Assembly (NCBI RefSeq): GCF_000186865.1 | Contig: NW_008705578.1 | Coordinates: 529,300 to 593,299 of the forward strand | DNA from: Aureococcus anophagefferens | Lineage: Eukaryota; Sar; Pelagophyceae; Pelagomonadales; Pelagomonadaceae | DNA: 64,000 nt | Reading direction: 5' to 3' | Part shown: positions 1 to 64,000 of the stretch, one piece after another | Layout: every line of letters begins with the position of its first letter | How positions within the stretch are numbered: the stretch's first letter is position 1 | Translations under genes and position numbers: made by a program | The notes under the pieces: generated by a model | Seen by the model: only the letters and a program-made list of their open reading frames with translations | Told to the model about the DNA's origin: nothing | Database searches by the model: none

Positions 1-3000
1 ACTCGAGCTTGATGGAGCCGTCGGGCTGGTTGCCCTCGAGGATCGAGTAGGCGACCTGGTCGTCCAGATCACGGGGCCGAGCTCGTCGGGGCAGCTCGAG
101 GAGCACGTGGAATCGCAGCAGGAGCTGAGGTAGCCGATCGTGTCCGAGCCCGAGACGGCCGTGTAGCCGCCGTACGTCGACGAGTACGTCGAGAGCGCGG
201 AGGACGTCGTGAGCGCGATCGACGGCACGTTGCCGCGGTGGTGGCGGCCCGTGAAGGTGACGCGGTACTCGACGTGGTAGACGCCCGTGCACGACGCGCA
301 GGACGTGCCGGAGCCGTCGCCGGCCTGGACGTCGCCGACGATCTCGCGCGTGCGCGTCACGTTGACGCCGACGCCGTCGGCGTCGATCATGAACTGCGTG
401 CCCGAGTAGGACATGGCGTTGAGCGCCGTCTCCATGTCGGCCGTCGACATGAGCGCGTTCGACGAGTCGTAGAGGTCGATGGAGGCCGCGATGCAGTCGT
501 TCGTCGGGTCGCTGTCGCAGGAGATGGTGCCGATGGCGCTGTCCTCGTCGACGCCGAGCTGGCAGAAGTTGACGCCCTCGGCGGAGCCGCAGTCCGTGAT
601 GTCCCACGAGATGTCGAACGTCGGGACGACGCTCGCGAGGTCCGCGTCGAGCGCGTCCATCGTCGCCTCGAGCGAGCCCTGGTTCGTGTCCGCCTGGAGC
701 AGGTAGAAGCCGAAGGCCTGGACCTCGGGCGTGTCGCCGACGGCGTAGGTGACGCGCTGCTTCTCGGCGACGCTCTCGACGGACGTGCGGACGACCTGGA
801 TCTCGTCGCTGATCGTCGCGGACGCGAGGACCGTCTGGATCTCGTCGACGTCGACGGCGGACGTCGTCAGCGTCTGGACCTCGGGCGTCACCTCGTCGGC
901 GGACGTCGTGATGGTCTGCACCTCGTCGACGCCGTCGACGGACGTGCGCACGGTCTGCTTCTCGTTCGTGACGAGCGTCGTCGCCTGGATGGACTGGATC
1001 TCGCTGTAGACGTCCGCGTTGAGCAGGAGCATCTGGTACTCGGAGATGACCGGCGCGACGGCGGTCTGGGGCGTGCCGAACCCGCTGTCCGGGTCGTACT
1101 CGACGCGGAACGCGTCGATGGTCGCGCCGCCGTCCTTGGACGGCACGCTCCACGACGAGTAGAGGCTCGTCGCGTCGACGGGCGTCGCGACGGGGTTCGC
1201 CTCGGGCTCGCCGGGGACGGAGTCGGCCGTCGTCGCGCTCGGGGGCGTCGTCGGCGTCGCCGGGGACGCGCCCTCGGCGCTGAAGGCCGTGATGCGGACC
1301 CAGTACGTGCGGCCGCGCTCGAGGATCGTCGACTCGACGCCCGTGAGCGGGTCGCGGCCGCCGATGAGGAAGCTGAGCGACGTCGCGGGCACCATGACGC
1401 GCTCCGCGGGCGACGAGAAGTCGGCCGTGACGTCCCACTCGACCGCGTACTCGACGATCTCCGAGCCGCCGTCGCCGCCGTAGCCGCAGGAGCCGCCGGC
1501 GTAGGCCGAGGGCTCGGCCCAGGTCGCGAGGAGGCCGACGCCGGACGTGACCTCGAGGACGACGTCGAGCGGCGCGCCGGGCGGCAGGAGCGCGCCCGCG
1601 GCGCTCAGCGGCGACGACGTCTCGAAGCCCGAGACGGCGAAGCCGTTGTAGGCCGCGACGCGCACGTAGCGCGGCACCTGGCTGCTGACGGCGGAGATGG
1701 CGATGTCGTAGCACTCGCGCTCCGCGTCCGCCGTCGCCGTGACGAGCGCCTCGTAGCCCGAGGTCGCGATGTTGCCGAAATCCGCGCTCGTGTCCCACTG
1801 GACGACGTAGCGCACGATGGCCTGGCCGCCCGTGTCCGTCGGCGGGCTCCACTCGACGCGGAGCGACGTGGGCTCGAGCGGGTAGAGCTCGACGTCCTCG
1901 GGGCCGCCGGGCGCGGCGACGGGCGCGACGATGCCGACGACCGCGGAGCTGTCGTCGTCGGCGCCCTCGCCGGGGCCCGCGTAGAGGCCCGTGCCCTCGG
2001 AGTTGAAGGGCGCGACCTTGACGTAGTAGCCGACGCCGGCGTCGAGGCCCGTGATCTGGTAGGACGACGCGTCGCCCGCGGCGCGGTCCGTGCCGAAGTG
2101 GTCCGGGTCCTTGCCGTGCGTGAACGTCGCGACGCGCGCGGCGGCGTCGGGGCCCGTGAGCATGTCGTCGAGGGCGTACATGGTCGAGACGTCGCCGCGC
2201 GGGTGGCCGAAGGCGACCTCGTAGTTGTAGCCGTTGTTGTTGACCGTGCGCGTGACGACGACGTCGGTGATCGTCGAGAGCTGCTCGAGCGCGGCCTCGA
2301 CGTCCGCCGCGGTCGCGTCGTGCGAGAGCGGCGGCGTCGCGTCGCCCTCGAAGCCGAGCGCGAAGGTGCCCTTGAGCGGCGCCTGGCCGAAGCGGACGCG
2401 CTCGACCTTGAGGACGGGCGACGTGCCCGCCCAGAGGTCCGCCTCCTTGGCGACGAGGAGCGGCTGCTCGCCGACGAGGCCCGCGAAGGTCACGGTCCAC
2501 TCGTAGCCGAAGGCCCAGGTCGTCAGCGGCGCGTCGGTGACGTTGGCGCCCGCGAAGTACGCGGGCGTCGTGAAGTCGTCGAGCGAGCCGAGCTCGAGGC
2601 GGCCCGCGCCGTAGTCGATCTGGCGCACGCGGAACTGCTCGCCGGCGACGAAGACGAGGTCGTTCTGGTCGAGGCGGCTCGAGCCCGTCTGGTGGAAGGC
2701 GCCCTTGCTGACCTCGATGAAGCCCTTGCCCTCGCCGGCGGCAACGGAGACGCCGCGGACGACGCGCGAGCTGTAGTCGCGCGAGACCTCGATCTCGCCG
2801 GACGAGCTGAGGCGCTCGAGGGCCGTCTTCACGGACCCCTCGCCCTCGGCGGGCGCGTCGACGGAGATGATCTCCGTCGTCTCGCCCCGGAGCTCGAGGG
2901 TGAAGTAGCCGCTGAGGCCGTCCGTGTCGGCCTCGGTCGTGACGGACTGGATCTCCGCGACGCCGTCGGACGCGGAGAGCGTCACGACCTGCACCTCGTC

Positions 3001-6000
3001 CTGGGTCTCCTCGGAGTACCACTCGATGTCGTAGCCGAGGACCGGCGCGCCGCCGTCGTCGTTCGGCGGCGTCCAGGTCACGTCGAGGGACGTGCCGGAG
3101 GCGACGGCGACGGCGACGGTGCCCGGGAGGCCCGGCTGCGTGCGCGGCGTCGCCGTCGCGACGGACGACACGGGGCCGTAGCCCGCGGAGTTGTAGGCCG
3201 TGACGCGCGCGAAGTACTCCTTGCCCGCGTCGAGGCCGTCGAAGGCGTAGCGGAAGGCGTCGGCGCCCTTGATGCGCTCCGTGATGACGACCTCGGCCGT
3301 CGACGACGGCGACAGGTCCGCGGTGTCGGAGACCATGAGCGACGCGTCCTGGGCGCCCTGCGTGAGCGTGTGCGCCTGGTGCGTGTAGGTGACCGTCCAG
3401 AGGCGGGGCCCCTTGGACGGCTCGTAGTCCTCGGCGACGACGTTGGCCGTGAAGATGGTGTCGAGGGCCTCGAGCGCGTACTTGAACTCGATCGCGGACG
3501 CGTCGACGGCGATGGACGCCGTCTCCTGGCCCTCGAAGCTGAGCTTGAAGGAGCCCGACACGGTCGAGAGCGCGTCGACCTGGACCGTCTGCACCTCGTA
3601 GGAGAAGCCGCCGGGCACGACGTCGCAGTAGCCCTCCGTGACCTCCTCGACCTCGATGCGCGCGTCGTCGCCGATGAGGTAGGAGTCGTCGGCCGTGAGG
3701 AGGCCGACGTTGCCGTAGACGCCGACGAACTGGACGCGCCACGCGTAGCCGCGCGCGGCGCGCGACCGCGTGACGCGGACCGGCGGCACGCCGACGTCCC
3801 AGACGCCCGTGAGGCGGCTCACGGCGTCGGCGACCTCGTCGGCGGACGCGTCGTGGTCGAGGTGGGCCGTCGTCTTGCCGCCCCAGGACAGCGTGAACGT
3901 GCCGCGGCGCTGCGACTCGGCCGCGCGGAAGTGCGTCGTCACCGTCTGGACCTCGTGGACGAAGGCGACCTCGTCGACGCGGTAGTCGTCGCCGTGGAAG
4001 TCGAAGCCCGCGGAGCTGTCGATCTCGACGCGGTAGGCGGAGATCGTCGCGCCGCCGTCGAGGAACGGCGGCTGCCAGGCGACGCTGAGGGACGCGGCGT
4101 CGTAGGCCTCGCCGAGGACGACGGCCGTCGGCGCGTCGGGCACGGCGAGCGCGGCCGTGCCCGTGGCGAGCACGGACGGCGGGCCGAAGCCGACGGCGTT
4201 CTTCGCGGAGACGCGGAACGTGTACTCGGCGTCCGCGGCGAAGGCGACGTACTTCGACGCGTGGCGGCCGGGCGCGGCGCCCTCGCGGACCGTGTCGACG
4301 TGGATCGACGTGCGGTTCGCGGGCGTGTCGTCGGTGTCGGGCTTGAAGAGGCGCGGCTCGAGCTGGGGGATGCCCAGGTCCGCGTGGTTCGCGCCCCAGA
4401 AGGTGACGGTGTAGACGTAGCCGTGCTCGCTGCCCGCGGAGACGCCGTCGCCGGAGCGCTTCACGGTGACCTGGTCGACCTCGTTGAGCTCGAGGAGCGC
4501 GGCCTCGACGTCGGCGGCCGACGCGCCCCAGCGGATGGGCGTCGTCGTCGTCAAAGTCGCCGTGCCGTCGCTGAAGTACTGGTCGCTGTGGGCCATGCTC
4601 AGCGTGAAGTTGGCCTGGTTCCGCGCGCGGCGCGCGGCCGTCTCCGACGTCGCGCGGATGGCCACGGTCTGCACCTCCGACGGGGCGCCGAGGACGTCCG
4701 TGCGCGGCGCGATGCCAAAGGGCAGCGAGTAGCGGAGCTGGGCGCCCGTGCCGCGGAAGCCCCCGAAGGGCCGCGCGCGGAGCGCCTTGATCGCGTCGAG
4801 CTTCTTCGCGCCGCCCGGGTCCGCGCCGAGCGGGCTCGTGAAGTCCTTGAAGACGAGGTCGTAGGCGTAGCCGTTGGCCCAGCCAAAGGCCGTCGCGCCG
4901 ACGGCGGGCTCGACGAAGGGGCCCGTGAGGCGCAGCGACGTCGACGCGACCGAGAGCACGTCGAAGCGCGTCGCCGCGATCCAGACGGAGCCGCCGGCGA
5001 CGAGGGGCGCGGCGAGGTCCGCCGTCGTCGTCGCCGTGACCATGCGCGGGAAGACCGACGTCGCCGGGAGGCCCGCGTCCACGGAGACGTGGAGCGGCGT
5101 CTCGAGGAGCAGGCAGTCGACGCCGCAGTTCGCGTGGTTCACGTCCGCGATCTTGTACGTCTCGCCCGCGACGACGATCTCCGACTCGTTCGCGCCGTTG
5201 CCGAAGACGGACGCGTTGAGCGCGGCGACGCCGCCGGGGGCGAGGTAGACGACGCGGCTGTAGTCGATGCCGTTCGTGACGCCCGCGGCGGGCGTCGCCT
5301 GGAGCACCGTCGTCGCCGCGTCGAAGGACACCTTGCCCGGGAGCGGCGCCTTGGCCTTGGACGTCTCGCCGATGAACGCGCGGTACGCGCCGAGCAGGTT
5401 CTTCGACTTGAAGTCCTCGCCGGGGCCGCCGTCGTCGCCGCGGCCGTAGTAGCCCCAGGCGAACAGTTGGCGGCCGTCGCGCATGATGTCCGCGTGGTGG
5501 AAGGGCGAGCTGAGCTCGAGCACCGTGATGCCGCCGGCGTCGGCGACGTCGTCGCGGCCGATGAGCTGCGTGAGGTTGAGGCGCAGCTCGTCCGGCAGCG
5601 ACCGGAAGTTGGCGACGTAGGACACGGCCGTGATCAGGCGGCTCGGGCCCGCGCCCGAGTCCCAGGCGTCCGTCGCGTTCGAGAGGCGCAGCGCGTCGCC
5701 GGGCGCGACGGCCGTGCTGAGGTCGCCCAGGACGACGGCCTCCTGGACGCCGCAGCCGCGGCCGTCGCCCTCGATGGCCGCGAGGATGCCGCAGTGCGTG
5801 CCGTTGCTCAGGTAGACCGGGGCCTCGAGGGCGCCGTCGGGCTCGCCGAGGATGGCGACGCGGCCGACGGCGTCGAGCGCGTGGAGCGCGTGGAGCACCT
5901 TGCCGTGCGTCGCGTCCCAGCGGAGCGGCGCGGTCATCTCGTCGCCGACGTGGATGACGAAGGTGCCCTCCAGATCGTCGAGGATGGCCATGGACGAGAT

Positions 6001-9000
6001 GTTCACGAGCGGGTAGACGTTCGCCGCGGCGTCGTTGCCCGTGAGGTGCGACGCGCCCGCGGCGAGGAGGTCGCGGCGGCCGAGGCCGCCCGTGAACGTC
6101 ACGGCGTACGCGATGCCGTAGGGCTGGTCCGCGTGGACGTGCTTCGTGACCTCGACGGCGTCGACGCCGTCCAGGGCCAGGAGCGCGGCCTCGAGGTCCC
6201 GCGGCGAGCCGTCGACGGCGAAGCCCTCGACGACCTGGCCGTTGAAGTAGAGGTCGAGCGAGCCGCCGAGCGCCGTGTCGGCCTCGGCGACGACGATCTG
6301 GACCTCGTCGTTGCCCGACGCGCAGGAGCCGTGCTCGGCCATGGGCACGATGGACGCCGTCACGTTCGACTTGCCCAGGGGCACGTTGCCCGTCGTGACG
6401 ACGGAGAACTCCTCGCAGCCGCTCTTGACGTCGACGTCGCGCCACGACTTGCCGAACGACGTCGGGTCGACGCGGAGCTGGGGCCACGCGCCGTCGACGT
6501 AGGCGCCGAGGAGCTGGATCGAGTAGCGGAAGGGGAAGCCCGTCTGGTTCGTCGCCTCGAAGGCCTTGACGCGCACGGACCCCGACGGCACGAACTCGAG
6601 GCCCTCGATGGCCTCGCGGACCTCGATCGCCGACGCCGCGTAGTCGATGCACTTCGTGAGCTCGCCGCCGAGCTCGAGGCGGTAGGAGCCGGCGTCGACG
6701 TAGTGCTCCGTCTCGTGGGCCTGGTCGTCGAGGGTGTGGAGCGACAGGAGCTGGAGCGAGTCCCAGGAGTCGAGCAGGCCCGCGTAGACGGAGCCGCAGC
6801 GGCTCTTGGGCACGTCGACGCCGCCGTCCGCGCGCCACGCGCCGTCGAAGGCGTCGCCGTCCGCCTCCGTGTAGACCATCATCGCGCCGTAGTTCGCGGG
6901 CTTGACGCCCGGCGCGCCGGAGGCGTTGACGGATCCGCCGGAGATGGAGTGGTTGAGCGGGTGGGAGATGGACTGGAGCTCCTCGGTGTGGACCGCGAAG
7001 CCGTTGAGGTCGCCGACGTCCTGGAGGAGGCTCACCTTGTAGGTCGCGACGGACCGCGTCGCCGACTTCTCGACCTGGACGGCGCCCATGTTGCGGAGCA
7101 CGTTGAGCGCGGCCGCGACGGCGTCCGCGGACGCCGTCGGCGAGAGCGGGTGCGTCTCGAAGGAGCCGACGGAGATGGACCAGCGGCCCTGGAGGTCCGC
7201 GAGGCCCCAGGGCTCGTTGCGGAGCTCGATGGTCCACGTCTCCGACGTCGCCGTGAAGGACGACGCCGTCGTCCACTCGATGAGGTAGGAGTCGATGGGC
7301 AGGCCCCGGCTCTCGGGCGCGTCGTACGCGATGGAAAACTGCGACGCGGACGCGGCCGCGACGGTCACGGACGCGATGGGGTCCGGCACGGAGCCGACGG
7401 CCGTCGACAGCGGCAACACGCCGGCGCCCTGGCCCTGGGCGGGCTCGTCGATGCCCTTGGCGGACCGCAGCGGCTCGTCGGTCCAGGGGCCGTAGCCCTC
7501 GGAGTTGACCGCGCGGACGCGCGCGGCGTAGCGCTTGCCCGGCTCGAGGCCCGTCGCCAGGGTCTCGTAGGTCGGGTCGACGCCCTCCGACGACGTCGCG
7601 ACGGAGAGGGCGACGTTCGTGCCCGACAGGGAGGACCCGTCGAGGATGAGCAGCGGCAGGTCGCCGGGCTGCGTCAGGAACGTCACGGTCCAGACCGCGC
7701 CGTAGACCGACGAGGCGTCGGCCGTCGGGAGCGCGGTCTTGGAGACGGCGACGCGGCCCACGGAGGCGAGGGACTCGAGCTGGACCGCGACGTCCTCGGC
7801 GGTCGCGTCGTACTCGACGACGACGGGCGCGTGGGCCCGGAAGACCGTGCCCGTGACGGCCTCCGTGTCCGTGAAGGCGATGGTGAAGACGCCGTCGACG
7901 TCGTCGGCGTCCGCCGTCAACGAGATGGCCTGGACCTCGTAGGCGCCGCCGGACGCGGACTCGAAGAAGACCGTGTCGTCGAACGACGGCGCGACGCCCG
8001 CGCGCGCGACGCGCGCGTCCGCGTAGGTGTCGTTGGACTGGGCCACGGCGGAGCCGTTGGCGAAGGTGTTGTGCAGCAGGGGCACGGTCGCCGGGTCGCC
8101 GTCGGGCCGCCGCTGGACGACGCAGGACGCCGCGTAGAACTCGTAGCCGCCGCGCGGGTAGTAGAACGCCTGCTTCGGCCCGTGGGCCAGGGTCAGGTTG
8201 TTGGCCTTGAGCTCCCAGGACGACGCGTTCGCGTCCCAGTTGATAAAGAAGGGCGTGCCGACCTTCTCGAAGACGGAGCGGCCGTTGTAGATCGCGCCCG
8301 TCTCGACGTAGGGCCCCGCGAGGTCGCCCGCGCAGCCGGGCCCGCCGAGCTCGACGTAGTTGGCCGTGACGGCGGAAGCCGTGAGGCAGGGCGCCTCGGG
8401 GCAGCGCGAGGCGCCGCCGAGGGACGTGAAGGTCACGGACCAGACGAAGCCGTTGTCCTTGGCCGGGCCGAAGCGCGAGACCTCGACGGAGCCGAGGCCC
8501 GGGAGGCCCTCGAGCGCCTGCTCGAGCTCCATGGGCGACGCGTCGAAGGGCACGAGCACGGACTGGCGCCGGTAGGCCGACGAGTTGCGCGCCTCGGACT
8601 CGAGCGTCTGGTAGGCCCGGTTCGGCGGGAACCGGAGGCCCTCCTCGAAGTAGACGAGCGCCGCCTCGTCCTCGAGGAGGCGCCCGCTCCACTTGTCCTT
8701 GCCGCCGCCGCCGTGGAGCGTGTGGCCCAGGCGCGTCGACTCGACGAAGACCGTGCAGGAGTCGCAGCCCTGGAGGTGGTAGTCGACGAGGTGGAAGTAC
8801 TCGCCGCGCTTGTCGAAGCCGCGCGACGGGAACGACGCGTCGAGCGACACGTGGTGCACCTCGCCGCCGATGCGCACGAGGTCGCCGGGGTTCAGGAGGG
8901 CCGTCAGGTTGGCGCCCGTGCGGTGGTGGAGGTAGACCTTGGCCGACCCGGCGTCGACAGTCGCGTTGACGACGCTGTCGGTGTCGTTCGCCCAGAGCGC

Positions 9001-12000
9001 GAGGTCCGGGAAGCCCGTAAAGTCCCACGCGAGCTCGAAGACGCCCGACAGCTTGCCGTGGCGCGTGCGCGAGCCCGTGGACACCGTGGCGACCTCGGGC
9101 ACGTGGGACGCGACCATGGTCGACGCGTTGTCGTAGCGGTCGCCCCAGTGCGCGGCGATCGTCACCGCGCCCGCGTCGTACGCGCAGCCGAGCGCGGGCC
9201 CGCGCGCGACGTTCGCCGCGACGACGGCGAGGGGGTCGACGTGGTAGTTGGACACGTAGGCGCCGTCGTAGGTGATGGCGTAGACCGTCTCCGTCGTGGA
9301 GGTCGCCTCCCTGGTCACGGAGACGCCGTCGACGTAGGGAAGCTCCTCGAGGCGGAGCTCGAGCGTCGCCGCGTCCGCGTCCACGGGGATGCAGGCCGTC
9401 GTCGAATTGCCACTCTGGAGCGCGTAGGACCCGTCGCTGAAGGACGGCGTCGCCACGGTGACGACGAGCGTCTGCACCGCGGACTGGCGGCCCGAGAGCT
9501 GGACCTCGTAGCCCGAGACGGCCGCGCCGTTGTTGCCCTCGGGGTAGCCGAGCGCGGGCGGCCGCCAGTCGACGCGGATCGACGAGGCTTCCAGCAGGCG
9601 GCAGCCCATGACGTCGTAGACGTTGCAGGACCCCTCGACGATGCCGCCGCCGATCTGCGCGACCTGGGGGACGTCCGGCGCGGACGCGCACAGCGCGTCC
9701 GCGTGGGCCGTCGTCCAGGGGCCGACGAGGTAGCCGTCGAGGGGGTCGCCCGGGCGGTCGCTCCAGCCCGGCGTCGTGCGCGCGGCGACGCGGAAGTAGT
9801 ACTCGACGCCGGACTTGAGGTCCGTGATCTCCGTCGAGTAGATGGACCCGACGGACGCGCCCGAGAACGCGTAGATCTGCGGCGCGGACGCGTTGACCGC
9901 GCGGCCGACGTAGGGCGTCGTGAGCACGACGCAGGTCACGTCCGTCGCGCAGGTCACCGTGTGGGGCTCCGCCGCGGCGAAGTACGCGTCCGCGTTGACC
10001 GTCTGGACGACGTACGCGTTCCCGTCGACGTTGATCGTGTCGCCCTCGTCGACGTCGTCCGCCGCGGAGAGCGGCAGGGCGATGCGCCGCCGGAGCGCGG
10101 CATCGTCGTCGTCGGGCGACGCGTAGGCCACCGTGCCGATGGTCTGGTCCGCGCGGCCGACGGAGATCTCCAGCGAGCCGACGGGGCCGACGTCGCCGCA
10201 GTCGAAGCCCGAGACCTCGAGGCACTGCGACGAGAACGACGGGTTCGTGTCCCACTCGACGACGAAGGAGTCGAGGTCCGAGCCGCCGTCGGACGTCGGG
10301 CCGTCCCAGCCGACGAGCACCTCGTGGTCGCCCACGTGGCTCGCGTGAGCGTTCAGAGGCTCGCGCGGCGCGACGACCGCGGGCTGCAGCGGCGACACTA
10401 GATCCGCGACCGCGGCCTCGCCGACGCCGACGGAGGAGTAGGACGACACGCGGACGTAGTAGGACGAGCCGGACGTGACGCCCGTGGACACGAGGGCCGA
10501 GTAGGTGAGCTGGCCCACGGCCTCCTGCGCGACGCCCTTGACGAGCTCGCGCGCGCGCGCGCCGTTGGACACGAGGATCGGCGGCACGTCGCCGCGCGCG
10601 GACCCAAAGTTGACGGTGATGTTCTCGCCCGCGCAGGGCACCCAGGTCACGTTCTTGCCGTTGTAGGTCACGTAGTCGGCGCAGCCGTAGCAGCTGAGCT
10701 CGACCTCGCCCGCGACGGTCTCGATGGCCTCCTCGATGGAGAGGCCGTCGGCGTCCTTGCCGATGCCGCCGCGCGTGAGCGGGAACCCCGCCGGCAGCCC
10801 GTCGGGCTGGACCGTCGCGAAGAGCTCGCCGGGCAGCATCTTGACGAGGGACGCCGTGTAGTCGCCGCGGACCTGGAGGCTCAGCGACGCGCCGACGGCC
10901 TCCTCGCACTTGAAGACCTGGCGCTCCTGGCGCGAGCCCGTGAGCGTCGCGACGGCGGACGCGTTCGCGCTGTGGCGGAAGCAGTCCGTCGCGTCGGGGA
11001 AGTGGCCGCCGCCCTCCTTGGACGCGCAGCTCAGCAGGTTCGCGCCGTCGACGGCGAGCTTGTGGCCCGAGACGCCCTGGTAGGCGGAGCGGAACCGCGT
11101 GTGCTGGTCGCCGCCGTAGAAGACGGACTCGAAGGTCACGAGCCACGTGTAGCCCTGGGGGTCGACGCAGCCCGTGTGCGCGTCCGGCGCGGGCGAGCAG
11201 CGGAGCTCGCGGCTCACCGTGACGTCGTCGACGGTGCAGAGCGACTCGAGCGCGGCCTCGACGGCCGCGGCGGACGCGTCGTAGGGCAGCGCCTGCGTGT
11301 CCTGGCCGTCGAAGCTCAGCGCGAAGAAGCCGCCGAGGTAGCGGTCGCCCGTCGTCTCCGCGACGGTGAACGACTGGACGTCGGGCCGCGCGTTGCGCGA
11401 CGTCGCCAAAACGTGCGTCGTGTTCGTCGGGTAGCCCTCGGCGCCGGAGTTGAACTCGGCCGACGGGTCGTACTCGACCTTGAAGGACGTCACGGGCTGG
11501 CCGCCGTCGTTGAGCGGCGCGGTCCACTCGACGAGCAGTTCGGTGGGCGACACGACCTCGGCGCGGACGTAGGCCGGCGGGTCGGGCTTCTGCGTCGACG
11601 GGGTCAGCGCGAGCGGGCTCGACGCGCGGTACTCGCCGCGGCCGTAGTCGTTGTTCGCGGCGACCCTCACGTACGTCGGGCCGCCGGAGACGTTCGCGTC
11701 GAGCACGACCTCGCGGACGGGCACGACGGACACCGTCGGCAGCACCGCGGCGTCGAGGCCGTCCTCGTTGGCGCCGAGGCCGACCATGGCCTGGTACGCG
11801 AAGGCCGTGTCGGCCTCGCTCTCGAGCTCCGACGTGAAGGTCACGTACCACGAGTAGCCGTTCGAGCCCGTCTCGACGACGCGCTCGACGTCGACGGTGC
11901 AGACCTGGGCGAGGTTCTCGAGCGCGTACTTGACGTCCGCGGCCTCGGCGTCCCAGGCGAGCGGCGCCGTCGTCTGGGCTTTCCAGACCGGGACCGTGCT

Positions 12001-15000
12001 CGCCTGCAGCGTGGCCGAGTAGGCCGTCGCGTTCGAGCCGAAGACGTAGGACGCGTCCGCGTCCTCGGCGTCGCCGCAGCCGTCGCGGCCGAGGTCCGTG
12101 ACCGTGAGCTGGGGCACGTTGCCGCGGACGAGGTCGCCGACGAAGGTGACGAGGTAGCGGACGCCGTAGTAGCTGTCGCCCGCGGCGTTGTTCATGTCGC
12201 CGCGCGTGACGACGACGTCGTCGACGAGGTACATGGCCTCGAGCTCCGCCTCGAGGTCCGCGGCGGCGCCGTCCCAGAGGAGGCAGCCGGCCTCGCCGCC
12301 CGCGGTCGTCTGCGTCGTGAGCTCCTCGCCGAAGACGAGGCGGTAGCCGCTCGCGGACGTCGCGCCCTCCGTGAGGTTGCACTTGTTCTTGTTGTCGATG
12401 GTCGCGCCCGACTTGGTCGGGTCGCAGTAGATCAGAATCTCCTGGACCTCGTACGTCGCGTGCGCGAGCGACGCGACCGTGAGGCCCGCCTCGGACATGG
12501 CGTCGTCGGGCGACGCGAGGGGCACGTAGGCCTCGGAGAACTCGCGCGTGTGGTCCGTCGAGACGCGGAACGTCTCGCCGTCGACGGGGTGGCCCACGCG
12601 GACGTAGTCGCCGCGGCGCAGGCCCAGCGACCGCCAGTCGACGGCCGTGCCGACGGAGTCGCCGAGGCGCGGCGCGAGCCGCGCGTCGCCGAGCTCCGGC
12701 GCGTAGGAGCCGCTGAGGGCCGTGTCGAGCTTGTAGAGGGGCGCCTGGCGCAGGTCGTCCTCGCGGCTGCCGCCGTCGTAGAAGGCCGCGGTCCAGGGGT
12801 CCGACGCTTTGCACAAAGGCAGCGTCGACTCGTCGTAGCGCGCCCAGCCGTAGGTGTCGGCCGAGTCGTCGACGGGGTAGGACAGCGTGACGTTGTGGAG
12901 CAACGCGTTCGTCTGGAGGCAGACGGAGAAGACCTGGCCGCCGATGCGCAAAAAGTCGCCGCGCGCAAAGTGCTGGTCGAGCTCGCCGCGCTCGTCCGCG
13001 CCCGAGTTCGCGAGCGACCGCGTCACGAGGGACCCGTTGTGGTCCACGTCGACGAGCGTGCGGTTCTTCTCGTGCTCGTCGAAGAGGACCCAGCTGCCCT
13101 CGAAGTCGCCGACGGACAGCGAGAACGACGCGGCCTCGGTGAAGGGCAGCGTGTGCGCGTCCGTCGCGACCTTTTGGACCTCATACGAAATATCGAAGGA
13201 CTGCTCGACCGTCGCGCCCTCGGGGAAGGCCGCGGACTGGGAGTGCTGGATCGTGTAGGACGTGATGCCCGCGCCGGCGTCGTCGGCGCTCTGCTCGTAC
13301 TGGAGCAGGAGCTGCGACGTGGAGTGGCGCGAGAGCCGCGCCAGGCCCGTGGGCGCGGCTGGCTCCTCCGCGGGCGTCGCCGTCGCGACGGCGCTGACCT
13401 CGCCGTAGCCGTTCGCCGAGTAGGCCGTCACGCGGAAGGCGTACTCGGCGCCCGTCGCGAGGCCCGTCATCGTCGCCGCGGACGCGGCGCCGGACACGGT
13501 GACGGCCGTGTAGTTGTCGGGCTCGACGCCCGCGTAGTGCTCGACGACGCGGATGCTCGGGTTGATGCAGTCCTCCAAGGCGCAGAGGAGGCCCGTCGGG
13601 TTCGCGACGAGGGGGTCGAGGTCGCCGACGTCGCTCAGGAACGTGACGCTCCAGACGTAGCCGCCCGCGTCCTCGTCGTAGGACCGGCCCACGCGGACGT
13701 CGCCGACGCTCGGGAGCTGCTCGAGGTAGCCCTCGACGGCGTTGGCCGAGGCGTCGTGGGCGATGGGCACCGTCGTCGCGCGCTGGTACGCGGTGAACGC
13801 GAGGCCCGTGTCGCCCGAGTAGACCTCCTCGACGTAGAGGTGCGTGGAATTGAACGCGCGGCGCGCGGACACGGTCATGGTCTGGCCGTTGACGACGATG
13901 GCGTCGCCGCGGCCGATGTGGCCCGTGAGATCTACCGACGTGGTCATGTACTGCTTCATGTAGACCATCTTCACGGTGCCGGGCAGCGCGCGGTCGACGG
14001 CGCCGAAGGCCAGCGTGAAGGAGCCGTCCGTCGCGTTGTTCGCGTAGGCCGTCGTGTAGCCGTCGCCCTCGTCGGCGTCGTAGGTCCAGTAGGTCGACAC
14101 CTTCTGCACCTCCGCGAGGCCGTAGAGCGAGCCCAGCGCGGAGGGGATGGCCTGGGCCGTCATCGCCTCGACGCGGTAGCCCGAGACGGCGCCGCCGGCG
14201 ACGTGGCTCGCCGTCCAGGACACGTCGACGGCGTGCGCGGACGCGACGGCCGTCTCCACGGTGCCGGCGGCGGAGGGCGTGCCCACGGGGATCGCCGAGG
14301 GCGGCGCCGTGCGCAGGAAGTCGCCCTGGCCCTTGATCGCGTTCTCGGACGCGACGCGGACGTAGTACTCGAGGCCGGGCACCAAGCCGTCGATGCTGTA
14401 GGACGCGCCGACGACGCGGAGCTCCGCGTCCATGGGCGCGTAGGAGAGCACGCGCTGGTGCGAGTCCTCGACGTAGATGAGGTTCTTGTTCGGCGCGTAC
14501 AGGTCGCCCGACTTCACGGTGAACATGTACGTGAGGCCGTCGTCGGGGAAGGTCACGTAGATGGCCGCGCCGCTCGCGAGCTCGCGGGGGTCGTCGTTCT
14601 TGCCCGTGTAGTTGAAGACGTGGGTGTCGACGTCGAAGCCCTTGACGCAGTCGGCGCAGAGCCACTTCGACGCGGCGACCGTCGCGGAGCCGAGCGGCTC
14701 GCCGTCGTCGGACGTGAAGTCCTGGGACGTGTCCCACTGGATGACGTTGTAGACGACGGGGTCGCCGCCGTCGAACTCGGGCGCGCCGATCTGGACGACG
14801 AGCGTCTGGTCGCTCGAGGCCTCCAGCGTCGGGATGCCGTCGGCGCCGCCGGGCGCGAGCGCGCCGGGCGTGCCGGGCGTCTGCCGGGGCACGGTCACGT
14901 AGGGCGGCCGCGTCTGGCGCCGCGCGCCGTAGCCGAGCGTGTGGCCCGCCGCGACGCGGCAGTAGTAGGTCACGCCCGGCAGGAGCGGCGGGTGGCTCCG

Positions 15001-15319
15001 GCGGTCCGGGCCGCCCAAAAAGTATTCAAAGTCCATGCCGTCGCCCGCGTCGACGTCGACGACGACCTGGCGGTACTCGGCGCCGTAGGGCACGGTCGCG
15101 TTGCGCAGCTCCGTGATGTTAAAGAGGTTCGGGTCGAAGGAGATGTCGTTGACGCCGCGCGTGACGCCCTCGGCGTAGGGCTGGAGCAGCGACATGTTGC
15201 CGACGACGTCGACGAACGTAATATCGTAGGTGTGGGAATCGCCGCTGCCGGACACCGTGCCCGTGACCTCGACCTCGCCGACGTTCTCCATGTTCTCGAG
15301 CGCGATCTTGACGTCGTAC
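1..15319 (-). CDS. Giant gene, exon 27 (>15.3 kb), runs off left edge
   Basis: After the introner at 15320-15519 the frame resumes with YDVKIALENMENVGEVEVTG, completing the module interrupted in exon 26, and stays open for 15.3 kb to position 1. The exon encodes repeated FN3 folds (VPDAPTAVVLGEAYDAASL; AYRVEIDSS; EYFARVTAYNSAGYG) and beta modules, most FN3s being split by modules. Near 720-1020 the module is replaced by a run of short EVQ-type repeats. Cys-rich stretches occur near 12,300 and near 100-130. In the last ~60 bases a neighbouring frame looks more protein-like than the continued frame (see findings). Confidence 0.87.
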
Positions 15320-18300
15320 CTGGGCAGCAAAAGGGTGCGAAATTCCCAACTTCAAAGTCTCCTCTCTCGGCCGTTTTCCACTCGTTTCGGCTGATTCTTG
15401 GACGAGCGATCATCTCTCGGGACGGTCTCGAAGCGCAAACGCTTTTTCCGGAACGCGCGCGCGCGGAACACTCACGTTGAAGCGACGTTGAATCACCCTT
15501 TTGCTGCCCTGCGTCGTACGCGGTCGCGTTGCCGACGAAGATCTGCGACGAGGTCGCGAAGGATTTCACCGCGGCGTTGGAGTCGTCCGTCGTGTTCAGC
15601 GAGAGGCGGATCGTGCCGCCTAGAACGCCGCCGGGGGCGTTGGACGCGACCTGGAGCCGCTGGATCACGGGGACGAAGTCGTCCCAGGGCTCCTTCGAGT
15701 ATTCGACCAAGTAGGACGTGATCGTGTCGCCGCCGTTGCCGTAGATGTCGACGCTGTCGTTGACGGGCACGGTCCATTTCACCAGTAATTGGGAGCCGAC
15801 GTCCTGGACCGTGTACTCGCCCGCGTCCTCGTCGAGCGCCTCGAGCGACGGCGCGTAGGGCGCGTCGCTCGACTTCATCGGCACGGCCTCCATGGTCTCG
15901 GAGACGTTGGAGAAGCCGAGGGAGTTGTGCGCCGAGATGCGCACGAACACGATGTCGCCGCGGCAGTCGTCGTCGGCGCAGGTCAGGTTGAGCACCTGCT
16001 CGACGTTGGGCTCGGACGTCCGGTTGTTCTGGACGATCTTCGACTGGTAACTGTCGCCCGCGAACTGGTCGTCCATGGACCACTCGACGAGGAACTTGTC
16101 GACCTCGTCGCCGCGGTTGCCGCCGTTCTTCCAGGACGTCACGACGGACATGGCCGTGAAGCCGTCGGGCCCCGCGAAGCCCTCGGGCCCGTTCTGCGCG
16201 AGGAACGTCAGGGGCACGTCCGGCGTCGCGCGCGCGAGGATGAAGTAGTCCGGCTCCTCGACGCACTCCGTGAGGCCCGTGGGCGGGCACGTCGCGACGG
16301 CGCGCTGGCGGCCCTCCTTGACGTCGAACAAGTCCGTCTGCTCGTACCACCAGGGCAGCGACGGGCGGGTGTACTCGTACCACGCGGGCGGCGCGGGCCC
16401 GCGTGCGTTGACCGCGCGGACGCCGACGGCGTAGGTCGTGCCCGCCGTGAGATTATCCAACAAAAAGCTGCGCGCGTCGGCGTCGGCCTCCTTGAAGAAG
16501 AAGCCCTTGTGCCAGTCGTTGTCGTACGTCTCCGAGTAGGACGCGTTCGCGTACTCGACGCGCCAGCCCGTGATCTCGGCGCCGTGGTCGTCGTCGACGG
16601 TCTCCCAGGTGACGAGGAGGCTCGTCGCGCTCTCCTTCTCCGCGAAGACTTTGACGTTCGTCGGCAGGCCCGGCGGCGCGGACGGCGCGATCGCGCCGAG
16701 CGTGTCGTGCTTGCCGTCGATGGACGGCGCCGCGTAGGAGCCGACGCCGACGTCGTTGACGGCCGCGAGGCGCAGGTAGTAGGGCGCCCCGGGCGCCAGC
16801 GCGTCGGAGTCGATGTCCGTCGTGACGCTGTGGACGACCTGGATGGTGCGCACGGACACGTTCGAGCCGATGGACTGGGCCTTCGTGAAGTTGGCGCAGA
16901 TGTCGGCGAGGCCGTGCGTCGCCGCCGTGAGGCGCGACACGACCTCGAGCTCCGCGACGGGCTGGGCGCTGAAGGCGCCGCCGGAGAAGGTGACGCGGTA
17001 GCGGTAGCCGCTGTCGACGGACGTGTTCGAGTCGCGCGACACGACGAGCGTCTCCTCGAAGGGCAGGTCGTCCATCTGCTCGCGCAGGTGGTCGAGCATC
17101 TCCGCGGGCGTGGCGTCGTAGGGGATGCACGTCTCCGGCGGCGTCACGACGAAGGCCTCGATCTCCGCGGCCGCGGTGTGGCTATCGACGTACGAGCCGA
17201 GGCCCGTCGAGTAGGGCTCGTGGAGCGTGCAGTTGCCCGACGTCGTCTGGTTCACGTAGTAGAGCTTGCCGTCGACGCCGCCGAGGCGCACGAAGTCGCC
17301 CGTGCGGATGACGTCCGCGGCGTTCGCGACCGTCGCCGAGTCGACGTCCTTGGAGACGTTGACGTACTCCGCGCGCGCGGAGCCCGGCGTCACGATGAGG
17401 CGCGTCGTCGGCGACGAGGGGCCCGCGTAGATGAGCTTGTAGGAGCCGTTGGTCAGGGGCGAGTCGGAGTCGGAGAAGACGCGGACGGACTGGACCTCCG
17501 CGCCGAGGTCGATCGTGCAGTCGCCCTCGCACTCGAGGTCCTGGTCGTCGTCCTCGAGCGCGCGCCAGTCGTAGTAGCTCGTCTCGGCGGCCGGGAAGGA
17601 CGACGACGCCGACCACTCGATGCGATAGGCCGTGGCCTTGTTCGGCGTGTAGTCCGCGCCCGTCCCGATGTCGAAGCCGTTGCCGTCGAGGACGGGCTGC
17701 TGGAAGGTGAGGAGGAGGCGGTCGGGCATCTCCGTGTCGCTCAGGTTCGCGCGGAACTTGGACGGCGCGCCGAGGAGCTGGTCCGCGGGCGCCGCGGACG
17801 CGGGCTCGGACGACGCGGCGTCGCCGTAGCCCATGTAGTCGTTGTACGCGGAGACGCGGACCCAGTAGGACCGGCCCATGACGAGGCCCGTGATCTGGTA
17901 CTGGAACTCGGAGCGGCGCGACTCCGCCTCCGATTTCGTCGCGTTGACGACGACGGCGCCGGCGGTCGCCGCCGCGACGGAACCGAAGGACGAGTCCATG
18001 TCGCGGAGCGTCGAGAAGTCGCGGTCGCTGTCCCACTCGACGAGGTATTTGAGGACCTCGGAGCCGCCCGTGAGGTCGGGCGCGGACCAGGACACGCCGA
18101 GGTTCGACCGCGACACCGACGAGAGCAGCACGGCCGTCGGCGCGGACGGCTCGCGGTACGCGGGCGCGATGCCGTAGGCGTCGCCCGCGGGCGTGACGAA
18201 CTGGGTCACGTTGGACGCCTGGACCTCGTCGTCGACGCCCGTGAGCGCCAGCACGGCGTCGCGGTCGTTGCCGAATTCGATCTCGTACGCGTACTTCGTG

Positions 18301-21300
18301 CCGGACCAGTGCGTGCCCATGCCCGTCGAGTCCGTCCAGGAGCTCATGTCCCAGCGGCGCACGAGGATGGCGCCCGTCGCGACGTCCGGCAGGTCCATGA
18401 TGGCCTGGGCGACGGCGTCGGCCGTCGAGCCCGCGGCGATCGTCGGCGTCGAGTCGACGCGCTCGCGCGCCTCGACCTTGAGGCGGAAGGCCTGGGTCGT
18501 CTCGACGCGGTAGAGCGGCGCGTCGTTGCGCGACGCGGCCATCTCCGGGTCCGAGTAGCCCGCGTGGTTGTAGGACATGACGCGGCAGTAGTACGTCGTG
18601 CCCGTCGTGAGGCCGTCGAGCACGTAGGCCCAGCGGCCCGCGTTGTCGTCCCAGGCGAGCTCCGAGAGCGGCACGCGCGACGCGCCCGTCGACTCGTCGA
18701 AGGACGTGTCGAGGTCGTACTGGATGAGGTAGTGGGACACGGCCGCGCCGCCGGTCGCCGCCGGCGGCGCCCAGGAGAGCGCGAGCGACTCCGGGCCCGC
18801 GACGGAGACCTTGACGTCGACGGGGGGCGACGGCACGGCGTACTCGGGCGCCGCGGTCAAGGTAGCTAACTGCGGCTCGCTCCAGGCCGTCGTCGTCGCC
18901 GTGTAGGCCGCGACGCGCGCGTAGTAGGGGCGGCCGGCGACGAGGTCGCCGCCGCCCGCGGCGATCCACTCGGGGAGGCCGCCCTTGACGAGCTCGGACA
19001 CGTTGCCAAAGGGCGCGGAGCCCTCGAGGTGGCCGTGCGCGCCGATGACCTCCTGGGTGAGGCCCGTGCCCGCGTAGACGAGCAGCGAGGGCACGTCGCC
19101 GAGCGCCGCGTCGAAGGTCACGGACCAGACGTAGGACGGGTCCTGGAGGGGCTCCGTCGTCCGGTGCGTCTTCGTGGCGCGCGACACGGTCACGGGGCCC
19201 AGCGTCTTCAGCTCGTCGAGCGCCGCGGCCATCTCCGCGGCCGTCGCGTCCGCGGGGATCGCGTCGGAGACCGCGGCGCCGTAACTAAGGTAGAAGTAGC
19301 CGTTGACGTCCTCGGCTTTCGCGCCGACCTCGACGACCTGGACCTCGGCGACGGGGACGACGTCGACGGAGCCCAGGGGCAGCGTGTAGATGCCGACCGT
19401 GCCCTCGTCGAAGGGCGGGCTGCCGCCCTTGACCTGCTCGTAGACCGCGGACGACGCGGGCCCGCCGTCGCTGCCGCGGAGCGCCGTCGTCGACGCCTCG
19501 AGCGCCGGGAGATCCCCGACGTTCGTCCGGAACGCGATCTGGTAGGACGCGCTGTCGTCCGACGACGCGAGGGACACGGAGACCTCGCCGACGGTGGCCA
19601 AGGCCTCGAGCGCCGAGCGGACTCGGTCCGCGGACGCGCCCGCGGGCACGGGGCCCGTCGCCACGCCGTTGAAGGTCAGCGTGAAGGAGCCGACGAGGGG
19701 GCCGTCGGCGCACTCGAACTCGACGCGCTGGACCTCGTGCGTCGCCGCCGTGGAATCGTACTCGACGCGGTACTTGGTCACGGCCGCGCCGCCGGCGTCG
19801 ACGGGCGGCGTCCACGACACGTTGAGCGAGCCGTCGGAGAGCGCGACGGCGGACACGGACCGCGGCGGGCCCGGCGGCGCCGCGGGGACGAGCGACGCGG
19901 GCGTCGAGTGCGTCGCGAGGCCGTAGGTCGAGCGGACGCCGTTGTAGAGGCTCACGGAGACGGAGTAGGGCTCGCCCGCGACCAGGTCCTCGAGCTCGTA
20001 GACGTAGCGCCCGAGCGAGTCCACGTCGAGCGTGTCCAATTCCACCTCGGCCTCGCCGCGGAGGGGCGAGTCCATGGCCGGGAGCCGGCCGGCGACGGTG
20101 ACGGCGACGGTGATGCCCGTCGTCGCGTACCTGTTCTGGCCGCCGTAGAGGCGCGACGCGTCGAAGGTGAGCGGCGGCACGGGGCCCAGGCGCTCGAGGA
20201 AGACGATGGTGTACTCCTTGCCCATGGCCGCCTGCGTGGCGCCGACGAAGAGCTCGCCCGTGCCGATGGCTTCCAGCGCGGCCTTGACCGAGGCCGCGGT
20301 CGCGCCGGCCTCGAGGTACTGCGTCGCGACGACGCCGTCCTCGGAGTCGTACTTCAGGGCGAAGGTGCCGAGTAACGTGGCGTTCTGGGCGTAGGTGTAG
20401 ACGGTCTGGATGCAGAAGCCGTCGTAGCGGTCGACGAGCGTGTCCGCGGCGATGGACGCGTCCGTGCCCGTCATCGTCGTCAGCGTGTCGCCGCCCGTCA
20501 GGGACGCCGACACGAGCGATTCGTAGGTCGAGAAGTTGGACGCGAGGTCGTCGTCGACGGCGGAGACGGTGAGTTGCGGTAAATCGCCGAGCCAGTCGTC
20601 GTCGCCCGCGGCGGCCTCGAAGGTGACGTACCACGCGAGGCCGTAGCCGACCTCCTCGCGCGTCACCGTGACGTCGCCGACGGGCGCGAGCGCCTCGAGG
20701 GCCGCGGCCATGTCGTCGGACGTGCAGTCGTGGTCGAGCTGGCCCGTCGTGTGGCCGCGGAACGCGACGCGGAACGTGCCCTCGAGGTCGCGGTATTTCG
20801 ACGCGGTCGTGATGCGCTGGACCTCGTTGTGCGAGTAGAGCGAGCTCGACCCGCCGGCAGCCGCGGCCGCGGGGCCGACGCCGTCCCACTCGAGCTTGGC
20901 GTGCGTCACGTCCGCGCCGCCCTCGTCGGCCGAGTCGCCGAAGGCCACCTGGAGCGACGTCCGCGACACCGCGAAGAGGCCGAGGGTCTCCGGCGGCGAC
21001 GGCGGCTTCTTCGGGGCCTCGAAGAGGGGCTCCGGGATGGCGGACGTCGTCGAATACCCATAAGCGTTCGCGGCGAAGACGCGCGCGGTGTAGTTCTTGC
21101 CCGTCGAGAGCGAGCCGATGGTGTAGCCGCAGTAGGATAATGTACAATCGTCGTAGGACCCGGACGTGGGGTCGACCAAGACCGTGTTGGAGCCGAGGGG
21201 CGAGCCGTCGAAGGAGTCGAACTCGGAGGACGTGTCCCACTCGATGCGGTAGCGCGTCACGGACGACCCGCCGTCGGACGCGGGGTGGTTGAAGAGCACG

Positions 21301-24300
21301 CGCAGGGACGTGCCGCCGTAGACGAGGAGGTGCGTGTTGATGGGCACGTCCGGCACCTGGCGCGGCGGCGCGAGGCTCCGCGGCTGCGTGTAGCGCGGCT
21401 GCGCGGCGCCGAGCGCCGTGATCGACGACACGCGGACGGTGTAGGCCTCGCCGGACACCAGGTCGGGGATCACATAAGAGTAGCGGCCCGAGCTCGACAG
21501 GAGCGACGGCGCGACCTCGACGTAGTCGTAGTGCGGCGGCGGCGAGCCGGGCACGGTGACGCCGACTTGGGCCGAGTACGCGCCCGAGGGCCCCGTGGAG
21601 AAGACCTCCGTGAGCGTGATCTTGTTCGCCTGGGCGTTGACGGAGGCGACCTGGTAGATGCCGCCGTCGATGTCCATCCAGTCGTAGGCGTGGACGCGGT
21701 CCGACTCCTGGGAGCGGGACCCGGAGTTCCACGTGCCGCCCGCGCGGACGACGGCCGAGCCGGAGCGGACGGTCACGTTCGACAGCGTGAAGCGGTGGCC
21801 CGGGAGGTCGGGCCGGAGGCCGTAGCCGACGCGCGCGCGCACCGTCGAATTCACGGAATACAGGCCCGCGTCGTCGATGACCAGCCGGCTATCGGTCGCG
21901 TCGGGCCACTCCGTCAGGAACGTCACCGTCCACGAGAAGTTCGCGCCGCCGTCGACGGCGCGCTCGACGTGGACGTCGCGGAGCGTGTCGAGGGCTTCCA
22001 AAGCGTCCTCCATGTCCGCCGCGGAGACGTCGCAGGGCAGGTGGCCCGTGACGGCGCCCTCGTAGGATAAAGTAAAGGTGCCCGTGACGTTGAGCGCGAC
22101 GGCGTCGATCTGCACGACCTCGACCTCGTCGACGCCGGAGCCGCGCCACCACTCGACGCCGTAGGCCGTGACGTCGTAGCCGTTGTCCGACGCCGGCGGC
22201 GCCCAGGACACGGAGAGGGACGTCGCCGCGTCGGACACGGAGACGCCGCCGTCGTGCGCGAGCGTCGCGAGGCCGACGGCGCCGTCGGTCAATTTATCGG
22301 CGATGGCCGCGGCCGTCGTCGCGGCGACGCCGAAGGCGCCGACGCCCGCGTCGTTGACCGCGGCGACGCGGACGTAGTAGTAGGTGCCCGGCTCCAGGTC
22401 GTCGAGCGTGTGCTGCATCCAGACGCCGGCCTCGCCGACGGCGCTATCGAAGAGCAGGCGCGGCGACGCGCAGGCGGCCTTGGAAAGCGTGGTAGACACG
22501 GATTCGGCAAAGTCCTCCGTCTCGGAGTATTCCACGACAAAGGCCGTCACGAGCGACTGGCGGTCGTAGGGCCAGCGCGGCGTGAGCCACTGGACCTTGA
22601 GCTGGGCCTCCTCGTCGGGCACGCGCTCGACCTGGACCTCCTCGGGCGCGTCCGCGGGCGCAAAGGGCTTGAGGTAGAGCGCGTCGGACGGGATGCCGTG
22701 GCCCGCGGAGTTGCCCGCGGACACGCGCACGCCGAAGCCGTCGAGCGTGCCCGACTTTTGCCAGAGCGTGTCGATGGTGTACGCGTAGCGCGCGCCGGGC
22801 TCGACGTCCAAGGACGCGTCCGTCGACGAGCCGAGGATCGCCGCGGTGCCGTTGGTCACGTTCAAGCAGCCGCGGCCGAGGCGGTACTTGGAGTGGCAGA
22901 CCTCGGGGACGAAGCCCGCGGCGTCGACGGAGATGGGGCCGAAGTTGCCGACGTTCGTGTCGAAGGAGATCTCGTACTGGACGTAGCCGTCGTCCGTCGC
23001 GTAGGGCTGCTTCACGGACACGTCGCCGACGTCGTAGCAGAACTCGAGGGCCTCCTCGAGGTCCTGCGCCGCGACGTCGTAGGGCAGGGCCCAGGGGTAG
23101 CGGAAGCCGCCCGGCGAGTAGAGGTAGAACGTGCCGCGGTCGCTGCCCTTGGGCACGCGGAGCGTCTGGACCTCGGGCACGCCGTAGTCGCCGTCGACGG
23201 CGCTCCACCACTCGACCTTATAGTCGGCGATGGGCTCGCCGCCGTCGTTCGCCGGCGCGTCCCAGGTGACGACGATCTCGTCCCACTCGTTCCGCGAGAG
23301 CTCGACGTCGAGCGGCGTCGACGCCTTGACGGCCTCGGGCGCGTAGACGAAGGGCGACGAGATGACGGCGTCCGACGCGTGGTGGAAGAGGCGGCTCGAC
23401 GGCACGAGGCCGTAGGGCTGCGAGTCCGAGGACCAGAGGAGCCGCGCGACGGCGTTTCCCGTCGTCTCGCGCCACTCCATGGTCACGTCCACGAGCGCGC
23501 CGGCGAGCAGCGGCGCCGACGTCGTGCCGGAGAACTCCGCGTAGCCCGCGGCGTCCTCGACCTCGTTCTCGAAGGCGTCGAAGAGGAGCTCGCCGTCGAC
23601 GAAGAGCCGCGCGCCGTCGTTGACCTGCGCGTGGAACGTGAAGCGCTCGTCGAAGGACGGCCGCAGGAAGCCCGTCCAGCGCACGGAGACGTGGTCCTTG
23701 CCCGTCTCCGTGATGGCGTCCTCCTCGTCGAACTCGAAGTCGATGGAGTGGTCCACGCGCGTGAGCACGCTGTCGCCGTAGAGCCACCGGTTGTTGAAGT
23801 AGGTGCCCACGAGGCCGCCGCTCTCCGTCGCGGAGACGTCGACGAGGTAGGAGCCGACGACGGGCGTGCCGTAGGTCGCGTCGTAGAAGCCGTGGCTCCG
23901 GTAGGACACGTTCGCGTTCACGGCCTCGGGGCCCGAGAGCCGCGCGACGAACTGCGCGCCGAGGCGGCCCGCCTGCGAGTAGACGCGCGCGCCCGCGGCC
24001 GATTCGGAGGCGGCGGGGCACGTGTCGTCGTCGGCGACGACGGCGGCGTCGCCGCCGCTGAGGAGGTAGCCCTCCGCGTAGAGGAGCTCGGGCGCGTCGT
24101 CGACGACGGAGTCCAAACGCACGAGCCACTTGTACTCGTTGCGCGCAAAGGGGCCGTGGCGTTCCAAGACGGACGCGGAATACACCCCGGGAAGGTCGTC
24201 CTCGAGCGCCGTCTCGAGCGCCGACATGGTGACGTCGTGCGGGAGCTGGCGCGTGGACGCGCCGCGGTACTCGAGCATGAACGTGCCGTTGATCATGTCG

Positions 24301-27300
24301 CCGGCCGTCGCGTTCGCGTTGTTGTCCGACGTCTTGATGGTCTGGTAGCGGTAGCGCTCGCAGTAGGTGACGGCCGTCGTGAACTTGATGGACGACGGCG
24401 TCGCCGCCATGGTGGGCAGGTCGCCGAGCAGCGTGTCGAAGGTGACGACGTAGCGGTAGGCCGCGCGGTGGCCCTTGAGGCCCGCGCCGTGCTCGTAGAT
24501 CTTGAGCTCGCCGTCGTCGTCGCCGAGCCACTGGGAGCTCAGCGTCAGGGCGTAGGGGGACACGGCCTGCATGTGGACGACCGTGAAGACTTGCGTCGTC
24601 GACATGTTGCGGCCGACGCGGATCCAGTCGCCGACCTCGAAGTAGGCGCTCAGGTCGCAGGACGGGTCGATGACGGAGAGGCCGAAGGTCGCGTTGGCGA
24701 CGCAGCCCGAGATGATGTCGTGGGCCGATGTTGTCGATACAGAAACGGCCCCGACGTCCGGCAGGCCCTCGATGGCGACCTCGACGTCCGCGATGCCCGC
24801 GCCGTAGGGGATCGCCACGGTCTCGCCGAGGAAGCTGATGGAGAAGGCCGAGCCCGTGTGGTTCACGGCGTCGGAGGCGTTGCCAAACACGTCGACGATC
24901 TGCGTCTCGGCCCGCGGGCCGTAGGGGTTCAGGTTGCCGAACGCGTCGCGCGCCTCGATGACGAAGCCGCTCTCGCGCTCGAAGAAGCCCGTGGTCAGGC
25001 CGTCGCGGCCCGCGACGCCCGCGGCGTCGACGGCCGTGCAGTTCGGGGCGCTGACGGCCGCGGGGCGCACGGCGGCCTGGAACGGCGCGACGCCGTCGCG
25101 CGACGCCTTGCCGCCCGGCGACGTCGCGCCGGACGCGTAGACCGTGATCTTGCCGCCCGTGAGCGTGGAATTGCGCGCGATGAGCGCCGGCTGGTCGCCG
25201 AGGTTCGTCATGTCCGTCTCCGTGCCGCGGCCCTTGCCGAAGGTGACGACCCACTCGTAGCCGAGCGCGCCCGCGCCGAGCTCGCCGAAGCGCGTCACGT
25301 CGACCTCGCCGACGGTCTCGAGCACCTCCAAAGCCTGCTTCATCTGGGCCGCGGACGCGTTGACGGGGATCATGCCCGTCTCCGCGTCCTTGAACTCGAG
25401 CGTGAAGTTGCCGTCGTACGATCCCGAGCCGACGAGGCGCACGACCTGCTTCTCGCGGACGAGGGCCTCGTTGACCCAGGGCGTCGCCGTGATCTTCGAC
25501 TCCGACGCCTTGACGACGCCCCAGGAGCCCTTGACGACCTCCGCGACGGACGCGGACGCGTAGTCGATGAAGTTCGCGTCCAGCGGGAAGTGCGCCTCGA
25601 TGGGCGGCACGTCGCCGACGTAGTCGGAAAAGGTCACGCTGTAGACGTAGTTGACGGAATCGATCTGCAGGCCGCGCAGCGCCGCGGCGTCGTATTTCGA
25701 TAGGTCGTCGGTGCCGCGCGCGATGCCGCGCGACACCTCGACGGCGCCCCAGCCGAGCGCCGAGAGCGCCGCGGCGACGTCGGACGCCTCGGAGTCCCAG
25801 GCGACCTCGTCGGAGGCGCTCCCCGCGATGGAGAAGACGACGCCGCCGCCGTCCTTGACGGCGTCGTCCGGGGCCGTGGCGTTCCAGGAGACGACCTGCT
25901 CCTCGACGGCGTCCTGCAGCACGACGGCGACGGTCGTCGGGCCCGAGGCCACGGGCGTGTAGGACACGACGTACTCGCCGTCGCCGACGTAGGCGACGGA
26001 GCCGTTGACCGCCGTGGCCGTGGAAGCGACCAGACCGTCCGAGTTCTTGCGGCTCCAGCCGTCCGCGCCCGGCGTCGTCATTTCCACAAAGGCCAACACG
26101 GAGAACTTGCTCTCGTCCTGCGCGTCGAAGCGCGTGTTGCCCCACTCGTCCTTGGCGATGATCGTGAAACTGGACGTCTCGCCGGCGACGCCCTGGACGA
26201 GGCCGCGGCCGTAGGCCGTGGACCACGCGCTGGACGCGTCGTTGGGCGAGACGACGAGCGGAAACGGCGCGCCCGCGATGGACGCCTCGGGCACGCCCTT
26301 GACGACCTCGTAGACGTCGACGGCCGCGCGGTTGCCCGTGAGGTCCGTCGTGTCGGGCACCAAGAGGGGGAAGTCGGCGCCGACGAGCGGGTAGACGCCG
26401 CTGAACTCGACGCGGAATTTGGACCCGTTCTTCGGCGCGGAGTTGTAGCCCGAGACGTTGCAGGCCCAGACCTGGGACAGCGTGATGAGGGCGTCCTCGA
26501 CGTCCTGGGGCGTCGCGTCGTAGGCGATGGGCGGCGTCGTCTCCGTGGCGACGACGCCGAACTTGTCCGGCGCCGTGAGCGACAGCGTGAAGTTGCCCGC
26601 GAGCTTCTTCCCCGCGCCTGCGTGGGAATCAAATCTTCAACCCGACTTCAATGTGCGCGTATGCGACCGTTTCGACGCACCCTTTTTGACTGTGCTTCGA
26701 GAACTCGACGAGAGCAATCGATTCGTCCAAAAATCAGCCGACTCGACTTCGATTTGATCGAGCTAGAGAATTTCAAAGTTTGGTCGGGACCCCCCAAACC
26801 AGCGGTTGATTTCCACACAGCCCCGCGCCCACGGAGACGACGACCTGCTGCACCTCCTCGGTCTTCTTCACGCGCACGTCGAGGTCGTAGGTGCCGCGGA
26901 CGTAGGGCGTGTAGGATATCGTATGGCGCGCGGTGTCGCCCGCGTACGCGCCCTTGTAGACGCGGACGCGGTGCGCGTCGTTTCCGCGCCAGACGTCCGC
27001 GAGGGGCACGGACCGCTCGTCGGCGCCGACGGTGTCGTTGAGGTAGAAGGCGCCGCTGCCGATGGCGATGAACTCGGGCGACGCGTCCTGGAGGTCGCCG
27101 TCGCCGATGGACAGCACGTCGCCGCGGAGGAGCGTCTCGAACGCGCCCGAGAGGTTGTAGAGCTTGGACACGTTGTTGTAGACGGAGGCCGTGCCGACGT
27201 AGTCCCAGGCGACGTTGACGTCCGTGACCTGGTCGACCTCGATGACGCCGTAGGAGTCGTACTCGTTCGTGCGGCCCTCGCCGGCCCAGTCGCCGACGCC

Positions 27301-30300
27301 CAGAATCTCGACGACGAGCTCGTCCGCGCCCGTGTTGACGCGGTAGTTGCCGTCGGCGTCCGTCGCCGTGACGACGAAGGAGCACTCCTCGAGGGCCACG
27401 CAGGCCAGGGTGCCGTCGCCCTCGGCCGCCGTCGTCGCCGCGGCGATGCGGTCGGGGTAGACGACGACGGTCTCGGGCGACAGCTTCGCGTGGCGCGTGT
27501 AGTAGAGCGCCGACGCCGGGACGACGGCCTGCGCGCCACCCACGGTCCACTCGAAGCTGATGGCCGCGCCGTCGATCTCCTCCACGAAGGAGATCTCCAG
27601 CGCGTAAAGCTCGTTTTTGGTGGCCGTGAAGTTTGCCGACGCGACGTCGACGAGCGACCCCGACGCGTCCATGGTGTCGATGAGCGTCTCGCCGTCGAGG
27701 ACCAGGGACACGGCCTCGGTCGTGCGGAGGTGGAGCGTGACGACGCCGTCGACGGGGCCGAGGAGGTGGCCGACCCAGCGCGCGGAGAAGAAGTCCGCGG
27801 GGAAGTCGGGCCACTCCGTCTGCGACAGCGGCGCGAGGCCGCCGAAGTCGAGGTCCAGGGGCCCGTCGAGGCGCGTGCTGTCGCAGGGCGTCAACGCCTC
27901 CGGCGGGCACCACTTGGGCTCGTGGTAGGGCCACGCGCGCCAGCCGGTGGCGTGGAGCGCCGGGTCGACAAAGTCCATCTGCGCGTAGTAGGTCGCCAGG
28001 AGGCCGCCGGGCTGCGTGAGCTCGACCTCGAGGACGTGGGGACCCGCGAGCTCGGGCGTGTAGGACGCCTCGTACAGGCCGTCCGTGTTGGGCACGTACT
28101 TGTCGTCGACGGCGCCCGCGACGAGGCTCCGGTCGCCCTCGCGGCCGCCGCCCTCGAAGCCCGTGCCGTTGAGGTCGACGGCGAAGTGGGAGCCCGGGCC
28201 CGCGTCGAGGGACCGGCCCAGGCGGTTGCCGAAGCGGTCGCGCGCCTGCACGAGGAACGTGGACTCGACCGCCGTCGTCGCCCTTAGGTCCGCGTAGTGG
28301 TGGCTCTGGGGGCCCGACGCCTGCGCCGGCAGGACGATGAGGCCCGCGGAGAGCTCCGTGGACACGTCCGTCGTGGCGTTGGCGCCGCCGAAGAACTGGG
28401 GCGAGATCCGGAGCGTGAACGTGTAGTTGCCCGACACCGTCGGCGTCACCGCGAGCCTGTAGAGGCCGTCGCCGGCGTACTCGAGGCTGTCGATGCCCTT
28501 GACGATCTCCTCGATCTCGAGGTCGACGCCCTGCTCCTCGCCGAACTCGAGCATGGGCAGCGTGCCAAAGTTGCCGACGAAGGCGACGGAGACCCACGCG
28601 CACGTCGACGCGGTCGCGTCCGTGCAGCAGATGTCGCCGTTGGCGTTGCCGCCCGTGACCGTGAGGCCGGGCTTGACGCCCGGGAGGGCGAGGAGCGCGG
28701 CCTTGAGGTTCGCGATGTTCGTCAGTCCAGTCACATTCGTCGTCGTCTCCCACAATCCCGTCGCGTTGTTGAGCATGGACAGGGAGAAGTTGCCGCCGGA
28801 CTGGGTCGCGCAGCGCAGGCGCTGCGTCTCGTACATGTCGATGCCCACGTCCGTGTGCTGCTGGTGCGTCGCGCTGTACTCGATGATCTCGTCGCCGCCC
28901 GACGACGTGACGAGGTTGCCCGTCGTGCCCTTGATGGCCTCCGTGACCCGGACCGTCGGCGCCGCCTGGCGCTCGTAGGGGGAGAGATCGTACGCTAAAC
29001 CCGAGGCGTCGGCCGCGAGCATGGCGACGTCGCCGAGCGTGTCCGGGCAAAAGTCCCAGCCGCTGATCGCGCAGCGGCCGTCGAAGTGGACCTCCCAGAC
29101 GCTCAGGCGGGACGCGTTCGGGAAGATCTGGCGGTCGAGCTGATCGAGGCACTGGCCGATCGTCGTCTTGTAGACGCTGACGTCGCCGATGGACGGCAGG
29201 GCCTCGAGCGAGTCGCGGAGCTCGTCGGCGGACGCGTCCGCGCGGATCGGGTCGGACGTCCAGCCGCCGAACTCGAGCGTGAAGGTGCCCCAGACGGGGT
29301 GGACGCCGTCGACCTGGCCGTAGTTGCCGCCGCTGTAGGCGACGATGCTCGACGCCAGGGCCGTCGACGACGCGTTGTACTCGAGGGCCGGCAGGTCGCC
29401 CGTGAGCTCGAGGAACTCGACGTAGACCATCTCGGCGACGGTGTTGCCGCTGCCGCAGATCGTCAAAGCGGAGTCGGTCTTGTCGTCGTGGCGCCAGGCG
29501 GACACGGCGATGCCGACGGCCGCGAGCTCCGTCGCGAGGTCCGCGACCGTCGCCGTCGAGACGTCGAGCGACGCCGTCGTGTCGTAGTCGCGGAAGTCCA
29601 CGGCGAGGTTGCCCGACGTGGCGTCGCAGTAGAAGGTCTGGATCTCGCGCACGTAGGGCGCGTCGCCCTTGGTGACCTCGTGGACCTTGGTGGCCGTCGT
29701 GGAGAGGAGCGGCACGTCGCCGTAGACGCCCGAGAATTCGACCAGGAACGTGTCCGAGGCGTCGATCGTGCCGTCGGAGGACGTCTCTTCCGTCACCGTC
29801 ACGCCGCCCGTGATTGTCGGCAGGTCCTCGATGAGGCCCTCGAGCGTGGCTTCGGTGCCGCCGAGCGCGAAGGAGCTCGTGGTGGCTCCGCGGAACGTCA
29901 GCGTGAAGGCCGAGCTGCCGACGTGGACGCGCTGCACCTCGGGCACCGTGTCCACGGCTTGAGCAGCCACGGCGACGATCTGCACCTCGTGCTGGCGGTG
30001 GTCGCGCGCGTGGACGTCCAGGACGATCGTGTCGCCCGCGACGGCCTCGTTGATGTTGTCGCTCGCGACCGTCGTCGCGCCGGACCTGTGTGGAATTCAA
30101 ATCTTCAACCCGACTTCAATGTGAGCGTATGCGACAGTTTCGACGCAATGTCTTCTGCCGTACTTCGAGAACTCGACGAGAGCAATCGATTCGTCCAAAA
30201 ATCAGCCAAATCGACTTCGATTTGACCGAGCTAGAGAATTCTGAAGTTTGGTCAGGACCACCCAAACCAGTGGTTGAATTCGGCACAGCGCCCGACGTCG

Positions 30301-33300
30301 CGACGCCGTGCTCGCAGTCGACCTCGAAGGGCGAGCCCTCGACGTGGCGGCCGCTGGACGTGACGCTCAGCTCGTACTCGCCGACGTAGCCGAGGATAAA
30401 GTCCACGGGGTAGTGGCCGCCCGCCGCGGGCCGCGAGATGTTGACCTCGGCGACCGCGGCGCCGTTGCCGTCCTCGGGCGACAGGACCTTGAGCGAGTCG
30501 GAGGCCCAGGCGTCGAGGTCGCTGAGGAACGTGATCGTGTACTCGTGGTCGGCGCCGAAGCCCGCGGCGAAGTCCTGACGGCTCACGGACACGTCGACGG
30601 CGTCGTCGTGCGCCTTCTCGAGCGCGCTCTCGAGCGCGGCGGCCGTCGCGTTCAGCGGCAGCTCGAGCGTCTTGCCGCCGGCGAAGGCGAGGCGGTACGT
30701 GCCTAATATGAGAGCGGTGTGGGAGGCGTCTCGAGCGGCGCGTTTGGTGTGGGAGTTGTGTCTCTCTCTCTCTCTCTCTGCCGGGACTGACCGTCGGTTC
30801 GGGCGGCCCGGCGCCGCGAGCGGGGGCTCGGCGCGGCATNNNNNNNNNNNNNNNNNNNNNNNNNNNNNNNNNNNNNNNNNNNNNNNNNNCNCCGGGCCGC
30901 CCGAACGAACGTCGCGTCAAGGTATTGAAGTCGCGTTGAAGATATCGTCCGGCGCGGCGCCCGACGGGATCGGCGCGTACGTGGTCGAGTAGGAGGACCA
31001 GTAGAGCGACACGGACGCCGCCCCGGTGACCTCCTTGTACTCGACGACGATGTCGTGGTAGCCGCCGGCGCTGAGCCGGAGGTCGACGCGCTGGCCGCCG
31101 TTGGTGACGCTCGCGTTCTCCCAGGCGTCGACGACGAGCTCGTGGTCGACGTAGAGGCGGATGCCGTCGTCGGCGCGGCAGAAGATGGTGTAGATCTCGT
31201 TGTAGGAGGCCTTGAGCTTGCCGCTCCAGCGCGCGGACACGTAGTCGCGGCCGTAGGGGGTCAGCGCGCCCGTGCCTAAAAAGTTTTGCGGTGGAGGCGC
31301 GGAGCGCGCGGCGGGGGCTTCGAAGCTCTGCGGTTCTCTCCAAGGCTCTATCGTTCTCTGCCTCCTAGCAGAGAAAACACGGTCATCGCCGCGCCGCTTT
31401 CGACCCCAGTCGAAGTTGATCGCCGCGTCGATGCGCTCGACCGTCGGATCGCCCTGGAGCCACTGGTTGTCAAAGTACTCCGCCGAGAGGCCGCCCTGCG
31501 TGAGCTGGCGCACGACGACGTCGTAGTCGCCCGTCGCGGCCGGCGTGAACATGCCGGTGTAGCTCGGCAGGCCCGCGACCTTCTCCTCCGTGTGGACCGT
31601 CGGCGTGTTGCCCGTGAGCGAGTCGCTGTCGCCGGCGACGATCTCGTCGGCGGCGCACGCCGCGTCGCTCCCCGTCGTGAGGCTGGCGTCGCAGTCGAGG
31701 AGGTCGAGGTCGCCGAGTTCCGAGCGGAACGTCACGAGCCAGTCGGCCTGGCCGTAGCTGCCCTCGACCTTGGCGACGTCGACGCGGTCGATGCTCGGCA
31801 GCCCCTCGAGCGCCGCCTTGACGGCGTCCGCGGAGGCGTCGTAGGCGATCGGCCCCGTCGTCTCGTTGTAGAACGTCAGGCTGAAGGAGCCGCCGAGCGG
31901 CGTCGGGTCGCCGCCGGTCGTGGAGATCGTCTGCTCTTCGTAGACGTAGGGCGACGCGGCGAGCTCGCGGAGGTTGCCGAGCCTGCGCGGGTTTGGGGGG
32001 TTTGGGGGGAGAAGAACGCGCGCGCGACGGCGTCGACCCGGCAGCCCTGGAGGCGCGCGAGGCGCGGCGCGGCGACGGCGGCGACGGGCGCTGGGGCGCG
32101 TAAAATTTCAAGGCGCGGGAAGCTGCTGCTTGGTAAAGGTTACAGTGTACTTGATGCTCGAACCAAGGACCTCCTTCTCGACGTCGACCTAAGTGCAGCG
32201 AGTTGGTTGAAGGCACCATTTTTTGTTGAAGTGAGGCAAAACGCCAAAAGACGCGGCGGTGCGCCTCGTCGATCGTGTCTAGATCTTCAAGCAGGCTCTT
32301 GACATCCGCGGCCGTCGCCTCGTAGGCAATATCCGCGGAGTACGAGCCCTCGTACGCTACCGTGTATGTCCCCGCAAGCCCGGAGTCGCCCTTGACCTGC
32401 GAGGACATGGACGAGTGAGCCCAGCGGTGAGCCGCGCCCGACATCGTCGTGGACGAACTTCCAAAAAGCCGCGACGTCGCCTTGGGTCGGCAACCGCGAT
32501 CCGGTCGTCGCCGGGGCAGCTCCCGCGGACCGCCTCCCGGCGACGGCCGGCGCGCCAGGTGACTGGCTTGCCGGCCGGAGCGTCGCGGGACGACGTCGGT
32601 CCGCCGACGAGCCGCTTCCGGACCACAGTCTCTCGCATTGAAGGGAGCCGGTGCTGCCGCGGGCCTCCCGCACCTCCTCGCCCCCGCACCGCGGCGGCGG
32701 CTCGAGCCTCCGAGGCATGCCCGGGAGGATGTGCACGCCGCGGGTCGAGGGCCGGTGGGCGCGGGGGCTCGAACGAGATTTCTCGCGTTGAAGAGTAGCT
32801 GATAGGCCTCAAAGCTCTCTAGCTCGGTCGAATCGCAGTCGTTTTGGCTGATTCTTGGACGAGGCGTTTGCTTTCAATGGGTTCTCTACAGAGAGTAGAA
32901 GACCTCGCGCTGCGACGTTCAAATAGGCGGAAGTTGAAGTCGGGTTGAAGTTTGTGATTTCCACGCGGCGTGCGGACGAGCTCCACGACGTTGTAGGTCA
33001 CGTCGCCGTCATCGTCGCCCGAGGAGTCGAGGACCACTAAATTGCTCACGTCGCCGACGGGGCTGTGAAAGGTCACGTCCCACGCGTTTCCAGTGAAGGA
33101 GCCGGCGTCAGCCGTACCGTCGCTGACGGAGACGTCGTACACGCCGTCCAAAGCCTCGAGCGCCGCTTCGACCTCGGCGTTCGTTGCGCTCGTGAGGTCG
33201 AGGGACGTCGTGTAATCGGTGCCATCGCCCAATCGGAGCGTGAAGTAGCCTGCGAAGAGGGGGGCTCAGGAGGCGAGCGGCCGGATGAGGCGCGCGCGCG

Positions 33301-36300
33301 GAATACCCCAGGCCAGAAACTGATTTCAGTTTCTTTTGGCCGGGGGTCACGAATGGCCGGGGGTCCGAGTAGATTTTGAAGTCCGAGCAGCCCTCTCAGC
33401 GGCTCCCCGCCGCCGGCCTGGCGCCCCAGGCAGACCATAGCCAAGTCGCCGGCGACTCCACTCGAGGTGATGGGCCGCCCGAGCGACCCAGGTCGATCCT
33501 CGCGTGGACCACGTGCCCGTTCGACCGGTCCAAAAATCGCCGATCGCGGCTGAACGAGTGATTTTGGCGGCTCACCGCCGCGGCCGGGCGCCTCTGGCAG
33601 CCCACGGCCGAGTCCCCGGCGGCCCCGCTCGAGGTGATGGATGGCCCGGAAGAGCGCGCCACATCATCTCGTCGAGGAACGAGGCGGTTCGACCAGCCAA
33701 AATCGCTCGATCGCGGGAATCGGGCCGATCAGGCTCATTCGGCGGCTCACCGCCGCGGCCGGGCGCCTCTGGCAGCCCACGGCCGAGTCCCCGGCGACCC
33801 CGCTCGAGGTGATGGATGGCCCGGAAGAGCGCGCCACATCATCTCGTCGAGGAACGAGGCGGTTCGACCAGCCAAAATCGCTCGATCGCGGGAATCGGGC
33901 CGATCAGGCTCATTCGGCGGCTCACCGCCGCGGCCGGGCGCCTCTGGCAGCCCACGGCCGAGTCCCCGGCGGCCCCGCTCGAGGTGATGGATGGCCCGGA
34001 AGAGCGCGCCACATCATCTCGTCGAGGAACGAGGCGGTTCGACCAGCCAAAATCGCTCGATCGCGGGAATCGGGCCGATCAGGCTCATTCGGCGGCTCAC
34101 CGCCGCGGCCGGGCGCCTCTGGCAGCCCACGGCCGAGTCCCCGGCGGCCCCGCTCGAGGTGATGGATGACCCGGAAGAGCGCGCCACATCATCTCGTCGA
34201 GGAACGAGGTGGTTCGACCAGCCAAAATCACTCGATCGCAGGCGATTGGGCTCATTCGGCGGCTCACCGCCGCGGCCTGACGCCCCAGGCAGCCCGCCGC
34301 CGAGTCGTCAGCGGCCCCGCTCGAGGTAATGGATGGCCCGGAAGAGCCGGGTCGATCCTCGCGTGGACCACGTGCCCGTTCGACCGGTCCAAAAATCGCT
34401 GATCGCGGCGATTCTCGACGAATCGAACTCTCGGCTCTCGGGGTCCCGCGCCGGTCCGCACCGTCCGTGGACGTCTTGACGTGGATGCTCTGCGTGTCCT
34501 CGACGAACTCCGTGTCCGTGGACCTGCGGCGGAAGCGCGGTGAAGAACAGGAGCCCGCGGCCCGTCTTCAAGGCGCCGGCGTCCGACAGGATGATCGTCT
34601 GGATCTCAGTGATGCCCGCCTGCGTGCGCCCGACGTAGCCGTCGGACGGGCTGGTGCTCAGTAACAGGAGCGGTCGGGTGCCGAGGTCGTGCGCTACAGT
34701 AGAAGACGAGTTTCTGGGGGGCACGGAATCTCCGGACGCTGGTCGGCTGGCTGAAAGTCACGGCGTACGACAGGCCGGTCGCCGAGCTGCCGTTGCGCGA
34801 GACGTCGACGGCCTCGATGTTGTCGAGCGCCTCGAGTGCAACCTTCATCTGGTAGGCCGTGCAGCCCGACGACAGCGCCGCCGTCTTGTCGTTGACGCCG
34901 TCCGCGCGGGAGCTCTGGTTCAGCGAGATGGTGTAGTCTCCGCTGTAGCCGGCGTCGAAGACGAGCTTCTGGATCTCGTATTGAGCGGGGTTATACCTGT
35001 TGTGTTTCGCAGAATGAGCGCGCGCCGCGCGCGTGAACGGACGCCGAAGCGCACGTCGCCACGCCTCCGTCTGCGTAGTGCACGTACTCGCCGTCCTCGT
35101 CGTACTCGAAGAGCTCCGTGTAGAAGATGTCCTCGCCCTCGCGCTTTCTGGCGGCCGTCAAATCGCGGAGGGGAGCGCCACCTGGGCAGGAAAAGGGTGC
35201 GAAATTCCCAACTTCAAAGGCTCCTATCTCGGTCGTTTTCCGCTCGTTTCGGCTGATTTTTGGACGAGCGATCATCTCTCGGAGCGCTCTCGAAGCGTGG
35301 GTGCTGTTTCCGAAACGCGCGCGCGCGGAACACTCATGTTGAAGCGAACTTGAATCACCCTTTTCCTGCCCTGTGCGCCACTAGCTTTCTTGGGCTCGAT
35401 CGTAAAGGTGTTAGCCCTCCCTTTCAGAAATTCCGAAACATTCGAGCCGACGTGTTCCACGAAACCCGCATCGCTGGCCGAGAGCTCCAAGAGCGGGACG
35501 TCTCCGACGCGGTCCAGGAACGTGATGGTATACCTGCGCGCGCAAATCAACCGCTGGTTTGGGCCGTCGCAACAAAACTTCGAAATTCTCTAGCTCGGCC
35601 AAATCGAAGTCGTTTTGGTTGATCTTTGGACGAGTCGTTACCTCTCCGCGAGTTCTCGAAGCACGGCAGAAGAATCCGTGTCGAAACGTTCGAGCACGCG
35701 CACGTTGAAGTCGTTTTGAAGATTTGATTCGCACGCAGCCATCGAGCGTGCCCGTCGAGGTCCCCATCCAAGACGAGTTGGAGCGCGTCACGTGAACGGC
35801 ACCGATTGCTAGGTCGTCCTGCTGTAACACTGACATCCACTTAGTCGTCGACGACTGGCCGGTCAAAGCGGCGGACCTGCGCGGAGAGCTTGTTCCCGAG
35901 CCCATCCGAGCCGCCTCGAATCGACCTCTCAGCACGTAGACCCGCCGCCCGCGGCGTCGGCGTCGGCGCGCCGGCGGCCAGAGCGCGCCGACCTCGTCCG
36001 GGACCCCGACGAGTCGGAGGCCCGGGTATTGGTGGTCGCGGCAGCCCGGCGCCGAGCGCTCGTTCCCGTGCCCACCAAAGCCCTCTCGGATCGACCTCTC
36101 GGCACGGGCCCGTGGCAACAACGCCGCCGCAAGACGCGGGCCAGGAACGGCGGGCGTGGCAGGCGGCGTTAGCCGGGGCCGTTCATGGGCTCATATTGAA
36201 GTATTGCTGAAGTAAACAACTAAATAAACAACTAAACGCCGCGGGTGCGGACCACTCGTAGCCATTCCCAAGGCGCAAGAAGGCGTCGCCGCCGCTGAGG

Positions 36301-39300
36301 TCGAGCGACACGACCTGTTGCTCGTAGACGACGCCGGCCTAGGGGAAATTCGTGGTCGTCGGGGAACACGTGCAAAAGGAACGCCGGCCGCGCGCCATGC
36401 CGACTGCGAGAGACGAGCCGCTGGCCGTCGTCTGAGACGCAGCGGCACCGCTGCGAGCCGCCACGGTCATCGACGCGCGACTGAGCACTCCTCCGCCGAC
36501 CAAGTTCAACGGTTGCACCTTAAACGCGTAGAGCGAGTCGGTCGTCAAGCCAGTAGCTTCGAAGTCGAGAACATCGGGAGCGTCCGAGCCTGGGCAGGAC
36601 AAGAGAGATTCAATGTCGCTTCAACGTGAGTGTTTCGCGCGCGCGCGTTCCACGCTTCGAGACCGTTCCGAGAGATGATCGCTCGTCCAAAAATCAGCCG
36701 AAACGAGTGGAAAACGGCCGAGAAAGGAGCCTTTGAAGTTGGGAATTTCGCTCTCTTGTCCTGCCCTGGTTCGAGCCGTTGTAGACGAGCACGGCGCTCG
36801 TACCGGGCAGCACCGTCTCGACGTACGCCGCGGGCGTCGCCGAGTCGTAGCTGAGCCTTCCCGAAGTTGCTCGCATCAGGGGCAGGTCGCCGGCTTCCGA
36901 CAGGAACGTAACCAACCATTCAGCTGCGCCCCACGACGACGTCGTGTTGCGCGAGACTTCAACGACCGACAGCGTCGACAGGTCCTCGAGGTACGCCTTG
37001 ACGTCCTCGGCGCTTGCGTCGACGTCGATAGCCTCCGTCTCGGCGCCGTCGAAGCTGAGCGTGAAGGTGCCTGTCAGCTCGGAGCTGCCCGACAAGATCC
37101 GCTCGACGGTGACCTGCGATGGGTGCGTCAGAGAACAGCGGGCCCCAGCACGCTGCGACGCGGCTGCTCGCATTCGCGTCGTACGAGCTGTCCGCGGCCA
37201 CGATACTCTCCTCGTCAACAGCAAGGAGGTCCACAGAGCCCGTCCCGAGAAAGCTGATCGTCTTGTTCGACGACGAGTAGCCCGCGTTGCCGACGACGGA
37301 TACGCAGCCCGAACACCCAAGAGCAGTCTCAATCGCCGAACTCCAGACGCTGTTCGAATCTGCCGGGGTGAGCGAGGTGCTCGTCCATTGCCCGGAGACA
37401 TAGAGCCGGATCGACGTCGTGTCGCTGTCGACATTGGTGAAGAGCAGTCGCTGGGTCTCGTCTCGCGGCGCGGAGCTCGTTACGATGACGCGTTGGACTT
37501 CCTGCTTCACCGGGTCGGGGTCGGAGACGGAGTTCAGCCTATGAAGGATACAATTTGAAGCATCTGACACGCAGAGATGCATCGACGCAGGGAATGACGA
37601 GGCACCAGGATACATGTACAAATTGTAACCAGTAATAGCGGAGCCGCCCGTGGAATTCGGAGCGGGCGCGCGCCAGCCGACGTGTACGCTCGTCTCGCCA
37701 ACCTGCGTAGATGGGTGCATCAGAGATCAGCAGGCTCCGGCATGCGACGACGCGGCTGTTCGACATCGATGTTCTTCACGCGAACGCCAGCATAGGTATG
37801 GTTGCCGTCAAAATCCATCCCTGGAACCGTCCCGGCAATAGCACTCATCACTGGGCTCCTGCTCGAGCGTCCCTTGGCGTTGACCGCTTGCACATAGAAT
37901 CGATACAACTCGCCCTCGGAGAGCTGGTCCACGACGTGGCGCATGACGACGGAGCGGCCCGGCAGCTTGTCGACGGAGGGAATGTCCGCGTCGAGGACGA
38001 TTTTAGAAAATTCTTTCGAAGGCGGCGCCATCCACAACCTAAACAAGAACAAATCCAGCCGAACTCACACAAATCAGGGGAACAGGAGGCGTAGAAATTA
38101 TGGGAAACGTCCGTCGTCGCCGTGGTGCCCAGAAGGGCCCATCGGCGCCGCGCCGCGAGCCCCGTGGCCAGCGGAGCCGCGGTTCGACGCCGAGGTCCGG
38201 GCCGCCGCGTCCGTCGACGCAGCGGCCCCGGTTGCTGTGCTTCATCAGCACGCGGCGTCCGCGAGCCCGCCGCGGACGGGTCCGCGGTCAGCGCGTCGGA
38301 GCTCCGCGTCGAGCGACGCCAGCTCGAGCGCCGCAAGGCCAAGCGCCGCCAGCCCAAGCGCCGCCGCGTCGAGCGCCGCCCGCCCGCCGACCGGACGCTT
38401 CCGTCGAGCTCCGCGTCTGCCCTAGCCAGACGTCCGCGGGCCCGCTGCGGGCCCAGGGCCACGGCCTCGGAGCTCCGCCTCGAGTGGCGCCGGTCCGAGC
38501 GGCGCCGGCCCGAGCGCCGCGTCGAGCGCCGCGTCGAGCGCCGCCGGCCCGCCGACCGGACGCCTCCGTCGAGCTCCGCGCGCTGCTGTGCTTCTCCAGC
38601 AAGAGCCAGGCGTCCGCGGCGGGCCCGCCGCGGACGGGCCCAGGGCCGCGACCTCGAAGCTCTGCGTCGAGCGCCGGGTCCAGCGGCCCTAGGAGCGCCG
38701 CCGCCTCGAGCGAAGCCGCCCCGAGAACGGACGCCTCCCGACGGAGCAGGACCGCGGGCCGGACGGAGTAGCGGTCCAGCGCCGGGCACGGGTGTCGCCG
38801 CAGAAGCGCCTCGACTAGGGGTTCTAAGGGGCGAGCAGGGCGATGTGCCCGGCGAACTAGTGACCCGGGAAGCGGCGGCGGTGGTGGCCCGTGTAGGTAG
38901 AGGAGCGCGACGGGGAACGACGACGCTTGCGTTTACGGAAATTCGGAGACGAGCAGCCGGACGGCGTCGTAAGTAGAAACCATCTGGGAGGTAATCGTGA
39001 TGTTAGGTCGCCGAAAGCCAGCAGCTTCGAGCCGCGCTTCAATTTCGCAGACCAACTTTCCATCGCGCGCGATGTCGAACGCGAGGACGAGTGGCTTTTT
39101 ACGCGCCGCGCCGTGATGGAGGATAAAGTGGTATTTCAGCGTCATGCGCGAGCATTCGCGGGCCGCGAGATAGTGCGGGTACTCAATGAATAATGCGACC
39201 TGCAGCTCCGCGTAGAGGTGACGAAGAAGGTCCTGGTACTGTCCGTTGTTCTGTCTCGGCGAGCATTGCCGGCCCACGATTTGAATGGCAGGGCTGATAC

Positions 39301-42300
39301 GCGCAAGCGCGTAGTCGCGCGCCCGAGTGGTCAATGCCGTAGCGGACGTTTGGCGCAAGCCCCACCCAATCGCGGCGGCGATGCACTCATTCAGCAGCCG
39401 CGCGAGCAGCGCGAGCGAGCCGGCCGCCTCGACCACAGACGGGTCAAAGGCGACGAACCGCCCGGTGGACGTCGCCCTCGGATCAAGCGCACCTCCGGTG
39501 TACGTGAGGAGTTTCAAGTCGCGCACGAGGAGGATGAACGCTGGCAGAGCGCCGAGCGCACGGAACGATTCGACGGAAACTTTGCCATCGCGGGGCCCAT
39601 CGCGGGGCCTCGAGGGGTACTTCCAGTACGACTCGAAGAGAACTTCCAAGTCGTCCAACAATTCCTCAGTCGGGACGTCCACAGCCGCCGTCGTGCGACC
39701 GTTCGGGCCCGAAATCAGCGGGTCGTCAGGGTCCGACTGCACCAGGAACGTCCGTCGGATCCCGATGGCGATCTCGAGGAACGCGAGGATCTGCATCCGC
39801 ACACCGACGCCAGCTTTGTCGTCGCGGGCGGCTTTCTTCCTGATAGAAGGCTTGAGGCCGCCGCCGGGAGCTCGAAGTTTTTTCACTAATTTCCGGAGGA
39901 ATACGTGGGTTGCGTTGTAGGAAACACGCACCCGTTGAGCTTCCGTGATGGCCGCCGAGCCAGGCGTTGCCTTCACGCCGCAGCCCGCGGCCTGGGGCGC
40001 CTGCGCGAGCTCCGCGTGCGCCAGGTCCTCGGAGTTGAGCGACATTTCCTGGTCCGTGGGCTCGAGCGCCCGCGCCGAGCCGAAGACGCCGAGGCTGCCC
40101 TTGACGCCATCGAACTCCGGCGCCAGCCGGCGCACGATGTCGGCGACGTCGCCGGGCGTCAATGCTTCGGCACCGGTCCCAAGTTCGGCGGCGATGCTCT
40201 TGAAGGGCACGCCTGCTCTCGCGCATGCGACGATGTCGACCTCGCTACGATGACGCACGTCCCGCTCCTGCTCGCGGGCGGCCTTCTCCTCGGCCTCGGC
40301 CTTCTCCGCCTTCTCGCGATCGGCGGCGCGCTCCTTCATCTCCATGGCGTAGTGCTTGAGCTTCGTCTCGACGTTCAGCGTCGACACGATCACGGAGCCC
40401 GGGTTGTCGTCGAAGTGTTTCACCAGCGCCTTGACGGCGACCTTCGGTATGTTCGACATTGGTGCGTTCGCGGCGCGGCAGAATTCGTTCAAGACGCGGC
40501 TATCCAGGTAGCTGCTTCGGAACAGGTCATCCAGGAGATCCTCGCGACGAAGCGGGTTCTTGTCGACGTGCACGAAGACTTTCGCGTCGTTGGCCTGCTT
40601 GGCGCCGAGCTCCGAGTGCTGCGATAACCCGGCGTGGTAGACGAAGTAAGGCCTCGTCACGGCCTGGCTGCTGGCGATTTGATTCGCTCTGACCGGTGGT
40701 GCTTCAGGTACGGCAGTCGTGGGATCCGCGCGCAGGTCCACGGCAAGCTTGAGCACAGCGGTGCGCTCCGCGGCGGACTCGCACTGCTCCAAGGCGAAAC
40801 CAATCAGATTGTCTTCGACTGGCATGCGAGAGATGAGCATGAAGCCGTCAGGCTTGGTCGCGAAGAACGAGCGAAGTCGATCGAGCGTCCGCGTTCTTGA
40901 TGTTGAGTGGTCGAGCTCCAGATTCAGAGCACGCAAGTACTCCCGTAGTTCGAACAGGTTAATGAAGTCTTTGTGCATTGGGGGCAACGCGGCTCTGCGG
41001 TTGAGCTCCGCGAGCGTCAGCGGCACGCGTTCGAGGTGCACGAGGACCAAAATCCGGTTCTTTCTCATAATAGCCGTGGTTGTTGTCTGCTTGCGCGATG
41101 AATCTTTGACAAGGACCCAGTTCGTAGTCGCATTTGGGTCGAGGCTGTACTCGGCAGTCTGTTTTGCTTCAATCGTAAGCATGCCTCGACTCAACCAAGA
41201 GCGAGGAGACAGATCCAGAGAGCCCTCCTCGCCGCCGCCGTCCTCGTCGCCGTCCCGCGAGTCGCCGGAGCCCTCGTCGAGCTCGACGGACGCGGCGCTC
41301 GTGACGCTCTTGCCCTTGAGGCCGGACGCGAAGGACGCGCCGGAGCCGAAGCCGGAGACGCCGCGGCCGCGGCCGCCGCGGTCCGCGAGGATCCCCGACG
41401 CCTCGTCGTCCGGCTCGGAGCCGTCGTCGTCGCCGCGCGTGCGCTTGTCCACGAAGAACTCCTCGCCGCTGGAGCCGTCGCCGTCGGACTCCACGTAGTT
41501 GTCGCAGCGTCGCAGCCGCCCCTCGCCGAGGCGCGTCCGCGAAGCCACGGTGCCATCGAGAGCATCATCCACGGCCTCATCGAGAGCACGAGCGCCCGCG
41601 CGATGCCCAGGGCCGCCGCCGGATCCATCGCTGAGGCCGCCCAGGTCGGGACCCAGCGACGGACCATCGGCGGAAGCCATGGCGGGGCCGCGGCGCCGGC
41701 GGTCCGCGGCCGGCTTTCGCCGCGACCGCGTGCGGCTGAACACCGACGTGCCCCCGCGCTCGTGAAGCCCCGGGCCGCCGCCGCCGAAGCCGCCGGCGCC
41801 GCTCAAGTAGGTCTCGGACCCGCTCGAGTCGCCGGAGAGGTCCATCGCGTCGACGCCGCCGCCGAAGCCGGAGCCGCGGCTCAGGTCAGCGCCCGGCGAG
41901 GACTCGGGCGGGTGCCCCGCGGCGCGAGGCGCCTCGCCGCCGACGAGGCCCGGGGTCCCGCCGCCGGAGCCGCCGCCGAAGCCGCCGCTGAGGCCGCCCG
42001 GGTCCGCGCCGACGTCGCCGCGGCCGGAGCCGCCGCGGCCGTAGCCGCCGCCGCGGTCCGCGAAGCCCAGGTCCTCGCCGAAGTCGCCCTCGCCGCCGGA
42101 CCCGCCGTCCAGCGTCGCGACCTGGAGCGCCGCGCCGGGCGACGCCTTGGACCCGCTCGAGTCGCCGGGCTCGCCGGAGAGGTCCACGCCGCGGTCCGCG
42201 AGGCCCAGGTCGCGGCCGCGCGGCACGTACTCCATGTCCGCGTCCCACGCGGGGAAGAGGTCGATGACGAGCTCCGGCGGGTCGCCGTCGCGCGCGGGCA

Positions 42301-45300
42301 GCAGCGACGCGACGCCCACGGGCGTCGCGGGCAAGCTCGCCGAGGCGGCTTCGGGGCGCCGGAGCTCGGCGGCCGCGGCGCGCCGAACGGCGCGGCGCTG
42401 GCGCCGGCGCTCGAAGAGGCTCTGGAGGAACTTCTCCCGGGCGTCGCCCGCGGGCACGACGGTCTCGACGAACCCGCGCGTGTCGGCCTCGTCCGCGTTC
42501 ATGTCGAACATCTGCCGCAGCGCGACGTCGTGCAGCTTCAGCGCCAGCCCCAGCTCCGCGAGGCGGTCCGTCGCCCAGATCGCGTCGCCGTCGCCGCCGA
42601 TGGAGTCGTCGCCGGAGCCCGGGTCCGCGAAGCCGCCGGAGCCCGGGTCCTCGAAGCCGCCGAAGCCGCCGAAGCCGCCGTCGCGCGGCACCGCCCACGC
42701 GACCTGGGCAGGAAACGGCTGATTCGACACGCTTCGAAATGAGTGTTCCGCGCGCGCGCGTTCCGGAAAACGCATCCACGCTTCGAGAGCGCCCCGAGGG
42801 ATGATCGCTCGTCCAAAAATCAGCCGAAACGAGTGGAAAGCGGCCGAGATCGGAGCCTTTGAAGTTGGGAACGTCGCACCCTTTTCCTGCGCTGGTGAGC
42901 GCGAGCTTGCCCTCGAGGAGGAGCGCGTCGCCCTCGACGACGCCCGCGGGCACGCGCAGCCGGAAGGCCGGCGTGCCCGGCGCCTCGACGAGGAGCGGCG
43001 CCCCCACCTCGTGGCTCGCGGGCACCGCGAACGCGACGACGCCCCCGACCCGAGAGCCGACGACGCGCGTCGCGGCCTGGTCGCTCGGCGGCCCGGCCGC
43101 CGCCGCGCCGCCGAGCGACTCGAGCACGAGCTCCGCCGGGCCGGACGAATGGAATTCGAACGACCCGACGGCCACGGGCCGCGCGGCGGACGCGCCGCCT
43201 GCGTTGAAATCAACCGCTGGTTTGGGACGTCCCGACCAAACTTTACAACATAGCAGCTCGGTCAAATCGAAGTCGAGTCGGCTGATTTTTGGACGAATCG
43301 ATTGCTCTCGTCGAGTTCTCGAAGCACGGCGGATGTGATTGTGTCGAAACATTCGAATACGCTCACATTGAAGTCGAGTTGAAGATTTGATGTGCACACG
43401 GCGCGGCGCCGGTGCGCCGGGAAAGTACCACGTTGCCCGCGAAGGCGACCCAGTCGCCTTCGCGGGCCCCGGGGGGCACGAGGACCTTGACTTTCCCCAT
43501 GCCCGGGAGCGCGACGACGACGGGCGCGCCGGGCTCGTCGAGCTCGCCGTCCGCGGGCACCGCGAACCAGAGACGAGTCCCTGCGCCGCCGACGCGCCCG
43601 AGGCCCGCCGGCGGCGGCGCGGCCTGGGCCTCGCCGCCGCGGCCGGAACCGGAGCTGCGCTCCAGCGCCGCGGCCGCGGCGTAGCGCCGCTCGTGCGGCA
43701 GCGGCGACGGGGCCGCGGGGGCCCGACCGTGGCCGTCGCCGTGGCCGTGGCCGTCGCCCTCGCGCTCGTCGTCGGCGTCGAAGCCGCCGCCGAAGTCCTC
43801 GTCGCCGAAGCCGTTCGCGCCGACGCCCGCGTCGCCCGCGTCGCCCATGAAGACGTCCCGGAAGCCGTTCGCGCCGACGCCGGAGTCGCCCGCGTCGCCG
43901 GAGTCGCCCGCGTCGTCCATGACGACGTCGCCGTTGCCGTCGCGGGGCCGCGGCGCGCTCGTCTCGTCCTCGGAGGCCTTCGACGGGTCGTAGGGCACGC
44001 CCATGCCCCAGCCCTCGCACCCCGGCCGGAGCTTGGCGATCAGTCGCCGGTCCGCGGCGCCGAGCGCCGCCGGCTTGGAGCGCGGCTCGTCGCCGAGGTC
44101 GAGGTCGCGCGCGCGCCGCGCGCCGCGCACCGCCTCGCCCTCGGACGGGTCGTCGGGCACGCCCATGCCCCAGTTCCCGCACCCCAGCCGCAGCTTGACG
44201 ACCACCCGCGGGTCCGTCGTTCGCACCGGCGCCGCGGGCGTCGCGCCGCCCGAAACCACGGCGACCTCGGCCTCGCCGTCGTTCTGGCAGTTCATGTCGG
44301 CGTCATTCCACCATCGCGCGCGGTCGGCGCCCGCTCGCGTGGCCGGCGTGACCAGGTTCACCGCGCGCCGTCGCCCGTCGCCCGGCGTCGACGCCGCCGC
44401 CGCGGCCGAGCCGGCTGAACGCGCCCGCCCGCGCGCTAAACCGTCCGCGGCGACGCCGCGGACCACCCCGCGGCCCCAGAGCGGCGCCGCGTCGTCGCGC
44501 GCGCGATTTTGAGCGGACCCAGGAGAGCTGCTCGGACGCCGCCCCCGACCGCCGTCGTCGCCGCTCGCGCCGCGCCGCGAGCCTCGCCCCGGCGACTCGG
44601 AGCGGTCGCTCCGGGACCCGTACGAGTCCTCGTCGCTGCTCATGATGTCGCTCGTCGCGCCCAGCGCCGCGCCGCCGCCCCGGCCTCGCTCGTGCACCGA
44701 AATCTGATCGACTTTTTCCACCTTGACCGCCGCGTGTGCAGCGCCCTTGAGGGGGCGTGGATGGGCGAGCAGACGTGCAAACGGCCGCTCGACACGCCCT
44801 CAAAGTGTGCGAAGCAGCGGGAGTCGCCGGCGATGTCTCGCACCTCAAAAGCTCTCGCCCTCAGGAGCTTGTGGCGATTTTTCTCTCTCTCTCCCCTTTG
44901 CCTCAGGACTTGAGCAAGTACTCGCCGCCCCGCCGCTGCGTCGCCGCGTCAAGCCCCGGGCGCCTCGCCGCCTCGTCATGTCGCAGTCGTCGTCTACCGC
45001 CAAAGAGGGGGCGCTGTCTGCCGCGCAGCTAGAGTTGTGGCTCGAACTCCATGAGGGCACTCACAATTTCGGCAAGTTCATGGCGTCGCGCAAGACCGCG
45101 TTCGCGGCCTGCTCGCACCTGCTCCAATGCCTCTGCCCCATCTTCGAGAACAAGAAACCGGTGCGTCCGCTTCTCCCGCCCCTCCCCCGCGTCGCGCGCG
45201 CCCGATCGTCCGCCGACGAAGCGTCCGTCCGCAGAATTGGAAGCAAGTCAATCAGCTCATGACGCAGCTCTACCTCAAGACCATGGACTTCGCGGCGTGC

Positions 45301-48300
45301 GACGAGCGCGCCCGCCACTCGCTGCGCGACACGGCCGGGAATGCGCTCACGGCGTCCCCGACGTCGTCGCCCGACGTCCGCGGCGAGATCGTCGGCACGC
45401 TCCTCGTCGCGCTGAAGCTCGAGTCCATCGGCGAGGACAAGTACGAGCGCAAGTGCGACGCCGCCGACGTGCTGCGGGCGATCGACGCGCTCCCGACGCA
45501 CACGGCCGGCAACAAGCGCATCCCCATGCCCGCGGTCGTCGAGACGCTCCGGTCGTCCATCGGCGACATGGCCACGGTGCCCGGGTCGCAGCTCGAGGAC
45601 TCGCAAACGATGCTGCCCAGCCAGGCGAGCCAGAGCGAGGCCACCTTCGGGCCGGAGGCCCAGTACCCGCCCGGCGAGACGCCCTATTCCTCCGCGCCGT
45701 CGCAGGAGTCCGTGCCGTCGCAGTCGCAGCAGCGCGACACGCCCGCGTCCCAGGGCAAGAAGCGGCCCGTGCCCAAGACGCCGCCCAAGGCCAAGGCCAA
45801 GGACACGGGCGGCACGTCGCCGCCGCGGCGCAAGAAGGCCAAGAAGGCCGTCGAGGCCGAGGAGGCCGCCGAGGCCGAGGCCGCCGACGACGACGAGGTC
45901 GAGATCGTCAAGCGCGAGGCCCACCGCGCCGACTGCAAGAAGAAGCTCGAGGACCTCAAGAAGCAGGCGGCCAAGGCCGACGACCTCGAGCAGGAGATCG
46001 CCGAGCTCACGGCCGAGAACGAGAAGCTCAAGAAGGAGAACGCGCAGCTCAAGAAGGACTACGCGGAGTACGAGAACATGTTCGAGTAGACGCCCGGCGC
46101 CATGAGCACGAAGAAGAAGCACCGCGGCGCGCGCCGAGGTCCCGCACGCCGAGGCCGCGCGCGCCGAGGCCGCGCGCGCCGAGGCCGCGCGCGCCGAGGC
46201 CGCGCGCGCCGAGGCCGCGCGCGCCGAGGTCCCGCACACCCCAATTCCCCACCGAACCCGCCCCGCGCGCGCGCGCGATTAAAGACTCGACGCCGGATAC
46301 GCGCTGGTAGCTCGTGATGTTGCTGCCCCCGTTATCGACCGGCGCATCCCAGTGCACCGCGATGGACGCGTCGCCGGGGGCCACCGTCCCGATGCCGCCC
46401 GTCGATCCTTGGCGCGGCGCCATCGGAGCGAGCGGAGCGCGCGGAGCGCGCACGGTGAAGACCGAGACCGGGCTGAATTCGCCGTAGCAGAGCAGGTCCG
46501 TGTCGCGCGACGAGCAATAATTGACAGCTCGCACAAGAAAGCGATACCTGCGTGGGCGCGTAGGTCATAGGTTCGTAGGCTCCGGACGAGGCTACGTAGA
46601 CACTGATCGGTACTGTTTGCCACTCTCGACCCCGACGCTCGTCTTGGTCCGCACCGTGAAGGCCATGGTGTCCGGCTGATCGCTCCCGTCGAAGACGATG
46701 CGCGACGCGCCACCCTCCCAGTTGTCGAGCCAGAGCTCGTAGCCCATCACGGGCGCGCCGCCGTCCTCGGTGGGGCGGTCCCACGCGACGGCCACGCTCA
46801 CGGCGGACGAGTTCAAGAGCCGAACCGCGGGGGGGGCGCCGGGCGCGTTCCACCTGCGGGAGCGCGTCGTCGCACGGTGCCCCGGGACGACGAGCGGAAG
46901 CTTGGCCTCTCGCCGAGGGCTCCGTGCGGCTCTCGAGCGGATCGCCGAGGGGGCACTAGGGGCTTTGGGACGCGTCCCGGTGCTCGCCTATCGGTACCGC
47001 CCCAAGGCCCTCCGTTCGTTCGTCGCACGAAGCCTTTCCGCTCGTTCGTCGCGCGGCCGGGGCGCTGGGAGAACCCCCGCGGCCCCGGACGGAACCGCGT
47101 CGCCCGAGAAGACCTCCGCGGCGCGGCCCCGCGTTGAAGTAGCACCGGTCTCGGGGGCTTCCGAATGGCATGTTGTCCTGCCGAGGATCTTTTGCAAGCC
47201 AGCCCCTCGGCGGTGGAGTGGACGTAGCACCTCTCCGGCGCCAGAGAAGCGGTGGGGCGTCGCGGCGCGGCCCCGGGTGTTGAAGTAGTTTCTCCGGGCG
47301 CTGGGCCGACGTCGGAGTCTCGTACTCAGGCTCGCTGAGCGAGTACGGCCCGAAGCCGAGCTCGTTGTGCCAGCGCGCGCGGACGTAGACGCGCTCGCCC
47401 GTCTCCAAGCCGAGGATGTCGTAGGCGTAGGGCTCGCCGCCGCTCAAATCCGTCTCGACGGCGACGCACTTGCCGTCTTCGTCGACGCGATCCGAGCACG
47501 TGCCAGGGCCGGTGCCGCGCACGACCTCCTCGATGGTTACATTTGGCGCCGACGATCCGCCCGTTAAGGTAGAGTTCGACTCGAGCCATTTCATGAGCGC
47601 CACGTCGCCCTCGTTGCAGACGTCCTCGAGGTCCTCCGTGAGCGAGCAGCCCCCGAAAGTGATGTACCAGGTGTAGCCGTCGCTGTTCGTGACGCGGGAG
47701 ACGTCGACGTCGCCGACGTGGTCCAGGTCCTCGAGGATCGCCTCGAACTGGGGCGCCTCGAGGTCGTTCTCGAGCAGATCCGTGTACTCGCACGCGTCGG
47801 CGTAGCCGTCCGCGTACGTGCTGTTGCAGAACATGAGCTGGAACGCGCCCTTGAGCGGTTCGCTGCCCTGCAGCCGCTCCTTGACCTCGCAGCTGGCGCC
47901 CGTGCCCTCGAGGTCCGACGTGTCGGGGACCAACAGCGCTAGGTTCCGCGAGTTCGGCGGGAAGTAGCCCGGATTCGACACGAAGGAGACGGTCCACGCG
48001 TATTCGCGCCGGCTGCCCGGAGCCGAGCGGAGGACGTCCACGTTCCCGACGTTCGGCAGGGCCTCGAGGCGCGCCTTCATCGTCGACGCGGCCGCGTTGA
48101 ACTCGATGGGCTCGGTGGTGTGCTGGCGAAGCCTATGGAAGAGCGGGGTTTCGGGCTCGTCCGGGGGCGTTTCGCCGCCGGAGTCGTATCTCACGGCGCG
48201 AGGGGGGTTCGAAGAAGGGGGTTCGACCGAAGGATCGGAGCCACTGCGCTCAGAATCGGAGCCACGCCGCTCCGGCGGCGAAACTCCCCCGGACGAGCCG

Positions 48301-51300
48301 CCTTGGATCTTCGTTGAAGTGCCGCGAAGAAAAAAAGCGGACGAGCCGCCTTGAAGTGCCGCGAAGAACAAGGGACGCCGCGCGCGCACGTCAGCGTGAA
48401 GGAGCCGCCGAGCTCGCTGCCCGCGCGGGACTCGGCCGTCGCGGAGCTCCGGATGTCGGACGACTTCTCGGAGCCGTCCGCGTAGACGCGGAGCCGCGCG
48501 CCGGAGCCCGTGAGCAGGTCGTCGTCCGCGCGGATCTGGAGCGCCTCGACGTCGCCGCCGACGCCGCTCCCGACGAAGGTCACCTCCCAGAGGTGCTCGT
48601 TGCTGTCGTACGGCGTCGACATGGACGCGGACACGTCCGAGACCTGGAGACGCAGAGGTAATTTTTCCATCGCCGTCGGTTTCGGCGATTTTCTCAAGCG
48701 GTTTTCTCTCTATTCCAAACACAAAGTTGAAGTCAACGTTGAATCGCGGCCCCGGCCGAGACCTCGACGCCGCCCTGCTGGATCGTGTCGAGCGCGATGA
48801 GGGCGCTCTCGACGGCCGACGCGCTGGCGTCGTAGACGATGGCGTCCGTCGTCGCGCCGCGGAAGGTGAGCTTGAAGGTGCCGCCGAGGCCCCAGTCGCC
48901 GTCGAACTCGGTGACGACGACGCGCCGCAACCCGTCGAGCTCGTTCGTGTAGGGCTCGAGGGCCGGCACGTCGCCGACGTAGTCCGACACGGAGTTGAAG
49001 GTGATGTTCATGCCCGCCGTGAAGCCCGTGGCGCTGTCGGCGTAGTCGACGCGCGAGTCGCCGCCGTCGACGCACGCGGTGTCGACGACGCCGTCCGAGA
49101 GGAGGCCGACGCCGACGAAGGCCACGGTGACCTTGTTGACGTTCGTCAGCTCCTGGAGCGCCGATTTCACCGTCGCCTCGTCGGCGTCGTAGGCGATGGA
49201 GCGCGTCGTGAGGCCGTCGAAGGTCAAAGTGAAGGAGCCGCCCGACGCGTCGCACTCGAGGAGCTGCCACTCGACGGTCGTCGCGCCCGCGTAGCTCGGA
49301 TCGAGCAAAGCATGGACCAACTGGATCTCGGGCTTTTCGGTGACGTTCGTCTCGATGACCTGGACCTCCGTCGTCGAATTCACGTAGATGCGCACGGCCT
49401 GGACCTCGTCGGTGAAGGCCTCGCCCGCGTATTCGACGCGGTACGAGTCGACGGAGTCGCCGCCGTCGCGGAGCGGGTCCGCGAGGACGACGCGCAGCGA
49501 CGTCGAGTCGAGCACGCTCAGGGCGACGTCCGTCGGCTCCGACGGCTTCGCCGGCACGGGGATGGCGTAGGGCGGCGTCGTGAGGGACGCCGGCCCCTGG
49601 CCGATTGCGTTGACGGCGAAGACGCGGAAGTAGTAGGGGATGTTGCGCTCGAGGCCCGAGACTTCGAGCTGCAGGTCCGCCAGGTCCGTCACCGCCGCCG
49701 ACCCCAGGGGCAGGCCGTTGGCCTCGTCGAGGGAGTTGAACGGCGGGAAGACGCCCTGCGTGACGAGGTACGTCGTCGCGGTCACCGCGGTGCCGGACAT
49801 GTCGAGGTCGTCGGCGATGAGCATGGGCACGTCGCCGAGCTCGGAGAGAAAGGTGATGCTCCAGGTGTGGCCGCCGTTCTCGTCCGCCGCCGTGCGGTTC
49901 ACCGCCACGGAGCCGATCGTCGACAGCGACTCGAGCGCGGCCTCGACGTCGTACGACGACGAGTCGTAGGTCAGGTAGCCCGTGCGCTGGCCGCGGAACT
50001 CCAGCGCGAAGTCGCCGCTGAGCGCCTCGGACGTCGAGCTGCGGATGCGCGTCACGTTCACCGTCGTGTTCGTGTCCGCCCAGGGCCACTCGCCCGTCTC
50101 GTCGGTGCCGGACGTCGCGACGCCGATGAGGGGCAGGTAGCCCGCGTTCGTGTCGAAGGTGATCGTGTAGAGGCAGGTCAGCGCGTTGATGGGGTCGGGC
50201 CGCGAGTCGACGGTGACGCGCCCGATCGTCGAGAGGCCCTCGAGCTCCGACTGGACGAGGTCCGTCTTGCCCGAGACGAGTTCGCGGACGTAGAGCGTGT
50301 CGTCGCCGATGGACGCGGAGCTCGCCGGCCCGTCCTCGGCGCCGACGCCCTCGCGCGACGCGGAGACGGTGAGCGCGGCGACGTTGCCCGGCGACGACGA
50401 GAAGGTGACGTTCCACCAGCACTCCTGCGCCGCGACCGTCGCCGAGTAGGACCTGAAAAGGACGATTCAACGTCGCTTCAACGCGAGCGTTCCGCGCGCG
50501 CGCGTTCCAGAGACCGTTCCGAGAGATGATGGCTCGTCCAAGAATCAGCCGAAACGACCGAGATCGGAGCCTTTGAAGTCGGGAATTCCGCACCGAGGAG
50601 GACACGTCGACCTGGTAGAACGCGTCGAACTTCTCGAGCTCCGTCTCGATCTCGCCGGCGGCGACGGAGCAGTCGCCCGTGCCGTCGTTGGCGTAGATGT
50701 AGTCCGTCGTCTCCGAGCCGTAGCTCAGGCGGAAGGTCGTCCGGGGCGACACGGTGCCGTCGCCGCCCGCGGACGTCGTGTCCTGGGTGGCGACGCGGAC
50801 CTGCTGGACCTCGTACTCCGCGGAGCCGCAGGACTTGTCGAGCTTGTCCGGCGACGCGTAGATGGCGCCCGTCGTCTCGCCGCGGAAGGTGAGGTAGAAG
50901 GCGTCGTCCTTGTTCGACGTCCGCGTGACGTTGAGGCGCTGGATCTCCTTGACGGTGCCCTTGCGGAGCTCCGCGACGTCGACCTGCGCGTTCTGGCCGC
51001 CGAGGTACGTCGACGACGACACGGTGAGGGGCGACACGTCGCCCTCGAAGGTGCGGTTGACGTCGTCGAGGAAGGACACGGTCCAGACGTAGCCGAGCTC
51101 GAAGTCCGGGCCGGTACGGGTGACCGCCACCGTCCCGTCGGGGATCTGCGGCAGCGACTGGAGCGCGTTCGCGAGCTCCGACACGGTCGCGTCGAAGGGC
51201 ACCTTGGCGCTCTCGGCGTTGCCGTTGAAGGAGATGTTGAAGGACCCCGAGAGCTCGTTGCCCGGCACGTGCTCGGTGACGTTGACCCACGGATCGCCGG

Positions 51301-52323
51301 ACGTGCCGAGGAGCGTGCCGCTCCAGACGGGCTCGAGCAGGGGCACGTCGCCCGCGTTGTCGTCGTGGACGAAGGTGACCCACCAGGTGAAGCCGCCAAA
51401 GGCCGCCTCGTCGCCGCGGATGACCGTGACGTCCGTGATCGTGTCCAGGAGCTCCAACGCGTCCTCGAGCTCGCCCGCGGTCGCGTCCGACGGGATCAGC
51501 GCCGTCGTGTCGCCGTTGAAGGACAAGCGGAAGGCGCCGGAGATGGCGTTGCCCTCGACGGCCGTGCCGAGCGCGATGGACGACCCGAGCGTCAGCGCGG
51601 ACGCGTCCAGCAGCTGGAGCTGCGGCACGTCCGCGAGCGACCGGTCGAAGGTGACGCGCCATCGCCAGCCGACGCCGCCGTCGACGTCGACGGCCTCGCG
51701 GCTCACGTTGTAGACGTTGCCGCTGCCGACGTTCGACAGGGCCTCGACCATGGCCGTCATCGACGTGCGCCCGCAGCACGTCGCCGCGTCCGCGGGGATC
51801 GCGCCCGTGTACTGCAGCGAGCCGCCGGTGACGCGCGTGTCGAGCGCGAGCGCGAAGGTGCCCGCGAGCGTGCCGCCGACGGGCGCCGTCGCCGTCACGG
51901 TCTGGACCTCGCGGATCGGGCTCGCGACGGTCGTCACGTTCTGGATCTCGTCGATGTCCGCCGCGGACCTGAAAGGCGCGCGCGCGGTCCCGGAGCGCGC
52001 GCCTCGCGACAAAGGACGCCGCGCGCGGACGTGGAGATGGTCTGCAGCTCGTTGGCGCCGATGTAGGTCGACGTCGTCACGGTCTGGACCTCTGCTCTGC
52101 CGGGGTTCGTGTCCCATTCTACTTGATACGACTGGACGGCGGCGCCGCCGTCCGTCATCGGCGAGGCCCACGCGAGCGCGAGCGAGTCGCCGGAGACAAC
52201 CTCCAACAGAGCGTCCGTGGGCGCGGAGGGGACCTGGAGGTCCGCCGCGCCCGGGAGCACGGTGGCCGCGAGGGCCACCAGGAATTTCAAAGGGGAACCG
52301 ACCGCGGAGCCGAATGACGCCAT
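1..52323 (-). CDS. Giant secreted fibronectin-III / PA14 / filamin-repeat protein, 3' end beyond window
   Basis: One spliced gene covers the left 52 kb. The ATG at 52323 opens a signal peptide followed directly by a fibronectin-III (FN3) domain. I joined 27 exons through 26 introns. Every junction keeps phase, giving 38,610 coding nt (12,870 codons) open to the left edge. Each intron removal restores the repeat pattern, for example TSAADIDEIQ across intron 1 and SYQLWMAPPSKEF across the 8.3-kb intron 7. The protein is an extracellular-type mosaic: FN3 folds, a ~100-aa beta module often inserted within FN3, three PA14 domains and filamin-like repeats. No transmembrane anchor is seen in the visible part. 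An adhesive or cell-surface matrix role is inference. The exact splice sites of introns 4, 5, 9, 13, 16 and 20 have alternatives. Exon coordinates are given in the five segment entries below. Confidence 0.88.
715..1015 (-). repeat. Tandem ~12-16-aa EVQ-type peptide repeat inside the giant protein
   Basis: Minus-strand translation shows eight successive short units built on [DE]-[VIK]-Q-x-[VI]-x-[TA]-[ST]: SEIQSIQATT, NEKQTVRTS, DEVQTITTS, PEVQTLTTS, DEIQTVLAS, DEIQVVRTS, AEKQRVTYA, PEVQAFGFY. The unit matches the first strand of the ~100-aa beta module, so the array looks like repeated copies of that strand without the rest of the module. Confidence 0.8.
15320..15519 (-). mobile_element. Introner family A, intron 26 (200 bp, perfect TSD)
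   Basis: The ends CTGGGCAGCAAAAGGGTG and CACCCTTTTGCTGCCCTG are inverted repeats over 18 bp with one mismatch. Both sides carry CGTCGTAC. On the host strand the intron begins GTACGACG, ends CTGCCCAG, and the exon restarts GTACGACG. It is the only intron visible between 1 and 26617, and it interrupts what was a >26-kb exon. Confidence 0.96.
15520..26617 (-). CDS. Giant gene, exon 26 (11.1 kb)
   Basis: A single 11,098-bp exon bounded by introners on both sides. It starts with a beta module and a filamin-like repeat (GDGEYVVSYTPVASGPTTV), then several modules, a PA14 domain, and a long series of FN3 folds. FN3 hallmarks are repeated many times: VxWxxP, YxVEWD, and TxYYVRVxAxNxxGxG. Many FN3 domains contain one or two beta modules between the VEWD strand and the YYVRV strand. 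Codon third positions are strongly G/C, so antisense frames are also open for kilobases. The reading frame leaves this exon in phase 2 at NATAY, and the codon is completed after the intron. Confidence 0.9.
23385..23825 (-). other. PA14 domain 1 (giant protein, exon 26)
   Basis: The translation shows the PA14 start GGLVGTYFNNRWLYGD, then VSVRWTGFLRPSF, FTFHAQVNDGARLFVDGELL and VDVTMEWRETTGNAVARLLW, the canonical order of PA14 strands. PA14 domains are known carbohydrate-binding or adhesion modules in extracellular proteins. The N-terminal flank is filamin-like (SYLVDVSATESGG). Ligand specificity cannot be judged. Confidence 0.85.
26618..26828 (-). mobile_element. Introner family B, intron 25 (211 bp, GC-AG, perfect TSD)
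   Basis: A 203-bp element with ends CTGCGTGGGAATCAA and TTGATTTCCACACAG is flanked on both sides by CCCCGCGC. The host-strand duplication is GCGCGGGG, so the intron starts with GC and ends AG. The frame (SVG-AGKKLAGNFTLSL, phase 1) fits only this choice. The sequence is close to the copy at 30086 and in the same orientation. Confidence 0.93.
26829..30085 (-). CDS. Giant gene, exon 25
   Basis: This 3,257-bp exon begins after the family B introner at 30086-30296 and ends at the GC-AG introner at 26618-26828. It carries at least four beta modules in succession (TLTFRGATTSSF; NLAVDFRDYDTTASLDVSTA; TFTLEFGGWTSDPIRADASA; NFSLSMLNNATG). These are followed by filamin-like repeats (DGLYRLAVTPTVSGNYTFTL; DGLYEASYTPELAGPHVLEV), a PA14 domain, and further filamin-like sequence (DTARHTISYTPYVRGTYDLD). 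The order filamin-like, PA14, filamin-like recurs elsewhere in this protein. No FN3 core is obvious here. Confidence 0.88.
27485..28015 (-). other. PA14 domain 2 (giant protein, exon 25)
   Basis: The translation shows GGLLATYYAQMDF, later FFSARWVGHLLGPVDG, LHLRTTEAVSLVLDGETLID and LYALEISFVEEIDGAAISFEW. These match the PA14 core. A Cys-containing insert (PPEALTPCDS) sits between strands 1 and 2. It follows a filamin-like repeat directly, as the other two copies do. Confidence 0.82.
30086..30296 (-). mobile_element. Introner family B, intron 24 (211 bp)
   Basis: A 203-bp element with ends CTGTGTGGAATTCAAATC and GGTTGAATTCGGCACAG is flanked by CGCCGGAC and CGCCCGAC. The intron begins GTCGGGCG, ends CACACAG, and the exon restarts GTCCGGCG (7/8). 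Splicing gives HGVATSGATTVASDNINEA in phase 2. Confidence 0.93.
30297..38038 (-). CDS. Giant gene, exons 8-24 (intron-dense part)
   Basis: Exons run 38038-37765, 37702-37172, 37113-36777, 36589-36405, 36338-36253, 35876-35733, 35533-35382, 35181-35055, 34996-34740, 34693-34588, 34523-34462, 33249-32978, 32396-32265, 32188-32124, 31982-31405, 31275-30961 and 30702-30297. They encode FN3 pieces (ELYRFYVQAVNAKG), beta modules (TFTLSFDGAETEAIDVDASA; YFTLRLGDGT) and a PA14 domain in exons 22-23. A filamin-like repeat at the end of exon 24 reads GHYPVDFILGYVGEYELSV and then GSPFEVDC. All 16 joins keep phase. GC donors are required or preferred at several of them. This is the least certain part of the model: introns 13, 16 and 20 rest on pattern continuity rather than strong splice sites. 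Confidence 0.78.
30703..30960 (-). other. Intron 23 of giant gene (GC-AG) with assembly gap
   Basis: Donor GCGCCGCG and acceptor CATATTAG join PIPSG to TYRLAFAGGKTLEL in phase 1. The donor end carries an introner-like string (ATCTTCAACGCGACTTCAAT). A gap of 50 N (30840-30889) plus an N at 30891 lies between inverted arms (TTCGGGCGGCCCGG and CCGGGCCGCCCGAA), and a CT dinucleotide run is at 30762-30779. True intron length is therefore unknown. Confidence 0.72.
30961..31495 (-). other. PA14 domain 3 (giant protein, exons 22-23)
   Basis: GGLSAEYFDNQWLQGD lies at the end of exon 22 and is joined across the 129-bp intron (31276-31404) to TGALTPYGRDYVSARWSG. Then follow FCRADDGIRLYVDHELVVD and HDIVVEYKEVTGAASVSLYW. 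The splice restores an uninterrupted PA14 fold, which supports the chosen sites. The domain ends close to the next intron at 30960. Confidence 0.83.
31276..31404 (-). other. Intron 22 of giant gene (129 bp)
   Basis: Donor GTCGAAAG and acceptor TTTTTAG join INFDWG to TGALTPYGRDYVSARW inside a PA14 domain, phase 1. The intron contains an imperfect inverted repeat around TCTCTGCCTCCTAGCAGAGA. Confidence 0.8.
31983..32123 (-). other. Intron 21 of giant gene (141 bp, GC-AG)
   Basis: No GT lies between the last coding codons and the stop that follows, so the donor must be GCTTCCCG. The acceptor is CCCGCGCAG followed by GCTCGGCA. Splicing gives VTFTKQQLGNLRELAASPY in phase 2. The 3' part has a C-rich tract with a CCCCCCAAAC motif twice. 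Confidence 0.75.
32189..32264 (-). other. Intron 20 of giant gene (76 or 64 bp)
   Basis: Acceptor CACTTAG followed by GTCGACGT. The downstream VDVEKEVLGSSIKYTVTF is clear module sequence. A GC donor at 32264 gives DTIDE-VDVEKE with normal spacing. A GT donor at 32252 also keeps frame but adds four residues. Confidence 0.6.
32397..32977 (-). mobile_element. Intron 19 (581 bp) with a family B introner remnant
   Basis: Donor GTCCGCAC and acceptor TCCTCGCAG join NVVEL to VKGDSGLAGTYTVAYEG, the usual ELVKG...GxYxLxYxG pattern. The donor-proximal ~165 bp (32812-32970) matches the family B interior and right end (CTAGCTCGGTCGAATCG; AAGTCGGGTTGAAG; GTGATTTCCACGC). The other ~400 bp are GC-rich and unrecognised, perhaps a second insertion that replaced the left end. 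Confidence 0.7.
33250..34461 (-). repeat. Intron 18 (1,212 bp) filled with a ~175-bp tandem repeat
   Basis: Donor GTGCGGAC and acceptor CTTCGCAG join HVKTSTDG to YFTLRLGDG in phase 1. Inside, a 175-bp unit starting GGCGGCTCACCGCCGCGG begins at 33566, 33741, 33916 and 34091. The first three copies are nearly identical, the fourth is 167 bp, and diverged units flank them (about 33398-33565 and 34258-34400). The two flanking units share a GGTCGATCCTCGCGTGGACC segment absent from the central ones. The plus-strand open frames across the repeat are not genes. Confidence 0.88.
34524..34587 (-). other. Intron 17 of giant gene (64 bp)
   Basis: Donor GTCGGACG and acceptor GCCGCAG followed by GTCCACGG. 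It joins EIQTIIL to STDTEFVEDTQSIHV, where the continuous frame gives unrelated Arg/Pro-rich sequence. Confidence 0.72.
34694..34739 (-). other. Intron 16 of giant gene (46 bp, GC donor, tentative)
   Basis: The frame and repeat pattern require a short intron between FSQPT and HDLGTRPLLLLSTSP. The only phase-compatible choice found is donor GCGTCCGG and acceptor CTGTAG. It is the only one of the 26 host introns after which the exon does not restart with GT or GC. The sites may be slightly wrong. Confidence 0.5.
34997..35054 (-). other. Intron 15 of giant gene (58 bp)
   Basis: Donor GTGCGCTT and acceptor CAACAG followed by GTATAACC. It joins ADGGVAT to YNPAQYEIQKLVF, restoring a beta-module start, and removes an in-frame stop. 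Confidence 0.75.
35182..35381 (-). mobile_element. Introner family A, intron 14 (200 bp)
   Basis: The ends CTGGGCAGGAAAAGGGTG and CACCCTTTTCCTGCCCTG are inverted repeats differing at one base. Target copies are AGCGCCAC and TGCGCCAC on the plus strand. As an intron it starts GTGGCGCA and restarts the exon with GTGGCGCT. Splicing gives EPKKASGAPLRDLTA in phase 1. Same length and orientation as the copy at 15320. Confidence 0.93.
35534..35732 (-). mobile_element. Introner family B, intron 13 (element 35534-35738)
   Basis: Plus-strand ends CTGCGCGCAAATCAACCGCT and GATTTGATTCGCACGCAG match family B ends. The interior has AATTCTCTAGCTCGGCCAAA. The frame needs a donor at GCGAATCA inside the element, giving TLDGCVYTITFLDRVG. 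Flanking octamers no longer match, so this copy seems older than those at 26618 and 30086. Confidence 0.72.
35877..36252 (-). other. Intron 12 of giant gene (376 bp)
   Basis: Donor GTCCGCAC and exon restart GTCCGCCG share GTCCGC. Splicing gives NGYEWSAALTGQSS in phase 2. The interior contains two related segments (ATCGACCTCTCAGCACG near 35922 and ATCGACCTCTCGGCACG near 36089), spaced about 167 bp, and an A/T-rich stretch with AACTAAATAAACAACTAAA near the donor. No gene is seen. Confidence 0.68.
36339..36404 (-). other. Intron 11 of giant gene (66 bp)
   Basis: Donor GTCGGCAT and exon restart GCCGGCGT (6/8 similar), phase 0. It joins TASGSSLA to AGVVYEQQVVSLDLSGG, restoring the start of a beta module (YEQQVV). 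Confidence 0.65.
36590..36776 (-). mobile_element. Introner family A, intron 10 (187 bp, GC-AG)
   Basis: The ends CTGGGCAGGACAAGAGAG and CTCTCTTGTCCTGCCCTG are inverted repeats differing at one position. Target copies GCTCGAAC (donor side) and GCTCGGAC (exon restart) match 7/8, so the donor dinucleotide is GC. Splicing yields VYNGSDAPDVLDF. The interior is in the opposite orientation to the copy at 35182. Confidence 0.9.
37114..37171 (-). mobile_element. Intron 9, short intron family C copy (58 bp)
   Basis: Homologous to intron 8: both share (A/G)CAGCCGCGTCG near the 5' end and TCTGA(T/C)GCACCCATC near the 3' end. Aligning the two places the donor at GCGAGCAG (GC-AG). A GT donor 12 bp inside (GTCGCAGC) also keeps frame. 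Splicing gives either YDAN-VTVERI or YDANASSR-VTVERI. Confidence 0.68.
37703..37764 (-). mobile_element. Intron 8, short intron family C copy (62 bp)
   Basis: The minus strand runs from GTCGAACAGCCGCGTCGTCG to ATCTCTGATGCACCCATCTACGCAG. It is closely similar along its length to intron 9 (37114-37171), 530 bp away, while the exons around them differ. Splicing joins VRVKNID to VGETSVHVGWRAP in phase 0. Confidence 0.75.
38041..38932. repeat. GC-rich degenerate tandem repeats, downstream of nested minus gene
   Basis: About 0.9 kb with no convincing gene. Between about 38170 and 38760 a 170-185-bp motif recurs imperfectly three times. Landmarks are the TGCTGTGCTTCATCAGC-like string at about 38232 and 38584, CGGGCCCGCTGCGGGCCC-like strings at about 38440 and 38615, and CCGACCGGACGC at 38388 and 38553. 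The open frames across it are Arg/Ala/Pro-rich by-products of composition. Confidence 0.55.
38933..44721 (-). CDS. Nested gene 1: 1,792-aa protein of unknown function inside intron 7
   Basis: Exons 44721-43410, 43198-42903 and 42703-38933 join in frame (1312, 296 and 3771 nt) to a TAA at 38933. I do not recognise a family. The N-terminal third is Asp/Gly-rich and low complexity, with a duplicated KLRxGCxxWGMGVPxDPS motif (about residues 165 and 225) and two related segments, LWFAVPADGEL ... VLVPPGAREGDWVAF and VVAFAVPASHEV ... LRVPAGVVEGDALLL. The middle is Gly/Ser-rich. The C-terminal ~750 residues look globular, with a possible SAP-like helix pair (LFELREYLRALNLEL) and a charged coiled coil (EKAEKAEAEEKAAREQ). 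Both introns are introners with GC donors. An alternative ATG lies at 44643. A role in mobilising the 8-kb insert is only a guess. Confidence 0.75.
42704..42902 (-). mobile_element. Introner family A in nested gene 1 (199 bp)
   Basis: The plus-strand left end CTGGGCAGGAAACGG and right end CCCTTTTCCTGCGCTG are near-inverted repeats. The interior matches family A (CGTCCAAAAATCAGCCGAAA, CCTTTGAAGTTGGGAA). The 199-bp removal keeps phase 0 between exons of 296 and 3771 nt, implying a GC donor (GCGCTCAC). Here the donor-side and acceptor-side octamers do not match well (GTCGCGTG), so this may be an older copy. Confidence 0.78.
43199..43409 (-). mobile_element. Introner family B in nested gene 1 (211 bp, GC-AG)
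   Basis: A 203-bp element starts CTGCGTTGAAATCAACCGCT on the plus strand and ends AAGATTTGATGTGCACACG, flanked by CGCGCCGC and CGCGGCGC (6/8). As an intron on the minus strand it begins GCGCCGCG and ends TTTCAACGCAG. Only this GC donor keeps the frame (exon 1 is 1312 nt, phase 1). Total length is identical to the copies at 26618 and 30086. Confidence 0.83.
44722..44977. promoter_or_regulatory. 256-bp divergent spacer between the two nested genes
   Basis: The two genes inside intron 7 are transcribed away from each other from this spacer, so it probably holds both promoters. It contains a CT-rich run (TTTCTCTCTCTCCCC, near 44881). No TATA box or other known motif is evident. Confidence 0.45.
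44978..46089 (+). CDS. Nested gene 2: 345-aa coiled-coil protein inside intron 7
   Basis: Exon 1 is 44978-45160 (61 codons) and exon 2 is 45235-46089. The 74-bp intron has GTGCGT and CCGCAG ends and is pyrimidine-rich, a conventional intron unlike the introners. The protein has an unrecognised helical N-terminus (SAAQLELWLELHEGTHNF; WKQVNQLMTQLYLKTMDF), a Ser/Gln-rich middle, a basic stretch resembling a nuclear localisation signal (SPPRRKKAKKA), and a C-terminal coiled coil with heptads (LEQEIAELTAENEKLKKENA) ending NMFE. It resembles the leucine-zipper part of nuclear regulators, but no basic DNA-contact region precedes it in standard spacing. Function unknown. Confidence 0.82.
46090..46304. 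repeat. 15-bp tandem repeat downstream of nested gene 2
   Basis: From about 46128 to 46240 the unit GCCGAGGCCGCGCGC repeats about seven times with a 15-bp period. The outer copies vary (GAGGTCCCGCAC). A pure GC alternation follows at 46263-46278. The rest of the stretch up to the intron donor holds nothing recognisable. Confidence 0.85.
46305..52323 (-). CDS. Giant gene, exons 1-7 (N-terminal part)
   Basis: Exons run 52323-52031, 51968-50604, 50452-48763, 48643-48390, 48132-47311, 46853-46614 and 46547-46305. Residues 1 to about 27 form a signal peptide (charged start, hydrophobic LVALAATVLPGAA core). FN3 begins with VPSAPTDALLEV and shows the typical YQVEWDTN strand. Exons 2-5 are mostly the ~100-aa beta module repeated back to back, for example GSFNISFNG, TVSELANALQSLP and VWTVSFLDD. 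A full FN3 lies in exon 3 (PSEPTDVALSVLDSTSLRV ... YRVEYAGEA). Exon 7 ends inside an FN3 (GGSNITSYQ) that continues in exon 8 on the far side of the 8.3-kb intron 7. Intron lengths are 62, 151, 119, 257, 457, 66 and 8266 bp. Confidence 0.85.
46548..46613 (-). other. Intron 6 of giant gene (66 bp)
   Basis: Donor GTACCGAT and exon restart GTATCGCT share six of eight bases. Removing 66 bp gives SGKQYRFLVRAVNYC, a standard FN3 strand (Y-x-F-x-V-R-A-x-N), where the unspliced frame hits a stop. Confidence 0.82.
46854..47310 (-). other. Intron 5 of giant gene (457 bp) with duplicated segments
   Basis: Donor GTCGGCCC and acceptor CCGCAG join YETPT to WNAPGAPPAV in phase 2. Two internal segments are related: GCGGCGCGGCCCCGCGTTGA near 47117-47136 and GCGGCGCGGCCCCGGGTGTT near 47263-47282, both leading into GAAGTAG. 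Two CGTTCGTCGC strings occur near 47025-47055. This could be an introner with a second insertion in it. No coding sequence is seen. Confidence 0.6.
48133..48389 (-). other. Intron 4 of giant gene (257 bp) with internal direct repeats
   Basis: Donor GTGCGCGC and acceptor CCATAG restore FTLTLRQHTTEPIEF, exactly the module spacing seen elsewhere. The interior holds two copies of GGACGAGCCGCCTT followed by a GAAGTGCCGCGAAGAA string (48291-48370), and two copies of a CGGAGCCAC string near 48235-48270. An alternative acceptor 8 bp downstream (CGCCAG) would need another donor. Confidence 0.6.
48644..48762 (-). mobile_element. Introner-like intron 3 (119 bp)
   Basis: Donor GTCTCGGC and exon restart GTCTCGGA are 7/8 identical. 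The donor-side interior has the GATTCAACGTTGACTTCAA string typical of family A ends. The remainder (TTTCTCTCTATTCC region, plus strand 48690-48720) is unlike the other copies. Splicing gives GGVEVSDVSASMS in phase 0. Confidence 0.75.
50453..50603 (-). mobile_element. Introner family A, shortened copy, intron 2 (151 bp)
   Basis: It shares the family A interior on the plus strand (GATTCAACGTCGCTTCAACG, GAGAGATGAT, CGTCCAAGAATCAGCC, CCTTTGAAGT) but is 50 bp shorter than the 200-bp copies and lacks the GGGCAG end. Flanking donor copy GTCCTCCT and acceptor-side copy GTCCTACT are 7/8 identical. Phase 2 is preserved (VDVSYSATVAAQE). The orientation is opposite to the copies at 15320 and 35182. Confidence 0.85.
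51969..52030 (-). other. Intron 1 of giant gene, 62 bp, TSD-like ends
   Basis: Donor GTCCGCGC and acceptor TTTCAG followed by GTCCGCGG: seven of eight bases repeat across the intron, as expected for an insertion that duplicated its target. The interior contains a GC-rich hairpin (GGCGCGCGC ... GCGCGCGCC). Splicing joins ISTSA to ADIDEIQNV. Confidence 0.8.
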
Positions 52324-52880
52324 GGTCGAAGAACGTGCGCTAGTCTGCTAGTCGGCCGGTTCGGACCTTTTCTTACTGCGAAGCAGTTTTGAAAGTACTG
52401 GGGTTCTGGAGACGTAGTAACAACACGGCTTCCAGAGGCGCTTGGAGGCGACACCCTACGGCGACAAACGGCCACGTGAGCGCCGGCGAGCGGGCGGGCT
52501 GGGCGCGCGCGGCGCGGAAAAAAATGGGGCCGCGCGGGTCCGGGGCAGCGCGCGGCGCGCGGGACGCGGCGCGCGCACCAGTACTGACAGACCCCAAGTC
52601 CCGGAAGGAAATGGGGGGGGGGGCAGGCCGTCGACGACGGCAGCCCAAGCTTTGATCGTGGTCCGAGAGGAGGAAGAGCTGCCGGACGTGCAGGTGCAAG
52701 TGTAAGTGCAAGCATGCGAAATATCGGCTTATCACGCGTACAAAACAGCGGACTGGGGCTGACAGAAGACGGGCTGCGCCGAACGCGGGCCGAGGCGCGC
52801 GCGGACCCGCCGTCGTCGCGTCGTCGCCGGGACCTGGGTGCGCCGGACAAACCCACACAAACACCCCCAGAGGCGCCGCG
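52324..52880. promoter_or_regulatory. Divergent intergenic region, giant gene / Tubby-like gene
   Basis: 557 bp between two divergent start codons. It presumably holds both promoters and 5' UTRs. A run of nine G sits at about 52615-52623. No gene, TATA box or known element was recognised. Confidence 0.45.
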
Positions 52881-53771
52881 ATGGTCGCCATGGTCCCGCC
52901 CGTGGCCATGCCCGTCTTCGAGGACTACGACTCGCTCGAGAGCGGCGACTGCCGCGAGTTCATCTCCGAGGACCTGCTGACGCCGACGTCGCGGGGCTTC
53001 AACGCGAAGCGCGACGCGACGCACCACTGGGTGCTCTGCAAGCTCACGCGGCCGCACAAGTCCGAGTTCCAGCTCTGCTCCGAGGCCGGCGACTTCCTCC
53101 TCTGCGCGAAGCTCGTCGACGACTGCTACTACGTGTCCACCTACGAGGACTTCCCCGCGTCCGTCGACGAGCGCGGGCTGCGCGGCCGCGCGCCGGCCGC
53201 GATGCGCCACGTCGTCGCGGTCCTCGCGCACCGAAAGACGCCGCGGGGCCCGTGCTTCGAGCTGCGCCTCGTGTCCGCGGCGAGCGCCATCGCGCCGGAG
53301 AAGCCCCTCGCCGAGGTGCGGCCGAGCTCCATCTGGTGCGCGGAGCAGGGCGCGGAGCTCCGGCGCCTCGACGTCGCCCTTCCCGCGGCCGTCGAGAGCC
53401 CGGGCGCGCACTACAAGCACGACTGGCGCCGGCCGCCGCCGCCGCCGCGCGAGAGCCGCGTGCGCCTCCGCAACAAGCTCCCGACCTGGAACAAGCAGCT
53501 CGGCTGCCTGAGCCTCCACTTCGGCCGGAAGCGCGTGCGGACGTCGTCGTCGAAGAACTTCCTCATCTACACCGAGGACGTCCTCAACGACGGCGCGGCG
53601 CGCGAGGACGCGGACAACGCCGCCTTCCAGCTCGGCAAGCTCGCGGCGAAGACCTTCGCCCTCGACTTCCGCTACCCCATCAACCCGCTCCAGGCCTTCG
53701 CCGTCGCGCTCACCGCGTTCCAGATCAAGCACTGCAAGGTGCCCCGGGCCACGCGGAGCGGCTCCGGGTAA
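52881..53771 (+). CDS. Tubby-like C-terminal-domain protein, 296 aa
   Basis: The C-terminal half carries Tubby-family signatures: LRNKLPTWNKQLGCLSLHFG, VRTSSSKNFLIY, AFQLGKLAAKTFALDFRYP and LQAFAVALTAFQIK, which match the known core (R-W-x-x-L-x-x-x-x-L-x-F, V-K-N-F, Q-x-G-K, F-x-D-x-x-Y-P, Q-A-F-x-x-x-L). Tubby proteins bind phosphoinositides at membranes and can link to transcription or to ciliary or vesicle traffic. Which applies here is unknown. The N-terminal half resembles the first strands of the same beta barrel but is less conserved. The start ATG follows GCCGCG, with a second ATG three codons on. No intron. The final residues after KHCK are short and Gly/Ser-rich. Confidence 0.85.
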   Translation: MVAMVPPVAMPVFEDYDSLESGDCREFISEDLLTPTSRGFNAKRDATHHWVLCKLTRPHKSEFQLCSEAGDFLLCAKLVDDCYYVSTYEDFPASVDERGLRGRAPAAMRHVVAVLAHRKTPRGPCFELRLVSAASAIAPEKPLAEVRPSSIWCAEQGAELRRLDVALPAAVESPGAHYKHDWRRPPPPPRESRVRLRNKLPTWNKQLGCLSLHFGRKRVRTSSSKNFLIYTEDVLNDGAAREDADNAAFQLGKLAAKTFALDFRYPINPLQAFAVALTAFQIKHCKVPRATRSGSG

Positions 53772-53915
53772 GGTTTTGGGTTTTATTTCGGGAGGTTTCG
53801 GCGGCGACCGACGCCGTCGTTCGCGGGGCCTCGCAGGAGTCGCCGCCACCAGATCGGCACGAGATCGGCGACCGCGTCGAGCCTCGACTATGGACTCGAC
53901 ACACGAAGTGTTACT

Positions 53916-55172
53916 TTAGGGCGTCCAATCTTCCTCACTGAAGAACATGGCGACGATGCAAGACGCGGCGCCGCCCGTGTCACCATCAAGCGCGCGAACT
54001 TCTGCCAGATCGCTCGGGCCAAACTCTACGCCTCCATCGCCGTATTCGTATTCGGCCTCATAGGATAGACGGAGGGCATCAGACAGCATCTCGTGATACC
54101 TCGCAATAGTTTCAATGCTCCGTCGCGATTGGGACATCCAGGCGTCGTTGTCTGCGAGTCGCGCGGAGAGGCTGCGCATCGGGCGATAAAAGTAGTCTTC
54201 GCCGCTGTTGGCGGCCACCTGAAACAGCAGCAAGGCCCCATCTCGGGACTGGGGGACTCCGATGCCTTGCTCAAAGAGCCGACCGAGCTCGTAGGCGGCA
54301 GGCCCGTCGGTGCGGAGGCGATTAAGATGAGTTCTACCTGACTCGCACGAAGAGTGGAAGTGGATGGCCGCTTCCCTCGCGTGATTGCCGTCTTCATCTT
54401 CGCCCGCGGCGGCAAGGGCCGCGTGACAAAGTCCTATTGCGTACCAACCGTGGATACAGTCGTCAATTGGTCGTCGATGCTCCGCATCAGTGGCTCGCTC
54501 CACGAGCTCGAGCGCACGGCGCGCGGCGGCCGGCGTCACGTCGTCAGAGTACCGCACGAGTTCCCCGAGCGCGCGCATGGCAAACGGAATCCTCATGTGC
54601 ACTTGAAGGCACTTGCTCTCCCCGTGGAAAGGGGGCGCGCGCTCGATCACAGTCTCGAGGTAACCGCGGGCGATCGCGCACGACTGGACCACTCCGAGGC
54701 CGTCGCGGTGAAGGAGCGCGAGCCGGTACCGCGCGTGGTCGCACGCCGCGGTCGCGTCCGAGAAGACGTGACAAGGGAAGTCGTCCGACGTTTCGTAGGC
54801 CAGCGCCAAATGAAGGGCGCGCGCCGCGAGAGCAGGAGAAGCCGCGCGGCCGACGTCGGGATGTGAACAGCCCTCGGCGAGCATCGTGCCGAATATCACC
54901 AACGCTTCAACATTACGGGGCGCCGTGGCCGTCGCGACGACCTTGTACCGTTCAAAGCCTCTGCGAGTAGGGATCCCATGCATACCCTCTCTTAAAGTGA
55001 AGCCCTCCAAGTCCGCGACGGCCTTGTTCAGCTCGAACTCCGAAACAAGAGATCGGAGCGCCACGAGCGACTTGTTCGCGGCCAGGGCGGGGTAGACCTC
55101 CCAGAATTCCATGAACGGCATCAGATTCTCCTTCCAGACGGCGGCGGGGAGGTCCTCGAGTCGCGGGGGCAT
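53916..55172 (-). CDS. Sel1-like tetratricopeptide repeat protein, 418 aa
   Basis: I start at the ATG at 55172 (MPPRLEDLPAAVW). The N-terminus (LEDLPAAVWKENLMPFM) resembles an F-box-like helix pair, but weakly. The rest contains Sel1-type helical repeats: ARYRLALLHRDGLGVVQS, HGWYAIGLCHAALAAAGE and AAYELGRLFEQGIGVPQS, with the A-x-x-x-L-G-x-x-Y/F-x-x-G-x-G-V pattern. Sel1 repeats act as protein-binding scaffolds, for example in ubiquitin ligase adaptors. Base composition is lower in GC than the neighbours and codon use is less biased, suggesting a different evolutionary history. It converges with the Tubby-like gene, 144 bp away. Confidence 0.78.
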   Translation of the reverse strand: MPPRLEDLPAAVWKENLMPFMEFWEVYPALAANKSLVALRSLVSEFELNKAVADLEGFTLREGMHGIPTRRGFERYKVVATATAPRNVEALVIFGTMLAEGCSHPDVGRAASPALAARALHLALAYETSDDFPCHVFSDATAACDHARYRLALLHRDGLGVVQSCAIARGYLETVIERAPPFHGESKCLQVHMRIPFAMRALGELVRYSDDVTPAAARRALELVERATDAEHRRPIDDCIHGWYAIGLCHAALAAAGEDEDGNHAREAAIHFHSSCESGRTHLNRLRTDGPAAYELGRLFEQGIGVPQSRDGALLLFQVAANSGEDYFYRPMRSLSARLADNDAWMSQSRRSIETIARYHEMLSDALRLSYEAEYEYGDGGVEFGPSDLAEVRALDGDTGGAASCIVAMFFSEEDWTP

Positions 55173-55306
55173 CGTGCGCACTTGTCAGCGTGCGGCGTCG
55201 CTCGACGCTTTTTGCCTCGGACCTAGCCTCTGAGCCCTTGGCGAGCGCCCGTCGCACGACAACACCTCCCCAGTACCGCTAAACTTTAGCCTAAAGTCCG
55301 CAAAAT

Positions 55307-57098
55307 TTACCGCGCGCGGCGCAGTTCGAAGGCGCGGCCGGCGAAGAAGAGGGCGACGAAGACGGGGATGAGGGCGGCCCGCGGGACGCCCTCGGGCGCG
55401 GGCTCGTCGGCCGCGGCGTCGTCGGCCGCGGCGGCGGGGAGCGTCTCGACCTCCTTGGCGACGTCGTGGCTCGGGATGGCGAGGGCCGCCTCGAGCTTGC
55501 CGAGGGCCTCGGCGGAGACCGCGGGCTCCGGCGGCGGCGGCGCCGCGGGCGCGAGGCTGAACGCGGCCGGCAGCGCGGCGCCGACGGGGTCCTTGACCGG
55601 CGGCGGCGGCGGCCGTTTCCGCGGCGGCATCATCTTCGCCTTCTTCGACGGCGGCGGCGGCGGCATGGACATGGGCGGCACGTCCGGCGAGTGGTCGCCG
55701 AAGGCCCACTTGTGCCGGATCAGCGCGAACTGGCGGTGGTAGCCGCCCGTCGCGCCGTTGATGCCTACCGACGACGGGTCCCCGGGGCGAAAAAATCACG
55801 CGAAGACGCCGGTCCGCGCGTTTCAGCAGGGCCGTCGCGTGGGGCCCGTCGTTCGCCGCGCTGCGACCGTTGAACTTGCCGTTGTGCGTGTTGCCGCCGC
55901 ACTGGTACGTCGTCCGCCGGGGCCCGTCCGCGTCCGCGGCGGCCGCCTTGCCGCGGTTCTTCGCCATCTGCTTCGGCGCCGACGGCGCCGGGGGCTTCTT
56001 CGACGCTTTCCCCCGGTTCACGCGGATGGCCCGGCCCTGCTTCTGCGTGCGCTTCGCGCGCGCGCGCTCGCGCTGCGTCAGCACCGCGAGGCGGCGCCGG
56101 CCCGTCGCGGTGCCGTTGCCCTCGTCCGCGAGGCGCCGCCGCGCGCCGCCGCGGCCCGGCGCCGTCGACGCGTCGCAGAGGCTCTCCTCGTAGACAACCT
56201 CCCAGCGGTCCGGGTTCGCGTGGGCCTCGGCGAGGATCATGGGCGTCTTCTCGTGCGTGTCGTCCAGGACGATCCACTTCACGTGACCACAGAACGCCTT
56301 GATCTGGCGCCACTCGTCGTCGCCCGTGAACGCGCCGCCGTCGGCGAAGATCACGGAGAACTTCCGCGTCGCGCAGAGCGCGCCGAGCACGCCGACCTCG
56401 TGCATGGCCGCGCCCGACCGCTCGTTCGCGAGCCACGCGGCTGGACGCGTCCCGGAGCACGTCGGCATGCACGCGGCGTCGACGGCCGACGCGAGGCGCG
56501 TGTCGCTGGGCCAGCCGCAGGCGGCGGCCATGGACCGGCCCAACGCCACGAGGTGGGGGCGGAACTCGAGGCTGTGGAGGCGGCGGCCTTTCGCCGTGAG
56601 GCCCTCCTCGATCGCCCAGCGGAGCGACTCGGACAGGATCCGCGTGGACCCGACGCCCGAGCTCGCGCCGATCTCGAGGATGTCGCCCGTCTCCGTGCCC
56701 TCGGCCTCGGTGGCGACCCAGGCGAGCACGCCGCCGGCGCGGAAGTTCAGCGTGATCTGGCCGTAGTCGCGGTGGTGTTTGGACGTCTGCACGTAGGGCC
56801 GGCACTCGCTCACGGGCGGCGCGTGCGCCTTGGGGTCCGCGGCCATGAGCTTCGACGCGACGGCCTCGGACCGTTCCAGGATCTCCTGAGCGCGGTCGGC
56901 GCAGAGGGGGCAGGGCGCGACGCAGGTCGACGCCGGCGCCTCGCCGGCGCAGGACGGCGCGGGCCACCTGGCGTAGTCGCAGGACAGGGGCAGCGCCGGC
57001 TCGCTGCAGTTGTCGGCGCCGAGCGCCGGGTCGAAGTACTTCCACGCCGCGCCCGAGGCCTGTCGCGCCCACAGCGCCGCGAGTATGGAGCGGATCAT
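55307..57098 (-). CDS. Secretory-pathway methyltransferase-fold protein with C-terminal hydrophobic anchor, 562 aa
   Basis: Exon 1 is 57098-55868 and exon 2 is 55764-55307, separated by a 103-bp intron (donor GTCGCAGC, acceptor GTCGGTAG). Splicing gives GKFNGINGATGGYHRQF and avoids a frame of low-complexity Arg. Residues 1-18 form a signal peptide. A Cys-rich segment follows (residues 30-66). Then comes a Rossmann motif I (LEIGASSGVGS, residues 141-151), with SLEFRPHLV and SVIFADGGAF as likely motifs II and post-I, consistent with a class I SAM-dependent methyltransferase. The second half is Arg/Lys-rich, then Pro-rich (PPPPPSKKAKMMPPRKRPP), ending with a hydrophobic stretch (LIPVFVALFFAG) near the C-terminus. 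Substrate unknown. Confidence 0.75.
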
Positions 57099-57223
57099 CG
57101 TGACAAACTGGCAGCCGGGCGGACCAGAAACTTCACGTTTACATTAATATCCGCAGGAGTGAAAAAACTCGTGGCCTCAAATCCGCAGGGAGCCTGTTGT
57201 ATACGTCGGCCGGGCAGTCCACC
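57099..57223. promoter_or_regulatory. 125-bp divergent promoter, methyltransferase-fold gene / P-type ATPase
   Basis: Only 125 bp separate the two start codons, so both promoters must overlap or lie in transcribed sequence. The spacer is more AT-rich than the flanks (TTTACATTAATATCCGCAGG around 57137-57156). No specific site was identified. Confidence 0.45.
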
Positions 57224-59716
57224 ATGGCCATGGCGTGCCTCGGCGACGTGAGCTGCCTCGGGGCGGAGGACGAGGACACGCTCCTCGTGTCGAAGAAGGG
57301 CGACCTCGAGGCCGGGGAGAAGATGGTCGAGATGCACGACATCAAGGTGAAGCCGGAGGTGGTCAAGGACTACACGGAGGAGCAGCTCAGCGAGCCCCAC
57401 GGCGTCGCCAAGCCCTTCATGCTCGAGGCCGTCGTGTCGACGATGACGGAGCTCATCGTCGACAAGGGGCCCGAGGACCCGGAGCTCGTCAAGGAGCGGC
57501 ACCGGCACCGCTTCGACGGCAAAGCCGCGGTCAAGCTCGCGGGCCACAAGACGGAGACGCTGACGACCTTCAAGACCATGGAGATGAGCGACCTCCAGGT
57601 CCACGAGGTGCCGCTGCCCCTGCTCGCCGCCGACATGAAGAGCGACCTCAAGGCGGGCCTCAGCGCGACCGCGGCGGCCGACAAGCTCGCGGAGGACGGT
57701 CTGAACGTGCTCGAGTCGCCGCCGAAGGTGACCTTCCTCATGCTCTTCCTCATCCAGCTCACGCAGTTCATCATCGCGCTCCTCCTCGGGGCCTGCGTCG
57801 TCTCCGCGGCCATCAACGCGACGAACAAGGACCGCCGCGGCAACCCGCTCGCGTACGTCGACTCCATCGCCATCTTCATCATCGTCATGCTCAACGCCGT
57901 CATCGCCGCTTCCACGGAGGCGTCGGCGAACGGCGCCCTCGACGCGCTGAGCGCGCTGTCGTCGCCCATCTCGACGGTCGTCCGCGGCGGCGCGGAGGTC
58001 GAGGTCGACTCGAGCCACATCGTCATCGGCGACATCGTCGTCCTCGGCACGGGCGACGTCGTCCCCGCGGACTGCCGCGTGCTCAGCGCCGCGGACCTCA
58101 AGGTCAACGAGATGCTGCTCACGGGCGAGTCCGAGGACGTGTCGAAGACCGACAAGGTGAAGAAGAAGGCGCCGGGCGCCGCGGAGAAGCTCACGGCGGA
58201 CACGATGATCTTCTCGTCGTGCACGGTCAAGGCGGGCAACTGCAAGGCCATGGTCGTGCGCACGGGCATGCGCACGCGCGTCGGCCAGATCGCGGCGCTG
58301 CTCGCGGGCGACGGCGCGAAGCAGGAGGGCTGCCTGCCGGACACGTCGGCGAACCAGACGCCGCTCCAGGTGAGCCTGGGCAAGCTCTCCGTGCAGATCG
58401 GCGTGCTGGCCATCGGCTGCTGCCTCCTCGTCTTCGTCATGGGCCTCGCGCTCGGCGTGAAGGACCCGACGGGCGCGTCGCCGGGCTGGCTCTACATGAT
58501 CCTGATTTCCGTGACGCTGACCGTGGCGGCGATCCCCGAGGGCCTGCCGCTGACGGTGACCATCTCCCTGTCGACGGGCTGCTCCGAGATGGTCAAGGAG
58601 AACGTGCTCATGCGGAAGATCGCGGCCGTCGAGACGCTCGGCTCCGCGTCCGTCATCTGCACGGACAAGACGGGCACGCTGACCGAGGGCAAGATGCGCT
58701 GCGTGAAGATGTTCGTCGCGTCGACGGACTACGACGTCACGGGCAAGGGCTTCGACCCGACCGTGGGCTCCGTCGGCGCGGCCGGCGCGGCCGTCGCGGC
58801 CGACATGTCGTTCGACGGCGCCGACGACCGCAAGGACGACCCCAAGGTCAAGCTGCTCCTGACGTCCGCGCTCTGCTGCTCGTCGACGACGTTGACGAAG
58901 GAGAGCGAGGGCGGCGAGGAGAAGTGGACGCCCAAGGGCAACTCGTCCGAGGCGCCCATCGTCGTCTGCGCGGCCAAGTGCGGCCTCTGGGCCAAGGACC
59001 TCGAGCCCAAGTTCCCCCTCGTCACGGAGATCCCCTTCTCGTCGAGCCGCAAGATGATGATCAAGGTCACGAAGAACGAGTGCGGCGAGCTCGCGGGCGT
59101 CGAGAAGGCCGTCGGCCTCGACGCGAACTACGTCGCGCACATCAAGGGCGCGCCGAACTACATCCTCAAGGGCTGCGACAAGATCCTGCGGCCCGACGGC
59201 TCCGTGACGCCCGTCACGGAGGAGGACAAGGACGCGCTCCTCGCCAAGGTCGACGAGCTCTCGTCGATGGCGCTCCGCGTGCTCGCGATCGCGCTCAAGC
59301 CTTTGGAGTCGCTGCCCTACGACCAGGACGCGGAGATCGAGGACAAGTTCGCCGCCATCGTCAAGAACATCACCTTCGTCGGGCTCGTCGCGTCCATCGA
59401 CCCGGAGCGCGCGGGCGTCAAGGCCGCGATCGAGGTCGCGGCGAACGCGTCCATCCGCACGGTCATGATCACGGGCGACTACCTCAAGACGGCGGCGGCC
59501 ATCGCGAAGAACATCGCCATCCTGCCCGAGGACGGCTCGCTCGACAAGACGGGCGCGGTCGACTGCAACGACCTCCGGCCCGGCGACGACTACCTGTCGA
59601 ACCCGGACATGGACGCGCTCACGGCGCGCGTCAACGTCTTCGCGCGCGCCAAGCCCGAGGACAAGCTCGAGATCGTCAAGTCGCTCCAGCGCCAGGGCCT
59701 CGTGTCGGCGATGACG

Positions 59717-59749
<33 letters not shown>

Positions 59750-60670
59750 GAGGCGGACATCGGCGTGTCCATGGGCCTCGAGGGCACGGAGGTCGCCAAG
59801 GGCGCGTCGGACATGATCCTCACGGACGACAACTTCTGCTCCATCGTCAAGGCCGTCGAGAAGGGCCGCGGCATCTACTCGGGCATCCAGAAGTTCGTGT
59901 CCTTCATCATGTCCGTCCACTTCGCCGAGGTCGTCCAGATCTTCCTCTGCGTCGTGTCGGGCCTGCCGATCATGCGCGTGCCGCTCCAGATCCTCTTCCT
60001 CGTGCTCGTGACGGACCTGCCGCCGGCGATCGCGCTCGGCGTCGAGCCGGGCGAGCCGGGCATCATGAACAAGACGCCGCGGCCGAAGACGCAGCCCGTC
60101 GTCATGCCCTGGATGTGGCGGTGCATCGTCGCCAACGGCCTCATCATGACCGCGGGCATCACCGCGACGTACCTCGTCGCGCTCCGCGCCTACGCGGGCA
60201 CGTACATCCAGGACCAGATCACGGACGGCGACCGCAACCACTGCGACGTCTGGGGCCGCGACGGCGCCTTCGGGTCCCAGAAGTGGTACGACGACCCCGA
60301 CGACGACAACCTCAAGGAGTGCACGAAGTTCGCGATCCGCAAGGCGCGGACCGTCGCGTTCATCGCCTTGGTCTGGGCCGAGAATTTGCGCGCGTACTCC
60401 GCGCGGTCCTTCACGAAGCCCATCTGGAACAACATGTTCTCGAACCCGACGATGAACAAGGCCGTCTTCCTCGGCCAGATCTGCCTCTACTGCGGCCTCT
60501 TCCTCCCGGGCCTGAGCAGCGGCGTCCTCGACCTCCACCCGCTGCCCCGCGCGGGCCACGACGGCATCCAGGCCTACGGCTGGGGCATCGCCGTCTGCGG
60601 CGCCCTCTCCTGCCTCCTCGGCTGCGAGCTCTACAAGTTCGCCATGTCGTTCAACCCGCCCAACGTCTAG
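57224..60670 (+). CDS. P2-type cation-transporting ATPase, 1,148 aa
   Basis: An intronless P-type ATPase with all catalytic motifs: actuator LLTGES (TGES 300-303), M4 IPEGLP (438-442), phosphorylation DKTGTLTEG (Asp481), nucleotide-binding KGAPNYILKGC, hinge GDGVNDAPALKEADIG (832 on), and M6 LVTDLPPAIALG. The PEGLP and TDLPPA membrane motifs place it among P2 ATPases (calcium or sodium/potassium pumps of the SERCA, PMR1 and ENA type). M6 lacks the full SERCA pattern, so the ion is uncertain. The N-terminus of ~130 residues before the first conserved domain is long and acidic. The start at 57224 has an excellent context (ACCATGG). Codon use is strongly GC3, suggesting high expression. Confidence 0.92.
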
Positions 60671-60813
60671 GCGGCCCCCGGCGCGCCGCCGGACGCGGCC
60701 CAGGCACGCGAGGCCCCCCCGCCCCCTCTTTCGACGCCGCGACACCTCCCCACACCCCCGTCGCCCGGGCGACCTAACCTTAGGACTAGGCATCATGTAT
60801 GTAGGCTTGCGGA

Positions 60814-61569
60814 CTAGTAGTCAGACTCCGAGGACCAGTCGGATTGGACGGCGGATTCGTCGTCGGAATCGTCGTCCACGGAGCGTCGCGGATTCCCTCG
60901 AGTTCCCATTCTGTGAGTTCGGCGGCTTCCTTCGGGTTCCCGTTCTGTGAATTCGGCGGCGAGAGGTGGAAAGCGCTCCCAATTGCGACGAAGGGGACCA
61001 GCTAGTCCAGTGACATGATAGCCTGAGAACGAACGAGGACTGAAGATTTTCAATGACGACGTTGGCCGTTCGAATGCGTTGAGGATGCGTGTGAGGATGG
61101 TCTGGCTGTAATAACAGTTGTAATCATCCCCGTAGGCGCGAGCTTTGACGTAGAGGCCGCGGATGCCGTGGGGGCGATATAGATTCGGCACGGATCTACC
61201 GCCGTGTATGTTGCCGTAGAACCGCGAGAGGTGGCCGCGGCGCGTGCGGAATTGAATCGCGTCGAGGTTGTCGCCCGCGCGGCACTGGATGCCCACGAGC
61301 GCATCGCCGGGCGCGATATCGAACGGTTCCCGCTCAATACCACCAATCCCGCCGGCGAAGTCTTGCACCGCGCCGTCGTCGAACTCTAATCTGATACGGT
61401 CGACGAGGTTGCCCGTCCGCACGCGAATCCGCACGAGCCGGCAGTCAAGCAGGCCACGCGAGGCGAAAGAAGTGAAGGCGCGGCACGCCATCGAGGCGAC
61501 GCGACGCTCGCGCTCGATTCCGACCATGCAGAGGACGCGCGCCGAGAGCTCATCCGGGAGGCGCTCCAT
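60814..61569 (-). CDS. F-box-like plus jacalin-like lectin domain protein, 251 aa
   Basis: I start at the ATG at 61569 (MERLPDELSARVLCMVG). Residues 1-40 resemble an F-box (LPDEL ... RRVASMACRAF). Residues ~50-130 resemble a jacalin-related lectin fold: NLVDRIRLEFDDG, GGIGGIEREPFDI, LVGIQCRAGDNLDAIQF. In jacalins the pattern is V-x-x-I-x-F-x-x-G ... G-x-x-x-D-x-I-x-F. The tail is acidic and Ser-rich (DDDSDDESAVQSDWSSESDY). F-box proteins recruit substrates to SCF ubiquitin ligases; a lectin-type partner would suggest glycoprotein recognition, which is inference. GC content is lower than for the neighbours. It converges with the ATPase gene. Confidence 0.68.
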   Translation of the reverse strand: MERLPDELSARVLCMVGIERERRVASMACRAFTSFASRGLLDCRLVRIRVRTGNLVDRIRLEFDDGAVQDFAGGIGGIEREPFDIAPGDALVGIQCRAGDNLDAIQFRTRRGHLSRFYGNIHGGRSVPNLYRPHGIRGLYVKARAYGDDYNCYYSQTILTRILNAFERPTSSLKIFSPRSFSGYHVTGLAGPLRRNWERFPPLAAEFTEREPEGSRRTHRMGTRGNPRRSVDDDSDDESAVQSDWSSESDY

Positions 61570-61814
61570 CGCTGCAGCGGAACTCAATGCGTGCGTGCCT
61601 CGTCGGTCAAAAGTTCCAGTGCCTGCGTCCGCCCAAGGCAGGCGCGTAGGCGGGGTGTATCGCCTAATGCGCTAGAGAGAGAAAGTTCGGCGCAGCCATT
61701 GCGACCCCGGTCGGATTCCCTAGCCTAGCCTAGGCTACATTAGTAGACGCAAACAGCAAAGAGCATGGAGCTGCCCAATCTCGTGAGCGCTGGCACATGA
61801 GCTGCCCGCTATAG
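61570..61814. promoter_or_regulatory. Divergent intergenic region with a 12-bp palindrome
   Basis: 245 bp between two divergent starts. TAGCCTAGGCTA at 61726-61737 is a perfect palindrome, preceded by another CCTAGCCTAG. Such a site could bind a dimeric factor; no assignment is possible. Confidence 0.4.
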
Positions 61815-62747
61815 ATGCGAGCCGTTGCGACGGCGCTGGCGTTGGCGCTGGTCGCAACGCTCGCGACAGCAGCCGCACAACCGGACGAGGCAGCAGCGAC
61901 AGCCGCACAACCGGACGACGGCGCCATCGTGCTCCTCGGCGGCGCGGCGCGCACCTTCTTGTGCTGCTTCGGCTCGACGGTCGTCAACCTGCTGCGACCG
62001 CTCGACGCCGACCTCTACGCCTATCTCAAATTGAAAGACGCGGCGACGAGCCTCGTCGGCGAGCGCGCCGCCGGCGGCGACCGCGAGCTCTATCGCCCGG
62101 CGAACGCGTCGAGGATCTGGGGCGCGCTGGCCAAGTACGAGAAGTTCGTCGGCGCGAAATTGGTCGACCGCCTGCCCTGCGACGACGCGTGCCTGCTGCA
62201 AGCCGTGGGCTGCCGGGGCAGGTTCGCGGGCCACCTCGCGAACGACTCGCACCTCGAGCGCGCGCTCGGCCAGCACGCGCTGCTCTCGATCCTCGGCGAC
62301 GAGCTCCGGCGCCTCGAGGCGCGGCGCGGCCGGCGCTACGCCGTCGTCGCCTGGGCCCGGCCCGACGTCGTCGTCCGCCAGCCCTACCCGACGAGCATGG
62401 TCGGCGACGCGCCGCGGTCCTGCGGCGGCGGCAGCGACCTCGCGCGCGTGCTGCCGCGCGACGCCGCGGACAAGCTGCTCTTCTCGGGCATGGCCGCCGC
62501 GCGGGAGCCCTGCGGGCCCTTCGGGACGCCCGAGTGCGACTCGCGCGACGCGCGCAAGCTGCGCGTCGAGTGCCGGCCCTACGCGCGCGAGCAGGAGGAC
62601 TTCGTCCGCAGGGCGGTCCAGACGACGGGCTGCGCGGACGTGTGGCCGCGGCGCGCGAAGATGTGCATGGCGGACCCCGAGGCGACGACGTACCGCGGCG
62701 CGCCCGTCTTCGAGGGCGAGGCGGCGCTCCACGCCGGGGCGCCGTAA
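61815..62747 (+). CDS. Secreted/lumenal protein of unknown function, possibly glycosyltransferase-related, 310 aa
   Basis: A clear signal peptide (MRAVATALALALVATLATAAA) is followed by a short duplicated segment (AAQPDEAAAT / AAQPDDGA). The mature start IVLLGGAARTF with LDADLYAYLKL and later YAVVAWARPDVVVRQP resembles small eukaryotic glycosyltransferase-like or DUF families that begin with a GxxRTF strand and carry an RPD motif. Multiple Cys (CDDACLLQAVGC; CGPFGTPEC) suggest disulfides in the secretory pathway. The protein is intact, intronless and ends 89 bp from the convergent GILT gene. I cannot name the family with confidence. Confidence 0.72.
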   Translation: MRAVATALALALVATLATAAAQPDEAAATAAQPDDGAIVLLGGAARTFLCCFGSTVVNLLRPLDADLYAYLKLKDAATSLVGERAAGGDRELYRPANASRIWGALAKYEKFVGAKLVDRLPCDDACLLQAVGCRGRFAGHLANDSHLERALGQHALLSILGDELRRLEARRGRRYAVVAWARPDVVVRQPYPTSMVGDAPRSCGGGSDLARVLPRDAADKLLFSGMAAAREPCGPFGTPECDSRDARKLRVECRPYAREQEDFVRRAVQTTGCADVWPRRAKMCMADPEATTYRGAPVFEGEAALHAGAP

Positions 62748-62759
62748 GGGGCTGTTACC

Positions 62760-62828
62760 GGGGGAGCCGTGGGGCGGTCGGGCGCCGCGCGTCTGGACGC
62801 GCGGCGCCGTCATGGGCCGGCTTCCCCC
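62760..62828 (-). promoter_or_regulatory. SECIS element in the 3' UTR of the GILT selenoprotein gene
   Basis: Starting 24 bp after the stop, the minus strand folds into a SECIS-type hairpin. Lower helix GGGGAAGCCG pairs with CGGCTCCCCC around it. The 5' quartet is ATGA (62813-62810). The upper helix GGCGCCGCGCGTC/GACGCGCGGCGCC has 13 perfect pairs, and the 3' side CGAC (62780-62777) supplies the conserved GA. CC sits near the apex about 13 nt after ATGA, the known C-variant of the apical AA. It overlaps the likely 3' UTR of the convergent plus-strand gene. Confidence 0.82.
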
Positions 62829-62836
62829 CGTCGCCT

Positions 62837-63598
62837 CTACCTCGCGGCCGGCGTCGTCGCGCAGCCCGCGGGCGGCGCGCCGTCGTAGGCGTCGCAGATG
62901 GCCGTGAGCCAGGCGTCGCTGTCGGAGACGTAGACGCCGTCGACCGTGATCCAGACCGCGTCCTCGTAGTACTGCGTGACCTTGTCGTGGTCCTTCTGCA
63001 GCAGCGCGCCGCCGTCGCGCTCGTAGCACTCGTGCAACATCTTGCCCTTGGACGGCTCGAAGCCCGCGGTCTCGGCGCAGGACGTGACGACGTGCTGGAA
63101 CGGCGGCAGGGACGCGTCCGACGCCGAGAGCGTCGTCTGGTTGCGGTACATGCAGGCGACGAAGTCCCACCATCGGTAGTCGTACGCCGGCAGATCGATG
63201 CCGTACTCGGCGCAGAGATAGTACTGGGCGATCTCGCAGTCCTGCTCCGGCGAGCCCGAGAGCGTGCTCGTCGCCGTGCAGTTGGGCTCGAGCGATCCCT
63301 CGACGCTGTAGAAGCCCGTGCCGACGAACATGGGGTGCAGGCTCAGGTCGATGATCCCGCGCAGGCCGGCCGCGCTCATCACCTCCTCGTTGAAGATGAT
63401 GGAGTGCGACCGGCAGACGGATCACGTGCTCACGCACACGACCTCGACGGTGACGCGCGACGCGTCGAGGGACCGGAGCGACGCCAGGCCCCGCCGCCGC
63501 AGCGTCGGCGCCGCCGCGAGCAAGAAGAGGGCCGCGCCCGCGAGGAGCGGCGCGGCTTTGCGACTCCGAGGCAGCCCCAAAGCCGTCGGGGCAGCCAT
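62837..63598 (-). CDS. GILT-family thiol reductase, selenoprotein (in-frame TGA = Sec59), 253 aa
   Basis: From the ATG at 63598 to TAG at 62837 the frame is interrupted once, by TGA at 63422-63424. The residues around it, VTVEVVCVST-U-SVCRSHSIIF, put the TGA exactly at the first position of the GILT redox motif CxxC (U59-S-V-C62). Downstream hallmarks of GILT follow without a shift: GSPEQDCE (equivalent to HGPEEC), DFVACMYRNQ, CAETAGFEPSKGKMLHEC, and VWITVDGVYV. GILT reduces disulfides in acidic endolysosomes. Residues ~15-32 form a signal or signal-anchor segment (APLLAGAALFLLAAA). A pseudogene or intron is unlikely: the frame is the same on both sides, no acceptor lies near, and a SECIS follows. 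Confidence 0.88.
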
Positions 63599-63689
63599 CG
63601 CGTCGATACCCCCGCGGGGCGTCCGCAAAAAGGAGTCGGGCCGACGGTGCCAAGATACGGGCCGTATTCAGTGAGGGCAGCCAGCCAGC
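63599..63689. promoter_or_regulatory. 91-bp divergent spacer, GILT gene / right-edge gene
   Basis: The two start codons face away from each other across 91 bp. The spacer is locally AT-richer (CCAAGATACGGGCCGTATTC around 63650-63669, including the palindrome ATACGGGCCGTAT). No promoter motif was identified. Confidence 0.4.
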
Positions 63690-64000
63690 ATGGTGCGCGA
63701 CGAGGCCCGCACCGTGCGCACGGTCGTCGGCGGCTTCACGCTGACGCTGGCCGTCTTCGCCCTCGCGGGCGTGCGCCTCGACCCCGGCGCGAACGAGCCC
63801 GCCGCCGCGGCGCTGCGCCTGAACCTCGCGGCGCAGGAGCTGTCGCGGGGCGCGGCCAAGGACGCGGCCAAGGCCGGGGACCGCGGGCCGGGCTTCTCGA
63901 CGAAGGAGCTGGACCTCAACGCGGCGTCGAACGGCGTCGCGTCGGCGGACCACCCGGCGGGGAGCGACCTCGTCGCGCACAGCGGCGGCGACGCGAGCCA
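63690..64000 (+). CDS. N-terminal part of a membrane or secreted protein, runs off right edge
   Basis: The ATG at 63690 opens MVRDEARTVRTVVGGFTLTLAVFALAGVR, a basic start followed by one hydrophobic segment (residues ~14-28), a signal anchor or signal peptide. The visible remainder (103 codons) is Ala/Gly-rich and not recognised. The gene continues past 64000. Confidence 0.68.
   Translation, partial: MVRDEARTVRTVVGGFTLTLAVFALAGVRLDPGANEPAAAALRLNLAAQELSRGAAKDAAKAGDRGPGFSTKELDLNAASNGVASADHPAGSDLVAHSGGDAS

Follow-up and report, generated by a model that had tools for sequence, protein, structure and literature searches.

A UGA codon very probably read as selenocysteine in a divergent GILT-like oxidoreductase of Aureococcus anophagefferens and in its paralogues

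On the minus strand of a 64,000-nt stretch of Aureococcus anophagefferens DNA (hereafter the window), a frame of 253 sense codons, counting one TGA, is interrupted by this single in-frame TGA only. Is this codon a stop, or is it read as selenocysteine (Sec, U) at the redox centre of a thiol reductase? The first-pass annotation had proposed the second, with a lone TGA replacing the first cysteine of the CxxC motif of a lysosomal thiol reductase, GILT. Reading of the frame bears out the position: it continues to a TAG and the motif at codon 59 is U-S-V-C, that is UxxC (Table 1). In the mechanical list of open reading frames (ORFs), the same frame is represented only by a 181-aa piece after the TGA, from 62837 to 63382, with a GTG start. 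The predicted product has a hydrophobic stretch near its N-terminus and carries two N-glycosylation sequons, features that would suit a secreted or endomembrane protein.

Table 1. Features of the GILT-like locus and its 3′ flank (window coordinates)
Feature	Position	Strand	Basis or remark
Predicted GILT-like selenoprotein coding frame	62837..63598	-	ATG to TAG, 253 residues including U59
In-frame TGA, codon 59, read as putative Sec, first UxxC position	63422..63424	-	frame reading, paralogue alignment, hhalign with GILT proteins
Cys62 codon, second UxxC position	63413..63415	-	
Hydrophobic stretch, codons 15-33, possible signal peptide or anchor	63500..63556	-	hydropathy
SECIS-like element, 3′ flank: helices I and II, AUGAC/CGAC core, apical loop of 4 nt	62757..62832	-	scan, fold
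SECIS core hairpin, AUGA to GAC	62777..62813	-	scan, pairing
Convergent neighbour ORF, 310 aa, no Pfam family	61815..62747	+	bounds the 89-base gap holding the SECIS-like element

The G+C content of the window is 65-73%. Further away, it carries an intact ORF for a 1157-aa P-type cation ATPase (57197-60670, plus strand) and two ORFs with Tub-family and Sel1-repeat matches (52881-53771, plus strand, and 53916-55181, minus strand).

The first-pass annotation had pointed to 62750-62836 of the minus strand as the place for a SECIS, and a SECIS-like hairpin lies inside this stretch. Its AUGA core begins 23 nt beyond the TAG stop, in the 89-base intergenic gap. A strict scan of both window strands ([AG]TGA, helix, GA; score of at least 34, loop of at most 8) returned one site only, with its UGA at 62812 on the minus strand, and no site in 20 dinucleotide shuffles; a looser scan (score of at least 24) added a single place, at 2901 on the plus strand. 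Folding of the element (62832-62757) gave helix I, the core and helix II, comparable with the general layout of SECIS elements, at -49.9 kcal/mol (z -3.76), a stability equalled by none of 200 shuffles. The scanner, like the RTGACG motif used below, was defined after the GILT genes had been seen, and an Rfam search at E up to 10 returned matches at chance level only, none of them a SECIS.

We then searched the 49.05-Mb genome with the Pfam GILT model (PF03227), the window protein (P0001) and the proteins P0012, P0010 and P0011. At least eight GILT-like loci were found: the window gene, L001, L003, L004, L005, L053, L054 and L055. The codon before xxC is TGA in seven of them, located on seven contigs, with the motifs UPGC, USVC, UGPC, USDC, UGHC and, twice, UPDC; L054 (contig C14, 1477-2451) carries AGC (Ser) at the Sec position, giving SPDC. 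With TGA recurring at the aligned codon, it is very unlikely that the stop arose by chance or through an error in sequencing. Similarity within the set is uneven. The closest full-length paralogue of the window protein is L003 (BLASTP E 6e-14; 7.1e-9 in the genome search), while L004 and L005 match the window protein only at 0.02-0.04. With L004 as query, E was 1e-46 or better for L053, L054 and L055 but 0.003 for the window gene; L003 matches L005 at 2.8e-4. L001 recovers only itself and is joined to the set through the Pfam model. L005 shifts frame downstream, probably because of an intron, and was thus read in parts only.

The hairpin follows the TGA across these paralogues. In each of the seven TGA loci, a single RTGACG is present in the 330 nt counted from the stop, lying in a foldable hairpin; L054 has none over the same distance, and Sec was possibly lost there together with the SECIS. 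The window contains RTGACG by itself 0.36 times per 330 nt, hence it is the hairpin that carries evidential weight. Scanner scores were 34-41 for five of the seven loci; the helices of L053 and L055 are imperfect and were missed. The L003 element is weakly more stable than its shuffles (z -1.95, 9 of 200 being as good). A C-C mismatch beside the core, not required by the scanner, was present in all 12 scanner-derived hairpins; in four further ones (16 in total) it was forced by the search pattern, and the helices had been preselected by pairing. A covariance model built from two hairpins regained those of L005, L004 and L003 (28.8, 23.6 and 21.8 bits), but its list at E up to 1 ran to 93 matches, and two places in the window (25705 and 3730, with 25.3 and 24.0 bits), neither with an RTGA core, scored above L004 and L003; the model was set aside.

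The same scanner was applied to GPX, MsrA and Rdx loci of this genome, from the match start to 1,500 bases past it. Scores of at least 29 were obtained in seven of nine loci with TGA in the match (L012 and L029 being low, at 12 and 13) and in none of 14 loci without TGA (highest score 20), where absence refers to the matched stretch and some matches are partial. These counts leave out L013 and L027, second pieces of genes already counted, and MsrA matches that had no locus (C38, with TGA; C17 and C13, without). These GPX, MsrA and Rdx selenoproteins resemble the window gene in combining an in-frame TGA with a similar RUGAC...CCGA hairpin, whereas their protein families differ from its own. When the whole genome was searched with a pattern, 18 places fitted it, versus one for the reversed pattern. 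By eye, 11 of the 18 are not hairpins and seven are: two belong to GILT loci, four lie behind other apparent selenoprotein frames and one is L046.

At L034, L040, L049 and L050, SECIS-like hairpins follow frames with an in-frame UGA at a redox-like motif, which resemble Rdx/SelW, deiodinase, Sep15/SelM and peroxiredoxin selenoproteins; their Pfam scores were 21.3 bits for Rdx (below cut-off), 68.2 for T4_deiodinase, 18.6 for Sep15_SelM (below cut-off) and 52.7 for AhpC-TSA. At L046 (contig C16, around 1501), the frame upstream of the SECIS-like hairpin has no clear redox-site UGA.

The genome also encodes Sec machinery. We detected a tRNA-Sec gene (L006, contig C12; 73.9 bits for a gathering score of 47), SepSecS in two pieces (186.7 and 167.5 bits) and the eEFSec domain euk_SelB_III (87.8 bits). 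Among 14 control genomes, tRNA-Sec matched in all 14 (five above cut-off), SepSecS in three and euk_SelB_III in none. Computation thus strongly supports UGA as Sec in the UxxC motif, through the hairpin, the paralogues, the control loci and this machinery. In the scheme that we propose, UGA 59 would be decoded as Sec because the hairpin past the TAG recruits the encoded machinery. An attacking Sec and a resolving Cys follow from the mechanism of GILT and thioredoxin-fold reductases: attack of Sec59 on a substrate disulfide would leave a mixed selenenyl-sulfide for Cys62 to resolve, in a probably secreted and possibly endolysosomal reductase. For the lysosomal placement named by the first-pass annotation, the sequence offers no more than the hydrophobic stretch and the two sequons.

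Automatic annotation was expected to lose this active site, and the database relatives support this well. Scoring of the best 7995 candidates by shared words gave at least eight relatives of the window protein, with 49-98% identity across 68-74% of the query. Among the matches listed, the N-termini of all eight lie past the Sec site: seven start at the MSA methionine and P0007 at the codon directly before the second Cys. Such starts, read from the protein sequences, are as expected from a stop at the site. Comparison of the 12 codons upstream of the site discriminated poorly between frames (mean identity of 0.324 in the frame of the gene, versus 0.253 and 0.301 in the other two). On viral contigs, 15 stretches fit a pattern and tblastn gave no relatives.

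Could the TGA be an ordinary stop in a pseudogene, or a wrong base in the assembly? Such an explanation can draw on the fact that our case is built on sequence; it would have to accommodate a TGA at this codon in seven loci, each on a contig of its own, eight of eight relatives among the matches listed that start past it, and a frame open on both sides and followed by a SECIS-like element. We consider it extremely unlikely. The same can be said of a genome-wide readthrough or reassignment of UGA to an ordinary amino acid, involving no selenium. Nothing specific speaks in its favour, long genes such as that of the 1157-aa ATPase are open without TGA, the TGAs lie at redox positions accompanied by a hairpin, and Sec machinery is encoded; we regard its probability as negligible.

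The family assignment calls for more caution than the Sec reading. A selenoprotein of another thioredoxin-fold family, for example DsbA-like, would resemble GILT by shared fold only, and several observations point in this direction. The window protein had no match in Pfam (including GILT PF03227), NCBIfam or PDB sequences, and the CQHG motif is absent from it and from its relatives (CQHGxxEC, which we take to be the GILT signature, has its letters in 6nwx, P0020 and P0021). L003 scored 19.7 bits with GILT and 20.8 with DSBA, both below cut-offs, and the window family profile alone (A5) reached mouse GILT (6nwx) only at E 0.39. Against this, hhalign of the family of the window protein with a set of GILT sequences gave an alignment over 202 columns (probability 97.5, E 8.7e-12) in which U59 falls on the first CxxC cysteine of a plant GILT, as the first-pass annotation had anticipated. 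This set (A6) contains the Sec paralogue L001, its relatives and two Cys GILT proteins, one of them complete (P0020, from a plant). The C-terminal layout, W-[IV]-x-V-[DN]-G and IC-x-A-x-x-G-x-x-P-x-x-C, is as in mouse GILT, and GILT is the best PDB-sequence match for both A5 and the combined profile A3, the latter including L001. By its Pfam score, L001 itself is clearly a GILT (56.4 bits for a cut-off of 22.4). It matches mouse GILT at E 1e-9, although the part of the match that sets its U on the first Cys is weak by itself (11.0 bits). An AlphaFold2 model from nine aligned sequences had a mean pLDDT of 47.1, too low to base a fold search on. On balance, membership of another thioredoxin-fold family seems unlikely.

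Given the lack of a Pfam match, the E of 0.39 and the missing CQHG, we term the window protein divergent GILT-like rather than GILT proper. The GILT identity announced by the first-pass annotation holds in this looser form, through profile comparison and paralogues, and not as a direct family match. Relative to mouse GILT, the window protein would share the CxxC position and C-terminal layout, by way of L001 and the combined profile; it differs by Sec in place of the first Cys and by the absence of CQHG, and neither the protein nor its family profile matches mouse GILT significantly in a direct comparison. The reading that we prefer, and consider very probable from the DNA data, is a divergent GILT-like oxidoreductase of thioredoxin fold, probably secretory, with a UxxC centre whose UGA 59 would be decoded as Sec via the SECIS-like hairpin and the encoded machinery.

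Sec-containing GILT is not new and is already in print. In 2008, three sequences from ocean metagenomes led to GILT being named as a family of eukaryotic selenoproteins, a SECIS being predicted for one of them (PMC2398784); a 'GILT superfamily protein' appeared in 2018 in the legend of Figure 6, on 35 regulated Aureococcus selenoproteins of 59 predicted (PMC5917014); and the 2020 survey of algal selenoproteomes placed GILT with those Sec families that have the narrowest distribution in algae, and reported 82 selenoprotein genes in Aureococcus (PMC7539508). The window protein is like these published forms in being GILT-like with a predicted Sec and, as for the one 2008 sequence, in having a predicted eukaryotic SECIS, a likeness drawn from the descriptions in these sources. 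The window gene itself may well be on the published Aureococcus list. Among titles and passages of the open-licence literature, we found no description of a multigene Sec-GILT set with seven Sec members and one Ser member in one genome.

We think it likely that the at least eight GILT-like genes, seven with Sec, represent an expanded group of UxxC reductases, probably secreted, together with a Ser paralogue, L054, that has no SECIS. Some branches, such as that of the window gene, would be too divergent for the GILT model. L054 and L055 scored 15.3 and 14.8 bits, below cut-off, and L053 had no Pfam hit. If UGA is not decoded, annotation loses the active sites of these genes, as illustrated by the eight relatives that are truncated in the database. 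A genome with seven Sec paralogues beside a Ser form offers a natural comparison for why selenium would be spent by an alga on probably secreted thiol reductases.
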